Of a stretch of DNA of 64,000 bases, positions 1-64,000 are shown piece after piece. Positions within the stretch are counted from its first letter, which is position 1, and every line of letters starts with the position of its first letter. Below the pieces are notes generated by a model. That model was given only the letters and a program-made list of their open reading frames with translations, ran no database searches and was not told where the DNA came from. The stretch lies in NCBI GenBank assembly GCA_002753395.1, contig PEAB01000002.1:1-64000 (forward strand), in the 5' to 3' direction. Both the position numbers and the translations under genes were made by a program. The stretch is from Nitrospirae bacterium MYbinv3. GTDB taxonomy: Bacteria; Nitrospirota; Thermodesulfovibrionia; Thermodesulfovibrionales; Magnetobacteriaceae.

Positions 1-249
1 TATTTTTAGGGAGAATGCTGCGTAGTTTTCTCTTGCTCTCAATCCATACAGTCACCCCTTTGCCAATTGAACCCCACAAAGATATATCTCCACTCTTCAA
101 TGAGAATTACTGAGGCCTGACATTTACGGGTCAAGGGGACTGCCCAGCGACCGTAGGGAGCGGCCTGATCAATGAGCGTAGCGCTTGCGAGAGGGTCTGA
201 GGGGGAGAGACGCTCCCTCTTCTATTCTTCTCCCCTCCCTCAGCTGCCA
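1..249. repeat. Left edge: unassigned sequence plus diverged family A repeat
   Basis: No gene can be supported here. Bases about 116-243 are a diverged copy of the dispersed family A element. It starts with the shared phrase CCTGACATTTACGGGTCAAG and ends in a GC-rich stretch close to the pstB stop codon. Its middle carries an insert (about 147-195) containing GACCGTAGGGAGCGGC, which recurs near 63127-63142. Bases 1-110 could be the edge of a minus-strand reading frame running out of the window, but it matches nothing I recognise. The phoU gene that often follows pstB is not visible. Confidence 0.5.
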
Positions 250-1062
250 TTATCCGAAGCGGCCGCCTATGTAGGCCTCTGTTTCTTTGCACTGGGGGTT
301 TTGGAAGATCTTATCGGTCAGGTCGTATTCAATGATCTTTCCTAGGAGCATAAAGACTGTGTAGTCTGAGACGCGGGCAGCTTGTTGGAGGTTGTGTGTG
401 ACTACTACGATTGTGTATTTGTCCTTGAGGAGCAGCATAAGCTCCTCTATTTTTTCGGTAGATATGGGGTCAAGGGCAGAGCAAGGCTCATCCATGAGGA
501 TTACCTGGGGTTCTACGGCAATCGCCCTGGCAATGCACAGACGCTGCTGCTGGCCACCTGAGAGGCCGAGGGCGCTGTCATCCAAGCGGTCTTTGACCTC
601 ATCCCATAGGGCGGAGTATTGCAGGCTCTTTTCTACGATCTCATCCAACTGGGATTTCCTTGTCATCCCGCCTATGCGTGGACCGTAGGCAATGTTGTCG
701 TAGATGGATTTGGGAAAGGGGTTGGATCTTTGAAAGACCATACCAACCCTTCGTCGTAGGCTTGTGACGTCGTAATTGGGGTGATATATGTCCACACCGG
801 CAATCTTTATCGTACCTGCGATAGTGACGCCCTCAACAAGGTCGTTCAGACGATTCATGCAGCGCAGGAGCGTTGACTTGCCACAACCAGAAGGACCAAT
901 GAAGGCCGTTATACTGTTCTTAGGGATGTTGAGGTTGACATCTATCAGCGCCCTCTTGTCCCCATAGTACAGAGAAAGGTCTATACACTCGATGATTATC
1001 TCGTCATCTTTGGGTTGTTGATTTGGCTGTACCGGTCTTAATTGTTGCATATCAGTTAGCAT
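250..1062 (-). CDS. pstB: Phosphate ABC transporter ATP-binding protein PstB
   Basis: PstB hydrolyses ATP at the inner face of the cytoplasmic membrane to drive high-affinity phosphate import through PstCA. The 270-residue protein has a Walker A motif GPSGCGKST (about residues 56-64), an ABC signature LSGGQQQR and a Walker [14 protein letters not shown], followed by the H-loop VVVTHN. The N-terminus is about 15 residues longer than in E. coli. A GGGAGG ribosome site lies 4 nt before the chosen ATG; a second ATG four codons in is possible. It follows pstA by 31 nt and is surely cotranscribed. Neither phoU nor a PhoR/PhoB pair is in the window. Confidence 0.95.
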
Positions 1063-1093
1063 TAAACCTCCCTACATTTTGCCAATGTACATA

Positions 1094-2710
1094 TTAAAAG
1101 GTCGACGCCGTGTATTTTCTTTTTAAGTGGTTTCTGATCTTTATTGCTGTCAAGTTTAAAAAGATCACTATCAGGATAAGCAAAAACGTGGTCATATAAA
1201 CCATTGGTTTAGCTGCCTCGACGTTTGGTGACTGAAAGCCCACGTCATAGATATGAAAACCGAGGTGCATGAACTTTCTCTCTAGGTGAACGAAGGGCAG
1301 ATTCATATCAATGGGCAGTGACGGAGCAAGCTTAACCACACCAGTAAACATCAAGGGGGCCACCTCTCCCGCAGCCCTGGCTATGGCCAGGATCAACCCG
1401 GTGAGTATTCCCGGCATGGCGGCAGGGATGATGATATGTAAGAGGGTCTCAAACCTGTTAGCGCCTAAGGAGAGTGAGCCTAACTTTATATCCTGAGGGA
1501 CAGCGGCCAGCCCTTCCTCTGTAGACACTATAACCACAGGCAGCGTCAAGAGTGTCAGCGTCAAGGACGCCCACAACACACCGCCAGTTCCAAATGTAGG
1601 CGTTGGCAGCGAACTCTTGAAAAATAACTTGTCTATAGTACCTCCTATACCGTATATGAAAAATCCCAGGCCAAACACGCCAAATACCATTGACGGCACA
1701 CCTGCCAGGTTGTTTACGCAGATCCTTATAATCTTAACGATCAGGCCTTGCCTGGCATACTCCTTCAGGTAGACGGCTGCTAAAACACCAAAAGGCATGA
1801 CCGCTATGCTCATAACAAGCACCATAAAGACCGTTCCAAAAATGGCAGGAAACACCCCGCCCTCAGTGTTGGCCTCACGCGGCTGCTCTGATATAAACTC
1901 CCAAAACTTTGAGATATAAACTCCCGTCTTTGCTAATACTCCCATGTCGTTTGGCTTATAAAGACGGACGATGTTGGCAAGTGGGAGGCGTTTTACCGTA
2001 CCCTCTACGCTTTTGACAACTACCTGGACGTTGTTGATGGCCTCCTTGAGCTTAACGAGGCCTTGCTCCTTGTCCTTGTACAGTGTTTGAAGGGCATCTA
2101 TGGCTATCTTATTGTTCAGCGCCTCGGTTGTTTTACCATTTTTCTCAAGGATATTCATCTGTAGTCTTAAGTTTTCTATCTTTGTGCTGATACCTCCTAA
2201 ATCGTTTTTTTCAATGCCGGCTACCTTCTTTATAAGTTTCTTGTTTTCTGGCAGCAGGGATTTAAGGAGGCTTATTGAAGCCTCAACTCCCGTAGCAAGA
2301 GACTTTTCACCGTCTATGACCTCTGATATATGGGCATACATGTTGCCCCATTCGGTTCTTTCCATGACTACAGCGTCTGCGGGATATGCGGTGGTTGAGA
2401 TGTCCTCGTTGTTGACCCATTTAAAGTCGTTACCATACAGGTCGCGGTTTCCTATCTTTAGTCGCATCCTATATTTTTTCAATGTACCGGCTTGTGCATC
2501 TGGCACAGGTATAGATTCAGACCCAACCTCCTGTCCCATGTATATAGAGGCGTCTTTCATAGTGATTAGAACAACCCGCGATGGCCAGAATATCCCTAAA
2601 CCCTTCGTTATTATGAGTAAGAGTAACCCCCCTACCATCAACAGACTAAACACCAGCGCAGCCCCCGTCAACCACGCATACGGGTCTCCGCTTCTCCAAA
2701 AATCTCTCAT
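1094..2710 (-). CDS. pstA: Phosphate ABC transporter permease PstA with long periplasmic insert
   Basis: This is a membrane permease subunit of the phosphate importer. The C-terminal half (about residues 280-538) is a standard BPD-type permease domain with five membrane segments and the PstA signature GEVAPLMFTG. The N-terminal half differs from E. coli PstA (296 aa): after one membrane helix (about residues 12-40) comes a charged, coiled-coil-prone segment of roughly 220 residues, predicted to be periplasmic. I start it at ATG 2710 (MRDFWRSGD); a TTG at 2749 would add 13 residues but has no better ribosome site. pstC normally lies directly upstream, but here only repeats and divergent pilT are found. 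Confidence 0.88.
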   Translation of the reverse strand: MRDFWRSGDPYAWLTGAALVFSLLMVGGLLLLIITKGLGIFWPSRVVLITMKDASIYMGQEVGSESIPVPDAQAGTLKKYRMRLKIGNRDLYGNDFKWVNNEDISTTAYPADAVVMERTEWGNMYAHISEVIDGEKSLATGVEASISLLKSLLPENKKLIKKVAGIEKNDLGGISTKIENLRLQMNILEKNGKTTEALNNKIAIDALQTLYKDKEQGLVKLKEAINNVQVVVKSVEGTVKRLPLANIVRLYKPNDMGVLAKTGVYISKFWEFISEQPREANTEGGVFPAIFGTVFMVLVMSIAVMPFGVLAAVYLKEYARQGLIVKIIRICVNNLAGVPSMVFGVFGLGFFIYGIGGTIDKLFFKSSLPTPTFGTGGVLWASLTLTLLTLPVVIVSTEEGLAAVPQDIKLGSLSLGANRFETLLHIIIPAAMPGILTGLILAIARAAGEVAPLMFTGVVKLAPSLPIDMNLPFVHLERKFMHLGFHIYDVGFQSPNVEAAKPMVYMTTFLLILIVIFLNLTAIKIRNHLKRKYTASTF

Positions 2711-2920
2711 AATAAATACCACTTTAAGTATAACCTTTAAGCCATACAAAAAAAAAGGGGGACACCCCAGGGCAATCGCATTTCAATTAAAAAGAATTCC
2801 TTCTTAGTTCGATAGCACCCTTAGGTGGCGAACTGATGTATTAATCAATCTCGACATGAGCTTATAAGATCGCTAAGTTCGGTAATGGTGGCCGCTCTTC
2901 GTATGTGCTCCTTTATCTTC

Positions 2921-3202
2921 TTGGTAGTCCTGCAGATGTAGTGATATTCAATCCCCCTCCCTTGATGGGAGGGGTTAGGGGTAATGCTGTTGACTTAAGC
3001 ATTAATATGTATGCACATGGGCAATATTTTAAGCAACCACTCCTGATATTTACAGGGTCAAGGGAACAAGTTCCCTTGTGGGAGGGTCTAAGGGAGGGCA
3101 AAGCCCTCCTTTTTTCATCTTTACATCCTTAAGTCAACAGCATTAGGGGTTAGGGGAGGGTGTTAAGTTTACTGTCACCACTACTTGTGCAGGATTACCG
3201 AA
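2921..3202. mobile_element. Composite MITE: outer element with imperfect terminal inverted repeats
   Basis: The left end at 2921-2946 (GGTAGTCCTGCAGATGTAGTG) and the right end at 3173-3202 (CACTACTTGTGCAGGATTACC) are imperfect inverted repeats of about 25 bp. The body begins and ends with a CCCTCCCTT...GGGAGGGGTTAGGGG palindrome and is split by a family A element (2982-3145). The right-hand 60 bp recurs at about 16660-16720 beside rsmA, which shows a dispersed family. There is no coding capacity beyond chance reading frames. Confidence 0.7.
2982..3145. mobile_element. Family A MITE, full length, nested inside the outer element
   Basis: The ends are perfect 18-bp inverted repeats: TAATGCTGTTGACTTAAG at 2982-2999 and its complement at 3128-3145. 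They are flanked on both sides by the 11-bp direct repeat GGGGTTAGGGG (2971-2981 and 3146-3156), which looks like a target-site duplication. Inside are two GC-rich hairpins, one around CAAGGGAAC/GTTCCCTTG and one around GGAGGGC/GCCCTCC. This is the cleanest copy in the window. Other copies or fragments lie near 116, 9412, 16505, 22165, 47362, 53598, 54593, 61600 and 63170. Confidence 0.8.
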
Positions 3203-3207
3203 ATAAC

Positions 3208-3395
3208 GTATCCTCTTTAAAAAGCATGGTAAATTGTTTATGGTTTCAAGATTATGGATTCCCACTTTAGTGGGAATGACAGTAATAAGCGTTTTCCAAA
3301 TATGTCATTCCACAGCCTGCCTCTGGCTTGAACAGGGGTAAACAGGAATCCAGAAAACGTAAAAGCATAGTTATCAAGAAATATAAAGAAGATAC
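3208..3395. mobile_element. Family B MITE-like repeat
   Basis: This is a ~188-bp element with imperfect ~25-bp terminal inverted repeats (GTATCCTCTTT...CATGGTAA at the left, the complement of GTATCTTCTTTATAT at the right). It contains the short palindromes GGATTCCC..GGGAATGACAG and TCATTCC...GGAATCC. Near-identical or related copies are at 16237-16424, 34199-34387 and 58680-58846, with partial ones at 13741-13886, 17517-17637 and 27443-27472. It abuts the outer composite MITE. Bases 3396-3586 up to pilT are AT-rich leader with no further gene. Confidence 0.75.
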
Positions 3396-3586
3396 CAAAA
3401 AACGATAGTATTTTTGTATTTGCACTATATTCAACGGTCTATGTGGATTTTAGAGGACAATTCTCTGGAACTTCCGCTTCAGTGAGAACCGCTGGTTGGC
3501 GATACGTTTTTTTGACATCATGCCTTGCAGATTGTTATAATTTTGTAGTTAGGAGTGGTTTAAAGTAAAACAACGGGAGGTTAGCA

Positions 3587-4660
3587 GTGGCTAGAATAGA
3601 TGCCTTTTTTAAATTGATGAATGAGCAAGGGGCATCAGACTTACATATGGTTGCGGGTTCTCAGCCCATTCTGAGGATTCGAGGTGAGATGGAACGCGTT
3701 AAGTACAAGGAGATGGAAAACGAGGAGCTAAAGGGGATGCTCTACGAAATAGCCCCTGAGGACAAGGTCAAGCTGTTTGAGGAGACTGGAGATGTGGACT
3801 TTGCTTACGAGGTTCCGGGTTTGGGCAGATACAGGGCCAACTTCTTTCAGCAAAAGTGGGGGGTTGGGGCTGTGTTTAGGTCAATCCCTAGTAAGATTCA
3901 GACGGTAGAAGATCTAGGCCTGCCGCTAGTGTGTAAAAAATTTGCAGCTCTCAACAAGGGGCTTGTCCTAGTAACCGGACCAACGGGCAGTGGTAAATCA
4001 ACGACCTTGGCTGCAATCGTAGACCATGCAAATAAATCGCGTAAAGACCACATACTGACAATCGAGGACCCCATCGAGTTTGTCCATAAGAGCCAGAGCT
4101 GCATTGTCAATCATAGAGAGGTTGGACTCCACACCAAGTCGTTTACGGCTGCCCTTAGAGGCGCCCTGCGTGAGGACCCAGATATCATACTCGTTGGAGA
4201 AATGAGAGACCTTGAGACGATCCAGCTAGCCCTTGAGGCCGCCTCCACTGGTCACCTTGTCTTTGGCACCCTGCACACACAGAGCGCTACCAAAACGGTG
4301 GACAGGGTGGTTGACGTCTTTCCGTCTAGTCAGCAGGCACAGATCCGTACAACCCTCTCAGAGGCGTTAAAGGGTGTTGTTGCACAAAACCTGTTTAAGC
4401 GCGTTGATAAAAAAGGCAGATGTGCTGCCCTTGAGATATTGGTTATCACCTACGCCGCGGCCAACCTCATAAGAGAGGCAAAAACACCACAGTTGGCATC
4501 CGTCATGCAGACTGGAAAAAAGCTTGGGATGCAGACACTGGATGACGCAATCCTTGAACTGCTCAACAAGGGGTGGATCAGTCCTGAGGACGCCTACGAC
4601 AAGTCGATAGACAAGAAACGGTTCGTCCCATTTCTTAAGGAACCGCCCCCTGAGTTCTAA
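3587..4660 (+). CDS. pilT: Type IV pilus retraction ATPase PilT
   Basis: PilT is a hexameric cytoplasmic ATPase that depolymerises type IV pili for twitching motility. The 357-residue sequence has the N-terminal PAS-like domain (MNEQGASDLH), Walker A GPTGSGKST (131-139), the Asp box and Walker B IILVGEMRD, and the His box THSA-type GTLHTQSATKTVDR. It also has the PilT hallmark close to AIRNLIREGK (here ANLIREAKTPQLASVMQTG), which separates retraction from assembly ATPases. It starts at GTG 3587, 6 nt after a GGGAGG ribosome site. A second PilT-type gene follows after a 303-bp repeat-bearing gap. No pilus assembly genes are in the window. Confidence 0.93.
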   Translation: MARIDAFFKLMNEQGASDLHMVAGSQPILRIRGEMERVKYKEMENEELKGMLYEIAPEDKVKLFEETGDVDFAYEVPGLGRYRANFFQQKWGVGAVFRSIPSKIQTVEDLGLPLVCKKFAALNKGLVLVTGPTGSGKSTTLAAIVDHANKSRKDHILTIEDPIEFVHKSQSCIVNHREVGLHTKSFTAALRGALREDPDIILVGEMRDLETIQLALEAASTGHLVFGTLHTQSATKTVDRVVDVFPSSQQAQIRTTLSEALKGVVAQNLFKRVDKKGRCAALEILVITYAAANLIREAKTPQLASVMQTGKKLGMQTLDDAILELLNKGWISPEDAYDKSIDKKRFVPFLKEPPPEF

Positions 4661-4963
4661 CCCATATCCACCACCCACATGGAGAGGATCTCATGGAGAT
4701 CCCCTTCCTTAATGGGAGGGCTTAGGGGAGGTTATAGATTTCATAGGCATTTATGTGAATAGTAATAATTTGACAATGTCAGATCTAAGTAAACGTAGGG
4801 ATTGTCTGAACTAGAATTACACAGATTATAGGATTTACAGGAAAAAGGCAGAAAGCCTTTTTTAACATAATTCTGACAATCCCTTAATCCTTTAAATCGT
4901 GGTTCAGATGTCTTTATTGCAGAGATTTGAAATATGACATTGTCAAGATAAGGAGGTTTAGCA
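4661..4963. repeat. Intergenic gap with a 177-bp inverted-repeat element
   Basis: Between the two pilT-type genes, 4770-4781 (TTGACAATGTCA) and 4935-4946 (TGACATTGTCAA) are perfect 12-bp inverted repeats bounding 177 bp. Inside is a second inverted pair, GGGATTGTC..AGAATTA against TAATTCTGACAATCCC, so the unit is MITE-like (called family D here). Upstream, 4700-4735 carries another copy of the CCTTAATGGGAGGG..TTAGGGGAGG palindrome. An AAGGAGG ribosome site at 4950-4956 belongs to the next gene. Confidence 0.6.
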
Positions 4964-6151
4964 ATGAGAAAACCTGAGATAGATAATATCTTATCTACTA
5001 TGCTTGAAAGTGCGGCTAACGTCTCAGACCTCAACCTTACTGTGGGCAAACCGCCGCAAGTTGAGTCGTCGGGACAGTTGCTGCCGGTTAATTTCGAGGA
5101 GACGTCGTTAAGGACCTTAACCCCTTTTCAGACGGAGGTGTTTGCTCTTAATATGATCAACTCAGACAGGCGTCTTACGGAGAATCTCTTAAAGCAGGGT
5201 TCCTGCGACCTGTCGTATTCACTCCCAGGTAAGGCGCGCTTCAGGGTAAATATATTTCAGCAGAGGTCAACGTATTCCATAGTGTGCAGGAAACTGGAGA
5301 CTCGTATCCCTACACTTGCCGATCTGAAGCTGCCCAAGGTGTTGGGGCATATAGCAGAGGAGAAAAACGGCCTTGTCTTAGTAACCGGAGCAACCGGAAG
5401 CGGTAAATCCTCAACCTTGGCAGCCATATTAAACATAATAAACGAACAGAAGGCCGTCCATGTCCTGACGCTTGAGGACCCGGTAGAGTTTGTGCATCCG
5501 CATAAGAAGTCGACCTTTAACCAGCGTGAGATGGGTACGGATTTTGACGCATTTGCAAGTGGTCTGAGGGCAGCCCTGAGGCAGGCGCCAAAGGTGATCC
5601 TCGTCGGTGAGATGAGAGATAGAGAAACGGTGGAGATCGGCCTTACTGCTGCTGAAACAGGGCATCTCGTCCTGTCAACCCTGCACACGATAGACGCCGG
5701 CCAGACCATCAACAGGATAATCGGTATGTTCGAGCAGGAGGAGGAGGTATTGATCAGGAACCGCCTTGCCGACACGGCCAGGTGGGTTGTGAGTCAGCGA
5801 TTGCTTCCAAAGGTGGGAGGCGGCAGGGTGGCTGCCATCGAAATTATGAGGACGAACCTTAGGGTTAAAGACACCCTCATAAACGGTGAGTCTGAGGGTA
5901 AGACCTTTTATGAGATAATTGATGCTGGCGATACCTACGGGATGCAAACGTTTGATAAGTCAATCATAAACCTTTACAAGGTTGGGCTCATCAATGAAGA
6001 TACGGCGATGGCCTATGCCTCAAGGAAGGCCATAGTGGGCAGAGGTATTGACAATGTCAAGAGCTCAAAGGGTGAAAAGACTACAGATATTGACAACCTA
6101 AGTCTTGACAAGGATTATACGAAAAAGGTCAAGGTTCCCATAAGGAAATAG
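4964..6151 (+). CDS. PilT/PilU-type ATPase, divergent second copy
   Basis: This is a second retraction-type ATPase of 395 residues. It has Walker A GATGSGKSS (142-150), the Asp box LTLEDPVEFVH, Walker B VILVGEMRDRE and the His box STLHTIDAGQTINR. The region matching the AIRNLIREGK hallmark is poorly conserved (RVKDTLINGESEGKTFYEI), which is typical of PilU-like accessory ATPases. The charged C-terminal tail (about 360-395) is not part of the core fold. It starts at ATG 4964, 7 nt after AAGGAGG. It probably assists the upstream PilT and is followed closely by a receiver-like gene, so a small motility-control operon is likely. Confidence 0.85.
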   Translation: MRKPEIDNILSTMLESAANVSDLNLTVGKPPQVESSGQLLPVNFEETSLRTLTPFQTEVFALNMINSDRRLTENLLKQGSCDLSYSLPGKARFRVNIFQQRSTYSIVCRKLETRIPTLADLKLPKVLGHIAEEKNGLVLVTGATGSGKSSTLAAILNIINEQKAVHVLTLEDPVEFVHPHKKSTFNQREMGTDFDAFASGLRAALRQAPKVILVGEMRDRETVEIGLTAAETGHLVLSTLHTIDAGQTINRIIGMFEQEEEVLIRNRLADTARWVVSQRLLPKVGGGRVAAIEIMRTNLRVKDTLINGESEGKTFYEIIDAGDTYGMQTFDKSIINLYKVGLINEDTAMAYASRKAIVGRGIDNVKSSKGEKTTDIDNLSLDKDYTKKVKVPIRK

Positions 6152-6188
6152 CTTACATGTTTATATCCGTATTAATACAGGAGGTGTA

Positions 6189-6671
6189 GTGCCAGATTTA
6201 GAGAAAAGGATAGCATCTGAACTTGAGCATCATGAGGATGGTCTTAAGAACTCGCTGGTGTGCGACGAGCACCAAGATAACCGAAAACTAATAGTGAATG
6301 CTCTGAGAGAACTGCGTTATAACATACGGGTTGCAAGCGACATAGAAGACGTGTATGACCGTCTGAGATACGAACGGTTTGACGTGATCGTCCTCAATGA
6401 CAACTTTGGTGGAGGCAGTAGTGACAACAACGAGATCCTTGAGTTCATACAGACCATGCCCATAGCCGAGAGAAGACGCATATTTGTTGCCCTCGTAGGG
6501 AATGAATACAAGAGCCTTGACAACATGATGGCATTTGCCAAGAGTGTCAACGTGGTCATTAACAATAACGACTTCGCCAATCTCAAGGCCATGTTAAAGA
6601 GGGCTATAACAGACAACGACAACTTTTATCGGGTCTTTAAGGGTGTGCTGACAGAGTTGGGTAAGTCGTGA
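6189..6671 (+). CDS. Degenerate response-regulator receiver protein
   Basis: This 160-residue protein has the shape of a CheY-like receiver: LVCDEHQDNRKLIVNAL (helix 1 after the acidic pocket), then FDVIVLNDN at the end of strand 3. The canonical phosphoacceptor Asp aligns with Asn70, with Asp71 one position later. The conserved Lys near the end (usually KPF) is replaced in VVINNNDF. It is therefore best read as a pseudo-receiver acting through protein contacts. It has no output domain. It starts at GTG 6189 behind GGAGGTG. It lies 37 nt after the PilU-like gene, so a role in pilus ATPase control is plausible but is inference. Confidence 0.65.
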   Translation: MPDLEKRIASELEHHEDGLKNSLVCDEHQDNRKLIVNALRELRYNIRVASDIEDVYDRLRYERFDVIVLNDNFGGGSSDNNEILEFIQTMPIAERRRIFVALVGNEYKSLDNMMAFAKSVNVVINNNDFANLKAMLKRAITDNDNFYRVFKGVLTELGKS

Positions 6672-6729
6672 GCAAACGTTTAAGCCCTCTTAAGCGTGGC
6701 CAGTCGCGATATCTTATGGTGTGTTGAGT

Positions 6730-7785
6730 ATGCAGCATGGTGGGAACATCTATGAACTGGCCTCTAGTTTGAGGCTTGCCGAGCGAAAGATAATTGATTT
6801 CAGCGCATCTATAAATCCCCTTGGGATATCAAAAAAGGTAAAGGCAGAGCTTAGGACGCATTTAAAGTATATGCCTAACTATCCAGACCCGCAATGCAGG
6901 CGTTTGCGGCGACATCTATCTATTACCCTTGGGGTAGACGCCAAGAACATCCTGTGCGGCAACGGTTCGACGGAGTTGATCTACCTGCTTGTCAGGGCCT
7001 TAAGACCGGTTCAGGCACTCGTGTTGGCCCCAACGTTTATGGAGTATGAGCGGGCGCTGCATATAAGCGGCTGTGACATAAGGTTCTTCCGGTTGGAGGA
7101 ACAGGGTGGTTTTCGGGTCGACGTGGAGGGTTTTAAGGCGGCGATGGCGGAGTGTGATGTGGCGTTTCTTTGTAATCCCAACAGTCCGACGGCGCAGTAT
7201 CTGACCAGGGCTGAGGTGCTTGACATAGCAGATCGGGCACGGCAGTTGCACTGTGTGTTGGTTGTGGATGAGGCTTTTATTGACTTTCTCCCCCAGCACA
7301 GTGTGGTTACCGAGGTGTTGAACAACCAGTGGTTGATAGTGTTGCGCTCTATGACCAAGTTCTATGGGTTGAGTGGTCTGAGGCTTGGCATGGCCGTGAT
7401 GGATGTAAAGTACGTTGAGGCGATGGAGCGTTGCAAGGAACCCTGGACGGTAAACACGCTTGCCCAGCGTGCGGGTGTGATAGCCTTAAACGACACTGTC
7501 TACGTCAAACAGACCTTTGAGGTCCTCAAAGAGGAGAAACGTTATATTGAGGGTTGGCTTAAGAAAAAGGGGATTCATTTTTATCCGTCGAACATCAATT
7601 TTTATCTGATAAAGGATGACATGGCGGGGAGGTTGTATGAGAGGTTACGGGCGAAAGGGATACTTCTAAGGGACTGCACCAATTACCGGGGACTTGATCC
7701 ACGTTTTTTGAGGATAGCGGTAAAGGCACATCGGGAGAATACCGTGCTTTACAAGACTGTGTCGTTCCTGATGAGGCAATCATGA
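6730..7785 (+). CDS. cobD: Threonine-phosphate decarboxylase / histidinol-phosphate aminotransferase family (CobD-like)
   Basis: This is a PLP-dependent fold-type I aminotransferase-like enzyme of about 351 residues. The start HGGNIYELA and the phrase DFSASINPLG are characteristic of CobD, which makes aminopropanol phosphate for the cobamide nucleotide loop. The PLP Lys lies in RSMTKFYGLSGLRLG, and the substrate-binding CNPNSPTAQ loop is intact. HisC is the main alternative, but its HGGN-type N-terminus is lacking in that family. ATG 6730 is preferred; GTG 6721 is also in frame. No other cobalamin genes are in the window, so the pathway assignment rests on sequence alone. Confidence 0.75.
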   Translation: MQHGGNIYELASSLRLAERKIIDFSASINPLGISKKVKAELRTHLKYMPNYPDPQCRRLRRHLSITLGVDAKNILCGNGSTELIYLLVRALRPVQALVLAPTFMEYERALHISGCDIRFFRLEEQGGFRVDVEGFKAAMAECDVAFLCNPNSPTAQYLTRAEVLDIADRARQLHCVLVVDEAFIDFLPQHSVVTEVLNNQWLIVLRSMTKFYGLSGLRLGMAVMDVKYVEAMERCKEPWTVNTLAQRAGVIALNDTVYVKQTFEVLKEEKRYIEGWLKKKGIHFYPSNINFYLIKDDMAGRLYERLRAKGILLRDCTNYRGLDPRFLRIAVKAHRENTVLYKTVSFLMRQS

Positions 7786-7803
7786 CTCCTCACATCTCCA
7801 CGC

Positions 7804-9336
7804 CTACACAACTTCTCTGTCGAGGCTCCTGTATTGGATGGCTTCCGAGATGTGGTGGGGTTGGATTTGTTCGCTTCCTTGGAGGTCTGCGATGGTTTTT
7901 GACACCTTTAGGATCCTCGTGTAGGCGCGAGCGGAAAGTCCAAGATGTTCTATCGCTGAATCTATGATGCTTTGTGCATTGGGGGCGAGGATGCAGTACT
8001 TCTTGATATGGCGAGACTTCATCTGGCCGTTTGAGTAGATTCTGTCCTTCTTAAACCGCTCTAGTTGTACAAACCTTGCGGCCACAACTCGCTTACGTAT
8101 ATCTACAGACGTCTCAGATGACGTGCTGGACGATAACTCATGCGGAGGGACGGCTGGTACATCTACGTGTATGTCAATGCGGTCAAGCAAGGGACCAGAT
8201 ACTCGTGCCCTGTACCTTTGAACCGCCGCTGTTGAACACACACACTGACGTCTGGAGTCGCTCAAGTATCCGCACGGACATGGATTCATCGCGGCTATCA
8301 GCATAAAAGAGGCAGGATAACTGATCGTCGCTGCTACACGCGCCACCGTAACCTCACCGTTTTCAATGGGCTGACGCAACACCTCAAGGACGTTGCGCTT
8401 GAACTCTGGCAGCTCATCCAAAAAAAGTACGCCGTTGTGCGAGAGAGAGACCTCACCAGGCCGCGGCGACTGACCACCCCCTATTAGTGCAATGTCTGAG
8501 ATCGTGTGATGTGGACAACGAAAAGGACGCCTTGCTATGAGCGGGACATCGTTTCTGAGATAACCTGAGACGCTGTGGATCTTGGTCGTTTCGATGGCCT
8601 CTTCAAATGTCATAAGCGGCATTATCGAAGGCAGGCGTTTGGCGAGCATCGTCTTGCCAGCGCCAGGCGGGCCTATCATAAGCACGTTGTGTCCGCCAGC
8701 GGCGGCTACCTCGATGGCGCGCTTTGCGTGCTCCTGCCCCTTGACCTCGGAGAAGTCTTCCTCGTAGACGGAGTACTCCTCCAACGCCTTTGAGACGTCT
8801 GTAACAAACGGAGTAAAGCTGCCCCTGTTGTTCAAAAACCCTACGAGGTCGCTAATTGCCTTCATCCCGTAGACAACCAGATCCTTGACCACGGATGCCT
8901 CATTTGCATTTTCGTAGGGGATAATAATGCCGGTTAGATTATGAGCCTTTGCGGCTATGGCCATTGGTAGTGTACCACGGATTGGTTTTATTGTACCATC
9001 CAGTGATAACTCACCGGCGATTAGATATTTTTTTAGCAACACATCTGGTATTATACCCTCCGAGGCCAAGATACCAACGGCAAGGGGTAGGTCAAACGAC
9101 GAGCCTTCCTTTTTTAGGTCAGCTGGGGATAAATTGACGGTTATCTGCTTGAGGGGGAAACTGAATCCAACGTTTTTGAGAGCAGCCCTCACCCTGTCCT
9201 TGCTTTCTTTGACGGATGTGTCCGGCAATCCTACGATAGAAAAATATGGCATCCCCTTTGCTGCGATGTCAACCTCAACGTCTATGAGATAGGCATTTAC
9301 ACCGTATATAGTCGCACTTATAACTTTTGATAGCAT
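7804..9336 (-). CDS. comM: Magnesium chelatase-like AAA+ protein ComM/YifB
   Basis: This is a 510-residue AAA+ ATPase of the YifB/ComM family, a hexameric helicase that promotes branch migration during natural transformation. It has an N-terminal Lon-like ChlI domain (residues 1-180), Walker A GPPGAGKTM, Walker B VLFLDELPEF, the cysteine cluster CPCGYLSDSRRQCVC typical of the family, and the C-terminal Mg-chelatase helical domain. It is full length with all motifs intact. It converges with cobD (19-nt gap). The upstream gap to the ZorB-like gene holds a repeat. The presence of type IV pilus ATPases nearby fits a competence role, though gene proximity is weak evidence. Confidence 0.93.
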   Translation of the reverse strand: MLSKVISATIYGVNAYLIDVEVDIAAKGMPYFSIVGLPDTSVKESKDRVRAALKNVGFSFPLKQITVNLSPADLKKEGSSFDLPLAVGILASEGIIPDVLLKKYLIAGELSLDGTIKPIRGTLPMAIAAKAHNLTGIIIPYENANEASVVKDLVVYGMKAISDLVGFLNNRGSFTPFVTDVSKALEEYSVYEEDFSEVKGQEHAKRAIEVAAAGGHNVLMIGPPGAGKTMLAKRLPSIMPLMTFEEAIETTKIHSVSGYLRNDVPLIARRPFRCPHHTISDIALIGGGQSPRPGEVSLSHNGVLFLDELPEFKRNVLEVLRQPIENGEVTVARVAATISYPASFMLIAAMNPCPCGYLSDSRRQCVCSTAAVQRYRARVSGPLLDRIDIHVDVPAVPPHELSSSTSSETSVDIRKRVVAARFVQLERFKKDRIYSNGQMKSRHIKKYCILAPNAQSIIDSAIEHLGLSARAYTRILKVSKTIADLQGSEQIQPHHISEAIQYRSLDREVV

Positions 9337-9810
9337 ATCAATTCCCTTTTGTAAGTATTATAAATAAGTACCTGCCCGTAATTAATTATATGCAAGAAAA
9401 GGAAAAGAAGTGAGGGCTTTGCCTACTGTCGCAGTGGTTCACAACCCCCTCCCTTGCTGATACCAAGTTGCGTTCATACCAGTATTGGTATAGAAGGGGA
9501 GACTCTGTCTCCCCTCAGACCCCTCTGCAAGGGGACCAGTCCCCTTGACCCCATTATAATACAACATCTTACATTCTGAAACATAAGATACCTCTTTGAA
9601 TGCAACTTAGTATGAACTACGATCTACTCTGAGTATATAACAATTCACTAACGCAATCAATGATCCTTGTTAGTTAGCTCATTCTTTAACATCTCTATCG
9701 AAACCTTTGACATAACTCATTTATCCATAACGGTAAAATCAAATAATATAGCAGCAAAGTCGCTATTAATAATCAAACAGGTCTTATATACAAAACCACC
9801 AAAGGCGTTA
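9337..9810. repeat. Gene-free gap with family A copy framed by inverted repeats
   Basis: No gene is seen. A reversed family A copy occupies about 9412-9560 (GAGGGCTTTGCC ... GACCAGTCCCCTTGACC). Part of it lies between imperfect inverted repeats, TACCAAGTTGCGTTCA near 9468 and TGAATGCAACTTAGTA near 9597, suggesting either another element boundary or a nested insertion. The remaining 150 bp before the ZorB-like stop codon is AT-rich, with no recognised reading frame. No ZorC, ZorD or ZorE gene is found where a Zorya locus would continue. Confidence 0.5.
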
Positions 9811-10506
9811 TCATATAAGATAAAACAGGAGTAATTCGATGCGGCGGTTTTTGTCTTTCTTTTCTTTGGTGCTGTTGTCTTCCATGAGGTTTTTTCCGGT
9901 GTAGCTCATATCGACCTCGGAGCGAGTAACAGGTTTGTATTCCCCGAAAGATGTTGCAGACATCAGATGCTGGGCAGGGTTTATGCCTACGTTTGACTGC
10001 AAAAAGCTGTATACCGTCATAGCCCTACGGCCTGCTAGTTCAAGGTTTGTTTTAAACTGTCTTGATGCGTCAGTGTCAGCATGGCCCTGGATCTGAATCT
10101 CCCTTATAAAACCGAGCTTAGACTTCAAAAGGCCCCCAACCACCGTCAACGTCTGCTTCCCTTCCTCTGTCAACTCATATTGGTCACGCCCAAACAACAA
10201 CTGATCACTGAAGCTGATCTTCTGTAATGTAACGTCATTGACGACTATTATGTCGTTTGATATACCGTACTTGTGCGTATCAATCACAACAGGTGTGGTT
10301 TTATACACGTCTGCGAGCTTGCTTATGATCTCCATTTGATTACTTTCGACAAGCTTCAGGTTTACGCTGCCCGCTGCAAGCACCGCCAGCACTAGGAATA
10401 TGACCAGTACAAGTATCAAGACAACAGACAGCATGAGGTCTGCAAAGGAGGGCCAGAAGTTAAAGCTCGAAAAATCCTCCTCGGCTATATTCGTTTCGTC
10501 ATTCAT
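9811..10506 (-). CDS. ZorB-like OmpA/MotB-type stator protein
   Basis: This 231-residue inner-membrane protein has one N-terminal helix and a periplasmic OmpA-like peptidoglycan-binding domain. The helix starts FWPSFADLMLSVVLILVLV, and Asp23 sits where MotB and ZorB carry the proton-binding Asp. The OmpA domain shows IQGHADTDASR, NLELAGRRAMTVYSFL and NRRIEL. Its length and layout match ZorB of Zorya anti-phage systems better than flagellar MotB. It lies 17 nt after the ZorA-like gene. The alternative reading is a generic MotB/TolR-OmpA protein of a gliding or uptake motor. No nuclease or helicase effector is adjacent. Confidence 0.7.
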   Translation of the reverse strand: MNDETNIAEEDFSSFNFWPSFADLMLSVVLILVLVIFLVLAVLAAGSVNLKLVESNQMEIISKLADVYKTTPVVIDTHKYGISNDIIVVNDVTLQKISFSDQLLFGRDQYELTEEGKQTLTVVGGLLKSKLGFIREIQIQGHADTDASRQFKTNLELAGRRAMTVYSFLQSNVGINPAQHLMSATSFGEYKPVTRSEVDMSYTGKNLMEDNSTKEKKDKNRRIELLLFYLI

Positions 10507-10523
10507 AAGAGCAGGATACCATC

Positions 10524-12587
10524 CTATTTCTTCTTAAACAATTCCTTGAGTATATCGCCAACGTTAAGGTTTCCGGCGACGTTGCCGGTAGACGTTGAAG
10601 TCTGCCTTATTGACTCAATACTTGCGCCAGTTATGAGTGTCTCTAAGTTTTTTGACAACACGTCTAAGGAGTTAGTCATCTTAGGGATATGGGCAACCAT
10701 AGCGCTGCTTTCAACGTCTGCCTGATGCGATGCAAACATCTTTTCATTAAGCGCCTTAAGGTCGCCAAGACTAAGGTCAAGGTTGTTCATAACCTTTGAG
10801 AGGTCACCAAACGCCTTTATCACAAGGTCGAGTTTCCTTGAAGAGCTGCTTAATGCACTTGGTTCGTCCTTTAACGCCTTAATGTGTCTCTCTATCTCTT
10901 GTGCCGCCTGAGCAACCATGCTTGCATCTTTGGTAAAAGCCGCAATATTGTGAGACAGACCGCCTACGACGGAGTGGAGTGTGTCGCTGTGCTTAAACAG
11001 GCCGAGGATGCTCTCAGTCTGCTTTGCGCCATTGCTGTCCATATGCTTAAAGAGCACCTCGATCCGCTCTCTTAAGTCCTTGTTTTCCGCTACCTGTCGG
11101 CCATATACTGCATTTTGTTTGACGATTTCCTCCTGCATCTGCACAACAATAGCCTCCATCTGCCTGTAGAAGCTCTCAAATGATCCTTCTAACTTATCGG
11201 CGGCCTTTTTTACAGGTGCATCAAAGTTTTCAAGACGTGTAAAGATGTCCTTCAGTTCTGCGCTCAGGGTGTCTCTGATCTCTTTTAGGCTCTTGGTGAG
11301 GTTTTCGCTCTGCTGCCTTGACATCTCCCTGTTGCTTGTGCTGATGCTTGTGGCTGACTCCGTGGCCTCGGATATGAACTTTAACAGATGTCTGTCAATG
11401 TTTTCCCGTAGCTGCAGGAACGATGTCTCGTAAGTCTTGAGGACGAGGACGATGTCATGTATTTCTTGTTGTTGAACCGAAAGGGACTCAGACAGGTTCT
11501 TCTTGAAGGTCTCGGAGCCGCTGACTATCTGGTCGTACAGGAGTCTGATCTCCTCCTGGAACGTGGTAAGAAACGAGACGCTTTTTATGAAATCCGCTGA
11601 GAAGGTCTCCATGCGTTTGCAAAAGACGTCGTTGAAGAATTCTGCGGCGTTGCTCATCTGCTGCGCGGTTGTACTAAGGGGGCCAAGCAGTCTATTGGCT
11701 CTTTCAAGGTTTTGCTTTAGTTTGCCGGTGTCGTCCTGTATGACCTCAGCCAATTCTGCAACCTTTTTAGCAGCCTGGAAGTTCTGTCTCATATGTTCTT
11801 CACTCTTTTGGAGGGTTCTGTAGAGTTCCTGGGTTGTGGTGGGGTAGAGCTTTGGCAGCCACGTGTTTATAGTTGTGGTTTCGAGGGCTATTCTTAGCGG
11901 GCTGCAAAAGAAGTTGACGTGTGCCGCATACATCAATACGCCGAGCACTGTAAAAACAACCCCCCATATGCTTGGGGCAAAGGCGTTTTTAAGGTCTCCG
12001 AGGAGGCTCTTTAAGGCCACGGCAATACCCCCTTTGATCTGGCCAATGTCGGATGCGCCAAGCATGGGCGAGAGTCTGGCAAGGCTGTCGGCAAGGCCAA
12101 AGAGCGTGCCAAGCAAGCCGACTATGATAAAGATGCTCAGGATGTTTTTCAAGAGGGTGTTAACTCCAAACAGTTTGTAGTGTGTGTGGTTGAGCAGAGA
12201 GTTGACGTCCATCTGACTGCCGGTGATACCGCATTCAAATATCGTGTTTACGTGTTTTGCTATATGGGAGGTTTTTGGCACGTTGTGGTCTTTGAGGAAC
12301 AGGGTAAACTTCTCTCTATGCACGGGGTGTCCCTCGTCAAACGTAAAGTCCTTACGAAAACGCATCAGGTCATCTATGTTGGAGAGTTTTAAGTTCGTCT
12401 GGAGTTCCCTGTACGCCCTGATCGAGGATACGCACAAATAGGCAGCCCAGGCTATAAACATCAGTTGCAGGAATCTGACAACGTACATCGCCACCAGATT
12501 AGAAGGCGTCATGTAAGCAGCAAGCACAGTTATAAAATCAAACGAATTCAAGCTATCATTGTAGAAGGAAGCCGCCAGTTTTGTCAA
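10524..12587 (-). CDS. ZorA-like MotA/TolQ/ExbB proton-channel protein with long coiled-coil tail
   Basis: This is a 687-residue membrane protein. Helices lie near residues 31-55, 146-168 and 203-226. The MotA/ExbB core is recognisable in VGLLGTLFGLADSL and NAFAPSIWGVVFTVLG. After residue 255 comes a ~430-residue mostly helical, coiled-coil cytoplasmic tail. That tail is the hallmark of ZorA, where it transmits motor rotation to effectors; MotA, ExbB and TolQ lack it. TTG 12587 is used as the start; ATG 12512 is an alternative that trims 25 residues. It is followed by the ZorB-like gene. A family C repeat remnant (GCGCATAAGAAAG) lies just upstream. Confidence 0.7.
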   Translation of the reverse strand: MTKLAASFYNDSLNSFDFITVLAAYMTPSNLVAMYVVRFLQLMFIAWAAYLCVSSIRAYRELQTNLKLSNIDDLMRFRKDFTFDEGHPVHREKFTLFLKDHNVPKTSHIAKHVNTIFECGITGSQMDVNSLLNHTHYKLFGVNTLLKNILSIFIIVGLLGTLFGLADSLARLSPMLGASDIGQIKGGIAVALKSLLGDLKNAFAPSIWGVVFTVLGVLMYAAHVNFFCSPLRIALETTTINTWLPKLYPTTTQELYRTLQKSEEHMRQNFQAAKKVAELAEVIQDDTGKLKQNLERANRLLGPLSTTAQQMSNAAEFFNDVFCKRMETFSADFIKSVSFLTTFQEEIRLLYDQIVSGSETFKKNLSESLSVQQQEIHDIVLVLKTYETSFLQLRENIDRHLLKFISEATESATSISTSNREMSRQQSENLTKSLKEIRDTLSAELKDIFTRLENFDAPVKKAADKLEGSFESFYRQMEAIVVQMQEEIVKQNAVYGRQVAENKDLRERIEVLFKHMDSNGAKQTESILGLFKHSDTLHSVVGGLSHNIAAFTKDASMVAQAAQEIERHIKALKDEPSALSSSSRKLDLVIKAFGDLSKVMNNLDLSLGDLKALNEKMFASHQADVESSAMVAHIPKMTNSLDVLSKNLETLITGASIESIRQTSTSTGNVAGNLNVGDILKELFKKK

Positions 12588-12644
12588 CTCTCTACGGGTC
12601 TACGGGCGCATAAGAAAGAAGGGGGCTGCGGCGGCAACCAATAT

Positions 12645-13667
12645 TTAAGGGTAGTACTGGCAGTCAAGCCTGTTATATCGCTTCAACAGACCGTCTATAA
12701 ATCCCTTATACAAGAGGTACAAGCGGTAAGGACTCCCTTCAAAAAAGATTATGCCAGCACTTGCCTTTATAACATACCACAGGTGTGAGATGTAGGCAAA
12801 CCTTGAAAGCGTGCCGAGTTTTTTTAGATACTCGTATATTAAAAACATATTACGGGTGTAGTAGTATATCTCCATGTTTCTCAGGCGGACACTCTTTATC
12901 CCAAAGAGAGACTTTGGGGCGTCGCGCTTGAGCTTCTTTATAAACAGACTCTCCTTGATTAAGATGTTGTTTGTATGGAGGGAGGCCAAGAGTCCGTATA
13001 TGAAATCATCACCGATAAAGAAAAACCGTGCATCAGGCAGACCTATCTCCTTAACGACATCACGACTGATCAGCATCCCCTCAAACGTGCCATAGTTCTT
13101 GCATGAGAAGTCGTTGAATCTTGAGAACTCACTTTCTTTAAGAAACGCCATCTTGCCAAAACTCAGATCGAAATAGGCATGATCGGAGAAGGTCTCGCCA
13201 TCCAAAAACCGCTTTGTCGGCTGTATGCACTGTCCGATGTTACTATAGGACAGCATCTTTTGTAGGGCGTGAGGCATGGGTTCAACATCGTCGTCCATCA
13301 GCCAGAACCAGGAAAACCCTCTGTCGTAGGCCCTTCTCATCCCCTCGTGGAACCCCCCGGTAGCGCCAACGTTACCGGGCATTCTTATGTATATCAACTG
13401 TATGGTCTTTTCACTGTCAGCACTCAATACAGAAGAACTTAGTTCACAGGGCCGTTGTAAGTCCTCATCAGGATGTTCTGAGATAAAGCCGGCCTCCAGG
13501 AGCTCCTGAGGTGTGCCATCGGCAGAGGAATTGTCTATTACGTAGACGGCTTCAACCGGTCTGTTCTGCCGTCTCAGCCCCTCCAGACACTCCAGTAAAA
13601 GATGCTTCCTGTTATAGGTCACTATAATTGCACATACCGTCTGTTGTTGCATCGTATATCGTAGCAT
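12645..13667 (-). CDS. Glycosyltransferase family 2 (GlfT2/rhamnosyltransferase-like)
   Basis: This 340-residue cytoplasmic GT-A enzyme transfers a sugar from a nucleotide donor to a cell-surface glycan. The N-terminal nucleotide-binding strand CAIIVTYNRKHLL, the VIDNSSADGT loop and the metal-binding WLMDDDVEP (the DxD position) are intact. The GNVGATGGFHEG phrase is typical of galactofuranosyl/rhamnosyl transferases. Specificity cannot be read from sequence. It starts at ATG 13667, with a second Met five codons in. It lies 57 nt upstream of the ZorA-like gene on the same strand, but the gap carries repeat debris, so operon membership is uncertain. Confidence 0.85.
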   Translation of the reverse strand: MLRYTMQQQTVCAIIVTYNRKHLLLECLEGLRRQNRPVEAVYVIDNSSADGTPQELLEAGFISEHPDEDLQRPCELSSSVLSADSEKTIQLIYIRMPGNVGATGGFHEGMRRAYDRGFSWFWLMDDDVEPMPHALQKMLSYSNIGQCIQPTKRFLDGETFSDHAYFDLSFGKMAFLKESEFSRFNDFSCKNYGTFEGMLISRDVVKEIGLPDARFFFIGDDFIYGLLASLHTNNILIKESLFIKKLKRDAPKSLFGIKSVRLRNMEIYYYTRNMFLIYEYLKKLGTLSRFAYISHLWYVIKASAGIIFFEGSPYRLYLLYKGFIDGLLKRYNRLDCQYYP

Positions 13668-13945
13668 TATTAATCTACGTGGTCAAGTAAGCAGCACACC
13701 ACCTGATCAGCTCTGTCCACTTTAGTTTTTTGAGCTGGTTTATAGTTTTGCACTTTCTGGATTCCTGCCTACGCAGGAATGACATTTAACAGCTAAAAAC
13801 CCTATTTGCTGTCATTCCCGCGAAAGCGGGAATCTATTTTCAAGAGTTGCATAAAATGCTGGTTTATAAAAAAGTGCAAAAGTATAGTATATTTTATAGT
13901 AAAATAAATTAAAGTTGTGTATCTTTTTGAGATGGATGGACTAAG
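13668..13945. repeat. Intergenic family B variant with 16-bp terminal repeats
   Basis: Bases 13741-13756 (TATAGTTTTGCACTTT) and 13871-13886 (AAAGTGCAAAAGTATA) are inverted repeats with one mismatch. They bound a 146-bp unit that contains the two family B palindromes, GGATTCCTGCCTACGCAGG and GTCATTCCCGCGAAAGCGGG. The termini differ from the standard family B ends, so the palindromic cores are shared by different outer elements. This divergent gap must also hold promoters for the flanking genes, none clear enough to call. Confidence 0.65.
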
Positions 13946-15151
13946 GTGAAAAATAATGATTATACACATAAAGTAGTTGTGCTTGGGTTGTACGATACTG
14001 GTGTTGCTACGGTACGTGCCCTTGGAAGGCGGGGCATCCTGGTTGATGGCTATGACTATGACACTAGTATGCCAGGGTTTAGGTCTCGATTTTGTAAGGC
14101 GCAGGTGTGCAAAAATCCTACGACTGAGCCAGATGCAGTGCTGCAGATGCTCTTACAGAATGCTGATTCAGACAGGCAAGATATAATCCTGCCCACGTCA
14201 GATGAATTTGTCCTCTTTATAACAAGGCACAGGGAGGCTCTTAGCGGGTTTTACAAGTTCCTGCTCCCAGAGTCAACGCTCTTGGAGAAAATACTGGATA
14301 AGGCCAAACAGTATGAGCTGATAGCCGGTGTCGGGATTGACGTACCTGCTACATTTTTGGTGCAGCAGATTGAGGAAGTCGCAGCATTTTTGGATAGATT
14401 GAGGTATCCGGTTTTTATCAAACCCGTTTACGGACATCAATGGAGGCAGCGTTTTTCAAAGGACAAGGGGTTAAAGGTGTATTCCTCTGAGGAGCTTGTT
14501 GAAAGCTGCAAGGAGATACTAGGATATGATTTAACGGTCGTCGTGCAGGAGATCATACCCGGCCCCGTAACCAACAACTACGAGGTGTCTGTCTATGTGG
14601 ACCGTCATGGGGATATTAGAGCAGAGTTTGTGGTACAGAAGATAAGGCAGTACCCCAACGAGTTGGGTTTTGCCACAATGACTGTGAGCACGCACAACGA
14701 GGAAGTCGAGTCCCTCTGTCTCTCCATGCTTAAAGCGCTTAACTGGCTGGGGTTTGCAAACATTGAGTTCAAGCTAGACAACGACGATAAGAAGTACAAG
14801 TTCATAGAGATAAACGCCAGGGTGTGGCAGCAGGTCAGCCAGCCCGAGGTTGTAGGCATGAACTTCCCGCTTATGTATTACCATGACCTGTTAGACCTTG
14901 AGCTGCCTGCACAAAGAAACTACCCGACAGGGGTAAAATGGATAGACCTCAAGTCCGACATCGTATCATCTATAAAAATGGCTAAGACGAAAGATATATC
15001 ACTCTCATCGTGGATTTCCTCTCTTTATGGGGTCAGGGAGATGGGCTTATTTGCAGTAGATGACATAGTGCCTTTTCTACATTCACTAAACTATGGGGCT
15101 GATATATTGAAAGTCCCTAAGCTATTCTATAAAATCTTAAGGAAACGGTAA
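13946..15151 (+). CDS. ATP-grasp carboxylate-amine ligase family protein
   Basis: This 401-residue protein has an ATP-grasp fold. The N-terminal Rossmann-like half opens VVVLGLYDTGVATVRALG. The central half shows the nucleotide-binding YPVFIKPVYGHQW and VVQEIIPGP, then metal ligands in FANIEFKLDN and KFIEINARVWQQ. Such proteins ligate a carboxylate to an amine or another nucleophile, often in peptide, glycan or surface-polymer tailoring. It starts at GTG 13946. It is coupled to a polysaccharide deacetylase 8 nt downstream, a pairing that suggests modification of a surface glycan; the substrate is unknown. Confidence 0.8.
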   Translation: MKNNDYTHKVVVLGLYDTGVATVRALGRRGILVDGYDYDTSMPGFRSRFCKAQVCKNPTTEPDAVLQMLLQNADSDRQDIILPTSDEFVLFITRHREALSGFYKFLLPESTLLEKILDKAKQYELIAGVGIDVPATFLVQQIEEVAAFLDRLRYPVFIKPVYGHQWRQRFSKDKGLKVYSSEELVESCKEILGYDLTVVVQEIIPGPVTNNYEVSVYVDRHGDIRAEFVVQKIRQYPNELGFATMTVSTHNEEVESLCLSMLKALNWLGFANIEFKLDNDDKKYKFIEINARVWQQVSQPEVVGMNFPLMYYHDLLDLELPAQRNYPTGVKWIDLKSDIVSSIKMAKTKDISLSSWISSLYGVREMGLFAVDDIVPFLHSLNYGADILKVPKLFYKILRKR

Positions 15152-15159
15152 GGCTCTTG

Positions 15160-16236
15160 ATGAATAAAAAGACGTTAAAGCGGACTATAAAACTCATAGC
15201 ATCTAATGGCTTGACTCGCCTTGGTCTTTTGGAGCGGTGCATAAGACTTCGAGATACGCTGACACAAAAACCTCATACCGTTTTTCTCATGTATCATAGG
15301 GTTGTGGCAAGGCAAAAGGCTGATGAGGTGTTCTCCTTACCGCAGATAGTTGTCTATCAAGACAGCTTTGAGAGGCAAATGGAGTATCTGAGCAGTCACT
15401 ACCGGGTTTTGTCGCTCGACCAATACATTGAATCAATCAAGGGACGCATCCCTTTGCCTTCAAAAACTGCTGTTATCACGTTTGATGACGGTTGGCGGGA
15501 TAACTTCCTGTATGCCTTTCCGTTGTTGAAAAAGTTCAATCTTCCAGCAACCATATTCTTGACAACCGGATTTATCGCTACCAACAGGATGTTCTGGCAG
15601 GAGAGTGTTATCTTTTTGGTATCAAGACTTCTTTCCTTGCGTTTAGACACCAATGAATGTTTCCTGCGGCATGGGCTTGAAAATGTGCTGCCCCTTTTAA
15701 GCAAGCTCTCAGCTATCGACAACAACCCTGTGATGCTTGAACTTATAGACACCTTGAAGCAGGTTGATATCTCAACCCTAACGGCGTTGACACAGTGCAT
15801 GAGAGAGACCTTAAACGTTCAGGAATTGCCGTATGCAGAAAACATGTTCTTGGATTGGACTCAGATAATTGAGATGCAGCAGTCTCTGATAACCTTTGGT
15901 TCACACGGCATAAGCCACCAACTCCTCGACACATGTGGAGATGATGTCATTGCAGAGGAATTAACGGAGTCTAAAAAGACAATTGAAGGCAGATTGTCAT
16001 CACAGGTAAAGTCCTTTGCCTATCCCAACGGCAATTATAACTCCAAAATAATAGAACGTCTTAAGGAGGCTGGATATGAAGTGGGGGTAACGGTGCTCCC
16101 CGGGCTCAACACCCCGCAGACAGACCCCTTCCAGCTTAAACGTATAAACATATGTGAAAACAGATTTGCAGACCTAAACGGCCGGTTTTCTGAGCCACTC
16201 TTTGCAGCATCCCTCTCAGGCATCCTTTTTAAATAA
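15160..16236 (+). CDS. Polysaccharide deacetylase (NodB homology, CE4)
   Basis: This is a 358-residue carbohydrate esterase family 4 protein. The catalytic and metal motifs are present: VITFDDGWRDN (motif 1, Asp-Asp), FGSHGISHQLLD (motif 2, with the His-x3-His metal pair), and SFAYPNG (motif 3). The upstream phrase FLMYHRVV is usual in the family. It probably removes acetyl groups from N-acetylated sugars of an exported or envelope polymer. No clear signal peptide is present, so it may act on the cytoplasmic side or be peripherally bound. ATG 15160 is preferred over TTG 15157. It follows the ATP-grasp gene by 8 nt. Confidence 0.88.
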   Translation: MNKKTLKRTIKLIASNGLTRLGLLERCIRLRDTLTQKPHTVFLMYHRVVARQKADEVFSLPQIVVYQDSFERQMEYLSSHYRVLSLDQYIESIKGRIPLPSKTAVITFDDGWRDNFLYAFPLLKKFNLPATIFLTTGFIATNRMFWQESVIFLVSRLLSLRLDTNECFLRHGLENVLPLLSKLSAIDNNPVMLELIDTLKQVDISTLTALTQCMRETLNVQELPYAENMFLDWTQIIEMQQSLITFGSHGISHQLLDTCGDDVIAEELTESKKTIEGRLSSQVKSFAYPNGNYNSKIIERLKEAGYEVGVTVLPGLNTPQTDPFQLKRINICENRFADLNGRFSEPLFAASLSGILFK

Positions 16237-16709
16237 GTCTTCTTTATATCTCATGGTAATTATGCTTTTAAGATTTCTGGATTCCTGCTTACCCCTGTTC
16301 AAGCCAGGGGCAGGCTGTGGAATGACATACTTGGAAAACGCCTATTACTGTCATTCCCACGAAAGTGGGAATCCATGTCTTGAAACCATGAAAATAAATT
16401 TACCATGTTTTTTTAAGAGGATACGTTCTTAATGTATTATAGCAAATCAGGCATTAAGAAGGGTGCATAAGAAAGTCGTGGGGATTTTGGAATAGTTGGA
16501 ATAGAATGGAGGGCTTTGCCTCTGCCGCAGGGGTTCGCAACCCCCTCCCTCAGACCCACCCACAAGGGGGACCAGTCCCCTTGACCCTGTAAATGTCAGG
16601 CGTGGCTGCTTAAAATGTCGCCCATGTGCATATATATTAATGCTTAAGTCAGCAGCATTAGGGGTTAGGGGAGGGTGTTAAGTTTCCTGTCACTACTACT
16701 TCTGCAGGA
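16237..16709. repeat. Repeat-filled gap: family B, C fragment and family A copies
   Basis: A family B element (16237-16424) directly abuts the deacetylase stop codon. A single family C end (GGGTGCATAAGAAAGTCGTG) lies at 16461-16480. A reversed family A copy follows at about 16505-16660, ending in CTTAAGTCAGCAGCATTA (16643-16660). After this comes the right-hand end of the outer composite MITE (about 16661-16720), which runs a few bases into the 3' end of rsmA. No gene is seen. Confidence 0.7.
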
Positions 16710-17480
16710 CTACCAGTTTTTTTGTGTGAGGGTGTCAGAGAGTCTTGCGAAGTCATCTAATGAGAGTGTTTCTGGCCTTGCCATAGGGTCTATGCCGATA
16801 TCGGTTAGTATTGTCTTGATATTGGAGCCATATGGTTTAAGGCTGTTGGCAAGCGTCTTTCTTCGCTGCAGGAAGCTTGTTCTTATCACCTTAAAAAATG
16901 ACTCCTCGTTGCAGACTTTTACAGCAGACCTTGGCAGGGGAGAGAAACTTACCACTGCTGAGTCGACCTTTGGGGGTGGTCTAAAGGCCTCCCTGGGTAC
17001 AACGAACTCTAAACGGCTTGAACTTCTGTACTGTACCATCAACGTCAGTACGCCGTAGTCCTTGCAGCCTTTGAGGGAAGTGATTCGCTTGGCCACTTCC
17101 TTTTGCAGCATCAGTATTATGCCCTGAAGTCCTTGTCCCTCTTCTAATATTTTAAAGATTATTGGAGTTGTCAGGTTGTATGGGATGTTAGATACTACTT
17201 TGAATCTCTCTATGGCCTTGAAATCAAACTGTAGAACGTCCCCTTCAATCAGTTCAAGGTTGGCGCTGTTTTTAAAGCGCGACCTTAAGAGCTTACACAG
17301 ATACGGGTCTATTTCTACTGCTATGACTCGCTGTACTCTTTCAAGAAGACCCTCAGTGAGCACCCCTCTGCCTGGTCCGATCTCTACTACCGTATCCTCA
17401 GGGGTGAGTTGCGCACACTCCAGCATTCTCTGAAGGATGCCTAAGTCGCCAAGAAAATGTTGACCATACCTCCTGCCCAC
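16710..17480 (-). CDS. rsmA: 16S rRNA dimethyladenosine transferase RsmA/KsgA
   Basis: RsmA dimethylates two adjacent adenines (A1518/A1519 in E. coli numbering) near the 3' end of 16S rRNA during 30S maturation, using SAM. The 256-residue protein opens RRYGQHFLGD, as the family does. It has SAM motif VVEIGPGRGVLTEGLL, the acidic EIDPYL loop and the catalytic NIPYNLTTPI motif. It starts at GTG 17480. The last codons overlap the end of the MITE at about 16720 (TTTGTGTGAGGG), so the extreme C-terminus (LTQKNW) may have been supplied by the element. It is flanked by repeats on both sides. Confidence 0.93.
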   Translation of the reverse strand: MGRRYGQHFLGDLGILQRMLECAQLTPEDTVVEIGPGRGVLTEGLLERVQRVIAVEIDPYLCKLLRSRFKNSANLELIEGDVLQFDFKAIERFKVVSNIPYNLTTPIIFKILEEGQGLQGIILMLQKEVAKRITSLKGCKDYGVLTLMVQYRSSSRLEFVVPREAFRPPPKVDSAVVSFSPLPRSAVKVCNEESFFKVIRTSFLQRRKTLANSLKPYGSNIKTILTDIGIDPMARPETLSLDDFARLSDTLTQKNW

Positions 17481-17765
17481 AGAATCAGTTTACCAATCTT
17501 AAGATTGCCATTTAGATATCTTCTTTATATTTCATGGTAACTATGCTTTTAAGCTTTCTGGATTCCTGCTTTCGCAGGAATGACATACTCGGAAAACGGC
17601 TATTACTGTCATTCCCGCGTAAGCGGGAATCTAATCCATGAGGCTGATAAATGGCACATATATCCCTGTTTTTGTAGGAATGACCCATACACTTTATTCG
17701 TTATCAAATCAACAATCTTTTTGCAAATTCCAATTAGTTGAGTATAACACTACCGAGGTTAGAGT
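17481..17765. repeat. Intergenic partial family B element
   Basis: Bases about 17517-17637 carry the left terminus (TTCTTTATATTTCATGGTAA) and both internal palindromes of family B, but the right terminus is missing after GCGGGAATCTAATCC. A short further palindrome half, TTTTTGTAGGAATGACCC, follows near 17668. The element lies between divergently placed ends of rsmA and the small membrane-protein gene. No gene is seen. Confidence 0.65.
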
Positions 17766-18035
17766 TCACTTGTTTTTTTGCGATAGGTATTGTTTCTTTT
17801 CTTCTTTTGCGTGGGGCACTTGGACGATCTTTTTTAACGGCTCACACTGTGCTGTAAGGAGCGTTAGTTGTTCCTTTACACGTTTGAGTTCGTTGCGCTC
17901 TGTAAAATACAACAACCAGCCTATAGATGCAACTACTATTAAAACCAAGCTAAATTGAAATATACCTTTTTTACCGCTTGAATGATGCAGTTCTGAGTTT
18001 TCAAGTTCTTGTTCAAGTTTTGTTTTTTCTATCAA
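17766..18035 (-). CDS. Small single-pass membrane protein, function unknown
   Basis: This is an 89-residue protein with one membrane helix at about residues 27-46 (FQFSLVLIVVASIGWLLYF). A short basic/acidic N-terminus precedes it, and a helical, coiled-coil-prone tail follows (ERNELKRVKEQLTLL). The shape resembles FtsB/FtsL-type division proteins, but no diagnostic motif is visible. It overlaps the 3' end of the AMMECR1 gene by 4 nt, which implies translational coupling as the last gene of the mtnA-ispB-AMMECR1 operon. Confidence 0.6.
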   Translation of the reverse strand: MIEKTKLEQELENSELHHSSGKKGIFQFSLVLIVVASIGWLLYFTERNELKRVKEQLTLLTAQCEPLKKIVQVPHAKEEKKQYLSQKNK

Positions 18036-18577
18036 TAGAACCTCCTTACCTCAAACCTGTATATCTCTACCGGTTCGTCATTATAGATATTTGCCTTCAT
18101 TTTAGCGATCCTTAGCTGTTCTTCAACTGAGTTTACACCCTCTATATCTGGTAAAAGCAACCCCTTTCTATAATCTTTTGCAACTATAACCCCGTATTTC
18201 TTATGATCCAGCTCCGAGACGTCATTGATCTTCTGCGGTGCTGACAGGACGTCAACCGAGCAGGTAAGCTCCTCTAACTCTTCCTCCCTGACCGGTGAAA
18301 AACGAGGGTCTCCGGTGGCTGCAGCCACAGCGTTTCTGATAATTTCGCTTGCAACGTTCTCCATTACTGGCGCAAACGTACCTATGCAGCCTCTTAGTTG
18401 TCCATGTTTTTTCAGGGACACAAACACCCCGGCTCGTTCAACACCTGATTTTTCCTGCATCTCCTTAACAAGCTCTGCTGAAGCAGGTACTAGATCTCCT
18501 GACTTGATGTAGTTTTCTATAGCAGTCCTTGCCAATACCACCAGAGGATGACGTGGGTTATCTGTTTTAGTGTGCAT
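18032..18577 (-). CDS. AMMECR1 domain protein
   Basis: This is a 181-residue protein covering a whole AMMECR1 domain. The signature block is recognisable as GVFVSLKKHGQLRGCIGTF, followed by ATGDPRFSPVREEELEELTCSVDVL. The biochemical function of this widely conserved family is not established. In bacteria the domain often occurs beside a MEMO-like dioxygenase or radical SAM gene, neither of which is present here. It overlaps the upstream polyprenyl synthase stop by one base and the downstream small gene by four, so it is in the middle of a tight operon. Confidence 0.88.
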   Translation of the reverse strand: MHTKTDNPRHPLVVLARTAIENYIKSGDLVPASAELVKEMQEKSGVERAGVFVSLKKHGQLRGCIGTFAPVMENVASEIIRNAVAAATGDPRFSPVREEELEELTCSVDVLSAPQKINDVSELDHKKYGVIVAKDYRKGLLLPDIEGVNSVEEQLRIAKMKANIYNDEPVEIYRFEVRRFY

Positions 18578-19566
18578 TATTTTTTCCTTTTCAGGGCATA
18601 GTCGGCCATGACCATAAGGGCATCTTTCTCAGGACAATCGTCAAAGACAGAAAGCTCCTCTTTGGCTTCATTTACTATATCAATGGCCTTTTGCATTGTT
18701 TTTTCAATAACCCCGTACCTTTTAAAAAGCACGAGTATATCTTCCAAATGCCTTGTCGTCTCCTGGGGCGAGGCATCTTCTGTTGATTTTATGATCTGAG
18801 TTATCTCCTCCTTTTCGTGAGGCAGTGCGCAGTCTAGAAGGTAGATAAGGGGCAGGGTGATCTTTCCTTCGTGGAGGTCCTTGCCAAGTATCTTGCCAAG
18901 CCGGTGCTCTTCGGCCTCGTAGTCCAGGATGTCGTCAAACATCTGAAAGACGATACCGGTTTTTAGACCAAACATAGAGAGTGCATCCATCTTCTCCTGC
19001 GATACACCGCCAAGTATAGCGCCTATCTTACATGCTGCGGATATGAGAAAGCCGGTCTTGGAGGAGATTATCTGCAGGTACTCCTGCTCTGTTACCAGCG
19101 GGTCTCCGATCTTTTGTAGTTGCAGTATCTCCCCTTCAGCCATCTTCATAACGGCGTGAGAGATGATCTGCATGATGGCAAGGTTCTGCTGCTCTACGGC
19201 CAGCCGCAGCGAATTGGCGTAGAGGAAATCGCCAACAAGCACAACTATCTGATTACCCCAGACGGAGTGTGATGTTGGTTTACCCCGTCGTACCTCTGCT
19301 CCGTCTACTATGTCGTCGTGTAGCAGTGAGGCGCTGTGTATGGCCTCGATGATACTTCCAAAGATAGCCCTTCCACTGCCCTTATATCCGGCAAGCTCGG
19401 CGCTTAATATCAGGTACAACGGTCTGAGACGCTTGCCGCCGCTGCCGAGCACGTGTTTGCCTATGACTGGGATCATCGCTACATCACTTCTAAAGACGTC
19501 ATATAACTCCTTTTCGACTAACTTTAACTCAGGCTCGTATCGTTTAAATATATCTGAAATGAACAT
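18577..19566 (-). CDS. ispB: Polyprenyl diphosphate synthase (IspB type)
   Basis: This is a 329-residue trans-prenyltransferase that condenses isopentenyl diphosphate units to make the side chain of the respiratory quinone. The two Asp-rich motifs are intact: LLHDDIVDG (first) and FQMFDDILDY (second). GGKRLRPLYL and SKTGFLISAACKIGA are also as expected. Chain length cannot be set from sequence; octaprenyl or heptaprenyl is likely. It lies 5 nt after mtnA and one base before AMMECR1. Confidence 0.9.
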   Translation of the reverse strand: MFISDIFKRYEPELKLVEKELYDVFRSDVAMIPVIGKHVLGSGGKRLRPLYLILSAELAGYKGSGRAIFGSIIEAIHSASLLHDDIVDGAEVRRGKPTSHSVWGNQIVVLVGDFLYANSLRLAVEQQNLAIMQIISHAVMKMAEGEILQLQKIGDPLVTEQEYLQIISSKTGFLISAACKIGAILGGVSQEKMDALSMFGLKTGIVFQMFDDILDYEAEEHRLGKILGKDLHEGKITLPLIYLLDCALPHEKEEITQIIKSTEDASPQETTRHLEDILVLFKRYGVIEKTMQKAIDIVNEAKEELSVFDDCPEKDALMVMADYALKRKK

Positions 19567-19571
19567 ATCTG

Positions 19572-20648
19572 TTATGATAAAACCCGTAATTGTTCGATAT
19601 TACGTGTTGGATCCTCAAGTTGATGTATGTCCTCTGGTCTGAAGGCGCCTTTTTCGGTAAAGATAAGCGTTACATATCGGGCTGGAGTTACGTCAAAGGC
19701 TATGTTTTTGACCTTAACCCCCTCTGGTGCAATCCTGCACGTGCCAAACACGTCTGTAACCTCGCTGCCATCCCGCTCCTCTATGGGTATTTGATCACCG
19801 TGTGTCATTGTAAAATCTATGCTGCTGATGGGGGCTGCTACGTAAAAGGGTATGTTGTTTTCCTTAGCCAGCACCGCAACAGAGTAAGTGCCTATTTTGT
19901 TAGCCACATCGCCGTTTCTTACTGTCCTGTCGGTGCCGACGATACAGAGGTCTATCTCACCCCTTTTCATTAGTGCTCCGGCCATGTTATCAGTGATAAG
20001 GGTTACATCAATACCGTCCTGCATCAATTCCAATGAGGTAAGCCTTGCCCCCTGGAGGACTGGCCGGGTCTCGTCGGCTATTACGCTAACCCTTTTACCC
20101 TCTTCTATGGCCACGCGTATGGGAGCAGTTGCGGTACCATAGCCGCCTGTGGCAAGGCTGCCGGCATTACAGTGGGTCAGCACACGCGCCCCATCCTTGA
20201 TAAACCGTGCCCCCCACTTCCCTATCATTCTATTGATCTCGATATCTTCTGTCAACATAGTCTTGGCCTCATTTATTAGGGTATCCTTAAGGGTCTGAGT
20301 GGATACCCCTTCGGTGGCCTTAATGAGTTTTAGTATCCGCTCCACAGCCCAGCGTATATTGACAGCAGTTGGTCTGCTGTTGAGGAAATCGTCTAAGACA
20401 GGTTCTAACATTGATATAAACTCCCTATTGTCTGTTGTATCTATCGATATACCGGCCAGGGCTATTCCCATTGCAGCGGCGATCCCGATTGCTGGGGCGC
20501 CTCTTATGCTCAGCTGTTTGATACACTGTATAACTCTTTTATAATCGTAGCAGTCTACATAAGCAACCCTGTGCGGTAATACCGTCTGGTCAAGAATACG
20601 TACAACCGGTCTTGATTTGTCTTCAATCCACTCTATTGTTTTTACCAT
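19572..20648 (-). CDS. mtnA: S-methyl-5-thioribose-1-phosphate isomerase MtnA
   Basis: MtnA is an aldose-ketose isomerase of the methionine salvage pathway, converting methylthioribose 1-phosphate to methylthioribulose 1-phosphate. The 358-residue protein has family motifs IRGAPAIGIAAAMG near the N-terminus, the catalytic Cys in THCNAGSLATGGYG, and the catalytic Asp region GTDRTVRNGDVANKIGTY. The length is normal. It is related to eIF2B subunits, but these active-site residues place it as MtnA. It is the first gene of the mtnA-ispB-AMMECR1 operon. No mtnB/C/D gene is in the window. Confidence 0.92.
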   Translation of the reverse strand: MVKTIEWIEDKSRPVVRILDQTVLPHRVAYVDCYDYKRVIQCIKQLSIRGAPAIGIAAAMGIALAGISIDTTDNREFISMLEPVLDDFLNSRPTAVNIRWAVERILKLIKATEGVSTQTLKDTLINEAKTMLTEDIEINRMIGKWGARFIKDGARVLTHCNAGSLATGGYGTATAPIRVAIEEGKRVSVIADETRPVLQGARLTSLELMQDGIDVTLITDNMAGALMKRGEIDLCIVGTDRTVRNGDVANKIGTYSVAVLAKENNIPFYVAAPISSIDFTMTHGDQIPIEERDGSEVTDVFGTCRIAPEGVKVKNIAFDVTPARYVTLIFTEKGAFRPEDIHQLEDPTRNIEQLRVLS

Positions 20649-20717
20649 ATCTTAAACTCCTAATAAACGTTAGCAGAGAGCTCTCTATACATCGCTAGCT
20701 ATTATACACTAATATAA

Positions 20718-22010
20718 TTAAATCTTTTTCCTTTTTTTCTTGGCATTAGGGGGTAGAATCCTGTCAATAATATCATCGGCGGTCACAAGGCCAACCATCT
20801 GGTCATCCTCATCAACAACGGGGATGGCAACAAGGTTGTATTTGGATATCTTGGCGGCTACAATACTTTCATCATCCTCAGGTCTGACCGACTTTATGTT
20901 GGTTACCATTATTGAGGACAGTGGTACCTCCCCGTCAGACATTAGCAGGATTTTTAGAGATACAACACCTACCAGGCGTCCATCTTTATCCGCCACGTAG
21001 AGATAATATATGGTCTCAACATCGCTGGCGTCCGTCTTGAAACGTTCGATCACCTCCTTTACCTTTGTCTCGCAGTTGTACATGAGGAATTCGGTGTTCA
21101 TAAGGCCCCCTGCCGTGTCTTCCTCGTGGCCGAGCAGCTCGTGGATGGCGTCGGCGTCCTCTTGCTCAAAGGTATTTAGTATCTGTTGGGTCTTGTCTTT
21201 TGGCAGGTCGCTCAGTATGTCGACGGCATCGTCGGTGGCCATCTCCTCGATAATCTCTGCCGCCTTTTTAGTGTCCATGTTGGAGAGGATCTCTACCTGT
21301 GTATCAGACTCCAGCTCTGACAAGGTCTCGGCGGCGGATTCAACGTCCAGGGATCTGAAAAACCTGGCGCCCTCGTCTCTAGAAACGGAGCTGATAATGT
21401 CGGCCAGATCTGCCGGATGTATCTTGGATAGCTTCTGCTGTGAGACCTTCAGAGAGATCGACTTTAACCTTGGACTTAATGGCTGTAGGAAGTCCCATCG
21501 TATTAAGTTATCAGGCATCTGTAGTTTAAAAAAGCTCAAGATCTCCATGCCCTTTTTCTCCATACCCAGTCGTCTTAGTATCCCCCTCATACCTACGTCG
21601 ATGGCCACAAGGACTGCCCAACTCCTGTAACCCTCAATCTTTATATCATTAACCCTGACCACCTTTGCCCCATTGATATCCACTACCTGCTTATCCAGGA
21701 CATCCCGGGCCGCAAGCAGGTCAACGTCAAAAGTGTCGTACACTGGCAAATTGGTGCGTTGCAACACAGTGGTCATCATCCTTCTGTTAAAGATGCTAAG
21801 ACTTTCATAATCTACCCTGTAAAAATTGTCTCGCTTTTCGAGAATGAGCGCTTCTATCCTCGGCGGGTAATCATCAGAGCGCTCCCTGCCGTCGATAGGC
21901 TCTCCCTTGACTACAATAACGTCATGGATCCTGCCTAGTTCCTCGCCCTTCATATCGAAAACGGATTTCTTTAATATTTCACTTAAAAATATATCACCAA
22001 TAAGCGGCAT
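20718..22010 (-). CDS. Soluble MgtE N-domain / CBS-pair protein with PRC-barrel-like N-terminus
   Basis: This 430-residue protein has no membrane helix. Its N-terminal ~170 residues carry two PRC-barrel-like repeats (DMKGEELGRIHDVIV and DINGAKVVRVNDIKI). Residues about 200-310 form the MgtE intracellular N domain (LHPADLADI-type KIHPADLADIISSV, DAVDILSDLP). The rest is a CBS pair (IMVTNIKSVRPEDD, LVTADDIIDRILPP). This is MgtE without its transport pore, so it probably senses Mg or adenosine nucleotides and may regulate a separate metal transporter. The partner is not in the window. It is 69 nt upstream of mtnA. Confidence 0.8.
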   Translation of the reverse strand: MPLIGDIFLSEILKKSVFDMKGEELGRIHDVIVVKGEPIDGRERSDDYPPRIEALILEKRDNFYRVDYESLSIFNRRMMTTVLQRTNLPVYDTFDVDLLAARDVLDKQVVDINGAKVVRVNDIKIEGYRSWAVLVAIDVGMRGILRRLGMEKKGMEILSFFKLQMPDNLIRWDFLQPLSPRLKSISLKVSQQKLSKIHPADLADIISSVSRDEGARFFRSLDVESAAETLSELESDTQVEILSNMDTKKAAEIIEEMATDDAVDILSDLPKDKTQQILNTFEQEDADAIHELLGHEEDTAGGLMNTEFLMYNCETKVKEVIERFKTDASDVETIYYLYVADKDGRLVGVVSLKILLMSDGEVPLSSIMVTNIKSVRPEDDESIVAAKISKYNLVAIPVVDEDDQMVGLVTADDIIDRILPPNAKKKRKKI

Positions 22011-22384
22011 ATTACCCTGTACCCTGCAAGCAATCTCCCAAAGGATGTACTCCGTTAGCTTTACAATTTTCTATGTCTTATTACAGCTTGAACACAACAC
22101 AATGTATGGTAACATAAAATATTATGTGTTTTCACTATAACAAAAGCAGGGGATCAAGATAAGTATATGCACATATGTAAAATTTTAAGCAAACACGCCT
22201 GACATTTACGGGGTCAAGGGGACTGGTCCCCTTGTGGGTGGGTCTAGGGAGGGCAAAGCCCTCCCTATTCATTTTCACAGCCTTAAGTCAACAGCATTAG
22301 GTCTGAGGGAGGGGGTGGCTTCTGCGTTACAAGGTATTAAATATTTGTCATTTTTTTACCATTTACTGTATCATACTACGTAGG
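22011..22384. repeat. Divergent gap with family A element
   Basis: Bases about 22165-22299 are a family A copy in the forward sense. It contains the phrase GCCTGACATTTACGGGGTC, both GC-rich hairpins and the right terminal repeat CTTAAGTCAACAGCATTA (22282-22299), followed by GGTCTGAGGG. Its left terminal repeat is absent. Bases 22300-22384 are the leader of the next gene. No gene is seen. Confidence 0.65.
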
Positions 22385-23338
22385 ATGATAGTGATAAGAA
22401 GTGCAACGGATGAGGATATTGGCGGTCTTTGTGAGCTTTTCAGGATCTGTTTCTCTAAGCTGATATCGGTAGAGGAATGGGCATGGAAGTATAAAAATAC
22501 TCCTTACGGAGCTCATTCATACGTTGGTGTGGATGGCAAAAACATCGTGTCTCACTTTGGAGGTATCAGATGTAGTATGGAGTTTCAGGGGCAGCGCCTG
22601 TGGGCGTATCAGTTCTGTGACGTGATGACCCATCCGGCTTACAGGGCCAAGTCGTTTTCCCTTAAGCCCCCTGTCCTAAGAGCCACAGAGCTCTTTTATA
22701 ATAAGCACGAAATGGACTTTGCCTTTGGTTTTCCTTCAGAAAGACATGCCAGGTTACATTGCCTGGTGCTTGGGGCCAGTCGCAGGATGCTTACTCTCTA
22801 TAGAAAGAAGCTGACCTTACAGGATGCCGACATCACCAAGATGCCCCTAAGGGTCTATACAGGATGGGACGGCATCAGGGAAGAGGAGTTAGACCTCTTA
22901 TGGCAGAGATGTCGCAGCGCCTATCCACTTTCCATTGTCAAGGATGCCAAGTACCTGCTTTGGAGGTATCAGAAGCATCCCACGCGTAGTTACTTAGTGG
23001 TTGCATGGCGTGGTTTTTTTATGACACACATAAAGGCCCTTGCCGTTGTCAGGATCGTCAATGATACTATGAACCTTCTTGATTTTATGGTTCCTGATGC
23101 CAGCCTTACCGGGAAGTTCTTAAAACTCGTAGACACTCTGGCAATCAGCCATAATGTCTCTAACATAAACGTGTGGTTAAACGGGGGAGAACCCGTTGTG
23201 CGGCATTTCCTTGCTCACGGTTATGAGGTATCTCAGGGTCTTCCGTGTGCCTTGAAGATACTCAAGCACGATCGTATACAGGAAATCCCATTCTTTAACA
23301 GCCTCTGCTACAGAATGGGAGACTACGACGACAGTTAG
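22385..23338 (+). CDS. GNAT-type N-acetyltransferase
   Basis: This 317-residue protein starts with MIVIRSATDEDIGGLCELF, the usual opening of GNAT acetyltransferases. It continues with a HFGGIRCSMEF strand and a PAYRAKSFSLKP block at the acetyl-CoA site. A second, weaker GNAT-like half follows (AVVRIVNDTMNLLDFMV). The size fits tandem-GNAT proteins used in surface polysaccharide modification and similar tasks. The substrate is unknown. It starts at ATG 22385 with no strong ribosome site. It stands alone between repeats. Confidence 0.65.
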   Translation: MIVIRSATDEDIGGLCELFRICFSKLISVEEWAWKYKNTPYGAHSYVGVDGKNIVSHFGGIRCSMEFQGQRLWAYQFCDVMTHPAYRAKSFSLKPPVLRATELFYNKHEMDFAFGFPSERHARLHCLVLGASRRMLTLYRKKLTLQDADITKMPLRVYTGWDGIREEELDLLWQRCRSAYPLSIVKDAKYLLWRYQKHPTRSYLVVAWRGFFMTHIKALAVVRIVNDTMNLLDFMVPDASLTGKFLKLVDTLAISHNVSNINVWLNGGEPVVRHFLAHGYEVSQGLPCALKILKHDRIQEIPFFNSLCYRMGDYDDS

Positions 23339-23912
23339 ATCTGCAGTCTAAAGAGACGGGACGACCATTGTGAAGAGTTTATGTACAGCGGATGTTCTGC
23401 GCGGAGGATGGCATAATTTCAAGATAATGATTTTAAAACACATAATTATGCTAAAAACACGCCAGAAGTAGCGGACACTACATTAACTTAAGCAATTGTA
23501 AGGCTGGGTAACTTTATGTTTAAAATGTCAAGAATACGTTGGGCCAATGGTGAATAAGAAACCTTACCTGTCTTGTTTTTTCTGACATGTCGGTCAAGTA
23601 CACTGAAGATGTTGCTGCTAATGTTCTGATGCTTCCCAAACGGATTCGGCCCCATAACTTCCACCCCATTGATTATCTCAGTCAAGTCAAAGTCTCTCTC
23701 TAATGTCTGTGCTTCCATAGGGATATTGTACCACTTGTAATGAAAAAAACAAAAATTTATTCTAAAGGTGGATAAACATTCCTGCTGTCATTTTGTTATA
23801 ATTGATAGCAATTGCTATGCTCACTTTAAAAAACATATCAAAGAAATGCGGGATGCAGGAAGCCCTGACAAAGGTCTCATTAAAGTTATAATGTTGCTTT
23901 ATCTATAACGCG
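23339..23912. other. Gap holding a Uma2 gene relic, otherwise empty
   Basis: Apart from the 23488-23718 relic on the minus strand, I see no gene, RNA or repeat. Bases 23339-23487 contain no recognisable reading frame. Bases 23719-23912 are AT-rich and probably hold the kdsB promoter, with no clear -35/-10 pair. Confidence 0.4.
23488..23718 (-). pseudogene. Uma2-family nuclease-like protein, N-terminal remnant
   Basis: A 76-residue reading frame opens with FDLTEIINGVEVMGPNPFGKH, typical of Uma2 (DUF820) proteins of the PD-(D/E)XK superfamily, which are normally about 180-200 residues. The match continues to GKVSYSPL, then skips to a QRILDILN segment that resembles the later QPDILFI stretch of intact proteins, and stops. 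A small internal deletion followed by truncation explains this. The catalytic core is absent, so it is almost certainly non-functional. Confidence 0.6.
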
Positions 23913-24638
23913 ATGACCTCGATAGCCATAATCCCTGCGAGATACGACTCGAGCCGGTTCCCGGGTAAACCTCTAGCCCTTATACAGGGTAAACCAATGA
24001 TCCAGCACGTCTACGAGGCCGCCTCTAAGGCCGTAAGCCTCAGTGCCGTAATTGTTGCTACTGATGACCAGCGGATCAGGGAGGTTGTGGAGGGCTTTGG
24101 CGCAGTGGCTGTGATGACGGCAACAACGCATCTATCCGGCTCGGACAGGATTGCAGAGGTTGCGCAAGGGCTCAACGCCGATATCATCGTAAACATCCAG
24201 GGCGATGAGCCAATGCTCAAGGCAGAGATGGTTGATGACTGCATAAGCCTCTTAAGCGATGAGCGCGCCGCTATGTCAACCTTGAAAAAACTTATTACTA
24301 ATCAGGAAGAGATACTTGATACAAACGTCGTAAAGGTCGTTACAGATGCAGAGGGCTTTGCTCTGTATTTTTCAAGAATGTCTATACCGTTTTGTAGGGA
24401 CACATTAGACATAAAATATTTTAAACATATAGGGATTTACGGTTACCGGAGGGAGGTGCTTTTGAGTCTTAGACAAAGGCCAGAGTGTTTGGCTGAAAAG
24501 GCCGAGAAATTGGAACAACTCCGCGCACTGCACTATGGCTACAGGATAAAGGTGCTTGAGACAACGGTGCACACACATGCCGTTGACACACCAGAGGATA
24601 TAGGAAAGGTTGAACAATGGCTAAATACATCTTTCTAA
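23913..24638 (+). CDS. kdsB: 3-deoxy-manno-octulosonate cytidylyltransferase KdsB
   Basis: KdsB activates Kdo with CTP to CMP-Kdo for lipopolysaccharide inner core synthesis. The 241-residue protein has the nucleotidyltransferase start [25 protein letters not shown], the NIQGDEPML motif and [11 protein letters not shown], all characteristic. It starts at ATG 23913. The 3' end overlaps pyrG by 22 nt, so the two are translationally coupled. Its presence shows the organism makes Kdo-containing LPS. Confidence 0.95.
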
Positions 24639-26257
24639 CAGGCGGGGTTGTCTCATCCATTGGCAAGGGGATAGCGGCCTCCTCTGTTGGGGCATTGCTT
24701 GAGGCAAGGGGACTAACCGTTACCATACAAAAGCTCGACCCCTATATCAACATAGACCCAGGTACGCTAAGCCCGTATCAACACGGTGAGGTCTTCGTAA
24801 CCGACGATGGTACAGAGACAGACCTTGACCTCGGGCACTACGAACGATTCACCCACGTACGCGCAGCAAGCGCTAACAATTTCACAACCGGTAAGATCTA
24901 CTACAACGTTATCAAAAAGGAGCGGCAGGGCTTATACCTCGGAGAGACGATTCAGGTAGTCCCACACATAACGGATGAGATCAAGTCTGTCATAAAATCC
25001 GTGGCCGCACACAAAGACGTTGTGATAGTGGAGATAGGCGGCACCATTGGAGATATAGAGAGTCTGCCCTTTTTAGAGGCCATCAGGCAGATGCGTTATG
25101 ACGTTGGTAAGGAAAACTGTCTCTACCTGCACCTGACCCTAGTACCCTATATAAGCAGCGCTGGTGAGTTAAAGTCTAAGCCCACACAGCACAGCGTTAA
25201 GGAACTGAGGGAGATCGGTATACAGCCTGACGTCCTCTTGTGTCGTTGTGACAGGCCGCTGCCGTTGGATATGAAGCGCAAGATCGCCTTGCACTGCAAC
25301 CTCGATGTTGAGTCGGTAGTTGGGGCAGTGGACGTTGATACTATCTATGAGGTACCCCTTGTGCTTCACAACGAAGGACTGGATGATCTGATCATCAAAC
25401 AGCTCTGTTTGCCATCGCATCCGCCCAGGCTAGACCAGTGGGTGGAGGTTGTCAAGCGTATAAAGGACCCCTCAGGGCAGGTCTCGATAGCCCTTGTTGG
25501 TAAGTACACCGAGTATAAGGATGCCTACAAGAGCCTGACGGAGGCGCTTATCCACGGAGGTATAGCCAATAACGTGCGAGTCAACTTTAACTGGGTAGAA
25601 TCAGAACAACTGGAGTCCTCAATACCGGATGTGCTTCTGTCTGAGGCTGATGGTATTCTAGTACCAGGGGGGTTTGGCAACAGGGGGATTGAGGGCAAAA
25701 TCGTGGCTGTTAGGTATGCCAGGGAGAAGAAGATCCCGTATTTTGGTATATGTCTTGGAATGCAATGCGCCGTTATAGAGTTTGCCAGAAACGTCTGTGG
25801 GCTTAAGGCGGCCAACAGCGCCGAGTTTGACTCCGGCACGGATGCACCCGTCATATACCTGATGCAGACGTGGTATGATCATCGGCAGAACAGCGTACAG
25901 GAGCGTTCAACAGAAAGTCATAAGGGCGGTTCTATGAGGCTTGGCAGTTACCCATGTATGTTGACGCCTAACTCCCATAGTTATCAAGCATATGAGTGTG
26001 CAGAAATAGTTGAAAGACACCGCCACAGGTATGAGTTTAACAATGAATATAGAGACCTCTTAGTATCAAAGGGTTTGCTTATAAGCGGCATAAGTCCTGA
26101 TAAGCAGCTTGTGGAGATAGTGGAGCTTGCAGAGCATCCATTTTTTGTTGGCTGTCAGTTTCATCCAGAGTTCAAGTCCAGACCGACAGAGCCTCACCCC
26201 TTGTTTAGGGCGTTTATTGCGGCTGTGCTCAAGGAAAGAAGGTCGTTGTTTCCTTAG
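24617..26257 (+). CDS. pyrG: CTP synthase PyrG
   Basis: PyrG converts UTP to CTP using ATP and glutamine, feeding kdsB just upstream. The 546-residue protein has the N-terminal synthase domain ([30 protein letters not shown]) and a C-terminal class I glutamine amidotransferase domain. The amidotransferase carries a nucleophile in [13 protein letters not shown] and a His/Glu pair in FHPEFKSRP. It is full length. It starts inside the kdsB 3' end and is followed after 3 nt by kdsD. In many proteobacteria kdsA sits between pyrG and kdsD; it does not here. Confidence 0.96.
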
Positions 26258-26260
26258 ATT

Positions 26261-27253
26261 ATGAACAACCAGGCAGAGAGTCAAAGAGACAAGACTATAG
26301 AGGTTGCCAAGGGCGTGCTGCGGATCGAGGCAGACTCTATACTAGCTCTTATGGACAGGGTGGATGAGGGTTTCCTTACAGCAATAGATATAATCTCACG
26401 GAGCAGGGGCAAGGTTGTGGTAACTGGCATGGGCAAGTCCGGCCTGATAGGCAAGAAGATCGCCTCAACGCTTGCCTCAACGGGGACGCCGGCGTTTTTC
26501 ATGCACCCGGCTGAGGCAGGTCACGGAGACCTCGGTATGATAACACCGGAGGACGTGATCATTGCCATCTCCAACAGCGGTGAGACGGATGAGGTGCTTA
26601 TGCTCTTGCCATTTTTTAAACGTTATAATCTCGCTATCATTGCCATGACCGGTAAGGTTTCCTCATCGTTGTCAAAGGCGGCAAGTGTGACCATTGATAC
26701 ATCTGTGAAGGAAGAGGCTTGTCCCCTTGGCATAGTGCCGACATCCTCCACAACGGCTGCAGTTGCTATGGGTGATGCCATAGCCGTAGCGCTGCTTGTT
26801 CGCAGGGGGTTTGACAAGGAGGCCTTTGCCTTTTTTCATCCCAGCGGGAGTCTCGGTAAGAGGCTCATCACAAGGGTCAAGGACATCATGCACGGTGGGG
26901 ATGCCCTCCCCTATGTCAGGCCCGACATGCCTATGATGCAGACGGTGTTGGAGATATCGTCCAAGCGTCTTGGTGTGGCCGTGGTCGTTGACGATGATAA
27001 ACGGCTGGTCGGCATAGTTACGGATGGTGATCTGAGGAGGGGGTTGACGAAGTGGGGGCGGGAGTTTTATGACATGGATACTGCCGCCATTATGACGAAG
27101 TCACCTAGGGTTATCTATGATGACGAGCTTGCCGCAAAGGCCCTGTCTGTGATGCAGACCCACAGCATAACGTCTCTGGTAGTACCTGATGAAAACGGTA
27201 AGGTAAAAGGTCTCATCCACATCCATGACATGCTCAAGAGCGGTATCGTCTGA
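26261..27253 (+). CDS. kdsD: Arabinose-5-phosphate isomerase KdsD/KpsF
   Basis: KdsD interconverts ribulose 5-phosphate and arabinose 5-phosphate, the first step of Kdo synthesis. The 330-residue protein has an SIS domain (VVTGMGKSGLIGKKIASTLASTGT, AISNSGETDE, FFHPSGSLGKRL). Two CBS domains follow (VKDIMHGGDALPYV, MTKSPRVIYDDELAAKAL). The domain order and size match characterised KdsD. It begins 3 nt after pyrG. The Kdo 8-phosphate synthase kdsA is not in the window. Confidence 0.94.
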   Translation: MNNQAESQRDKTIEVAKGVLRIEADSILALMDRVDEGFLTAIDIISRSRGKVVVTGMGKSGLIGKKIASTLASTGTPAFFMHPAEAGHGDLGMITPEDVIIAISNSGETDEVLMLLPFFKRYNLAIIAMTGKVSSSLSKAASVTIDTSVKEEACPLGIVPTSSTTAAVAMGDAIAVALLVRRGFDKEAFAFFHPSGSLGKRLITRVKDIMHGGDALPYVRPDMPMMQTVLEISSKRLGVAVVVDDDKRLVGIVTDGDLRRGLTKWGREFYDMDTAAIMTKSPRVIYDDELAAKALSVMQTHSITSLVVPDENGKVKGLIHIHDMLKSGIV

Positions 27254-27549
27254 AATAGTGAGGTGGAGATAGACTAATTAGGAAGGCGCTGTCTACAGAC
27301 GTAGGGGTTGTCCACCCCACACACCCCCTCAGACCTCTCCACAGAGGGAAGGGGTGAACCACTCCTGGCACTAAGAAGGGTGCATAAGAAACTTATGGGT
27401 CGTCCTGTCATTGACGTGCTCGACACGGCAATCCACAAGCTAATAGATTCCTGCTTTCGCAGGAATGACATATTTCCCCACGACTTTCTTATGCACCCGT
27501 TTCAGCTCTCCCTTACCTTCTTCCCCTTCGTAATCTGTTATAATCTTAC
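27254..27549. mobile_element. Intergenic family A relic and a family C element (27378-27498)
   Basis: Bases 27378-27391 (GGGTGCATAAGAAA) and 27485-27498 (TTTCTTATGCACCC) are perfect 14-bp inverted repeats bounding 121 bp, a third MITE-like family (C). Inside is a family B-type palindrome, GATTCCTGCTTTCGCAGGAA (about 27447-27466). A degraded family A/B-variant stretch (GGGGTTGTCCACCCC, CACACCCCCTCAGACC) lies at about 27280-27370. Single family C ends occur near 12605, 16461, 38330, 53713 and 63280. Confidence 0.65.
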
Positions 27550-28899
27550 ATGAAGAGCAAGGCGGACCCGATAAGACTATTGGCCATTGAGGTACTCGAC
27601 GCAATTGAGGCTGGCATGGCGCTGCCTAAAGACGTCTTAGAGCAATTGTCAGGTGGCCTCAATCAGCGAGACAGGGCCTTCTTGATGGAACTTACCTACG
27701 GCGTGATCAGATACAGAGACACGCTAGACTGGATGCTTAAGCCGTTTCTAAAGAAACCTGCCGGCCTTAAACCTTCTACCATCAACAACCTGAGACTAGC
27801 GTTGTACCAGATAACACACATGAGGGTGCCTGACTGGGCGGCTGTCAACGAATCCGTCGAGATGGAAAAGCTCACCGGTAAGCACGCACTGGTAAATGGC
27901 GTTCTGCGCGGGTTTTTGAGAAACAGACACCAACTGGTCGTCCCCACGTTTGAGGAGTCCCCCCTGGAGCATATAGCCATATCCACATCACACCCGAAAT
28001 GGCTTGTTAAAAGATGGCTAAAGAGGTTTGGAGCGGTCAGGAGCCTGAATTTGGCAGAGGCCAACAACACACCGCCTGCGTTAACACTACGGGTCAACAC
28101 CGTCGCAGCCACCACTCAGGAGGTCAAGGCTGAGCTTGACCGGTTGGAGATAGAACATGAGCCTTGCAGGTACAGCCCCCACGGCATAAGACTGAAGGAA
28201 AACATCTCAATCGCTAACCTGGATTCCTTAAAAGGCAAGATATATATCCAGGATGAGGCCTCACAACTGGTGAGTTTCCTCCTCTGCCCAGACAAGGGCG
28301 ACTACTGCCTGGACGCCTGCTCAGCCCCAGGAGGTAAGGCAACACACATTGCAGCCATAGCAAACAACAAGCTACACATAACGGCCGTCGATAGCAGCAA
28401 AAGGCGTGTCAACAAGATAATCCAAAACGCCAAGACATTAGGGATAAATAGCATACATACCGTTGTTGCAAACATAAAGGAGCTTCCCTGTCAGAGGGAG
28501 TTTGACAAGATACTGCTGGATGCCCCCTGCTCATCCCTCGGTGTAATACGGAAAAATCCCGATATTAAGTACAGACATACGGAAAAATCCCTGCAGCAGT
28601 TTTCTAACAATCAGCTAGACTTACTGCAGACTGTCTCACGCCACTTGAAAAAAGATGGCACTTTGGTGTACTCTGTATGTTCAACTGAATGTGATGAGGC
28701 GGAGGACGTTATTAATAAATTCTTGATTAACAACGAGGCTTTTTTTATCATAAATAATATGGGTACCCTAATAAAGCGGTACGGACTAGACTTGGCAGAT
28801 TTTAATAGCCATCCACACGCGCAAGAGGGTTTTTATAGAACCTTTCCTGATGTCCATTCTACAGACGGCTTTTTCTTTACGGTAATGTCAAAACGATGA
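27550..28899 (+). CDS. rsmB: 16S rRNA m5C967 methyltransferase RsmB
   Basis: RsmB methylates C967 of 16S rRNA. The 449-residue protein has an N-terminal NusB-like RNA-binding domain (residues 1-140). The C-terminal class I methyltransferase domain shows DACSAPGGKATHIA, ILLDAPCSSLGV and the catalytic Cys in YSVCSTECDEAE. A PUA-like extension is absent, as usual. It starts at ATG 27550, and its stop overlaps the next gene start by 4 nt (ATGA). It heads the rsmB-PASTA-rpe group. Confidence 0.93.
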   Translation: MKSKADPIRLLAIEVLDAIEAGMALPKDVLEQLSGGLNQRDRAFLMELTYGVIRYRDTLDWMLKPFLKKPAGLKPSTINNLRLALYQITHMRVPDWAAVNESVEMEKLTGKHALVNGVLRGFLRNRHQLVVPTFEESPLEHIAISTSHPKWLVKRWLKRFGAVRSLNLAEANNTPPALTLRVNTVAATTQEVKAELDRLEIEHEPCRYSPHGIRLKENISIANLDSLKGKIYIQDEASQLVSFLLCPDKGDYCLDACSAPGGKATHIAAIANNKLHITAVDSSKRRVNKIIQNAKTLGINSIHTVVANIKELPCQREFDKILLDAPCSSLGVIRKNPDIKYRHTEKSLQQFSNNQLDLLQTVSRHLKKDGTLVYSVCSTECDEAEDVINKFLINNEAFFIINNMGTLIKRYGLDLADFNSHPHAQEGFYRTFPDVHSTDGFFFTVMSKR

Positions 28900-29588
28900 A
28901 AGTACTACTAAGAATTGTTCTGTTCTTTTTCATCTTTAGCGTAGTAACTGTAATTACTGGATACATAACGTTTGGATTGTTGACTACGAGCAAGAGCATA
29001 TTAGTACCAGATTTAAAGGGCAAGAGCCTGCTAGACGCCAATGGGATACTAAGCGGCGTAAAGCTCTATCTAAAGGTTGAAGGCGAGACCTACGACGATA
29101 ACGTTGCAAGTGGACAGATAGTCAAGCAGAACATCCCTGCTGGTAACAAGATTAAGGAAGGACGAACCATATCCGTGGTCATGAGCAAGGGGAGACGTTT
29201 TCAGACCGCAGGTGACCTCCGGGGACAACCTGTAGAAAAGGCTCAAGACATGGCCGCCTCAAACAAACAGAAGGTTTCAAAGGTTATAGAGGTCTATTCC
29301 GACACAGTTGAGGAAGGAAAGGTGATTGCACAACGTCTATCCTCTGAGGACAAGGGGGGAGCGGAGCTTTCAGTAGTGATAAGCAAAGGGTCTTATCCCT
29401 CTACGCTTTACTGTCCCGACTTTATAACTCAAGAGGTCGCACAAGCACAAGAACTTGCAAAGTCGCTTGGCCTTGAGAGCAATGTCACCGGTACCGGCCC
29501 AAGAATTACCAGCCAACAACCTGCACCTAATTCTATTATAAAGAAGGGCACAACAGTTGAGTTAAGAGCAGCTTCCATAGAGGAATAG
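28896..29588 (+). CDS. Membrane-anchored PASTA domain protein
   Basis: This 230-residue protein has one N-terminal membrane helix (about residues 5-27) and three PASTA repeats facing the periplasm (VPDLKGKSLLDANGIL, TAGDLRGQPVEKAQDM, YCPDFITQEVAQAQEL). PASTA domains bind peptidoglycan precursors or act as spacers in penicillin-binding proteins and PknB kinases. This one has neither kinase nor transpeptidase. It overlaps rsmB by 4 nt and precedes rpe. A rsmB-PASTA-rpe order is familiar in several Gram-negative phyla, but its function is unproven. Confidence 0.85.
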   Translation: MKVLLRIVLFFFIFSVVTVITGYITFGLLTTSKSILVPDLKGKSLLDANGILSGVKLYLKVEGETYDDNVASGQIVKQNIPAGNKIKEGRTISVVMSKGRRFQTAGDLRGQPVEKAQDMAASNKQKVSKVIEVYSDTVEEGKVIAQRLSSEDKGGAELSVVISKGSYPSTLYCPDFITQEVAQAQELAKSLGLESNVTGTGPRITSQQPAPNSIIKKGTTVELRAASIEE

Positions 29589-29634
29589 GGTGAATTTGCA
29601 CCCAAAGGAATAAAACACAAGGAGCGTAGACACG

Positions 29635-30282
29635 ATGGTTTTGATAGCACCTTCCATACTTTCAGCAAACTTTCTAGACCTGAGGGCAGAGTTGAAGGCG
29701 ACCGAGGAGGCCGGAGCCGACCTGTTTCACGTTGACGTGATGGACGGCAGCTTTGTGCCAAACATCACAATAGGCCCCTTTGTAATACAACAGATAAAAG
29801 AGGCAGCACGCCTGCCCCTTGACGTGCATCTGATGATAGAGTCCCCGGACAGATACATAGCTGACTTTGTCAAGGCGGGTGCCGATACCCTAACCATCCA
29901 CCTTGAGGCTGATAGGCACTTGCACAGGAGCGTTTCCTACATAAAGGAGCTTGGCTGTAAGGCGGGCGTCGCTATAAACCCTGCCACGCCGGTGGAATCC
30001 CTGCAAGACATACTACCAGAGGTCGATGTAGTTGTTCTGATGTCTGTTAATCCAGGCTTTGGTGGTCAGAGTTTCATATGGCGCTCTATTGAAAAGCTCA
30101 TACGGCTTAAGAGGATGATCGACCAAAGGGGGCTGGACACCCTAATAGAGGTCGACGGCGGTGTAAGCCCAAAGAATGCAGCCCAGGTAGTAGATGCCGG
30201 CGCTGGTATATTGGTCATGGGGTCTGCATTTTATAAGTCAAAGGATTACATGGAAACAGTCCGATCTGCAAGATCAGGTTAA
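29635..30282 (+). CDS. rpe: Ribulose-phosphate 3-epimerase
   Basis: Rpe interconverts ribulose 5-phosphate and xylulose 5-phosphate in the pentose phosphate and Calvin pathways. The 215-residue TIM barrel opens IAPSILSANFLDL, with catalytic and metal residues in HVDVMDGSFVPNITIG, DVHLMI, MSVNPGFGGQSFI and EVDGGVSP, all intact. It starts at ATG 29635 after AAGGAGCG. It supplies the substrate used by kdsD. A TPR gene follows after 3 nt. Confidence 0.95.
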   Translation: MVLIAPSILSANFLDLRAELKATEEAGADLFHVDVMDGSFVPNITIGPFVIQQIKEAARLPLDVHLMIESPDRYIADFVKAGADTLTIHLEADRHLHRSVSYIKELGCKAGVAINPATPVESLQDILPEVDVVVLMSVNPGFGGQSFIWRSIEKLIRLKRMIDQRGLDTLIEVDGGVSPKNAAQVVDAGAGILVMGSAFYKSKDYMETVRSARSG

Positions 30283-30285
30283 GGT

Positions 30286-31422
30286 ATGCGTGCGGATTCC
30301 GATTCTGATTCGAAGCGGGCAGTATCCGCGCTGATCTTTCAGGCTGATCGCCTTGCTCAGGAGGCTAAGTATCAAGAGGCCTATAAGTTATACAAGAGGG
30401 CTTTGCAGCGGATAAAGGTTAGCAGCCCTGAGCGTCTGACCTGTTTGATGTCCTTGGCCGACACGGAGCGAATAATGGGTGCCTTCAACGATGCCATCAA
30501 GCATTATAGTGAGGCCATAGCTATATGTCAGAGGCGGTGTGCGCACCCTCCACTAGGCCATCCCACAAGGCGAAGGAGATACGAAAAAGAGGCGGTGGAT
30601 GCCGAAATTGGCCTGGCTCTTGCCAAAAGGGCATTGGGACTATGGAAGGAAGCCCTGGTCTCTATAGCAAAGGCAAAGCAGCACTATATAGACACTGGTG
30701 ATAAGGCAGGGTGTGCATTTAGTCGCTGGGCTGAGGCGGGTACTCTAAGGATCAAGGGCGATATAGGGGGCTGCATAGAGGGATTCAAACAGGCAATGGA
30801 GCTGTTTACCAGATCAGGCGATAACTCTGGCGTTGGGTACTCGCTGTGCGGCTTAGGCGGGGCACACAGGATTGAAGGTTCATACGAGGCATCGTTTGAT
30901 TACTACAGCAGGGCAAACAGATTGTTTTCCTCGTTAAATGACCGCTTTGGCATCGCCTATTCCTATTGTGGTATGGGTAATGCCCTCAGGATGAAGAATA
31001 TCTACAAGGAGGGTGAGGATTATCTTATCAAGGCACTCTCGCTTTATAATAAGATCGGTGATATAGTGAGTTCGGCTTATACGCTCTGGAGTCTTGGTAT
31101 TTTGTATACCGTTACTGGCAGGTATGATATGGCTGATAGTTTTTTCGATAAAGCGCAGCAGCGTTTTACAACCACCTCTGATGTCCGTGGGACTGTGTAC
31201 GTCTTGCTTGGCCGGTGTCAGCTTGGCTGCCTAAGCAACAATAGCGCAGACAACGCAGGTCTCCTCGATGAGGCCTTACGCTATGCCAAACAATACGATT
31301 TTGCTGTTGAGCGGTGTCATTGTCTTAAGGTGTCAGCGATCCTAAACGGCGTTACCACGGATTGTTATCAACAGATAGGAATTACAAGCCCAGGTGAAGC
31401 GCTGCCGCTAAATATACCTTGA
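30286..31422 (+). CDS. Tetratricopeptide repeat protein
   Basis: This 378-residue soluble protein is built of about eight TPR units. Visible repeats include YQEAYKLYKRAL, FNDAIKHYSEAIAI, IGGCIEGFKQAMELF, YEASFDYYSRANRLFSSL and YKEGEDYLIKALSLY. It has no signal peptide or catalytic domain. TPR arrays mediate protein-protein contacts; the partner is unknown. It lies 3 nt after rpe and 13 nt before pgsA, so it is cotranscribed with them. Confidence 0.8.
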   Translation: MRADSDSDSKRAVSALIFQADRLAQEAKYQEAYKLYKRALQRIKVSSPERLTCLMSLADTERIMGAFNDAIKHYSEAIAICQRRCAHPPLGHPTRRRRYEKEAVDAEIGLALAKRALGLWKEALVSIAKAKQHYIDTGDKAGCAFSRWAEAGTLRIKGDIGGCIEGFKQAMELFTRSGDNSGVGYSLCGLGGAHRIEGSYEASFDYYSRANRLFSSLNDRFGIAYSYCGMGNALRMKNIYKEGEDYLIKALSLYNKIGDIVSSAYTLWSLGILYTVTGRYDMADSFFDKAQQRFTTTSDVRGTVYVLLGRCQLGCLSNNSADNAGLLDEALRYAKQYDFAVERCHCLKVSAILNGVTTDCYQQIGITSPGEALPLNIP

Positions 31423-31435
31423 AACGAATTATAAT

Positions 31436-31972
31436 ATGACATTTTTAAACGTTCCAAACACGCTTACTTTATTGAGGATACTCACAATACCGTTTATTGT
31501 GTCAATGCTTGTAAAGGGAAGATACAAGGCAGCGCTGTTTTTATTCATATTTGCATCTGTCACTGACGTCCTTGACGGTCTTGTCGCCCGTATTGCCAAG
31601 CAGCAGACAAAGCTCGGCAGGTTCCTCGACCCAATGGCAGACAAGCTCTTGCTGGTAACCTCGTTTGTTACCTTTGCTGTATACGGGTGGGTGCCCATGT
31701 GGCTGACTGTCAGCTTTATATTAAGAGACGTGATGGTTGTGATAGGTTGGGTAGGTTTTTATCTACTGCACAAGTTCATATTCATAAGACCCTCTATCTT
31801 AGGTAAAACGGCTATTGCCATGCAGATGACGCTGTGTGCCTTTATCCTTATAAAGTTAAATTTCAGGGATGTCATGCCTGATGCTTATGTGTTTATCTGG
31901 ATTACGCTTGCGTGTACAATAATATCGGGGCTTCACTATTATTATCAGGGGTTTACGTACAAACGTGGGTAG
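31436..31972 (+). CDS. pgsA: CDP-alcohol phosphatidyltransferase (phosphatidylglycerophosphate synthase PgsA)
   Basis: PgsA makes phosphatidylglycerol phosphate from CDP-diacylglycerol and glycerol 3-phosphate in the inner membrane. The 178-residue protein has the CDP-alcohol transferase motif spread over VTDVLDGLVARIA and TKLGRFLDPMADKLL (the D..DG..AR...G...D...D pattern) and four or more membrane helices. It starts at ATG 31436. Its last 22 bases are duplicated 67 bp downstream at the start of the next gene, around a small palindromic insert, so the stop codon probably once overlapped the DUF512 start. Confidence 0.92.
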   Translation: MTFLNVPNTLTLLRILTIPFIVSMLVKGRYKAALFLFIFASVTDVLDGLVARIAKQQTKLGRFLDPMADKLLLVTSFVTFAVYGWVPMWLTVSFILRDVMVVIGWVGFYLLHKFIFIRPSILGKTAIAMQMTLCAFILIKLNFRDVMPDAYVFIWITLACTIISGLHYYYQGFTYKRG

Positions 31973-32039
31973 CGAAAATAAATGTCATTCCTGCGAAAGC
32001 AGGAATCTATTAAGGTTGTTTACGTATAAACGTGGCTAG
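31951..32039. repeat. 22-bp direct duplication around a mini palindromic insert
   Basis: Bases 31951-31972 and 32018-32039 are the same 22-bp sequence with two mismatches. They cover the pgsA 3' end and the start of the DUF512 gene respectively. Between them are 45 bp containing the family B-type palindrome GTCATTCCTGCGAAAGCAGG (31985-32004). Removing one copy and the insert restores an 8-nt overlap, GTGGGTAG, where the GTG start of the second gene overlaps the TAG stop of pgsA in the right frames. Confidence 0.8.
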
Positions 32040-33333
32040 TTCAAACGGCAGGAAGATACTCTCTGTTGATCCCCAGAGTCCTGCAGCAGAGGCTGGCATT
32101 AAGGCTGGCGATGAGTTAATCTCTATCAACGGTAATTACATTAACGACGAAATAGACCTTAACTTTCATGCACACGACACTACAGACGAACTTGACCTGG
32201 TAATCAAGCGAAGAGGCCAGCTTATGCAGGTCTCCCTGCAAGTGGATGAACAACAGTGGCTAGGCATTGAACTACAACCCTTTAAGATCAAGATCTGCAA
32301 GAACCACTGCCCCTTTTGTTTCGTCTCACAACTGCCCAGAGGTCTGCGAAAGACGCTGTACGTCAAGGACGAGGACTATCGCATGTCATTCCTCTACGGC
32401 AGTTTCATTACGCTTACGAACCTGACGCAGGAGGAAAAGACAAGGATTGTGCAGCAGCGTCTAAGCCCCCTTTACATATCCGTGCACTCGACAAACAACG
32501 AGTTGAGGCAGAAACTGCTTGGCAACCCTGCCCCTTTGGATATCCTAAGAGAGATACAGTTTTTTACAAAGAACAAGATAAAGCTGCACACACAGATAGT
32601 GCTCTGTCCCGGCCTAAACGACGGCCGGGAGTTAGAGAGAACCATCACAGACCTGTACAAGTTCTTCCCATACGTAGAGTCCATCGCCGTAGTGCCTGTT
32701 GGTCTCACAGATCATGGCAAGAGGCGTGTCAGTCCTCTAACCAGGGAGGATGCCCAAGCTGCCCTGGATATTGTCGGCCGCCTGCAGAAGAGATTTCAAA
32801 AAAAGCACGGCCAATTCATCGTCTATGCCGCCGATGAGCTATACCTCAAGGTAGGAGCAAACATCCCTCCGTTGACTGATTACGGCGACCTGCCTCAGAT
32901 AGAAAACGGTGTAGGTTTGGTGGCCTCTTTTCTTGACGGTGCAGCACAGTTTGAGGGGTTAAGGCGGCGTCCCAAGAAATCTGTAGTAACGTTTACGGGC
33001 GTGTCTTTTTATCCCTTTTTGAGGGATTTTGCATCTACGATTTTTGAGAAGACCGCTTTCAGTCTCAGGGTAATACCGGTAGAGAATCAGTTTTTTGGCA
33101 CCTCGGTGACCGTTACGGGGCTTCTTACTGGTCGGGACGTTGTACATGCCCTCATCGGCCAGGTAGGGCCAAAGGATATCCTCTTTATACCGGATATCGT
33201 GTTTAAAGCAGACAACAATGTTTTTTTGGACGACATCACTGTTGGCTTCATAGAGGAGGCGTTAAAGGTGAAGACACAGGTCATAGAGTCCACATATGAT
33301 GGGCTTATTACGGCATTAGAGGAGTTACGTTGA
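32032..33333 (+). CDS. DUF512 / PDZ-containing radical SAM-like protein
   Basis: This 433-residue protein has an N-terminal PDZ-like domain (SVDPQSPAAEAGIKAGDELISING). A radical SAM-like core with the Cx3Cx2C cluster motif CKNHCPFC at about residues 85-92 follows, and the C-terminal DUF512 region comes last. Members occur widely in Clostridia, Deltaproteobacteria and Nitrospirota, and their reaction is not established. It starts at GTG 32032, which lies inside the downstream copy of a 22-bp duplication. The stop overlaps the aroE start (TGATG). Confidence 0.88.
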   Translation: MASSNGRKILSVDPQSPAAEAGIKAGDELISINGNYINDEIDLNFHAHDTTDELDLVIKRRGQLMQVSLQVDEQQWLGIELQPFKIKICKNHCPFCFVSQLPRGLRKTLYVKDEDYRMSFLYGSFITLTNLTQEEKTRIVQQRLSPLYISVHSTNNELRQKLLGNPAPLDILREIQFFTKNKIKLHTQIVLCPGLNDGRELERTITDLYKFFPYVESIAVVPVGLTDHGKRRVSPLTREDAQAALDIVGRLQKRFQKKHGQFIVYAADELYLKVGANIPPLTDYGDLPQIENGVGLVASFLDGAAQFEGLRRRPKKSVVTFTGVSFYPFLRDFASTIFEKTAFSLRVIPVENQFFGTSVTVTGLLTGRDVVHALIGQVGPKDILFIPDIVFKADNNVFLDDITVGFIEEALKVKTQVIESTYDGLITALEELR

Positions 33334-34163
33334 TGATAAGTGCAAAGACTAAGATAACTGGCCTTTTGGGCTATCCGGTTGAGCATAGCCTATCACCGGC
33401 GATGCATAATGCTGGCTTCAGGGCGTTGGGGATAGACTACTGCTATTTGGGATTCTTGGTGCACCCCGACTCCCTGCCAGATGCGGTCAAGGCAATCAGG
33501 GCCTTAAACCTCGCCGGTGTAAACGTGACCGTGCCACACAAGGAGAAGGTTATCCCTCTCTTGGATGAGGTTGACAAAGAGGCCCGTTTTATCGGAGCAG
33601 TCAACACGGTGCTGAATACTGGCGGTATCCTCAAAGGGTTCAATACGGACGGGCGAGGGTTCATCAAGTCGCTTACGAAATCCAACGTTGTTGCCAAAGA
33701 CAAGAAGGTATTTATAGTTGGCGCTGGAGGGGCCTCCAGGGCTGTGGCCTATTATCTGTGTAAGGATGCCGCCTCGGTGCATATGTTTGATATAGACAGG
33801 GTAAAGCTTGAAAACCTGGTAGGAGACTTAAATCGTATAAATGGAAACGTCTACGCCGAGGAATCGTTAGCCGTTGTCAGCAGCTCGGACATAGTGCTCA
33901 ACGCCACCCCGCTAGGGCTTCACGACAACGACCCGATGCCATTGGACATAAATTTGTTAAGCGACTCTCAGGTAGTATACGATCTTATATACAGCGAGAC
34001 GCCGTTACAAAGGTTTGCCAGCGAGCTTGGCTGCAAGGTGTTAAATGGCCTTGGAATGCTCTTCTGGCAAGGCGTTCTGGCCTTCGAACTCTGGACAGGG
34101 AAGGATGCACCCGTCGATGTGATGTGGAAGGCCCTTGAAGAAGGAAGAAGAGGAAAGGTATAG
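33333..34163 (+). CDS. aroE: Shikimate dehydrogenase AroE
   Basis: AroE reduces 3-dehydroshikimate with NADPH in chorismate synthesis. The 276-residue protein shows the substrate-binding YPVEHSLSPAMHNAGF, the catalytic Lys in NVTVPHKEKV, the Asp in FNTDGRGF and the NADP loop GAGGASRAVAYYL, all standard. ATG 33333 is preferred; TTG 33330 is directly before it. It overlaps the DUF512 stop (TGATG), which implies coupling. It is the last gene of the rsmB-to-aroE run before a repeat. Confidence 0.95.
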   Translation: MISAKTKITGLLGYPVEHSLSPAMHNAGFRALGIDYCYLGFLVHPDSLPDAVKAIRALNLAGVNVTVPHKEKVIPLLDEVDKEARFIGAVNTVLNTGGILKGFNTDGRGFIKSLTKSNVVAKDKKVFIVGAGGASRAVAYYLCKDAASVHMFDIDRVKLENLVGDLNRINGNVYAEESLAVVSSSDIVLNATPLGLHDNDPMPLDINLLSDSQVVYDLIYSETPLQRFASELGCKVLNGLGMLFWQGVLAFELWTGKDAPVDVMWKALEEGRRGKV

Positions 34164-34452
34164 AGAGGGCTGCCCTGCCTATAGAAAACGATAAAGGCGT
34201 ATCCTCCTAAAAATACATGGTAATTTATATTATGGTTTCAAGACATGGATTGCCACTTTTGTGGGAATGACAGTAATAGCCGTTTTCCAAGGGGGTGCGA
34301 CCCCCTGCGTCATTGTATGTCATTCCTGCGAAAGCAGGAATCAAGAAAGCTTAAAAGCATAGTTACTATGAAATATAAAGAAGATACATAGAGGTATCTC
34401 TGCCTTTTCTAAAAACAGAAATTACTAGAGCCATAGAGCAGGAAAGCAGTAT
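34164..34452. mobile_element. Gap with full-length family B element carrying an extra hairpin
   Basis: Bases 34199-34387 are a complete reversed family B element, from GTATCCTCC to GATAC. Between its two usual palindromes sits an additional hairpin, AGGGGGTGCGACCCCCTGCG (about 34288-34307), which other copies lack. The terminal repeats containing CATGGTAA and the complement are clear. The rest is leader to the sialic acid synthase gene. No coding frame is seen. Confidence 0.7.
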
Positions 34453-35526
34453 ATGACGAGCATCACAATACAGGATAGAAAAATAGGCGTAGGTGAGCCT
34501 GTTTTTATTGTAGCCGAGGTCTCGGCTAACCATCGCCAGAGGCTTGACGTCGCCCTCAAGACCCTTGAAGCGGTCAAGGAGGCAGGCGCTGATGCGGTCA
34601 AATTTCAGACGTATACGCCTGATACCATCACGATAGATTCACATCAGGAGTGGTTTCAGATAAAACACGGCACCATCTGGGACGGTAAAACCCTATATCA
34701 ACTCTACAAGGAGGCCTATACACCATGGCATTGGTATGGCACGCTCAAGACTGTAGCTGAGGATTTAGGGCTTATCTGTTTCTCATCGCCATTTGATAAG
34801 ACAGCCGTGGACTTCCTGCACGAGATGCAAACACCAGCATACAAGGTGGCCTCATTTGAGATAACCGATATCCCGCTTATACAATACATAGCATCAAAGG
34901 GCAAACCGGTGATCATATCAACCGGCGTGGCAGAACTCTCAGAGATAGAGGAGGCCGTTGCAGCCTGTAAGGATGTTGGTAATGAAGACATCATCCTGCT
35001 TAAATGTTCAAGCATCTACCCAACGCCCTTTGACGAGATCAATCTAGGGGGGCTTACTTATCTGAAGGAGCATTTTAAGACCGTCGTTGGTCTCTCGGAT
35101 CATTCAACCAGCATATCGGTACCAGTGGCCTCGGTAGTTTTGGGGGCCAGCGTGATTGAAAAGCACTTTACGCTGGATCGTGCGCTGGGTGGCCCAGACA
35201 GTGAGTTTTCTCTTGAACCGTCAGAGTTCCGGCGGATGGTGCAGGCCGTAAGAGAGGTCGAGGCAGCGCTGGGTGATGCCAGTTATCGTCTCAGTGAAAG
35301 GGTTAGACAAAACAGGGTTCATGTCCGTTCCCTCTTTGTTGTTAAGGATGTACAAGCAGGGGAGTCATTTACACAGGATAATGTAAGGTCTATAAGGCCT
35401 GGTCATGGACTCCATCCGAGGTATCTTAAGGACATACTAAGTAAAAGGGCCACAGCGTTTATCAAGCGAGGGACTCCGCTAAGCTGGCAGCATGTTGAAA
35501 AAGAAGAAGGGGAGGACTGTCATTGA
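34453..35526 (+). CDS. N-acetylneuraminate/pseudaminic acid synthase family (PseI/NeuB)
   Basis: This enzyme condenses phosphoenolpyruvate with an N-acetylated sugar to form a nonulosonic acid. The 357-residue protein has the TIM-barrel NeuB domain (FIVAEVSANHRQRLD, AVKFQTYTPDTITID, KVASFEITDIPLI, LSDHSTSISVP, IEKHFTLDRALGGPDSEFSL). A C-terminal SAF antifreeze-like domain follows from about residue 290 (VRSLFVVKDVQAGESF). EKHFTLDR.. with SLEP favours the PseI subgroup. Its stop overlaps the TTG start of the next gene (TTGA). No other pseudaminic or sialic acid genes are adjacent. Confidence 0.88.
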   Translation: MTSITIQDRKIGVGEPVFIVAEVSANHRQRLDVALKTLEAVKEAGADAVKFQTYTPDTITIDSHQEWFQIKHGTIWDGKTLYQLYKEAYTPWHWYGTLKTVAEDLGLICFSSPFDKTAVDFLHEMQTPAYKVASFEITDIPLIQYIASKGKPVIISTGVAELSEIEEAVAACKDVGNEDIILLKCSSIYPTPFDEINLGGLTYLKEHFKTVVGLSDHSTSISVPVASVVLGASVIEKHFTLDRALGGPDSEFSLEPSEFRRMVQAVREVEAALGDASYRLSERVRQNRVHVRSLFVVKDVQAGESFTQDNVRSIRPGHGLHPRYLKDILSKRATAFIKRGTPLSWQHVEKEEGEDCH

Positions 35527-36509
35527 CCTCCAAACCTGTAATAAAGACTATCATTCCGCAGATGGGAAACACCTATAGCTCATTTCCGTCAGTGGTCGAG
35601 TACAATAATTATTTGTATTTTTACTATCGCCAGGGAGTTAAGGACAGCTATCAGTGTCATGGGCTTAACGGCAAGGTGCGATGCCTTAGGATCGAAAAGG
35701 CATGTCTCTTAGGACGTTTTAGGGACGACGATGACAGCCGCCCTCAACTGGAGATGGGTGAGGATTTTTGTGTCTTTGATGGTGAAAACGAGCTTGATGC
35801 CATCGTATGTCGCTTAGAGAGCGAACTCTTCACCCTTTGTAGCAGGGTATACGTAAGAGATACGTTTGCCGCAACCTACATATCGTTTTCGAGACTGCCG
35901 ATGTTTGATAGCAGGCATGAGGTCGTCGTAAAGGGCGTTGATTGGGTAGTGTTTTACGGAAAACCGTTTAGGTGGGTCTCAGGGTATGTGTTTTCAGCCT
36001 ATGGGGTGTTAAAGGGAGGGACTGATAGTATACCGTTAGTCCTTTATACGGAGGATTTCACATCTTGGAGCGTGATGTCTTATGTAAAGAGTATCCATAA
36101 AAACGTGATACTTAACGAAAACTCTATTGTTTATGACGGTTCTAGATACATCATGTTTATCAGGCAGGACTCAGCTCCTTATGGCATATGGTACTGTGTC
36201 TCAGGAGACCTTCAGGGTTGGAGTGAGCCAGTTAAGTTGATTAGTTCGGCTGTTGCCCCAATGGCGATCGTCAAGGACGGCAGGTGCCTTTTATCGTTTC
36301 GTTACCTGTACAATAATGACCACAGCGCTATTTCTATCATATCGCCTTTTGAAGAGGTCAAGATGGACAATATAGAGACCTATGAAGGTAGTCCCTTTGA
36401 CGGTGGTTATACAGATTTGACGTTTATAGACGATTGTCTTTTTGTCTTGTATTACGTGGGCAACGTCAATGGCGAACCCTACATACGATTGGCAAAGGTT
36501 TCAATATAG
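35523..36509 (+). CDS. Beta-propeller-like protein, possibly glycosidase/sialidase-fold
   Basis: This is a 328-residue protein that I do not recognise as a named family. It is rich in short beta-strand blocks with aromatic repeats (YNNYLYFYYRQGV, SIVYDGSRYIMFIRQD, GIWYCVSGDLQGWSEPVKL, LSFRYLYNNDH, DCLFVLYYVGN), the look of a five-bladed propeller as in sialidases or GH43/32 glycosidases. No signal peptide or clear catalytic motif is seen. It starts with TTG overlapping the NeuB-family stop and is followed by exosortase. Its position suggests a role in sialic-like sugar transfer or hydrolysis, but this is inference. Confidence 0.5.
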   Translation: MTSKPVIKTIIPQMGNTYSSFPSVVEYNNYLYFYYRQGVKDSYQCHGLNGKVRCLRIEKACLLGRFRDDDDSRPQLEMGEDFCVFDGENELDAIVCRLESELFTLCSRVYVRDTFAATYISFSRLPMFDSRHEVVVKGVDWVVFYGKPFRWVSGYVFSAYGVLKGGTDSIPLVLYTEDFTSWSVMSYVKSIHKNVILNENSIVYDGSRYIMFIRQDSAPYGIWYCVSGDLQGWSEPVKLISSAVAPMAIVKDGRCLLSFRYLYNNDHSAISIISPFEEVKMDNIETYEGSPFDGGYTDLTFIDDCLFVLYYVGNVNGEPYIRLAKVSI

Positions 36510-37018
36510 CAAACGAGCGTACAAGGGCGATTTATCTTATAGTAGAGTATCTATCGTTGTCGGGACTGATTTGTGTCTTACTGCTTTTCAAGCCGATAGT
36601 AGACCTTATAGATATAAATGGTCTGTATACAAACTTTGTGGTGTTTTTAAGTGCCAAGACAATAGGCGGTCTACTTAGAATCCCCTGTTCGTATGACGGC
36701 TCTATTATAGGCTTGCCAGCCATAAGTCTTGATGTTCGATTTGGCTGTAACGGTCTGGAGGCTGTTATAATGTTCGCTATTGCCGTGATAGTGTTTCCAG
36801 CGCCGTGGAGGATTAAATTAAAGGGTATTTTGGCTGGCTTTGTGATTATTCAGTTCTTAAACATTTTAAGGATAGCGGTGCTTGCCTATGTCGGGGTTTA
36901 TCACAAAGGGGTTTTTGACGTTATCCATATGTATTTTGCACAGGTGATTATGATAGCGGTAGTGTTAGGTATCCTTATGGTATACCTGAACTATGTAAGA
37001 GGGCACAATCCTTCGTAA
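36434..37018 (+). CDS. Exosortase H-like (XrtH) cysteine protease, inner membrane
   Basis: Exosortases cleave C-terminal sorting signals of secreted proteins at the membrane. The triad positions fit: Cys105 in RFGCNGLEA, Arg146 in FLNILRIAV and His165 in FDVIHMYF (residues counted from TTG 36434). Motifs around FPAPWR and at least five membrane helices match XrtH. The true start is uncertain. TTG 36434 lies well inside the previous gene. The first hydrophobic segment begins near 36530, and an ATA at 36506 has AAAGG upstream and overlaps the previous stop as ATAG, but ATA is a rare start. No matching IPTL/PEP-type target is in the window. Confidence 0.8.
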   Translation: MSFCLVLRGQRQWRTLHTIGKGFNIANERTRAIYLIVEYLSLSGLICVLLLFKPIVDLIDINGLYTNFVVFLSAKTIGGLLRIPCSYDGSIIGLPAISLDVRFGCNGLEAVIMFAIAVIVFPAPWRIKLKGILAGFVIIQFLNILRIAVLAYVGVYHKGVFDVIHMYFAQVIMIAVVLGILMVYLNYVRGHNPS

Positions 37019-37049
37019 AATAGCCTTACCACATACGCTGCTGACGGTA

Positions 37050-37613
37050 TTGCGTTTTATGACGTTTTATGCCGTATCGCTTACAATATGGTTTGGTGTT
37101 CAGGATTATTACGGTGTATTTATTGTTGAGATAGCGGCTCCCCTGATAGCCACGGTGAAAGGGATAAAGAGCGAGCTGATTATACACAGGGGCAATGACG
37201 TAATAGCCTCGTTTATATATCAGGGGGGTGGTGCTACACATCAGGTGATAGATGTACTCGTAAAGACATCGTTTTATTCATTTAACGCCCCTTTGACGTT
37301 TGCTGTATTGTCGGTGTTTTACCCGTTTCTAAAGTTGAATCCTGCCTTTAAGAGAGAGTTTCCTTCTAATTATGGGACATATCTTTTCTACCTTCAAGTT
37401 CTTGGGTCGCTATTTATCTTTCACGTCGTGATAGTGTTTTTCATGTTAGGAAAGGATCTGTCTGTTATGTTGGCAGGGATGGAGATAGCAACGGCGAGGT
37501 TTAAAGTTGAGTTATGGCTTTTTGCAGGGCAGTTTGTAGAGTATATTGGAAAGAGGGTAGAGCCTTTGCTTGTGGGGTTTTACATCTTTATCAGGTTTTT
37601 TAGTTTTAGATAA
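37050..37613 (+). CDS. Exosortase-associated integral membrane protein
   Basis: This is a 187-residue membrane protein with about four hydrophobic segments (MTFYAVSLTIWFGV, FNAPLTFAVLSVFYPFL, FYLQVLGSLFIFHVVIVFF, PLLVGFYIFIRFFSF). No catalytic motif is visible. It lies directly after the exosortase, where the XrtH-associated membrane protein family occurs, so it is probably the partner that holds or presents substrate. TTG 37050 or ATG 37059 could start it; the open frame extends upstream to 36999, so a rarer start is possible. A factor-independent terminator follows at about 37620. Confidence 0.6.
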   Translation: MRFMTFYAVSLTIWFGVQDYYGVFIVEIAAPLIATVKGIKSELIIHRGNDVIASFIYQGGGATHQVIDVLVKTSFYSFNAPLTFAVLSVFYPFLKLNPAFKREFPSNYGTYLFYLQVLGSLFIFHVVIVFFMLGKDLSVMLAGMEIATARFKVELWLFAGQFVEYIGKRVEPLLVGFYIFIRFFSFR

Positions 37614-37619
37614 AGGGAA

Positions 37620-37652
37620 GGGAGAGGATTATGTCCTCCCCCCAATTTTTTT
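37620..37652 (+). terminator. Factor-independent terminator after the exosortase operon
   Basis: A GC-rich stem, GGGAGAGGA paired with TCCTCCCCC around a TTATG loop, is followed by a run of seven T residues at 37646-37652. It lies 7 nt after the stop codon of the exosortase-associated gene. It may also slow the opposite strand at the cytochrome gene end. Confidence 0.7.
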
Positions 37653-37685
37653 GTTGAAAGGGAAGCAACTCATATCGAGTCTTTA

Positions 37686-38039
37686 TTACTTCTTATGGCA
37701 TCTAGAACAGTTTTCTTTTGCGCTTGCATTAAAAATAGGCTGATCTTTGCCACCAGCATTAAAAGTGGCTTTTCCGTTATGACAGGCGCCGCAAAATTTA
37801 CCTTCTGTAAGGTCTTTCATCGTTATCTTAACGGTTCCTTTTTTCATCTGTGGAAATAGGTCCGCCTTATGACAATCAGGGCATTTCTTACCGGCATCAG
37901 CATGTTTTTTGCCGTCAAATAATACCTTTCCATCCTTGCCACCTTCATACTCAATCGTCTTTCCAGGCATGACAGCCATCGCAACACCAGTAAATGCAAA
38001 AGCCATAACAACAGCTATTACAGCAATTTTAAATCTCAA
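37686..38039 (-). CDS. Periplasmic triheme cytochrome c (c7/c3 family)
   Basis: This is a small cytochrome with a signal peptide (FKIAVIAVVMAFAFTGVAMA). Three CxxCH heme c sites, CPDCH, CGACH and CSRCH, sit at about residues 56, 86 and 114 of the longest frame. Three hemes, lack of other domains and about 95 mature residues fit the c7 type used to shuttle electrons in the periplasm of metal-, nitrate- or sulfur-respiring bacteria. A GGAGGTG ribosome site overlaps a GTG at 38048, so the more natural start is TTG 38039. It lies downstream of the exosortase operon on the opposite strand. Confidence 0.88.
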   Translation of the reverse strand: MRFKIAVIAVVMAFAFTGVAMAVMPGKTIEYEGGKDGKVLFDGKKHADAGKKCPDCHKADLFPQMKKGTVKITMKDLTEGKFCGACHNGKATFNAGGKDQPIFNASAKENCSRCHKK

Positions 38040-38048
38040 TCTGTACAC

Positions 38049-38595
38049 CTCCTCTCATAGTATCCATATATGTTCAAAATGAACTATATAGAATAAAACT
38101 ATAACTCAAGCCGTGTCAAGGGGGCGAATTTTGAATTGTTAGGGATTGATTCTGATAATGGTTCTTATTTATTAATGCTCACCTGTTAAGATACTGTAAA
38201 GAAGAAGGGATCATATTTACAAGGACAAGGAGTTACCGCAAGAATGATAACTGTTACGTAGAACAGAAGAACTACTCAGTGGTACGTTGAATGGTTGGTT
38301 ATATGACACAATCGAGGAGCTTACAGTGGGGTGCATAAGAACCACCATGACCTTACGGACACAACAAGCAATGAAAATCCTTGATAAAGAACTTGAGGTT
38401 CGTACCGATAAACTGGAATTCGCAGTTAAAGAAAAAGCCAAAAAAGACACGGAGTTAAAAGAGGCCTTAAGACACGCTGGATTGCTGTAACCGCGCCCGC
38501 CTTTGTTTCTATAATCCAACGCGTAATTAAACATTACGCTTACATTCTCACAAAAGCTATCAACGACTTCCCTTGTCGTCGTTTAGATTATCTTG
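38049..38595. other. Gap between cytochrome and nuoJ: leader, transposase relic, family C end
   Basis: Bases 38049-38131 are the leader of the cytochrome gene. Bases 38132-38330 hold a dead transposase (separate entry). A family C end GGGGTGCATAAGAACC lies at 38328-38343. An open frame, 38350-38490 on the plus strand, encodes a charged helical peptide (DKELEVRTDKLEFAV) of no recognised family. nuoK, nuoL, nuoM and nuoN, expected next after nuoJ, are not found. Confidence 0.5.
38132..38330 (+). pseudogene. Relic of a DDE (rve-type) transposase/integrase
   Basis: In one frame bases near 38139 encode LLGIDSDNGSYLL, the second catalytic Asp region (usually GIDSDNGSEF). After a frameshift, bases 38189-38275 encode YCKEEGIIFTRTRSYRKND and then NCYVEQKNYSVVR, whose Glu lies in the VEQKN block of DDE integrases. 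A TGA follows, then MVGY. Together these match the C-terminal half of an integrase-core transposase, broken by at least one frameshift and one stop. The N-terminal half and inverted repeats are gone. Confidence 0.7.
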
Positions 38596-39108
38596 TCAAT
38601 CTTTAAGTTTCTTTCTAGCCAACACGATAGCGCCTATTATTGCGACCAACAGGATCACTGAGGCAATCTCAAAGGGAAGCATGTACTGTGTAAACAGGAC
38701 ATACCCAATAGCCGAGGTATGTGTCATCGTTTTAATCTTGTCGATACTCCAGGCGCCACCCTCTCCAAGCCTAAGGTAGAACGTTGACACTACAAACACA
38801 AGCATAATACCTGCCGCAACAATAAGACCCATTGGCCAATCTCTGATGTATACACGTTTATTTGGGCCTTCTCTGAGATTTAACAGCATTACAACGAACA
38901 AGAATAATACCATTATTGCACCGGCATATATGATTATCTGTATCGCCGCCAAAAACTCTGCATTTAAGAATAGATACAGACCAGCCACGTGGAAAAACAA
39001 CAACAGCATTAACAGAACGGCGTGCATAACGTTCTTCCTTGTTACGATCAATGCAGAGGCTATTACACACATGGAGGCAAAGTATATAAAAAAGCCCTGC
39101 TGGATCAT
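38596..39108 (-). CDS. nuoJ: NADH-quinone oxidoreductase subunit J
   Basis: NuoJ is a membrane subunit of complex I that takes part in proton translocation. The 170-residue protein has five membrane segments, with the family pattern HAVLLMLLLFFHVAGLYLFLNAEF, then IIIYAGAIMVLFLFVVMLL, and the C-terminal EIASVILLVAIIGAIVLARKK. It is complete. It follows nuoI by 51 nt, at the end of the operon present here; nuoK normally comes next but is missing. Confidence 0.93.
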   Translation of the reverse strand: MIQQGFFIYFASMCVIASALIVTRKNVMHAVLLMLLLFFHVAGLYLFLNAEFLAAIQIIIYAGAIMVLFLFVVMLLNLREGPNKRVYIRDWPMGLIVAAGIMLVFVVSTFYLRLGEGGAWSIDKIKTMTHTSAIGYVLFTQYMLPFEIASVILLVAIIGAIVLARKKLKD

Positions 39109-39159
39109 CCCTTCTCCGCCTGCTTACTACTGCCAATTCCCCAACACTGACAACGTGTG

Positions 39160-39846
39160 TTATTCATTGGAAACCTCGCCGGCGGTACCGGTTGCGGTTA
39201 TAGGGACTGGCGAAAGCGGTTCTGAGGTAATCGCTGCCTTAGGTTTAAAGATGGCCTGCTCATGTGGCGTGCAAAAGTCCTCTAGCTTGGGGCGCCAGAA
39301 GTGTTCAAGATAATACCTACCCTTTGGGCCTTCCATATATTTATCCCAGTTATCGAGCAGGGTATCTTTTGTCATAAAAAACGCTTCCCTGGAGTAGTCT
39401 GAGTACTCATAGTGCTCTGTCAGCACCACTGCTCCAAATGGACACGCCTCAACGCAGAAGGAACAGTACAGACACCTCAATAACTCTATTTCGTACCTGT
39501 CAACTACTTTTTCGTGGTTATCCCCTTCAGACGTAAAGATGTTGATGCACCTTGATGGGCATATTGCTGCGCACAGACCGCATCCAACACACTTGGCCTT
39601 ACCGGTTGCTGGGTCTCTTACAAGGGCGTGCAGTCCTCGAAACCCCTGTTTTGCCTGCCGCTTCTCTTTGGGGTACTGCTGTGTTACGGGCTTTTTAAAT
39701 GCCGTCGTTAAGGTCAGCTTCATACCCTGAAGTATCTCAAGGAAAAACACCCTTCTCAAGAGACTGGCAAAAAAACCGATCTCCTTTCTACTAACGACCT
39801 TTACACCAGTGTCATTAGACACTATTATTTCCTCTGTTGCATCCAT
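39160..39846 (-). CDS. nuoI: NADH-quinone oxidoreductase subunit I
   Basis: NuoI carries the two [4Fe-4S] clusters (N6a, N6b) that pass electrons to NuoB. Two ferredoxin motifs are intact: CVGCGLCAAICP and CLYCSFCVEACP. The 228-residue protein has an N-terminal extension of about 25 residues and a C-terminal tail of ~35 residues with Pro/Ala compared with E. coli NuoI (180 aa). It lies 43 nt after nuoH. Confidence 0.94.
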   Translation of the reverse strand: MDATEEIIVSNDTGVKVVSRKEIGFFASLLRRVFFLEILQGMKLTLTTAFKKPVTQQYPKEKRQAKQGFRGLHALVRDPATGKAKCVGCGLCAAICPSRCINIFTSEGDNHEKVVDRYEIELLRCLYCSFCVEACPFGAVVLTEHYEYSDYSREAFFMTKDTLLDNWDKYMEGPKGRYYLEHFWRPKLEDFCTPHEQAIFKPKAAITSEPLSPVPITATGTAGEVSNE

Positions 39847-39889
39847 TTATACTCCCAATGCCCAAAGACTCATTATACCAACATATCTT

Positions 39890-40933
39890 TTACACATGAC
39901 TATTTGTAAACCAAAGTTTCATTAACGCTGTTATCACAACATTGACTAATGACAGAGGGATTAACACCTTCCACCCTATCGACATTAACTGATCGTACCG
40001 GTATCTAGGCAGGGTAGCCCTTATCCAGTAGTAAAAGAATATACATGCATACAGCTTAAGGACAAACCACACGATCCCCGGCACCGCTGCAAGAAATGGC
40101 AGCAACTTAAGGATGAAAGGAGGCAGCGTCCACCCGCCTAGGTAACACAGAACGGCTACAGAGGACATTACTATCATCCCCGTGTACTCGGCCATGAAGA
40201 ACAGTGCAAAGCGCATCCCGCTGTATTCCGTGAAAAAACCGGCAACAAGCTCGGTCTCTGCCTCTGGCAGGTCAAAAGGCGTCCTGTTAGTCTCTGCGAT
40301 GGCAGAGACAACGAATGTAAAAAATCCTATAAACTGAGGTATTATATAGAGCCCTCCAGGGTATCTCTGTTGTGCGTGTACTATGTCGGTCAGGTTTAGC
40401 GAACCGGCCATTAACATCACCCCAACGAGGCTCAGACCAAGGGATACCTCATAACTTATCACCTGCGCTGAGCACCTCAGGCTGCCAAGAAACGAATACT
40501 TAGAATTGGATGCCCATCCCGCTAGGATTATACCGTACACCCCAAGGGAGGACATCGCAAATATGAAGAGTAAACCAATGTTAATGTTGCTTATTATAAA
40601 GCCATCGTAAAACGGTATCACAGCCAGTGTTGTCAGTGCCGCCATCAGGCCAAACACAGGGGCCATGAAAAATATCGGCTTGTCCGCATTAGCGGGGATT
40701 ATGTCTTCCTTAAAAAACGACTTTATACCATCCGCTATCGGCTGGAGTATCCCATAGGGGCCTACTATCATCGGGCCAAGGCGCATCTGCATCCTGGCTA
40801 TGACCTTCCTCTCAAAGTACGTGGCATAGGCCACATGCCCCATCACGGCTGCAAGGACTATGGCTATCTTAAAGATGATAACTCCTATATCCCATAAAAG
40901 CCCTTTTAACTCGATTGCCGATCCTATGTTCAT
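39890..40933 (-). CDS. nuoH: NADH-quinone oxidoreductase subunit H
   Basis: NuoH forms the quinone-binding site region and a proton half-channel at the joint of membrane and peripheral arms. The 347-residue protein has eight membrane helices, the ERKVIARMQMRLGP motif, and AETNRTPFDLPEAETELVAGF, which is invariant. It starts at ATG 40933 (MNIGSAIEL), 17 nt after the nuoG stop. The longer frame upstream would overlap nuoG and is unlikely. Confidence 0.95.
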   Translation of the reverse strand: MNIGSAIELKGLLWDIGVIIFKIAIVLAAVMGHVAYATYFERKVIARMQMRLGPMIVGPYGILQPIADGIKSFFKEDIIPANADKPIFFMAPVFGLMAALTTLAVIPFYDGFIISNINIGLLFIFAMSSLGVYGIILAGWASNSKYSFLGSLRCSAQVISYEVSLGLSLVGVMLMAGSLNLTDIVHAQQRYPGGLYIIPQFIGFFTFVVSAIAETNRTPFDLPEAETELVAGFFTEYSGMRFALFFMAEYTGMIVMSSVAVLCYLGGWTLPPFILKLLPFLAAVPGIVWFVLKLYACIFFYYWIRATLPRYRYDQLMSIGWKVLIPLSLVNVVITALMKLWFTNSHV

Positions 40934-40950
40934 GGCTTCAACATATCCCC

Positions 40951-43551
40951 TTAAATCTTCTCGATCCTTACAGCGGTTGCCTCTAAAGACAGGCAATTCA
41001 GTACCGGATCTATTTGGTAGCTTAACATACCCAGACAGCCTGACTTTTCAAACGAATTAGACATCAAGACGATGCACTCAGGCACTTCCTTGCTGATCCT
41101 AGCGACCACCTCTACCTGTCCCTCGGTTGTGTAGACCATGACCCTATCACCGTCATTGAGGGAGCGTTGTTGAGCCTGTTTATGGTTTATAAGCAAGTAA
41201 GGCTCTGGATATATGCTCAGTATACCCTTAGACTTGGTTGTTATCGTTCCGCTATGGTATAGAGGTCTCTGTGGGATGAGATGCTGGTTAGGATACTCAC
41301 CCTGGCAGTATTCTGCTATTGGCAGGTTATCAAGCCCCTCTACGTCGAAGTTCCCTTCGCTTTCTCTGAGGGGTTTGCCGTTGTATGGCCAGATCGTCTG
41401 ACCTGAGTTCATGCCCTCATAGGTTAAACCTGAATGCAGCGGCGATTTTTGCGTTATCTCGCTCCAAAGGTCTCGCACACTCATGTAGCTTTCCTTCATC
41501 CCTAGCTCCTTGGCTATATTGGCTATGATCCTCCAGTCGTCCTTGCCAACTGCAAGCGTTTTCGCCTTTCTCAACCGTTGTATCCTTCTTTCGAGGTTCG
41601 TAAAGGAGCCATCCTTTTCAGACCATGCCGCTGCCGGTAGTACTACATCGGCTAGCTTTGCCGTCTCTGTCACAAATATATCCTGAACCACCACAAACTC
41701 TATGTTTCTCAACGCATCTTCTGTTTTATTCCTATCGGGGAAGTTAATTACTGGATTTTCACCCATCACGTAGAGTGCCTTAAACTCACCGCTAAACCCC
41801 TTTTCTATGATCTCAAAGGCATTGTTGCCCTTTTCCTCTGGGGTGGAGCCACCAGCCGTGTCTTTTATCTTATGAGCAATAACCTCTAACTCAACCGGCC
41901 TTCCTCCGGGCAGCAAGTCTGGTACGCAACCCATATCTATGAGGCCCTGGTAGTTTGGCCTGTCTGACATCAGAAATATCCTGCCATTTAGCAGATACGC
42001 AATAGCCCCAACGAGAAACACCTTCTTTGATACCCTCTCGCCCTGACATATGTCCTGCCCCAAGATGATGACGGGGGTTTTCATCGCACACAGGTCCTTG
42101 GCTGCCCGCTCGATAATGTCATCCGAACCCCCTGCCGCTTTCAATTCCTTAGAAGATGGTATCTTAAGCAGAGCTATCTTACTCTCTATAATGTAGCTCT
42201 CGTTTCTAAGCCCTTTGCGTTTTACAATCTTACTGAGGAGGGCGCTTAGCACCACCTCCTCGGCGTAAATAGAAGGCACTATCTCGTAATCTATAAACAT
42301 TTTCAATCCGCCAGGCATCCCAACAACCACAACCTTGGCCCCGTGCCTCCAGGCCAGCCTCACCTGAACACCCATGACGGGATTGATCGCTGTGGGGTCC
42401 CCGCCAACCACCAACACACCGTTAGACCTCTCAATACCGTGCAAGAGGTTGGCCGTCACGCCAACGCCCAGCATCCGCTCCAGATAGCTCTGTACCGGTG
42501 CATAAAAAAACCTTGCCGCCGAGTCTATATTGTTAGAGCCTAAAATAAAACGTATTAACTTCTGAAGCATGTAGTTGTCTTCATTTGTGCATCTTGCCGA
42601 TGCTATGCCTGCGATGGCCTTACCGCCATGAGCTTTCTTTATATCCTTGAGCTTCTGGGCGACATAGCCTATGGCCTCTTCCCAGGTAACCGGCTCTAAT
42701 TGGCCGTTTTTCTTGATAAGAGGCGAGCTTAGGCGCTCATCGCTGTCTACGTAGTCGTAGCCAAAGCGCCCCCTTACACACAGAAGCCCTCTGTTTAAGC
42801 CGCTTTTTAAGTCGGGTATCGTCCTCATAATGGAACCGCCGCGCATCTGTAATATCATGTTGCAGCCCACGCCGCAAAAACCGCACACGGTTTGTATCTC
42901 ATTTTCAACGTACCAGGGCCTGTAACTGTGCCTATGGGGTCTTGACGTAATGGCGCCCACAGGGCACACCGTAAGACAGTTACCGCAGTACTCACAGTTG
43001 TATCGTCCTCCTGAAAACGGCTCTACAAAGGAGTGACATCCCCTGCCCGTGATCGCTATTGCGTAGGCCCCTTGTACGTCCTCGCACATCCTCACGCACC
43101 TGGAACACAGTATGCACCGCTCCATGTTTCGTACTATAAACGGGTCGTTAAAGTTCTCTGGGTGTTTGCGCTTGCCTTCTAAGAATCTTCCCTCGTGTGC
43201 ACCATACTGCACGACCAGTTCTTGTAGGATGCACTCACCGGCCTTATCGCACACCGCACAGTCCAGGGGGTGATTGATAAGCAGGAATTCGAGCATCGCT
43301 CTTCTGGTCTCTCTTATGACCTCCGTCTCGGTCCTGACCACCATGCCGTCGGTTACATGAACCGTGCACGAGGTCTGAAGGCGTGGAAGGCGCTCTATCT
43401 CTACAAGACACATACGACAACCGCCATACGGCTCTAGTCCCTTGAAGTGGCACAGGGTAGGTATCTTTATCCCTGCACCCTCGGCGGCCTCTAATATTGT
43501 TACAGGCGTCTCTACCGATACCTCTATGTCGTTTATCGTGAGCTTTATCAT
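40951..43551 (-). CDS. nuoG: NADH-quinone oxidoreductase subunit G
   Basis: NuoG is the large iron-sulfur subunit of complex I. The 866-residue protein has an N-terminal [2Fe-2S] domain (CHFKGLEPYGGCRMCLVEI), the His-Cys cluster region (HPLDCAVCDKAGEC), two [4Fe-4S] ferredoxin motifs (CILCSRCVRMC and CEYCGNCLTVCP), and a fourth cluster CGFCGVGCNM as in formate dehydrogenases. A molybdopterin-oxidoreductase-like domain follows, and a C-terminal molybdopterin dinucleotide-binding domain completes it. It is full length. It follows nuoF by 13 nt. Confidence 0.94.
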   Translation of the reverse strand: MIKLTINDIEVSVETPVTILEAAEGAGIKIPTLCHFKGLEPYGGCRMCLVEIERLPRLQTSCTVHVTDGMVVRTETEVIRETRRAMLEFLLINHPLDCAVCDKAGECILQELVVQYGAHEGRFLEGKRKHPENFNDPFIVRNMERCILCSRCVRMCEDVQGAYAIAITGRGCHSFVEPFSGGRYNCEYCGNCLTVCPVGAITSRPHRHSYRPWYVENEIQTVCGFCGVGCNMILQMRGGSIMRTIPDLKSGLNRGLLCVRGRFGYDYVDSDERLSSPLIKKNGQLEPVTWEEAIGYVAQKLKDIKKAHGGKAIAGIASARCTNEDNYMLQKLIRFILGSNNIDSAARFFYAPVQSYLERMLGVGVTANLLHGIERSNGVLVVGGDPTAINPVMGVQVRLAWRHGAKVVVVGMPGGLKMFIDYEIVPSIYAEEVVLSALLSKIVKRKGLRNESYIIESKIALLKIPSSKELKAAGGSDDIIERAAKDLCAMKTPVIILGQDICQGERVSKKVFLVGAIAYLLNGRIFLMSDRPNYQGLIDMGCVPDLLPGGRPVELEVIAHKIKDTAGGSTPEEKGNNAFEIIEKGFSGEFKALYVMGENPVINFPDRNKTEDALRNIEFVVVQDIFVTETAKLADVVLPAAAWSEKDGSFTNLERRIQRLRKAKTLAVGKDDWRIIANIAKELGMKESYMSVRDLWSEITQKSPLHSGLTYEGMNSGQTIWPYNGKPLRESEGNFDVEGLDNLPIAEYCQGEYPNQHLIPQRPLYHSGTITTKSKGILSIYPEPYLLINHKQAQQRSLNDGDRVMVYTTEGQVEVVARISKEVPECIVLMSNSFEKSGCLGMLSYQIDPVLNCLSLEATAVRIEKI

Positions 43552-43564
43552 TATAATCTAACTC

Positions 43565-44848
43565 TTATGATGTTACAGCGCCTTTTGTTATAGGGCAGCG
43601 TTTATGTTTTATATGATACTCTATTTCTTCAGGATAGAGTTTTAAAAATCTTAGCAATACGTTTGCCGCCCCGTCTCCGAGAGGACAGAAGGTCTTACCT
43701 ACAATGTTTCTTGCAACGTCGGCAAGCGTATCCACATCCGAGGAGGTGGCCTGGCCTCTTTCGATCCTGCCTAATATGTTTGTCATCCAGCCTGTCCCTT
43801 CTCTGCACGGTGTGCACTTACCACACGATTCATGCGTAAAGAAGCTCATGGCACGTTCATATACCCTCACCAGACATACGGAGTCGTCTATGACTATGAT
43901 GGCGCCGGAACCTAACTGGCTGCCTGCCTTGGGCAGACTTGTGAAGTCCATCATACAATCTATTTTGTCAGCAGTTAAGATTGGGGTAGAGACACCGCCT
44001 GGTATCACGCCCTTTAAGGTCCTGCCTTCTTTGAGTCCACCGCAGTGTGTATATATTATCTCCCTAAGCGTGGTACCCATGGGCAGTTCGTATACGCCGG
44101 GGCGCTTTACACATCCGCTTACGGAGAAAAGTTTTGGCCCGGGGCAGTCCCTGTTACCGATCCTGGCATATGCCTTGGCACCTTCTTTGACGATATATGG
44201 TATGTTAGCAAACGTCTCGACGTTATTGATTATCGTTGGTTTGTTCCACGCACCAGAGTTTACTGGAAAGGGTGGTTTGATACGCGGCTGTCCCCTCTTG
44301 CCCTCAAGGGACTCGATTAGGGCTGTCTCTTCGCCGCATATGTATGCCCCTGCCCCCGTGTGTACCGTCAGGTTGAAGCGAAAGTGCCTTGCCAAGATGT
44401 CCTTGCCAAGATAACCTCTATCGTAGGCCTCCTGTAAGGCCCTTTCGAGAATGACCTTTGCCTGGGGATACTCACCGCGCAGATAGATATATCCACGTGT
44501 GGATTGAAGCGCATAGGCAGACAGCACCATCCCTTCTATGAGCAGGTGCGGGTTTTTCTCAAGTATCGGCCTGTCCTTAAACGTGCCAGGTTCACCTTCG
44601 TCGGCGTTGCAGATAAGGTATTTAGGAAACTTCGGGTCCATTGCGGCAAACTGCCACTTCATCCCCGTGGGAAACCCCGCCCCTCCCCGCCCGCGCAACC
44701 CCGATGCCTTGACCTCGTCAATGATGTCGCGCGGTGTTAGATCAACGACCGCCGTCTCAAGGGTCTTGTACCCGCCAACCCTTATGTACTCATCGATGCT
44801 GGCCGAGTCTGGGTTTTCTATGTTCTTAAGTAATATACTTTCTTGCAT
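43565..44848 (-). CDS. nuoF: NADH-quinone oxidoreductase subunit F
   Basis: NuoF binds NADH and FMN and holds the N3 [4Fe-4S] cluster. The 427-residue protein has the NADH/FMN-binding GLRGRGGAGFPTGMKW and NADEGEPGTFKDR, the ICGEETALIESLEG block, and the cluster motif ESCGKCTPCREG. All are intact. In most nuo operons nuoE is directly upstream; here a 1.4-kb insertion carrying a HEPN pair and a HicB relic lies between nuoE and nuoF. Confidence 0.95.
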   Translation of the reverse strand: MQESILLKNIENPDSASIDEYIRVGGYKTLETAVVDLTPRDIIDEVKASGLRGRGGAGFPTGMKWQFAAMDPKFPKYLICNADEGEPGTFKDRPILEKNPHLLIEGMVLSAYALQSTRGYIYLRGEYPQAKVILERALQEAYDRGYLGKDILARHFRFNLTVHTGAGAYICGEETALIESLEGKRGQPRIKPPFPVNSGAWNKPTIINNVETFANIPYIVKEGAKAYARIGNRDCPGPKLFSVSGCVKRPGVYELPMGTTLREIIYTHCGGLKEGRTLKGVIPGGVSTPILTADKIDCMMDFTSLPKAGSQLGSGAIIVIDDSVCLVRVYERAMSFFTHESCGKCTPCREGTGWMTNILGRIERGQATSSDVDTLADVARNIVGKTFCPLGDGAANVLLRFLKLYPEEIEYHIKHKRCPITKGAVTS

Positions 44849-44893
44849 ACTAATACCATGACACCATTATAACACATAAGTATATCCTATCCC

Positions 44894-45394
44894 CTAATTC
44901 TTATCCAGTGCGGATATAATTGCAGACAGTATATGCAAAGCTGCTATAGGAGTTACAGAGCCTGAAGGGGTTTTGGACTCACTTCTATGGACAACCCAAT
45001 CCCTATACCGTTTGATTTTCTTTGCATCATCTATTGTATTTTTATCAATTATTTTTGTAAGCAAATCCAACGTATCATTGAATCTCCAGTATTTCACTTC
45101 CCGTTTATACTTACCGTAAATCTCTGAAGCAAGAGAATCTGGCCGTAGTTCTTTAAATTTATCGCCTTTCTTTATTATGTATTGAATAATGTGCCGTTCA
45201 AAAACTGCCCATAAGAACACCACATAGAAATCTTCTATATGCTTTTCACTTGTTTCAATTAGCTTTTCAGCTTCATTATAGACTTTAACATCAAAATTCT
45301 GTCTTGCATTTTCCTTTGTAACCTTAAGAGATTCCCTGGATACTTCGTATGATCTATAGATATCATTCAAGTTATCTGTTCTTGAGCTAATCAT
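44894..45394 (-). CDS. HEPN-domain protein (putative RNase-type toxin)
   Basis: This 166-residue, all-helical protein bears the HEPN catalytic signature Rx4-6H: Arg131 to His136 in RYRDWVVHR. HEPN proteins often act as RNases in toxin-antitoxin, abortive infection and CRISPR modules. An FYVVFLWAVFERHIIQYI helix precedes it, as in RiboL-PSP-HEPN/MAE_28990-like families. It overlaps the upstream partner by 8 nt, so the two are translated together. It sits between nuoE and nuoF in the complex I operon with its own promoter upstream. Activity is not shown; some HEPN proteins are not nucleases. Confidence 0.72.
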   Translation of the reverse strand: MISSRTDNLNDIYRSYEVSRESLKVTKENARQNFDVKVYNEAEKLIETSEKHIEDFYVVFLWAVFERHIIQYIIKKGDKFKELRPDSLASEIYGKYKREVKYWRFNDTLDLLTKIIDKNTIDDAKKIKRYRDWVVHRSESKTPSGSVTPIAALHILSAIISALDKN

Positions 45395-45938
45395 CTTTAA
45401 CCAATGAGAGAAGATCGAGTAGCAGCTCCTTATTTGACTTTGAGCCCCGAACCAAAGAAATCAGTTCGAGCAGCAACTCTTTATTTAACTTTTGAGCCCT
45501 GCTTCGCACTTTGCTTCCAAGCCAATACCAACCTGCATCATCAACACCCTTGAATATATATTTCTTATTGGTTTCGTATTGGTCACCAACTTTTTCTTGT
45601 GTTTCTATTACAGGCCCCCCCCTATCCCTAAATAACAGCAAGGGCTCGCTACTAAACTTTCCTTTAATGTCTACCCTGCCATCTGCTGCTATTATCCATG
45701 CCCCAATGGGTACGATACTTGCCACTTTACCATTACTATCATATATCGTTAACGACGGTGCTTTGTAAGTCCCTGCTCTTTCCTCCGCTATATCAACCTC
45801 AGCCTCTTCTATTTTATAACCGGTATCTTTAAGGAGATCTTTTATCTGAAAACACAGACGCTTTAATGCCTCTATAAAAACCCTTACCTTCTCTTCTGCA
45901 GAGACGTCCACCTGTTCTTCATTCAACAGCATTGTCAT
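45387..45938 (-). CDS. HEPN partner protein of unknown family
   Basis: This is a 183-residue soluble protein with a conserved-looking core (EEKVRVFIEALKRLCFQIKDLL, SLTIYDSNGKVASIVPIGAWIIAADGRVDIKG). Its C-terminal tail repeats itself: NKELLLELISLVRGSKS then NKELLLDLLSLVKDD. It is not recognised as a known antitoxin family. Position supports the antitoxin role: it comes first in the pair, overlaps the HEPN gene by 8 nt and follows a promoter at 45967-45996. Its alpha/beta core could instead be an enzyme or nucleic-acid sensor. Function is open. Confidence 0.6.
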   Translation of the reverse strand: MTMLLNEEQVDVSAEEKVRVFIEALKRLCFQIKDLLKDTGYKIEEAEVDIAEERAGTYKAPSLTIYDSNGKVASIVPIGAWIIAADGRVDIKGKFSSEPLLLFRDRGGPVIETQEKVGDQYETNKKYIFKGVDDAGWYWLGSKVRSRAQKLNKELLLELISLVRGSKSNKELLLDLLSLVKDD

Positions 45939-45966
45939 CTTAGCTATACCATCTTGTTATTGGGTA

Positions 45967-45996
45967 AAGATACAACAAGTTTATTGTTTCTGTCAA
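45967..45996 (-). promoter_or_regulatory. Candidate sigma70 promoter of the HEPN pair
   Basis: On the minus strand TTGACA (45991-45996) and TATCTT (45967-45972) are separated by 18 nt. The start codon of the HEPN partner gene is 28 nt downstream. This suggests the inserted pair can be transcribed independently of the nuo operon promoter. Confidence 0.55.
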
Positions 45997-46052
45997 CATC
46001 TTTTCTGAGAGCATGGGTTTGATAATAAAAGCGTATAGCATATCTGTCCATA

Positions 46053-46263
46053 CTAACCAAATATCTCCTCCGGTATGTTAATAACCTCAACTTGACCATC
46101 TTTACTTAACTCCACGTTAAGATTTATCATATCCTGTGCTCCAAATAATTAATGATTTTATTAATTCGTCTCTTGTTCTTTCCTGAGCATTAACGCCAGG
46201 TATGTCAATTAGCCATCCTATCCACCAATCATCGCATTTTTTAATAAAAAACCTACTTTTCAT
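46053..46263 (-). pseudogene. HicB-family antitoxin-like gene with frameshift
   Basis: The frame starting at ATG 46263 encodes KSRFFIKKCDDWWIGWLIDIP and GVNAQERTRDELIKSLI, close to the N-terminus of HicB-type antitoxins (DWWIGWI.E.PGVN..G.T). It then leaves frame. The alternate frame continues GAQDMINLNVELSKDGQVEV and stops at 46053. The total is 211 nt, one base out of frame, so a single indel broke a roughly 70-residue gene. No HicA partner is next to it. The relic lies directly downstream of nuoE in the operon. Confidence 0.6.
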
Positions 46264-46285
46264 ACACTGTCTTCTATTACAGTGT
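46264..46285. promoter_or_regulatory. 7-bp inverted repeat before the HicB relic
   Basis: ACACTGT (46264-46270) and ACAGTGT (46279-46285) form a perfect 7-bp inverted repeat with an 8-nt spacer. It ends one base from the ATG of the HicB relic and 15 bp from the nuoE stop. It could be an old autoregulatory operator of the TA module or a weak hairpin; there is no T-run. Confidence 0.45.
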
Positions 46286-46300
46286 TTATTTAAATTAGAC

Positions 46301-46813
46301 CTACATGTACCCCTGGAGGATAGCCAGCATTTTTTCCTTTGTAAGGCCGTCGTAAGGGTCTGAGTCTACCAGCATCGCAGGGGCTGTACCGCAGGCCCCA
46401 ATGCACTCCATGATCACTAAAGAGAAACGGTCATCCTGTGTTGTGCCCCCAGGCTCTAAACCATACTCCTGCCTCAGCACCTCTACTAGCTCATCTGACC
46501 CGGCTATCATACACGATACGTTGGTACAGAGCTGTATGATATGCCTGCCCATTGGCTTCTTCTTGTACATAGCATAGAAGGTCGCCACACCCTTTATCTC
46601 AGCGGCGGGCACGGCGGTTATGGCAGAGACCTCACGCATGGCCTCCTCACTCAACCACCCATAGACCTCCTGAGCGGCATACAACGTTGGTAACACTGCC
46701 GCCTGACGCGTCGGGTTCAAGCTCAACAGATCCGTCTTCACCCCTGAAACGTCATACCCTTTTATTTTACCCCTTAGGGCTTTACTCTTGTCGTCATCCA
46801 TTATAGTACTCAA
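46301..46813 (-). CDS. nuoE: NADH-quinone oxidoreductase subunit E
   Basis: NuoE holds the N1a [2Fe-2S] cluster of the NADH-dehydrogenase module. The 170-residue protein has the family motifs LPTLYAAQEVYGWLS, GVATFYAMY, cluster ligands in CTNVSCMI and CIGACGTAPAM. It starts at ATG 46813, next to the end of the cNMP-binding protein gene (46814), so the two are coupled. It is followed by the HicB/HEPN insertion before nuoF. Confidence 0.94.
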   Translation of the reverse strand: MSTIMDDDKSKALRGKIKGYDVSGVKTDLLSLNPTRQAAVLPTLYAAQEVYGWLSEEAMREVSAITAVPAAEIKGVATFYAMYKKKPMGRHIIQLCTNVSCMIAGSDELVEVLRQEYGLEPGGTTQDDRFSLVIMECIGACGTAPAMLVDSDPYDGLTKEKMLAILQGYM

Positions 46814-47296
46814 TCACTTGCCCCTTGAAAACATATACGTGGAAAGATCCATATACTGTTTGTTCATGTCCCTTATGATCTCGCACAGGTGTTCCCCAAT
46901 CCTCTTGTATACCTTTGCTGCCATAATGGGATCCTTTAACATAAGCCCGTCAAAGTCCTTCTTCTGCAAACTTATAACCTCAATGTCGCGGTCTGCTATC
47001 GTTATAGCTGCATGGTTTGCGCCGTCTATGAATGACATCAGACCAAACATCTCCCCCTCCGACACTGTGGCATAGGGCAGCAGGTCTGAGTCCTTTGTAC
47101 GTCTGCAGATCCTGACCTTGCCCTTCATCAACAGATAGAGCGTACCTCCCTTTTGATCCTCGTCGTATATAACGTCATCAACCTCATAGGTCTCCCTACG
47201 GAAGAACTCACTCAACATCCTGCGCTCGTTATCGTCAAGCCCCTCAAATATGTCAAACTTATCAAACACTTCTCTGTAAAGCATCACAGACCTCAT
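46814..47296 (-). CDS. Cyclic nucleotide-binding domain protein without DNA-binding domain
   Basis: This 160-residue protein is a single cNMP-binding (Crp N-terminal) domain. The phosphate-binding cassette and beta roll are seen in EVDDVIYDEDQKGGTLYLLMKGKVRI, GEMFGLMSFIDGANH and AAITIADRDIEVISL. The usual cassette Arg is not obvious at the ANHAAI position, so nucleotide specificity is unclear. There is no helix-turn-helix. It abuts nuoE and lies 144 nt after nuoD within the nuo operon; a control role on complex I is inference. Confidence 0.75.
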   Translation of the reverse strand: MRSVMLYREVFDKFDIFEGLDDNERRMLSEFFRRETYEVDDVIYDEDQKGGTLYLLMKGKVRICRRTKDSDLLPYATVSEGEMFGLMSFIDGANHAAITIADRDIEVISLQKKDFDGLMLKDPIMAAKVYKRIGEHLCEIIRDMNKQYMDLSTYMFSRGK

Positions 47297-47440
47297 CTCA
47301 GTAACTTTACTACACCGTCACACGGTTTATGTACCAACTAATATGTCTTAATACCCACTTTTGACATTTACGGGGTCAAGAGGACCGGTCCCCTTGCTGA
47401 GGGGTCTAAGGGGAGGCAGAACCTCCCCTTCTTTCCCAAT
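47297..47440. repeat. Family A copy between nuoD and the cNMP gene
   Basis: Bases about 47362-47440 carry the family A phrase TGACATTTACGGGGTCAAG and the hairpins GGACCGGTCC and GGGGAGG..CCTCCCC. It lies in the operon and could form two strong RNA hairpins (in the minus-strand transcript) just after the nuoD stop codon, possibly affecting operon read-through. No gene is seen here. Confidence 0.65.
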
Positions 47441-48634
47441 CTACCTGTCGCATTCACCCAGCACCACGTCTATGGTACCGATATTGGCTACCACATCTGC
47501 CAGCAGCCTTCCCTCGCACAATCTGGGTAGTGCCGAGACATGGACGAAAGAGGGCGATCTGATCCGCATCCTGTAGGGCTTTCCGGTACCGTCGCTAACT
47601 ATGTAGTACCCCAATTCGCCTTTTGGCGCCTCTATCGCCACATATAGCTGACCCTTTGGCGCCGTCATGGGGCCTTTCGTTATAAGCATGAAATGGTGTA
47701 TGAGGGACTCCATGTCGCCTAACACCTTGTCCTTGGCCGGCAGGGTAAACTTGGGTGCATCGGGGGACATAATCGGCCCTCTGGGCAGCGCCTCTATGCA
47801 CTGCTTGATGATCCGCACCGATTGTCTAAGCTCCTCGACCCTGCAGAGGTACCTGTCGTAGACATCGCCATTCTTTCCAATGGGTACGTCAAATTCAACT
47901 AAATCGTAGGCGTCGTAAGGGAAGCGTTTTCTTACATCGTAGTTGACACCGCTGCCCCGCAAGGTCGCACCGGAGAGACCCCAGTTTATGGCCTCCTCTG
48001 CTGACAAGATCCCCACGCCTACCGTCCTCTTCAACCATATCCTGTTGACATCTATAAGCGTCTCATATTCCTGTACTCTCGAAGGAAACTCCTCTGCAAA
48101 TGCGTAGGCAGTATCTATAAACTCCTGGTTTACGTCGCTCTTGACACCGCCTATACGCGGATAGGTTACCGTGAGCCGTGCACCGGTCAATAGCTCAAAA
48201 AGGTCTAGGATCCTTTCCCTCTCCCTGAAGGCATAGAGAAACACGGTCATCGCCCCTATGTCAAGGGCGTGAGTGGCAAGCCACAGAAGGTGGCTCGATA
48301 TCCTGGACAACTCACCGACCAATGTCCTTATATATTTGGCCCTCAACGGGACCTCTATCTCAAAAAGCCTCTCCACCGCCAGACAATAACCAATGTTATT
48401 GGTCATAGAGGAGATGTAGTCTAGTCTATCTGTTAATGGAATCACCTGCAGGTACGTCATACTCTCGGCCAGCTTTTCGGTTCCCCGATGCAGGTACCCA
48501 ACATAAGGCGTACACTTAACGACCGTCTCGCCGTCGAGCTCGAGCTTTAGTCGCAGCACTCCGTGGGTTGAGGGATGCTGCGGCCCCATGTTTATGACCA
48601 TATGACGCGTCTTTAGGTCTTCTTCCTGTTCCAT
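47441..48634 (-). CDS. nuoD: NADH-quinone oxidoreductase subunit D
   Basis: NuoD lines the quinone-binding cavity of complex I. The 397-residue protein shows the invariant start block [16 protein letters not shown], then [25 protein letters not shown] and the C-terminal [20 protein letters not shown]. It is a separate subunit, not fused to NuoC as in E. coli. It starts at ATG 48634, overlapping nuoC by 22 nt. Confidence 0.96.
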
Positions 48635-49155
48635 GCGTATTGCTTAAACTCCTCTGCCTTCTTTAGCACTTCTTTAAACCCACGCCATTCCTCTTCGGCT
48701 CCTGCCAAGGGATAATCCTTCCTTAACGGGTAACCCTCCCAGTCCTCCGGCAACAGTATCCTTCTCAGATCCGGGTGGTTGTTAAACACTATCCCGTACA
48801 TATCGTAACACTCTCGTTCGTGCCAGTTGGCCCCAGCCCATACCTCCACCACACTGTCTAACTCAGCATTGTTCTCGGACACCTGAACGTTTAAACGCAG
48901 CATGTGTCCGTGTTTAATAGAATAAAGATTGTAGGCTACCTCAAAACGCGGCACCTTGATGTCAATATAGTCAACCCCGCACAGGTCTTTCAAAAAATCA
49001 AGGTTGTACTGTGGGGTATCGTGCAGATATCTGGCTATATCTAAGATGCGGTTCTTTTTTAAGTAAACACCCACCTGTCCTCTGAACTTATTTATGTCGA
49101 TGACTTCATCGGGAAACTCGGCCTTTAGTTCTGCTGCTATCGTAGCGGCGTCCAT
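48613..49155 (-). CDS. nuoC: NADH-quinone oxidoreductase subunit C
   Basis: NuoC is a peripheral-arm subunit bridging NuoB and NuoD. The 180-residue protein has the family blocks [31 protein letters not shown], and [26 protein letters not shown] start it at ATG 49155 ([11 protein letters not shown]), because the longer frame runs deep into nuoB. It overlaps nuoB by 19 nt and nuoD by 22 nt, so nuoB-C-D are tightly coupled. Confidence 0.94.
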
Positions 49156-49655
49156 CGCATCTTCTCTTTTGATATGATTTCCTGGAGCTTTATAATGCCT
49201 TGCATAAGGGCCTCCGGTCTTGGCGGGCAACCCGGTATGTAGACATCTACAGGCAAAAAGGTATCACAACCCTGCACCACGCTGTACGTCCTGTAGACAT
49301 TGCCTGTACAGGCACAGCTTCCCATTGCGATTACATACTTAGGCTCAGGCATCTGATCGTAGACCTTTCTGACCACCGGCGCCATCTTTTTTGTTACCGT
49401 ACCTGCAACTATGATACAGTCGGCCTGTCTGGGCGAGGCCCTAAAGATTATCCCAAACCTGTCCAGGTCATAGTGGCTTGCCCCTGTGGACATCATCTCT
49501 ATGGCGCAGCAGGCCAGCCCAAATGTCATTGGCCACAGCGACGACTTCCTGCCCCAGTTAATTAGCTTGTCTAACTGTGTTATGATGACGTCGGCCCCAG
49601 GGATTATCTTAATCCCCTCCTCTACATCTATAAGCGATACGCATGTATCAATCAT
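49137..49655 (-). CDS. nuoB: NADH-quinone oxidoreductase subunit B
   Basis: NuoB holds cluster N2, the last [4Fe-4S] before quinone. The 172-residue protein has the adjacent cysteines in [11 protein letters not shown] and further ligands in [11 protein letters not shown] and [13 protein letters not shown], all intact. It starts at ATG 49655, 117 nt after nuoA; that gap is AT-rich with no gene. Confidence 0.96.
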
Positions 49656-49772
49656 TGTAATCCAATTATACTTGAAAGTTTAGACTTATTCAATCAAATT
49701 ATTCCTTCAGATTATTCCGTAAACTGTGACCACGCGAGCTATTGACCAAGTTATATAAGCCGATATGTTTTG

Positions 49773-50141
49773 TTACCACTGCAAGGCTCCCTTTTTCCAA
49801 GCGTATATGTAACCAACAACTAACACGGCTATAAACACCGCCATCTGTATAAAAGCAAATACACCGAGTTTATTAAACACGACCGCCCACGGATAAAGAA
49901 ACACTGCCTCTACGTCAAAGACCACAAAGAGGATTGCTATGATGTAGTATTTAATCGAGAACCTCTGTCTTGGTTCACCCTCAGGCGGTATCCCCGACTC
50001 ATACGTTGATAGCTTCTCGGCATAGGGTCTCCTTGGTCTAACCAAAATCCCTACCATCAAACTGCCTAGCCCAAAGGCGAAGGCAATCATTAGAAAGACC
50101 ATTATGGCCAAGTACCCTTCTGGTAAATATGTCCCAGGCAT
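49773..50141 (-). CDS. nuoA: NADH-quinone oxidoreductase subunit A
   Basis: NuoA is a small membrane subunit next to NuoH. The 122-residue protein has three membrane helices and the conserved loop KLSTYESGIPPEGEPRQRFSIKYYI, followed by LFVVFDVEAVFLYPWAV. It is the first gene of the operon. There is no Shine-Dalgarno before the ATG, and a promoter match sits only 9 nt upstream. Confidence 0.95.
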   Translation of the reverse strand: MPGTYLPEGYLAIMVFLMIAFAFGLGSLMVGILVRPRRPYAEKLSTYESGIPPEGEPRQRFSIKYYIIAILFVVFDVEAVFLYPWAVVFNKLGVFAFIQMAVFIAVLVVGYIYAWKKGALQW

Positions 50142-50150
50142 AAGTTACAT

Positions 50151-50180
50151 TTTATAACTTAATTACCTGACTCCTGTCAA
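50151..50180 (-). promoter_or_regulatory. Candidate nuo operon promoter immediately upstream of nuoA
   Basis: On the minus strand TTGACA (50175-50180) is 18 nt from TATAAA (50151-50156), a near-consensus sigma70 pair. The nuoA ATG follows after 9 nt. A start site at the usual distance would leave a leader of only a few bases, so translation would be leaderless. The absence of a ribosome site fits this. Confidence 0.55.
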
Positions 50181-50239
50181 CTCCATTACAATAAACTTTT
50201 TATTACAGTGACAACCTAAGCACAACAGCACCCCTGCCG

Positions 50240-51502
50240 TTACTTGTTCATCATATCGAGGAAATCCTTGTTGGCCTTGGTGTTTCTTAGTTTGGCCAGT
50301 AAGAACTCCATGCTTTCCACGCTGCTAAGCGGGTTTAAGACCTTACGCAGCACCCACATCTTGTTAAGCACGTCCTTGCTGACGAGGAGCTCTTCCTTTC
50401 TTGTCCCAGAGGTGTTGATGTCAATGCTTGGGAATATGCGCTTGTCTACGAGCTTTCTATCCAGGTGTAGTTCCATGTTGCCTGTCCCTTTGAACTCCTC
50501 AAAGATAACGTCGTCCATCCTGCTTCCGGTATCTACGAGGGCAGTGGCTATGATGGTAAGACTGCCGCCACTTTCTATGTTTCGAGCCGTGCCGAAGAAC
50601 CTCTTGGGTTTTTGCAGTGCATTGGCATCGAGGCCGCCGGAGAGCACCTTACCGCTTGCCGGTATGACGGCATTGTATGCCCGGGCAAGACGCGTTATGC
50701 TATCTAAGAGGATGACGACATCCTTCTTGCTCTCAACGAGCCTCTTGGCGCGGTTGATGACCATCTCGGACACCTGGCAGTGTCTGTTGGGCGGCTCATC
50801 AAACGTAGAGCTAATAATCTCTGCCTGATGCACCTGTCTCTTCCAGTCTGTCACCTCCTCAGGACGCTCATCTATCAATAGTATGATGAGATGTACTTCC
50901 TTATGGTTCTTCTTGATCGCCTTGGCTATGGACTGTAAGAGCACAGTCTTACCCGTGCGTGGTGCAGCCACAATGATCCCTCTTTGCCCCTTACCGATGG
51001 GGGTTATCAGCTCCATAACCCGTGTGGAATATTCGTTGCTATCGTATTCGAGGGTCAGGCGCTCGGTAGGGTAATACGGCGTCAGGTTGTCAAAAAGCGG
51101 CCTGTTGACATTATCCTCCGGGGTCATGTAGTTGACCGCCTCCACCTTGAGAAGGGCAAAGTACCGTTCGTTCTCCTTTGGCGGCCTGACCTGACCTGAG
51201 ACCATCTCACCGGTGCGCAGACTGAATCTTCGTATCTGCGAAGGCGATACATAAATGTCGTCAGGCCCCGGCAGGTAGCTGTAGTCAGGCGACCTCAAAA
51301 ATCCAAACCCGTCGGTCAAGATCTCCAACACGCCCTCGGCAAAGAGATTGCCTGTCTTTTCAGCCTGCGCCTGAAGGATTGCAAAGATTAGATCCTGCTT
51401 CCTCATGTTTGAGGCGCCCTCAACGTTGAGTTCCTCTGCTACAGCGGTCAGCTCCTCGATGTTCTTCTCCTGCAACTCTGCTATTGCGATGTTACTCATC
51501 AA
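50240..51502 (-). CDS. rho: Transcription termination factor Rho
   Basis: Rho is the hexameric RNA helicase that ends transcription at unstructured C-rich RNA. The 420-residue protein has the N-terminal SAP-like and cold-shock RNA-binding domains ([21 protein letters not shown]) and a RecA-type core with Walker [12 protein letters not shown] and Walker [17 protein letters not shown]. The Q and R loops are present. It is complete. It lies 98 nt upstream of nuoA on the same strand; nuoA has its own promoter. Confidence 0.97.
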
Positions 51503-51947
51503 ACTACTCCTTTTCTGTGATACTGCAATTACGCAGCCCTGGTTGATAAATGCTTCCTTAATACATCTCTTGGTTTATTTCGCGCCAACTCTCCCTCACG
51601 TATTCACAACGTTTCGCACCCGTGTTGCCAGACTGTAAAAAAAACCTGCGCAAAAAAGCACTGAGTCCTTTGGAGTTGCCCTGCTTGAACTATTACGTTG
51701 TTCTTCTTAGCTATGATTTTATGGTTTTGCTTATTAAGATGAAATCGGCAATATGGATTCTTTTATTTAATATGTTATTATTAAAAATTACACAAAAAAA
51801 ACATTTTTGTCAACAGTAATTTTTATGTATTTTTTTTTACCCTCTATTGATTTATTTTGCTAGTAATTTATTATATTTAATACTGTATATATTTTTAACT
51901 GGAGGAAGCGTTATGGATTGCAGACAACGTATGTGTGATTTGAAGTT
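51503..51947. other. Divergent gap between rho and the sensor kinase: promoters and leader ORF
   Basis: This AT-rich gap holds a promoter-like pair for rho on the minus strand: TTGACA at 51808-51813 and TAATTT at 51785-51790, with a 17-nt spacer. It would leave a rho leader of about 280 nt. On the plus strand a 14-codon leader frame with a strong ribosome site precedes the kinase (separate entry). No repeat or other gene is seen. Confidence 0.5.
51785..51813 (-). promoter_or_regulatory. Candidate rho promoter with long untranslated leader
   Basis: TTGACA (51808-51813, minus) and TAATTT (51785-51790) are spaced by 17 nt. The rho start codon is about 280 nt downstream. Long rho leaders with autogenous control are known in other bacteria; here the leader has no clear hairpin. 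Confidence 0.4.
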
Positions 51948-51957
51948 ATGTTATTGA
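51913..51957 (+). CDS. 14-codon cysteine-rich leader peptide ORF
   Basis: ATG 51913 is preceded by a strong Shine-Dalgarno GGAGGAAG (51901-51908) and encodes MDCRQRMCDLKLCY before a TGA at 51955. Three of 14 residues are Cys. It overlaps the ATG of the sensor kinase (51948) by 10 nt in another frame. The kinase itself has no ribosome site, so its translation may depend on this upstream frame. Whether the peptide matters or is only a coupling device is unknown. Confidence 0.5.
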   Translation: MDCRQRMCDLKLCY

Positions 51958-53528
51958 GAATGATTCGCAGCTCGTTAAGTTTAAAGACGCTCATATTACT
52001 CAGCGTGCTTTTATTGTTGTGGGGCGGGGTGTTTTGGTATAAGTTTATATACAGCACCAACAGGGAAGTGATAAACAACAAGACAGAGGAGACGCTTTCC
52101 TATCTTGAGATCATCCGCAGCAGCATCAACTACAACATGCTCATAAGCCACAAGGAGCAGATCCAGAAGACCATTGAAAACGTAGGAAGCATCAAAAAGA
52201 TCCCTACGCTAAGGCTTATAGATCATCGGGGCAACATCAAGTTCTCTTCAGACAAGAACGAGCTTGGTAAAACGGTAAGCGGGAAGTCGCATATCTGTCT
52301 GGAGTGCCATACTCTCAGCGACAGCGGCGCATATGGCTTTAAGGATGTCCAGCAGAACTGGTACATTACCGAGGAAAGCCATAAACTACGCGCCTTTATC
52401 CCCATCAAGAACGAACCGTCCTGCTCAACCGCCGACTGTCACATCCACGACGAAAAGGTTAAGATAAACGGCATCCTTGAGGCGGAGCTTCCATTAAGCT
52501 CCACATACAACGTGCTAAAGGAGCGAAGCATTGACTCCCTGCTCTATGGAACGATCTTTGCCTCCCTCATCTTGCTGTCTGTCTACCTGATGCTGTCAAA
52601 GATGGTGATCAAGCCGTCTATTTTACTGTATGAGGGGCTGAAGATGGTCTCCCGCAGCTACTACGCTCATTCACTTAATGACAGCAGCCTGGATGAGATC
52701 GGTGACCTGGCACGGGCATACAACGAAATGACACAGAGCCTGAAGTTTGAAAAGAGCGACCTGCAGGAAAAGACCAAGAGGCTGTCAGAAATCATGGAAC
52801 AGAAGGCACGTGAAGTCAGAAAGACGCAAGAGCAGTACATGCACACCGAAAAACTGGCCTCATTGGGCAGGATGGTGGCAGGCGTTGCCCACGAGCTAAA
52901 CAGCCCGCTGACCGGCATAATCATCTTTGCGCAGTTGTTGTCAAAACGCACCCCCTCATAAAACAAACAGGACAAGGACGACCTGGAGGTAATCATACAG
53001 CAGGCCGAGAAGTGTTCCAACATCATAGCCGTGCTCCTTGGCTACTCCAGAGCTATCCCCTCGGAGAAGGTCGACCTCGATGTCAATAAGACGGTTGAGA
53101 GCGCCTTGAACATACTTCAGAATCAGGCCAGGTTCTACAACATGGTCATCGAAAAGGAGCTCAACCCCGACCTGCCGAGGATCGCCGGCGACCCCTCTCA
53201 ACTGGAGCAGGTGTTTATCAACCTGTTGATCAACGCCGCAGACGCCCTTGACGGCAAAGGGAAGGTGTTTATTAAGTCCAAGCGCATCACCGAGGGCGGC
53301 GATCACTATGTAGAGATCGACTTTACCGACTCAGGCCCAGGTATTCCTGAGGGGCACATCGACACGATATTTGAGCCATTCTTTACGACCAAACCGGAGG
53401 GCAAGGGCACTGGTCTGGGGCTGGCCGTTAGCCGCGGCATAATCCAAAAGATGGGCGGCCGCATCACGGTAAGGAATAAACCCAACTTCGGCGCATCCTT
53501 TCTTATCCACCTGCCTATGTTTAAGTAG
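51948..53528 (+). pseudogene. Heme-type membrane sensor histidine kinase split by one in-frame stop
   Basis: The first part, residues 1-337, has a membrane helix (about 14-34), a periplasmic domain with CLECH (117-121, a CxxCH heme c site) and CSTADCH (159-165, Cx4CH), a second helix, HAMP and the start of HisKA (GVAHELNSPLTG). A TAA at 52959-52961 then stops it. The same frame continues without a break to 53528: NKQDKDDLEVI, QQAEKCSNII, then ATP-binding NLLINAADAL, DSGPGIPEG, FEPFFTTKPEGKGTGLGLAV. One base change (for example GAA to TAA) explains this. It is probably a pseudogene, unless the stop is an artefact or is read through. Confidence 0.8.
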
Positions 53529-53791
53529 GCAGGGAAGAAGGAAGAAGAAGGGGAGGCGCTGCCCACTGCAGGGGTTCGCAACCCCTCCCCTCAGACCTAA
53601 TGCTGTTGACTTAAGGCTGTGAAAATGAATAAGGAGGGCTTTGCCCTCCCTAGACCCTCCCACAAGGGGACCAGACCCCTTGACCCCATCAATTATATTT
53701 TTGACACCATAACTTTCTTATGCCCCCTTGCTGTTCAACACCCTTGACATACTCAAACATAATCTTATAGCTTATATAATATCAAACAAGG
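53529..53791. repeat. Repeat gap before modA: variant B-type stretch, family A, family C end
   Basis: Reversed family A sequence is at 53598-53690, with the terminal repeat TAATGCTGTTGACTTAAG (53598-53615) next to CCTCAGACC. Before it, about 53551-53597, is the GC-rich variant stretch GCAGGGGTTCGCAACCCC, also seen at 16530 and 54700. A family C end (ACTTTCTTATGCCCCC) lies at 53712-53727. Bases after 53730 form the modA leader. Confidence 0.65.
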
Positions 53792-54592
53792 GTGGATAAC
53801 ATTAAAACAGGGAAACTGCTGTCAGTCTTGGTTAAGCTAATTTTAACAGTAGTGTTTTACTCAACTGCTGGTGCAGGACAAGAATTAACGATATCGGCGG
53901 CCATAAGCCTAAAAGATGCATTTGGGGAGGTTGGCAAGGTCTTTGAGGAAAAGAATAAAGGGTCAAAGGTTTTATTTAATTTTGGGGCGTCAGGGATTCT
54001 AATCAGACAGATAGAAGGCGGGGCCCCTGTGGACTTATTTGCATCGGCTTCAGCTAAAGAGATGGATGAGCTGGAAAAGAAGGGATTAATCTTGTCTGAG
54101 ACAAGGTCTAACTTTGCTGGCAACAGCATGGTTGTCATAGTTCCTGCCGCTTCAAAGATAGATATCAGTTCTTTTGAGGGACTCAAATCTCCTGAGATTA
54201 AAAAGATAGCTATAGGAAACCCGTCTACAGTCCCGGCCGGCCGATATGCCTCCAAGGTTTTTCAGTATTACAAGATACAGACGGATTTAAAAGATAAGTT
54301 TGTTTTTACTGAAAATGTAAGACAAACATTGGATTATGTTGTGAGGGCAGAGGTTGACGCTGGTGTGGTGTATACAACTGATGCCATGACGAGAGGCAAA
54401 GAGGTAAGGGTCATAAAAACTGCCCCTCTTGATAGCCATAGTTCTATCGTATATCCAATCTGTGTAGTCAGAGATACAAGAAACAAAGATATTGCAAAGG
54501 CGTTTATATCGTTATTGATGTCGGATGTTGGAAAGAGGATTTTAGAGAAATATGGTTTCAAGATATCCTGGAATAGTTCAGTATACGATTGA
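53792..54592 (+). CDS. modA: Molybdate ABC transporter substrate-binding protein ModA
   Basis: ModA captures molybdate (or tungstate) in the periplasm. The 266-residue protein has a signal peptide (about residues 1-28), then LTISAAISLKDAFGEVGKVFE and NFGASGILIRQIEGGAPVDLFASAS, the anion-binding loops. IGNPSTVPAGRYA and VVYTTDAM follow. It starts at GTG 53792. The final codons and the stop lie at the edge of a family A repeat, so the native C-terminus may have been altered. Molybdenum uptake fits molybdopterin enzymes and possible nitrogenase in this organism. Confidence 0.92.
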   Translation: MDNIKTGKLLSVLVKLILTVVFYSTAGAGQELTISAAISLKDAFGEVGKVFEEKNKGSKVLFNFGASGILIRQIEGGAPVDLFASASAKEMDELEKKGLILSETRSNFAGNSMVVIVPAASKIDISSFEGLKSPEIKKIAIGNPSTVPAGRYASKVFQYYKIQTDLKDKFVFTENVRQTLDYVVRAEVDAGVVYTTDAMTRGKEVRVIKTAPLDSHSSIVYPICVVRDTRNKDIAKAFISLLMSDVGKRILEKYGFKISWNSSVYD

Positions 54593-54750
54593 ATCATTGT
54601 GTATAATGAATCATTGTGTATAACCATGCGATATAATGGGGTCAAGGGGACTTATTTGTGGCCGGGGTGCCTCACCCCTCCCCTTGTGGATGGGTCTGAG
54701 GGAGGGGGTTGCGAACCCCTGCGGCAGAGGCAAAGCCCTCACTTCTTTCC
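54591..54750. mobile_element. Family A copy inserted between modA and modB, with 17-bp tandem duplication
   Basis: GAATCATTGTGTATAA occurs twice in tandem (54591-54606 and 54608-54623), beginning at the modA stop. Family A sequence then runs to about 54750 (GATATAATGGGGTCAAGGGG, GGGTCTGAGGGAGGG, GGGTTGCGAACCCC). A similar left edge (CATTGTGTATAAACATGCG) is found at about 61612-61630 next to another family A copy, so this edge belongs to the element. The insertion reads in frame into modB. Confidence 0.75.
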
Positions 54751-54758
54751 CTTTTAAT

Positions 54759-55412
54759 GTGTTTTCACTACAACTTTCATTACAGGTATCGCTTGTGTCG
54801 ACTCTGTTATCGGTGTTAGTGGGGTTGCCGGTTGCGTATATTCTAGCTCGAAGAGATTTTTTTGCTAAGGAGCTAATGGAAATACTCTTTACAATACCTC
54901 TGGTTTTGCCGCCAACTGTAACAGGGTATTATCTTGTCATCCTTTTTGGGAGAAACGGTTTGATCGGGAATGTCATATACAGGGCAACCGGATGGAGTAT
55001 CATGTTTACGTGGTATGCTGCTGTGCTGGCCTCGTTTATAGTATCGATCCCTTTAATGATCAGGGCGTCAAAGGCGGCAATTGAGAGTATAGATACAAAT
55101 CTTATAAATGTTGCGTATACGCTTGGACACGGTGAATTTGAAACGGCGGTAAGGGTGGTTATCCCATTAGCCAAGAATGGAATCGTTGCGGGGGCGATAC
55201 TTTCTTTTGCTCGAGGGATAGGGGAATTTGGGGCTACCATCATGCTTGCTGGAAATATCCCTGGCAAAACTGACACCATGCCGATAGCTATCTACACACT
55301 GGCAGCCAGCGGGGAATGGACAAAGACACACCTGATGGTCATTATCCTCACTGTAATATCAGGTGCTGTAATTTATCTGTCGAACAGATTTACCAAAAGA
55401 ACCTTCTTTTGA
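54759..55412 (+). CDS. modB: Molybdate ABC transporter permease ModB
   Basis: ModB is the membrane permease of the molybdate importer. From GTG 54759 it is 217 residues with five membrane helices: LSLQVSLVSTLLSVLVG, FTIPLVLPPTVTGYYLVI, AVLASFIVSIPLMIRA and so on. The EAA loop is AAIESIDTNLINVAYTLGHGE. An open frame extends upstream to 54636, but those 41 residues are encoded by an inserted repeat and do not look like protein. GTG 54759 has no ribosome site, so expression may be weakened. The stop overlaps the modC start (TTGA). Confidence 0.85.
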   Translation: MFSLQLSLQVSLVSTLLSVLVGLPVAYILARRDFFAKELMEILFTIPLVLPPTVTGYYLVILFGRNGLIGNVIYRATGWSIMFTWYAAVLASFIVSIPLMIRASKAAIESIDTNLINVAYTLGHGEFETAVRVVIPLAKNGIVAGAILSFARGIGEFGATIMLAGNIPGKTDTMPIAIYTLAASGEWTKTHLMVIILTVISGAVIYLSNRFTKRTFF

Positions 55413-56152
55413 GTTTATCTGTAGACATATCAAAAGAGCTGAATGGATTTATCCTTGATGTAAAATGGGAGATAGGACGAGAGATAGGTGTATTATTCGG
55501 TTTTTCAGGCTCAGGGAAGTCTCTGACCCTTAAGGCGATCTCAGGACTTATGACGCCAGATGAGGGGAGTATTATCTCCAATGGAGTTGTTTTATTTGAC
55601 AGCTCGGCCAATATTAGTATTCCGGTACAACAGCGTTCCTTTGGTTATGTCTTTCAGACTCTTGCGCTTTTCCCGCATATGAAGGTAAAAGACAACATAG
55701 GGTTTGGCGCCAAAGAAAAGGACAAAAGGCAGATCCGGGGAAAAGTGCACGACTTGATTAAACTTTTTCACCTTGAGGGACTACAAGACAAATATCCGTC
55801 TGAGATCTCAGGCGGACAAAAGCAGCGAGTTGCTTTTGCTAGGGCACTTATTGGAAATCCAAGCACCCTCTTGTTAGATGAACCATTTTCAGCGCTTGAT
55901 AATCCACTTAGACATGAAATGGGGCAGTTATTACTATATATACGAAAGGAATTTGATATTCCCATTGTCCTTGTAACCCATGATATTTTTGAGGCATATA
56001 CGCTTGCCGATAAGTTGATAGTGTATTCAAATGGGCAAATTGCCCTGGTAGGAAAACCATCAGAGATACTTAAGCAGCCGGTTACCCCTGAATTAGAGGC
56101 TCTATTAAATGTAAAAGCATTTGTACAGAGGTTAAGTCATCTGACCCCGTAA
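55409..56152 (+). CDS. modC: Molybdate ABC transporter ATP-binding protein ModC
   Basis: ModC is the ATPase of the molybdate importer. From TTG 55409 it is 247 residues, opening SLSVDISKELNGFILDVKW as ModC does. It has Walker A GFSGSGKSLT, signature ISGGQKQRVAFARAL and Walker B LLLDEPFSALD. The usual C-terminal regulatory MOP domain (about 100 residues) is absent. The start overlaps the modB stop. The longest frame, from 55316, would lie within modB and is not used. Confidence 0.9.
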   Translation: MSLSVDISKELNGFILDVKWEIGREIGVLFGFSGSGKSLTLKAISGLMTPDEGSIISNGVVLFDSSANISIPVQQRSFGYVFQTLALFPHMKVKDNIGFGAKEKDKRQIRGKVHDLIKLFHLEGLQDKYPSEISGGQKQRVAFARALIGNPSTLLLDEPFSALDNPLRHEMGQLLLYIRKEFDIPIVLVTHDIFEAYTLADKLIVYSNGQIALVGKPSEILKQPVTPELEALLNVKAFVQRLSHLTP

Positions 56153-56238
56153 AGATACTGACTCCCCATGTTTTTATTATGCACCCTCATTCTTCTCTCT
56201 TCTTCTCTTTAGCGAGTTTGTTGTATTATAGATATTCA

Positions 56239-58635
56239 ATGATTAGCTATTACAAGAACATATTGGTGTCGTTTATGGCCATCTTAGTTGTCTTTGTCTT
56301 TATCGTTGACAGCATATTAGTAACGCACAAACGCATTAACTTCTTCCAAAAGGTAGAAGAGCAACTCAAGCGTGAATTGAACACTATCGGGATCGTCGTT
56401 GAGGAGGCAGTCGCCAAAAACAACTTGAAAACCCTGAACAATATCCTGTCTAAATGGTTTGATGTCCACTCCGAGGTGTATGAACTCAAGGTCGTCAATA
56501 CAGACAACACTATTGTGATCCTCCACACACGCCCCAAGATTGACCTGATGCTGTCCAATCCAGTTACCGTCGTACACAACGTTAGAAGCGGTGCTAAAGA
56601 TATAGCTGCCATCACTGCCTCCATAGACCCAAAGGCGAGCGTACCGGAGATGAGGTCGCTGATATTCTTTATAGTCATCGGATCAGGTCTGTCAATAGCC
56701 GTCATTGGCACAACACTGTGGTGGCTGCTCAGGAGAAGAGAACCGGAGCAGGGTGAACAAATGACCGTTAAAGACAACGAGCAACAAACGGACTTCCAGA
56801 AAAAACAGACAAGGCTCTTCAACCTGTTAAACTCGATAGAAGACGGCATTTGTGTCGTCAACAAAGACTATGGCGTGGTATATGCTAATAAAACGATAGA
56901 ACTGGACTTCGGACCGGCAAAAGGGAAGATGTGTCATGAGTATTTCTTCGATGAGCCAAATCCCTGCTCATGGTGTAGAATGGACGAGATATTAGGAGGT
57001 AAGACTATACAATTAGAGAAATACGTCCATAAAAGCCAGAAAACCTATGAGTTTTACAACACACCAATGGAATACAGCGACGGCAGCGTAGAAAGACTAA
57101 TAGTGCTTGGCGACATAACCGGCCTTAAAAATACAGAAAACAGGATTAAACGACATTATGAGGTTCAGACTCTTACAAACAACATCTTGCAGATATCTTT
57201 AAAGAACCTATCCTTTACCGAACTTCTCAACAACGTACTTAAAACGGTTCTATCAACCCCAAAGCTCTCCATCCTCAATAAAGGATGCGTGTATGTGGTC
57301 AACGACACCAACCCAAACATGCTCACGCTTGCCGCAGCCTATTCGTACAACCTGGACCAGTTGACCAAGTGCATCAATATACGCTATGGCGAGTGCCTCT
57401 GCGGTAAGGCGGCCGAGACAGGCCAGACCGTCTTTGCTGAAGGCGTGGATGAGCAGCACACGGTTAGTTATGAAGGGCTGGCCCCGCATGGCCATTACTG
57501 TGTGCCTATAGTGTTTCAAGGAAAGGTTGCCGGCATCTTTACCGTTTATACGCCGGCTGGGCAGAAACGGGACTACGACACTGAAGAGATGCTAAATGCT
57601 GTGGCTAACGTCATGGCCAGCATCATTGTGCGCAAGAAGACCGAGGAGGCCCTCCAAGAAAGTGAGGAACACTTCCGCAGCATCGTCCAAACAACAAACA
57701 ACGCTATCATCTCGATAGATGCAGATGACATCATAAGGATGTGGAACAACGGTGCCATAAACATATTTGGCTACAGCGCTGAGGAGATAATAGGGCAGCC
57801 GTTGACAATGATTATCCCTGAGCGCTATCGCCAGGCACACCAAAAGGGGTTAAGATTAGCCGCCGATACAGGGGTGTCAAAGACCCAGGGCAAGATGCTC
57901 GAGCTTGCCGCCTTAAAGAAAGACAACACGGAGTTCTTCATAGAGCTATCCGTGGCCAGATGGAGTGCCCGTACAGGTATGTTCTATACCGGAATAATCA
58001 GAGACATTACAAAGCGCAAACAAAACGCCGCGGAGCTTGAAAACACGGTTATCAAACTACGTAAGCTGACAAGCGCCTTGATACAGGCAATGGCCTCGGC
58101 GGTAGAGGCAAGGGATCCATACACCGCCAGCCACCAGCGCAGGGTTGCCGACCTCTCCCGCTCCATTGCCACTGAACTTGGGCTCTCCCAACAACAGATA
58201 GAGGGCGTCAGGATTGCAGCCACCATCCACGACATTGGCAAGATAAACGTGCCATCTGAGATACTCAGTAAACCCGGCAGGCTCAGAGAACACGAGCTAA
58301 ACATCATCAGAGAACACTCTCAAACCGGTTATGATATACTAAAGGGTATAGATTTTACCTACCCCGTAGCACAAATAATCCTCCAGCATCACGAGAGGTT
58401 AAACGGCTCCGGCTATCCCAACGGACTCATGGGTGATGAGATATACATAGAGGCAAAGATCATCACGGTGGCCGACGTGGTCGAGGCGATGGCCAATGAC
58501 CGCCCCTACAGACCAGCGCTGGGGGTTAAGGCCGCCCTGGACGAGATAAAACGCGGTAAGGACGTCTTTTATGACACCAGTGTAGTTGATGCCTGCATAA
58601 AGGTATTTGAGAATGGCTTTAAGTTCAAGGATTAA
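56239..58635 (+). CDS. Membrane PAS-GAF-PAS HD-GYP c-di-GMP phosphodiesterase
   Basis: This 798-residue signalling protein has two membrane helices (about residues 8-30 and 145-165) around a periplasmic sensor. PAS with a CHEYFF..PCSWC cysteine set, GAF (about 320-460), a second PAS (SIVQTTNNAIISIDADDIIRMW) and an HD-GYP domain follow. The HD-GYP domain is complete: HQRRVADLSRSI, HDIGKINVPSEIL, HSQTGYDIL, HHERLNGSGYPNGL. Such domains cleave c-di-GMP. It starts at ATG 56239; an upstream ATG at 56179 would add 20 residues. No ribosome site is strong. Confidence 0.88.
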   Translation: MISYYKNILVSFMAILVVFVFIVDSILVTHKRINFFQKVEEQLKRELNTIGIVVEEAVAKNNLKTLNNILSKWFDVHSEVYELKVVNTDNTIVILHTRPKIDLMLSNPVTVVHNVRSGAKDIAAITASIDPKASVPEMRSLIFFIVIGSGLSIAVIGTTLWWLLRRREPEQGEQMTVKDNEQQTDFQKKQTRLFNLLNSIEDGICVVNKDYGVVYANKTIELDFGPAKGKMCHEYFFDEPNPCSWCRMDEILGGKTIQLEKYVHKSQKTYEFYNTPMEYSDGSVERLIVLGDITGLKNTENRIKRHYEVQTLTNNILQISLKNLSFTELLNNVLKTVLSTPKLSILNKGCVYVVNDTNPNMLTLAAAYSYNLDQLTKCINIRYGECLCGKAAETGQTVFAEGVDEQHTVSYEGLAPHGHYCVPIVFQGKVAGIFTVYTPAGQKRDYDTEEMLNAVANVMASIIVRKKTEEALQESEEHFRSIVQTTNNAIISIDADDIIRMWNNGAINIFGYSAEEIIGQPLTMIIPERYRQAHQKGLRLAADTGVSKTQGKMLELAALKKDNTEFFIELSVARWSARTGMFYTGIIRDITKRKQNAAELENTVIKLRKLTSALIQAMASAVEARDPYTASHQRRVADLSRSIATELGLSQQQIEGVRIAATIHDIGKINVPSEILSKPGRLREHELNIIREHSQTGYDILKGIDFTYPVAQIILQHHERLNGSGYPNGLMGDEIYIEAKIITVADVVEAMANDRPYRPALGVKAALDEIKRGKDVFYDTSVVDACIKVFENGFKFKD

Positions 58636-58871
58636 ACGGATTGTAATGTTTTTTGCTAAAGGGAGCAGGTAATGAATTCGTATCTTCTTTATATTTTATG
58701 GTAATTATACTTTTAGCTTTCTGGATCCCTGCTTACGCAGGAATGACATACTTGGAAAACGGAGATTGTTGTCATTCCCTCGAAAGCGGGAATCTATAGC
58801 CTTGAAACCATAAAAAAAAATTTACCATGCTTTTTTAAGATGATACATAAATTATATATGGAGGTTAGGAC
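58636..58871. mobile_element. Family B element between HD-GYP and MOSC genes
   Basis: Bases 58680-58846 run from GTATCTTCTTTATATTTTAT to GATAC, with both internal palindromes (GGATCCCTGC..GCAGGAATGAC and GTCATTCCCTCGAAAGCGGG). The terminal repeats containing ATGGTAA/TTACCAT are present. It is a full-length copy, forward orientation. Bases 58847-58871 carry the ribosome site GGAGG for the MOSC gene. Confidence 0.75.
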
Positions 58872-59513
58872 GTGAATACAGTAGTATCTCTCAACATTGG
58901 GCAGCCAAAGAAGGAGTTGTATTACGACAAGGAGATAACGACGGGTTTCGGCAAACTACCGGTCTCTAATTCTATTTTCCTTACGATGACGGGGTTTGAG
59001 AGCGACGGCGTTGCTGATACCAAACACCACGGAGGGGTAGACAAGGCCGTCTGTGTCTATAGCCTCAACCACTATGAGCACTGGGAGAAAGTTTTAGGGA
59101 TCAAGCTGTCCCCTGCGGCCTTTGGAGAAAACCTCACCGTTACAAATCTTACAGAGGAAGACGTGTGTATTGGTGATGTGTATCAACTTGGGACGGCCAC
59201 GGTAGAGGTCAGTCAACCCCGCCAGCCATGCAGTACGCTTGCGGCCAGGTACGGCAGGGCAGATCTTGTAAAGCTGGTAGTTGATTCAGGCTATACCGGT
59301 TTTTACTTAAGGGTCTTGGAAGAAGGATTTGTAGAGACTGGCATAAGCATAGCTTTAAAAGAGAGACGGTTTCCTGAAATTACCATAACGTATGCCAACA
59401 ACGTGCTGCATCACGACAGGAAAAACCGTGAAACAATCGAAAAGGTTCTTGCCGTCCCAGCCCTGTCAGAGGCGTGGCAGCGCTCATTTAAGGAACTCAG
59501 GGAAAAACTATAA
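58872..59513 (+). CDS. MOSC domain protein (YiiM-like)
   Basis: This 213-residue MOSC-fold protein of the YiiM/molybdenum cofactor sulfurase C-terminal family is involved in sulfur-carrying or Moco-related reactions. The family blocks are GFESDGVADTKHHGGVDKAVCVYSL, AFGENLTVTNLTEEDVCIGD and the Cys in SQPRQPCSTLAAR. The tail (ALSEAWQRSFKEL) is as in YiiM. It starts at GTG 58872 after GGAGG. It lies 2.7 kb after modABC, which fits a molybdenum theme in the region. The exact reaction is not known. Confidence 0.85.
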   Translation: MNTVVSLNIGQPKKELYYDKEITTGFGKLPVSNSIFLTMTGFESDGVADTKHHGGVDKAVCVYSLNHYEHWEKVLGIKLSPAAFGENLTVTNLTEEDVCIGDVYQLGTATVEVSQPRQPCSTLAARYGRADLVKLVVDSGYTGFYLRVLEEGFVETGISIALKERRFPEITITYANNVLHHDRKNRETIEKVLAVPALSEAWQRSFKELREKL

Positions 59514-59534
59514 GAGATGTAAGGGGGCACCCCT

Positions 59535-61595
59535 TTGATAAAAGATCTTAAGAAGACGTCCGAGTGCAGGCTAACGGACACCCCGCTTGCTTTCCTGGCA
59601 ATTGTAGCTGGGTCAGTCTTTCTTGGCGAACTGACCTTGATGTACTTGATACCAGACTGTAATTCGGCATCAAAAAGCTTGCGGGCCGTTATTGACTCTG
59701 CACTGTTGAGTGTTGTCATACTGCCGGTACTGTATCTCTTTTTGTATAGACCGTTGACAGCAAAAATTGCCGAGTGCCGTGATACAAAAGACAGACTGCA
59801 GGGGGTGAACCAGGAGCTCAGCATAAAGTTGTGTGAGCTGTCATCCTCGGAGGAGAGGTTTGAGATCCTGATGGAGACCATCCCTGATGTGGTATACAGA
59901 CTTGACGCAGATGGGAGATACGTTTACGTAAACAAGACTATTAAGAAGTTGGGATACGACCCTGATGAACTCATCGGGCAACATTTTAGCGTTATATTAG
60001 ACCCCAAGGATATTGACAACGTAAGCAGTGCAAAGGTACTGCCACCGTTAAAGGGGCAGATCACAGGAGAAGATGGGGCGCCAAAGCTCTTTGATGAACG
60101 CAGGACATTCTTAAGAAGCACAACGGGTCTGGATTGGCGGGTATTAAGAAAAACCGCCAAGACCCAAGATTATGCTGATGCAGACCCGCTTGTCGTTGAG
60201 ATAAGCAGCTCAGGGCTATATGATGCTGCCTGCACCACTAATAACGATGAGCTGCTAGGTACGGTAGGGGTTATGAAACCGAAGGAGGCACCTCTCACTG
60301 CGATAAAGAAGCAAAATGAAATAAACGGTACAGTGGGGGTTATACGCGACATCTCAAGGCGTAAGCAGACCGAGAAGGCGCTGCGCATAAGTGAGCGTCA
60401 TTTCAGGATGATCTCAGACAACATCCCTTCGCTTTTATGGATGTCCGGCGCTGATGCCCACGTTGTGTTTGTCAACAGAAAGTGGATTGAGTTCACCGGA
60501 TTATCGTTTCAGGAGGACATTGACAGGTGCTTTAAGGAGGTCATCCACCCTGACGACCTTCAGGATACAATGGCTGTCTATATGCGGGCATATATCGGCT
60601 ATGATTCATTAGAGGTGCAACACCGTATAAGAAGTGCAGATGGGCAGTACGTTTGGTTTTTAAACAGGGCTGTGCCTTTGTTTATCCCCGATGCCGGTTT
60701 CAGGGGCTATATTGGCCTGTGTATAGACATAAGCCAACTTAAGAGCGCCGAGGCGGCCTTAAACGAAAAGACAAGGCAACTGAAGGACCTAACCAATCAC
60801 CTCAACTCAAGGGTCAAAGAGGAGATCGAAAAGGGCAGGCAAAAGGAGCAGCTCCTGATCCAGCAGTCAAAAATGGCAGCCATGGGGGAGATGATAGGGG
60901 CCATAGCACATCAGTGGCGTCAGCCTCTCAATGCTATAAGCGTCTTATTATTCGACGTCAAAGACGCATACGACTTTGGCGAACTGGACGGCGTTTACCT
61001 CGAACGCTCCTGCCAGAAGGCACATAGGCAATTGCAGTTTATGTCACACACAATCGACGACTTCAGGGACTTCTTCAAACCAACAAAAGAAAAGATCGTC
61101 TTCAATGTAACGGCCAGCATAAGAGACGTACTCTCGATTATCAGTCATCAGTTTTCAAATAACACGATAAACTTAAATATACAGACAACCCACGAAAACG
61201 AACAAGATGCCCCCCCCCTGAGTGTTTATGGTTACCCAAACGAGTTCAAGCAGGTGATCATAAACATCTTCAATAACGCAAAAGACGCTATTATTGAAAA
61301 AAGACGCCTTATAAACCGGGATAGCATTGAGGAGGGTAACATAGATATTGTAATATCCTGTACAAACGAAATGGTCTTTATCGAGATCACGGACAACGGC
61401 CCCGGCATCCCTCCTGCACTAAAATACAAGATATTTGAACCATACTTTACCACCAAACAAGACAGTAATGGCACAGGAATAGGTCTGTACATGTCAAAGG
61501 TTATCATAGAAGACAACATGAATGGTAGACTATACACCAACGACTCACCATCAGGGGCATCATTTACAATAGAATTGAGGCAGGTAAATTTGTAG
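59535..61595 (+). CDS. PAS-PAS sensor histidine kinase
   Basis: This 686-residue hybrid-free histidine kinase has two N-terminal membrane helices (about 20-40 and 55-75). Two PAS domains follow (RFEILMETIPDVVYRLDADGRY and HFRMISDNIPSLLWMSGADAH), separated by a long low-complexity insertion, with a PAC segment (RGYIGLCIDISQLKSAE). A coiled coil, HisKA with IAHQWRQPLNAI and an HATPase domain (IINIFNNAKDA, DNGPGIPP, FEPYFTTKQDSNGTGIGLYM) complete it. It starts at TTG 59535 behind AAGGGGG. No response regulator is adjacent. Confidence 0.88.
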   Translation: MIKDLKKTSECRLTDTPLAFLAIVAGSVFLGELTLMYLIPDCNSASKSLRAVIDSALLSVVILPVLYLFLYRPLTAKIAECRDTKDRLQGVNQELSIKLCELSSSEERFEILMETIPDVVYRLDADGRYVYVNKTIKKLGYDPDELIGQHFSVILDPKDIDNVSSAKVLPPLKGQITGEDGAPKLFDERRTFLRSTTGLDWRVLRKTAKTQDYADADPLVVEISSSGLYDAACTTNNDELLGTVGVMKPKEAPLTAIKKQNEINGTVGVIRDISRRKQTEKALRISERHFRMISDNIPSLLWMSGADAHVVFVNRKWIEFTGLSFQEDIDRCFKEVIHPDDLQDTMAVYMRAYIGYDSLEVQHRIRSADGQYVWFLNRAVPLFIPDAGFRGYIGLCIDISQLKSAEAALNEKTRQLKDLTNHLNSRVKEEIEKGRQKEQLLIQQSKMAAMGEMIGAIAHQWRQPLNAISVLLFDVKDAYDFGELDGVYLERSCQKAHRQLQFMSHTIDDFRDFFKPTKEKIVFNVTASIRDVLSIISHQFSNNTINLNIQTTHENEQDAPPLSVYGYPNEFKQVIINIFNNAKDAIIEKRRLINRDSIEEGNIDIVISCTNEMVFIEITDNGPGIPPALKYKIFEPYFTTKQDSNGTGIGLYMSKVIIEDNMNGRLYTNDSPSGASFTIELRQVNL

Positions 61596-61715
61596 TGGTT
61601 ACGTATGCGATTGAAACATTGTGTATAAACATGCGATATAATGGGGTCAAGGGGACTGGCTCCCTTGTGGGAGGGTCTAATGGAGGGCAAAGCCCTCCAT
61701 TCTTAATACACACGG
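61596..61715. repeat. Family A copy after the histidine kinase
   Basis: Bases about 61600-61705 carry the left edge CATTGTGTATAAACATGCG and both GC hairpins (GGGGACTGGCTCCC, GGAGGGC..GCCCTCC). It begins just after the kinase stop codon and resembles the copy at 54593-54750, including the unusual edge phrase. Confidence 0.65.
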
Positions 61716-61739
61716 GTGAACTGTTTCAAAGAAACGAAC

Positions 61740-63104
61740 ATGAACATAAGAGATAAAATCAAGACAGTCATCAAGACTTTCTCCATGCTCAGCGAAGGAG
61801 ACACGGTACTGGTGGGGTTGTCAGGCGGCCCGGATTCTGTTACTCTCCTGCTGCTGCTGCGTGAGTTGGAACCTTCTCTTAACATCCACGCCATCTACAT
61901 AGATCACGGTCTAAGACCCCATGAGACACCGGACGAGATCGAGTTTTGCAAGCAGCTTTGCTGTCAACTCAACGTGCCCTTCGTTACAAGGGCAATTGAT
62001 GATCTACCCGATGGGCAGCGCAAGACTCCGGCCCTCTTGAGGGAGATTCGATATAGGCTCTACGAGGAGACCGCCTTTAGCATCGGGGCGTCAAGGATAG
62101 CCCTCGGACACAACAAGGACGACCAGGCTGAAACCATTATATTAAACCTCCTAAGGGGTGCCGCGATGACCGGGATGTCAGGGATAGCGCCCGTTAGGGG
62201 GAGGTTTATAAGACCCCTCATCGACGTCCCGCGTTTGGAGATAGAAGCGTACCTCAACGAGTGTAAACAAACCTGCTGTCTCGATTCCTCAAACCTAAAG
62301 GACATATACCTGCGCAATCGAGTCCGGAGACATCTGATGCCGGCCTTATTGGATTACAACCCGAACATAGTCAATACCCTTACGCGCAACGCCCAGATCA
62401 TAAGAGAAGAAAACGCGTTCATTGAGTTGGCTGTGACAAAGAAAATGATGACCCTCGTTAGCAGAAAGAAAAAAAACAGGATAGAGCTTTTTCTGTTACC
62501 CCTTCAGAACATGGAGATTGTCCTGCTTAGAAGGCTGCTGAAGCGTGCAGCGGCCAGCGTTGAGACAATCAAAGAGCTTGGTGCTCTGCACATAGAAGAG
62601 ATAATGACGTTGATAAGAACCTCCTCCACAGGGGACAGATTATACCTGCCAGGTGGCATAAGGGTAATAAGGGGCTACTCAACGGTTGTTATCACCTCAG
62701 AGCCTCCTGCCAGGTGTCCAGAAAAAACGCTGCCACTCCCCGGCGAGGTAATAGTGCGTGAGGTCAACTGCATAATGCGGACAACAATCCTGGATCGCTT
62801 TCAGAGACCGGAGCACAGGCGGCAGGAGTGTCTTGATGCCGATCTTCTTTCAACACAGTTAAAGATAAGGGCCAGGGTTGATGGGGATTATTTTTACCCG
62901 TTGGGGCTTGGTAAGAGAAAGAAGGTACAGGACTACCTCGTTGACGAAAAGATACCCAGAGACGTGCGTCAAGCCATACCATTGGTCTTCTCGGGCGACA
63001 CACTGGTCTGGATCGCAGGCCATAGGGCAGATGACAGGTTTAAGGTGACCCAAGAGACAAAGCGCTATTGCCTGCTTGAATTAATACCGATCAAGTATGA
63101 TTAA
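61740..63104 (+). CDS. tilS: tRNA(Ile)-lysidine synthase TilS
   Basis: TilS attaches lysine to C34 of tRNA-Ile(CAU) so that it reads AUA. The 454-residue protein has the PP-loop VGLSGGPDSVTLL, IYIDHGLRP and GHNKDDQAETI. The N-type ATPase core, a linker domain and a C-terminal TilS substrate-binding domain (FYPLGLGKRKKVQDYLVDEKIPR) complete it. ATG 61740 is preferred; GTG 61716 is also in frame. It is complete. Confidence 0.94.
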   Translation: MNIRDKIKTVIKTFSMLSEGDTVLVGLSGGPDSVTLLLLLRELEPSLNIHAIYIDHGLRPHETPDEIEFCKQLCCQLNVPFVTRAIDDLPDGQRKTPALLREIRYRLYEETAFSIGASRIALGHNKDDQAETIILNLLRGAAMTGMSGIAPVRGRFIRPLIDVPRLEIEAYLNECKQTCCLDSSNLKDIYLRNRVRRHLMPALLDYNPNIVNTLTRNAQIIREENAFIELAVTKKMMTLVSRKKKNRIELFLLPLQNMEIVLLRRLLKRAAASVETIKELGALHIEEIMTLIRTSSTGDRLYLPGGIRVIRGYSTVVITSEPPARCPEKTLPLPGEVIVREVNCIMRTTILDRFQRPEHRRQECLDADLLSTQLKIRARVDGDYFYPLGLGKRKKVQDYLVDEKIPRDVRQAIPLVFSGDTLVWIAGHRADDRFKVTQETKRYCLLELIPIKYD

Positions 63105-63369
63105 AAGATGAATAAGGAGGCCTAGTGACCGTAGGAAGCGGCTTTATCAATCCTGCCCTCCCTAGACCTTAATGCTGTTGACTTAAGGTTGTGAAGATAA
63201 AAAAAAGGAGGGCTTTGCCCTCCCTTAGACCCTCCCACAAGGGAACTTGTCCCCTTGACCCCATTAAACTCCCCATGGATTTCTTATGCACCCCTGTAAA
63301 CAGGCAGGTTGCTATTTGACTTCAATGCCTGTTATATTATTAACTAAATTTTGAGAAAAAGAGGTATCT
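63105..63369. repeat. Repeat gap with family A copy and family C end
   Basis: Bases about 63107-63169 carry a GACCGTAGGAAGCGGC stretch inside GGAGG...CCCTCCC, like that in the left edge of the window. Bases 63170-63264 are family A with the terminal repeat TAATGCTGTTGACTTAAG. A family C end lies at 63280-63294 (TTTCTTATGCACCCC). A ribosome site GAGGTAT precedes the next gene. Confidence 0.65.
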
Positions 63370-64000
63370 ATGGCTAATAAAGTACACATTATTGACGTAA
63401 CAAATCGTGACGGTGTTCAGACGTCTCGGATACTATTGCCCAAGCTGTCCAAGACGATGCTAAATCTCTACCTGGATGAGATGGGTATATATCAGAGCGA
63501 GGTAGGATTTCCCACTCTAAGGCACGAGATCGGCTATATAAACGCCAATCTCAAGTTGTACGAAAAGGGCGTGATGAAAAACATACATCTTGAGGGCTGG
63601 TGCAGGGCTGTTGTAGATGATATTGAGCTTACCTTTAAGAACTGCCCTAATATTAAGCACCTAAACATATCAGCCTCCACCTCAGACATCCTCATACGGG
63701 GGAAGTTTCAAGGGAAAAAAAACTTTAACGACGTGGTCAAGGGGATGGTAGATGCCGTAAAGGCTGCCAAGGCCCACGGCGTTGAGACCTTAGGCGTTAA
63801 TGCAGAGGATGCCTCCCGTACCGAGCTTGAAAAACTGGAGGAGTTCATCGTAGCAGGTAAGGAGGCCGGTGCAGACAGATTCAGGTACTGCGACACACTT
63901 GGCGCTGATGGCCCCCTATCCATGTACGAAAACGTAAAGAAACTCTCTGAGAATACCCGATTCCCTATCGAGATGCACTGTCACAACGACCTCGGAATGG
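63370..64000 (+). CDS. Homocitrate/Re-citrate synthase family protein (partial, runs off window)
   Basis: The 5' 631 bp, about 210 residues, of an HMGL-like TIM-barrel enzyme are present. The sequence VHIIDVTNRDGVQTSRILLPKL with QSEVGFPTLRHE and LEGWCRAVVDDIELTFKNCP resembles the clostridial Re-citrate synthases and related homocitrate synthases (NifV-like) more than isopropylmalate synthase. The catalytic metal set appears as RDGVQT and EMHCHNDLG. It condenses acetyl-CoA with an oxo-acid. A Re-citrate role would fit anaerobes with an unusual TCA entry. It starts at ATG 63370. Product choice needs the rest of the gene. Confidence 0.75.
   Translation, partial: MANKVHIIDVTNRDGVQTSRILLPKLSKTMLNLYLDEMGIYQSEVGFPTLRHEIGYINANLKLYEKGVMKNIHLEGWCRAVVDDIELTFKNCPNIKHLNISASTSDILIRGKFQGKKNFNDVVKGMVDAVKAAKAHGVETLGVNAEDASRTELEKLEEFIVAGKEAGADRFRYCDTLGADGPLSMYENVKKLSENTRFPIEMHCHNDLGM

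Follow-up and report, generated by a model that had tools for sequence, protein, structure and literature searches.

The nested MITEs near the start of the window (the whole 64,000-nt stretch of DNA analysed here) are very probably the work of a mobile element with strong target choice, and represent one of 23 landings of its family at the same base of a second mobile element. We propose that the inner element is a non-autonomous IS4-family (IS4-subgroup) MITE, whose ends would be recognised in trans by an IS4-family transposase from an element that shares the 18-bp ends. This transposase would join the two ends to a G-rich target at positions staggered by 11 bp, which would give rise to an 11-bp duplication; the target motif would be carried by the outer, IS1-type MITE (site GGGGTTAGGGG) and by a hairpin repeat, T2 (site GGTCTGAGGGG). 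The genome holds many copies of the inner element with target duplications, as well as uninterrupted versions of the outer site, filled versions with the inner element at a fixed position and in both orientations, and transposase genes beside the same ends.

At the window locus, the outer element is an IS1-type MITE of 102 bp (plus strand), which is split by the inner element and the duplicated 11 bp, and so extends from 2923 to 3199, or 277 bp in all. Its left inverted repeat, GGTAGTCCTGCAGATGTAGTG, lies at 2923-2943 on the plus strand, and its right inverted repeat, GGTAATCCTGCACAAGTAGTG, at 3179-3199 on the minus strand (read from 3199 to 3179); by eye, the two are identical at 18 of 21 positions. 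The copies of the 11-bp target GGGGTTAGGGG are at 2971-2981 and 3146-3156, both on the plus strand, and directly between them is the inner element, an IS4-type MITE of 164 bp (2982-3145, plus strand). The inner left (L) inverted repeat at 2982-2999 (plus) and the right (R) one at 3128-3145 (minus) are exact matches to the 18-mer TAATGCTGTTGACTTAAG, and a repeat search extends the arms to 21 nt at 95% complementarity. The direct repeat was detected as a 12-mer because the inner end contributes an A; the true repeat is 11 bp. A sequence-only reading of the locus had described nested MITE-like elements with perfect 18-bp inner ends, and both points are borne out; the span that it gave for the nest, 2921-3202, needs slight correction, as the actual limits lie just inside it.

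The nest is located between a minus-strand ORF starting at 2749 and a plus-strand ORF starting at 3587, and it interrupts no long ORF. An 8-bp duplication around the outer element is absent from the window copy, where 7 of 8 positions differ. A terminator-like hairpin with a T-run is found inside the inner element (3090-3112, plus strand) as a consensus match only, since the consensus scan of the element found 1 against 0.9 expected in shuffles; the fold of the whole inner element has a z of -7.8, a value owed in part to the inverted ends.

Immediately beside the nest (3208-3395) lies a third repeat family. It has at least 40 long genome matches, itself included, among the best 40 of 366 candidates scored, and cores resembling it start at 13833, 16372, 17630 and 58793 on the minus strand and at 3258 and 34249 on the plus strand. 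There is also a second nest in the window, at 16440-16714 (minus strand). It consists of an outer right arm, CCCTAACCCC and an inner L end, after which T2-type sequence replaces the inner R half, and the whole resembles a remnant of the same nesting left by recombination. The minus-strand ORF 16710-17480, which we take to be rRNA dimethyltransferase-like, has its TAG stop codon within the outer-type end that starts at 16714 (minus strand), so the outer-type insertion may have determined where this gene stops.

The sampled genome is a draft of 3.71 Mb in 175 contigs, and the window is part of one of them (C72). The inner 18-mer has seven matches in the window at up to 3 mismatches, compared with 0.10 expected, and 238 in the genome at up to 2 mismatches, compared with 0 for the reversed control. 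When the best 40 of 404 first-look candidates were scored, the 164-bp element had at least 41 genome matches, itself included, and at least 33 spanned 150 or more of the 164 bases. The search for further copies, which the sequence-only reading had proposed, yielded 51 two-ended inner copies of 105-192 bp and 85 outer left arms. Among the two-ended inner copies the 11-bp repeat is exact in 26 and has at most 2 mismatches in 40, with 3 or more mismatches in the remaining 11. Because many inner copies share one target, a crossed-flank control was needed, in which left and right flanks were taken from different copies; it gave 8.5% exact repeats and 19.3% with up to 2 mismatches. Exact duplications are present as well at unique target sites, namely GGGGTTATCCT (L195) and GGGGTGAGCCA (L021). 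As had been claimed from the window copy, insertion did duplicate an 11-bp target: the control and the uninterrupted outer copies, which show the site once, both bear this out. The inner element is thus short and gene-less, with inverted ends, a target duplication and many copies, as is characteristic of a MITE.

Some copies depart from this pattern. The two flanks of the inner copy derive from different targets in L038 and L044, which fits recombination between copies without proving it, and in L001, L035 and L122 degenerate ends may have been paired wrongly. Within the window, inner copies that keep one end and have T2-type flanks lie at 22299 (minus), 53598 (plus) and 63170 (plus).

The clearest evidence for target choice comes from the outer family. 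Every one of the 85 outer left arms found in the genome at up to 3 mismatches was read: 52 are uninterrupted, 23 are filled with an inner TIR at the site, 9 have a right arm that is diverged or absent, and 1 carries another insert. The right arm is seen in 16 of the filled arms and unseen in 7. Twenty-two of the 23 have the inner TIR after outer base 59; in the other one it comes after base 58, with one base fewer upstream. The L end points toward the outer left arm in 15 filled arms and the R end in 8, a direct reading that replaces an earlier split by loose matching (11 L, 11 R and 1 unclassified), and several inner subfamilies are represented. In the uninterrupted copies, GGGGTTAGGGG occurs exactly once in 35 of 52; the right arm is at its usual place (base 58-63) in 45, and the site is shortened (base 40-55) in the other 7. 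The outer element covers 85 x 102 bp, or 0.23% of the genome, so that by simple arithmetic area alone predicts about 0.3 landings in it among some 120 insertions. Two further loci, L196, in which a partial inner copy is joined to a shortened outer left arm, and L313, where an inner end with a T2-type flank follows outer base 46, are read as recombinants, with no simple landing at the site.

The hairpin repeat T2 is the second landing target. When 181 distinct end contexts were sorted by loose flank matching, 92 fell in T2, 50 in the outer site and the other 39 in neither. These counts are approximate, because the matching was loose and at least two of the ends taken in (L001, L003) do not belong to outer arms. 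These contexts are fewer than the 238 genome matches because some places were not fetched and near-identical copies were collapsed. The 34 duplications with no more than one mismatch comprise nine distinct 11-mers, among which GGGGTTAGGGG (14) and GGTCTGAGGGG (13) dominate, and their consensus is about GG[GT][GC]T[GT]AGGGG, with G-rich arms. Across 24 distinct reconstructed targets, G1, G2 and A7 are invariant, and T5 and G8 each vary once; if the other repeat copy is used, one target has A at position 2.

Many inner copies retain the R end only, and these are distributed unevenly. With all classes being approximate, T2 orientation A (in which CCCCTCAGACC is next to R) has 17 paired and 31 solo R ends, compared with 7 paired and 1 solo in orientation B (Fisher p 0.016 versus A) and 20 paired and 3 solo at the outer site (p 4e-5 versus orientation A). 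The inner element contains a segment like CAAGGGGAC..GTCCCCTTGACCCC, and T2 has a similar one just past its site; in orientation A, the two form direct repeats. A deletion between the direct repeats of MITE and T2 would drop the L end and join R to the T2 flank, and the one-ended remnants probably arose in this way. The solo R ends of orientation A run to the shared segment in 27 of 31 cases. Twenty-two of the 27 lack an inner-like continuation, and many of them enter flanks that are seen beyond T2 in paired copies. The other five continue into inner-like sequence (window 22299, L194, L209, L213 and L215), and these, together with the four solo R ends that stop short of the segment, count against the preferred explanation.

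For mobility, the window copy was expected to depend on a transposase elsewhere, and the genome has candidates for both elements. A DDE_Tnp_1 profile search gave eight matches. In one of them, on contig C101, the transposase is followed by an inner TIR with one mismatch, GGGGTTAGGGG, and the same outer right arm as at the window nest. In addition to DDE_Tnp_1, the C101 protein matches the IS4 model NF033592 with 150 bits (cut-off 115), the match beginning at profile position 100. It has the YREK motif as Y204-2-R-3-E211-6-K (YFKRWAIEGGYRDEK) and a D-77-D-115-E spacing, with the two D residues picked by eye. The available part of PMC2266710 gives Y(2)R(3)E(6)K and D(60-110)D(100-150)E for IS4-type transposases, and by this motif and spacing the C101 protein belongs to the IS4 family. 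For the IS4 subgroup, the same part of that source describes a duplication of 10-13 bp and ends of the form -AATR--------WTW----; TAATGCTGTTGACTTAAG fits this pattern by eye, and the inner family's duplication is 11 bp, exact in 26 of 51 copies. A C101-type transposase presumably moved the inner MITEs.

The other DDE_Tnp_1 matches in the draft are fragments, one of them interrupted, and no complete IS4-type copy was seen there, the copies being truncated, interrupted or cut by contig ends. A single-ORF IS4 element of 1400-1650 bp was sought, and the genome itself and its congener G298 gave only copies that are incomplete or at contig ends. A candidate for the autonomous element that had been anticipated is found in part, as a transposase with an adjoining TIR, and its complete copy is unseen. 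At L223 (C117, about 360-520), an IS4-family transposase copy is broken by a further insert of ~165 bp.

The transposase has a match at E ≤ 0.001 in 5 of 19 genomes of the taxonomic family, the source genome included. In G298, an exact TIR follows the transposase end in all eight distinct 3' ends fetched, one of which is also present in MAG nDJH13bin1; the G297 match covers a 26-residue end at the edge of a contig, with an exact TIR beside it. In G295 and G303 the transposase is 26-27% identical, and the fetched loci have no such TIR at up to 4 mismatches. The exact inner TIR occurs in 2 of 295 genomes sampled from the phylum, Nitrospirota, a sample that excluded G297 and G298; the two are the source genome and the congener G241. 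At up to one mismatch, inner TIR matches number 23 in G298, 5 in G241 and 30 in G297. Two short IS derivatives in G298 have flanks, CTCAGNCC, that read into both ends, inverted and with no duplication. A short element in G241 (L227, contig C3) shares the 18-bp ends apart from a mismatch in one of the two; its contents (GTCTGAACCA...TGGTTCAGAC) are quite different, and CCCCTCCCCCC and CCCCTACCCCC form its flanks.

The outer family appears to have a parent of another kind. One of the DDE_Tnp_1 loci (L063) has an outer-type end adjoined by another ORF, which encodes an IS1-family transposase (PF03400, 75.9 bits, cut-off 24.1; NF033558, 108.3 bits, cut-off 100). This transposase has 21 genome matches, several at contig ends. 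Among 20 of its loci fetched, 14 have outer-type ends, and 6 have none at up to 2 mismatches. At L344, GGTAGTCCTGTAAAGGTAGTG and GGTAGTCCTGCAGAAGTAGTG face each other, 1073 bp end to end; the transposase frame there holds a stop, and no 8-bp duplication is evident. The outer element is exactly 102 bp long in 20 of 48 copies examined. An 8-bp duplication is exact in 14 of 68 two-ended outer copies and has at most one mismatch in 21, compared with 0.09% and 0.8%, respectively, for crossed flanks. Duplications of IS1 elements range from 8 to 9 bp. A transposase between similar ends and an 8-bp duplication thus place the outer element and its parent with the IS1 family. Outer-arm matches at up to 3 mismatches number 1 in G298, 20 in G241 and 3 in G297, and many of those in G241 are parts of elements whose contents differ.

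The recurrent nesting could also have come about by co-spread, that is, by the copying of a few nested ancestors through IS1-type transposition or recombination, in which case the 23 nestings would reflect few events. A filled copy could indeed move as a unit, as an exact 8-bp duplication surrounds the whole nest in L033, L056, L130 and L154, and L014, L015, L130, L145, L154 and L159 have one inner subfamily in one orientation. Against this, the filled copies show two orientations at the same base and several inner subfamilies, and the same motif preference is evident at T2 and at unique sites, with similar targets in congeners. Co-spread is weakened by these observations and may hold for a subset of the filled copies; as the source of the nesting in general we find it unlikely. 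We infer that the landings at the outer site were mostly independent. The sequence-only reading had taken copies without duplications and with shared flanks as a sign against insertion. Many copies literally do share their flanks, but this does not refute insertion, because the duplications are kept and the host flanks of the outer copies differ.

Another possibility concerns what is recognised: the target might be a DNA structure such as a G-quadruplex, with no reading of sequence. The outer site, GGGAGGGGTTAGGGGAGGG, is a canonical quadruplex motif, and among 34 reconstructed targets the four-run G3 pattern is matched by 13 and missed by 21, with 8 of the 34 falling short of a G2 pattern as well. 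At unique sites, the targets of L021 and L195 have no four G3 runs yet keep GGGGAGGGGTNA, although L195 matches the G2 pattern. With the four-run G3 pattern limited to this minority, a quadruplex is not required for targeting, and we rate structure-based recognition as slightly less likely still than general co-spread; the transposase appears to read sequence. Finally, short direct repeats are common wherever there are G-runs, so the locus could in principle be a chance inverted repeat in G-rich DNA with no mobile element at all. The 18-mer counts in window and genome set against the reversed control, the uninterrupted sites and the crossed-flank control make a chance origin wildly improbable, and we reject it.

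Target choice by the IS4-subgroup MITE alters what the nesting can say about age. At the window locus the outer copy preceded the inner insertion, as had been proposed. The extension of that order to the families is not supported: a fixed base in 23 of 85 outer copies implies that nesting follows target choice, and since both families are also present in congeners, nesting tells little about their ages. None of the 51 two-ended inner copies is long enough to enclose a whole outer element, but this absence of reverse nesting says little, because only ~0.2 would be expected by area (arithmetic). Where an inner element prefers a target in the outer one, nesting can be a misleading guide to the age of families. 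More tentatively, and with slightly less than even confidence, we suggest that the inner family uses other mobile repeats as landing pads: its transposase would read a motif spread by the IS1-type MITE and T2, each jump of the outer element would make a new site, and insertions in one orientation of T2 would collapse by deletion to immobile one-ended remnants.

Several known systems are comparable. The inner family resembles the IS4 subgroup in its ends, 11-bp duplication, YREK motif and DDE spacing, and differs in that the inner element is a gene-less 164-bp derivative whose complete parent is unseen in the draft. The outer family resembles the IS1 family through its 8-bp duplications and the genome's IS1-transposase copies with outer-type ends, and differs in being only 102 bp and gene-less. 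IS231A of Bacillus, also of the IS4 family, has a preferred target in another mobile element, Tn4430; its target consensus, GGG(N)5CCC, is symmetric, whereas that of the inner family is asymmetric. In its available part, PMC2266710 credits IS231A with a degree of insertion specificity and some IS4-subgroup members with "spectacular apparent insertion specificity". Another parallel is ISRm22, an IS4-family element for which the available text of PMC1525189 describes nine copies in REP elements of S. meliloti 1021, and which PMC2266710 places in subgroup IS4Sa. To the extent of those descriptions, both cases involve an IS4-family element landing in repeated palindromic sequence; there it is an IS entering REPs, whereas here a MITE enters a second mobile MITE and a hairpin repeat, and uninterrupted copies of the outer MITE allow comparison. 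No report of this nesting is apparent from the titles and abstract openings of the literature matches listed. The significance is modest outside the circle of bacterial transposition specialists, for whom the 85 target copies in one genome, 52 uninterrupted and 23 filled, amount to a natural experiment on IS4-subgroup target choice. IS4-family elements with strong target choice are already known; the present case stands out for how well its targets, uninterrupted as well as filled, are represented.

Follow-up and report, generated by a model that had tools for sequence, protein, structure and literature searches.

Pseudaminic acid synthases of the PseI family condense 2,4-diacetamido-2,4,6-trideoxy-L-altrose with PEP, and we know of no pse operon containing a sialidase-fold beta-propeller of the type described below. 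The overlap and close spacing of genes, as found in the locus described here, are often a sign of coordinated function. On the side of protein sorting, exosortases have been known since 2006 to co-occur with exopolysaccharide genes (PMC1569441), so that the presence of sugar genes near an exosortase is not new in itself, and the literature searched contained no paper mentioning an exosortase together with nonulosonic acid.

The window, i.e., the whole stretch of 64,000 nucleotides analysed here, belongs to a 3.7 Mb draft genome. Its family (f1) is regarded as a family of magnetotactic-type Nitrospirota, since the contigs of relatives that carry the propeller belong to such Nitrospirae MAGs and Candidatus taxa (nDJH13bin1, nDJH13bin3, Candidatus Magnetocorallium paracelense, and Candidatus Magnetomicrobium cryptolimnococcus). 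An initial annotation had described a NeuB-family synthase, a beta-propeller protein, an exosortase H, and a membrane partner as one operon that might link surface sugar synthesis with protein anchoring. In the present analysis, the locus brings two units, each of a known kind, into local proximity, and PseI with its propeller, on the one hand, and the XrtH pair, on the other, are very probably two independent units lying side by side.

Gene Organization of the Locus

The four open reading frames are packed in order on the + strand, as the initial annotation had it, and encode PseI (357 aa), the propeller (328 aa), the exosortase (36434-37018 as listed), and the partner (37050-37613 as listed) in succession (Table 1). 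The first two genes are indeed joined by a TTGA overlap, the propeller starting at a TTG (35523) within the PseI stop codon. The exosortase gene also begins inside or at the end of the propeller gene, as had been proposed, either at the first TTG of the listed frame (36434) or, more likely to judge from the alignment of homologues, at the ATA at 36506, where this alignment begins and which is preceded by AAAGG at 36494-36498 and forms an ATAG overlap with the propeller stop.

Table 1. Features of the locus, in window coordinates.
Feature	Position	Strand	Basis
PseI, pseudaminic acid synthase, NeuB and SAF domains	34453..35526	+	TIGR03586, PF03102, PF08666
Six-bladed sialidase-fold beta-propeller	35523..36509	+	AlphaFold2 model, Foldseek
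XrtH-type exosortase, probable ATA start	36506..37018	+	TIGR04177, TIGR04178
Exosortase H-associated membrane protein (divergent), start ATC 37008 or TTG 37050	37008..37613	+	BLASTP, alignment
Cytochrome c7-type protein, convergent, far edge of exosortase indel	37686..38048	-	PF14522, 59.3 bits
Exosortase and partner stretch, missing from sister-species locus L011	36495..37676	+	blastn collinearity

For the exosortase, ATA 36506-36508 is the only start on offer where homology begins, with TTG 36434 as the alternative. The homology of the partner extends upstream of TTG 37050 to about 36999-37008 in the alignment of homologues, and ATC 37008-37010, with GAGGG upstream, is the only start on offer where it begins. 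Rare start codons or a loss of the start are possible in both genes.

A promoter scan was uninformative, with fewer sites than in shuffled sequences, and an Rfam search gave no matches. In the intergenic region upstream of pseI (34294-34340), short inverted GC-rich repeats (GGGGGTGCGACCCCC and ATTCCTGCGAAAGCAGGAAT) resemble dispersed repeat elements. The GC content is 41% in the exosortase pair and 49% in PseI, the window mean being 46.8%; since the adjoining cytochrome gene has 40.5%, the composition of the pair alone is no sign of transfer.

PseI and the Pseudaminic Acid Pathway

The NeuB-family synthase of the initial annotation is, more specifically, a PseI, with 483.6 bits against the NCBIfam model TIGR03586 (cut-off 340.25) and with the PF03102 (303 bits) and PF08666 (41.6 bits) domains, and it is the only PseI over this cut-off in its genome. 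Other members of the pathway are found elsewhere in the same genome: PseB (473 bits) and PseC (469 bits), both over cut-off, lie together on contig C105, where they adjoin FlgE/FlgD-like genes, and PseG (213 bits, over cut-off) lies on contig C122 with an SDR gene, while PseF and PseH are without individual confirmation. In two relatives (G005 and G011), genes for PseG, SDR, ATP-grasp, HAD, and PseI are neighbours, so that the pseI gene here has the appearance of a pse cluster gene that has moved elsewhere. Moreover, in the relative G006 the HAD–PseI–propeller genes lie near genes that resemble flagellin, FlaG, and FliD in sequence, and Pse is likely destined for flagellin or a surface glycan. 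PseI and the sialidase-fold propeller would, in this way, form a first unit belonging to a dispersed pseudaminic acid pathway (PseB, PseC, and PseG being on other contigs), in which PseI would carry out the condensation of the altrose derivative with PEP.

When 13 same-family genomes were searched for the Maf-like family PF01973, 12 had no match, and the single match was in G007, a genome without a PseG match. The same-family genomes with PseI/PseG have no PF01973 match, and most relatives studied here combine Pse genes with the lack of a recognizable Maf-type transferase, the type expected to transfer nonulosonic acid to flagellin. The idea that the propeller replaces Maf found no support, since PF01973 is missing from these 12 genomes irrespective of the presence of the propeller.

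The Sialidase-Fold Propeller

The product of the second gene is a beta-propeller in its modelled fold, in agreement with the initial annotation, and has no family match by sequence in Pfam or NCBIfam; sequence searches against the PDB gave chance matches only, and none was found in phages. The AlphaFold2 model, built with six homologues (pLDDT 88.8, pTM 0.90), has the strand order of six blades with the N-terminal strand closing the ring. The top PDB structures in Foldseek were 5hx0, a Dyadobacter protein of unknown function, and the Pseudomonas pseudaminidase 2w38/3h6j (for 2w38, E 4.4e-10, TM-score 0.73 by query length, and 16% identity), followed by sialidases and trans-sialidases. Among the positions invariant in the alignment of homologues are E199, R214, R260, and a DGGYxD motif, and the first three could correspond to the sialidase Glu/Arg/Arg. 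Sialidase active sites have an Arg triad that includes the FRIP Arg, a nucleophile pair of Tyr and Glu, and an acid-base Asp. In place of the Arg of the (F/Y)RIP motif known from sialidases, the propeller, as far as the sequence alone can tell, apparently has Ser/Ala, the window protein reading YSSFP. The protein has no apparent signal peptide and is therefore expected to be cytosolic.

A scan of contigs with a single-sequence query found no propeller, and the same scan with an alignment query found five loci. The family is present in 5 of the 19 f1 genomes and absent elsewhere in a 396-genome sample of the phylum. All five genomes carry PseI, and the propeller adjoins PseI or is near it in five of six loci: in other genomes it directly follows PseI in L009, L011, and L013, and in L010 intervening genes separate the two. 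In L012, it is accompanied by an acetyltransferase/DUF4910 fusion and a methyltransferase, and the G009 copy does not adjoin PseI.

Two further observations concern these loci. Next to both PseI–propeller copies of G006 lies a gene for a further propeller-looking protein, about 500 aa long (L009:7642-9147, + strand; L010:8275-9753, - strand), the L009 protein having no Pfam match. The propeller gene of the sister species has about 43 extra residues inserted in frame (L011:8812-8941), with repeats of the unit NQERxLRxCGSHP.

A Pse-processing or Pse-binding role is the best guess, and the propeller would most likely act in the cytosol by binding or processing pseudaminic acid or a glycoside of it. 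The narrower proposal of a new cytosolic sialidase-fold enzyme family, so far only from magnetotactic-type Nitrospirota, that hydrolyses, transfers, or modifies the pseudaminic acid of the adjacent PseI is tentative and rather unlikely. Alternatively, the propeller could be a regulatory or scaffolding protein that acts independently of nonulosonic acid and has only the fold in common with sialidases, a reading that is less likely than not: the protein has no detectable sequence relation to glycosidases, the (F/Y)RIP Arg is apparently replaced, and the G009 copy lies away from PseI, whereas most of its neighbours in fold are glycosidases of nonulosonic acids, with a pseudaminidase among them, and both the position next to or near PseI in most loci and the occurrence of PseI in every propeller genome argue for a role linked to Pse.

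The Exosortase Pair and Its Candidate Substrates

The exosortase scores 55 bits against TIGR04178 (cut-off 23). Its earlier naming as exosortase H stands insofar as XrtH is the best subfamily and Cys81, Arg122, and His141 (codons 36746-36748, 36869-36871, and 36926-36928), the catalytic residues, are invariant across 10 homologues, but its 77.4 bits against TIGR04177 fall below the cut-off of 86 bits; homologues at L015, L018, L021, and L024 reach 86.3-92.0 bits. The partner gene directly follows and is homologous to members of the NCBIfam family XrtH_assoc (NF041730). The window protein itself has no family match and does not reach the NF041730 cut-off (35 bits), while homologues over it have 36-55 bits and that of L055 only 11.8; in a single BLASTP comparison (2e-24), it is 35% identical over 194 positions to the partner gene product of L017. 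In the exosortase tree, the window groups with G008 (support 98/93) and then with G009 (92/85), not with the same-genus G001, and since both neighbours also carry the propeller, a loose exosortase–propeller link may exist within f1.

The second unit would be a standard XrtH cassette, in which a membrane exosortase is aided by the XrtH-associated partner and, by analogy with its family, would cleave and re-anchor secreted proteins with IPTLxxWG-type C-termini. The search of the genome for XrtH-type sorting signals, which had been suggested along with the initial annotation, returned candidates. An intact secreted protein of 687 aa on contig C66, with two Lcl_C domains and Pro-Thr repeats, ends in VPTINEWGTITLITLSALMMAHRLRKRRST (VPTINEWG...RKRRST) and scores 21.9 bits against TIGR04174 (cut-off 20.5). 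An M6-type metalloprotease on C148, ending in VPALDAWSIAGLIALSAVLMYNAQRKRLNNMDRC (VPALDAWS...), is a weaker candidate, being found with a home-made signal model only (E 0.64). Broken copies of the C66 Lcl_C/IPTL substrate gene on contigs C111 and C41 (L074 and L075) suggest the duplication and decay of exosortase substrates. On contig C105, the neighbourhood of pseB/pseC and the flagellar genes also encodes another large Lcl_C-like secreted protein (L070:1-3585, - strand), whose C-terminus lies outside the stretch read.

Among relatives, IPTL-CTERM signals over cut-off occur in 16 of 25 exosortase genomes vs. 1 of 75 others (Fisher p 2.3e-11, uncorrected for relatedness and only indicative, because the genomes are related). 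Given this co-occurrence and the candidate substrates, a functional XrtH system is the simplest reading, with cleavage predicted from the family. It is improbable that the pair was acquired and is now decaying or without function, as the apparent ATA/ATC starts, with no ATG or GTG where homology begins, and the broken loci on C111 and C41 might suggest, since both frames are open over their full length, the three catalytic residues are retained, there are alternative TTG codons, and the genome has candidate substrates that are intact.

Distribution of the Two Units among Relatives

The comparison across relatives points to two units rather than one operon. In a sample of 100 relatives, own genome counted, an exosortase (E < 1e-20) is present in 25, 15 of which are outside f1, and none of these 15 has a PseI over cut-off. 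The exosortase and its partner are found together in 19 of 20 order-level exosortase loci, the window counted, with L026 lacking the partner. By contrast, PseI is missing from the flanks of all 19 remaining exosortase loci, as read over 1.5 kb (about 5-7 kb for four same-family loci). Conversely, relatives among the magnetotactic-type Nitrospirota have the PseI–propeller pair with no exosortase beside it, and the other PseI and propeller loci read all lack an exosortase.

The clearest case is the sister species G002 (locus L011), in which the regions on both sides of the exosortase pair are retained: window 34435-36494 and 37677-38124 are collinear with L011 7449-9658 and 9805-10257 (blastn), and the intervening window 36495-37676 (roughly 1.2 kb, exosortase and partner) faces only about 146 bp in L011 (9659-9804). 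The cytochrome c7 gene of the window is 75% identical to the gene right after the propeller in this species, whose genome (88% complete) shows neither an XrtH-like exosortase nor an IPTL-CTERM match. Since PseI, propeller, and cytochrome c7 are collinear and the pair is missing, the exosortase and its partner represent a presence/absence cassette of about 1.1 kb, which would have come to lie between the propeller and cytochrome genes by insertion here or would have been lost in the sister species, and which is probably just co-transcribed.

Three points run counter to two separate units, namely that the exosortase and partner lie under or outside the formal NCBIfam cut-offs, that all four genes overlap or are closely spaced, and that G008 and G009, the neighbours of the exosortase in its tree within the family, have the propeller as well. 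Nevertheless, a functional operon coupling pseudaminic acid synthesis to exosortase anchoring, e.g., with Pse in an anchor glycan or on sorted proteins, is highly improbable: the TTGA and ATAG overlaps with short spacings, the known association of exosortases with exopolysaccharide genes (PMC1569441), and the propeller in all three same-family genomes of the window's exosortase subclade favour it, but none of the other genomes examined has the conserved four-gene order that the initial annotation proposed to look for, the sister species retains pseI–propeller with no exosortase found, and exosortase genomes outside the family lack PseI over cut-off. With this synteny found in one genome only, the proposed coupling of surface-sugar synthesis and anchoring is unsupported, and with it goes an attractive but local argument from gene neighbourhood for linking nonulosonic acids to exosortase anchoring. 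What the two-unit reading documents is an XrtH system with candidate substrates in magnetotactic-type Nitrospirota, and the part worth testing is the sialidase-fold companion of PseI, restricted to the family and cytosolic by prediction.

Comparison with Known Systems

Compared with PseI (TIGR03586) of flagellin glycosylation pathways, the window gene is alike in its score over cut-off, in the presence of PseB, PseC, and PseG, and in the location of PseBC by flagellar genes, and differs in its separation from the rest of the pse genes and its pairing with a propeller. This propeller shares its six-bladed fold with the Pseudomonas aeruginosa pseudaminidase (2w38/3h6j) and GH33-type sialidases but has no match to them at the sequence level, no apparent signal peptide, and, apparently, no FRIP Arg. 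Finally, with respect to the Exosortase H system (TIGR04177, NF041730, and TIGR04174), the window exosortase scores lower than the cut-off (77 vs. 86 bits), the partner is outside NF041730, and substrates are few in the own genome vs. 20 matches in the relative G092. Nevertheless, both are alike in the two-gene order, the catalytic Cys/Arg/His, an own-genome substrate with PTxxxWG, TM helix, and basic tail, and strong co-occurrence at the order level.
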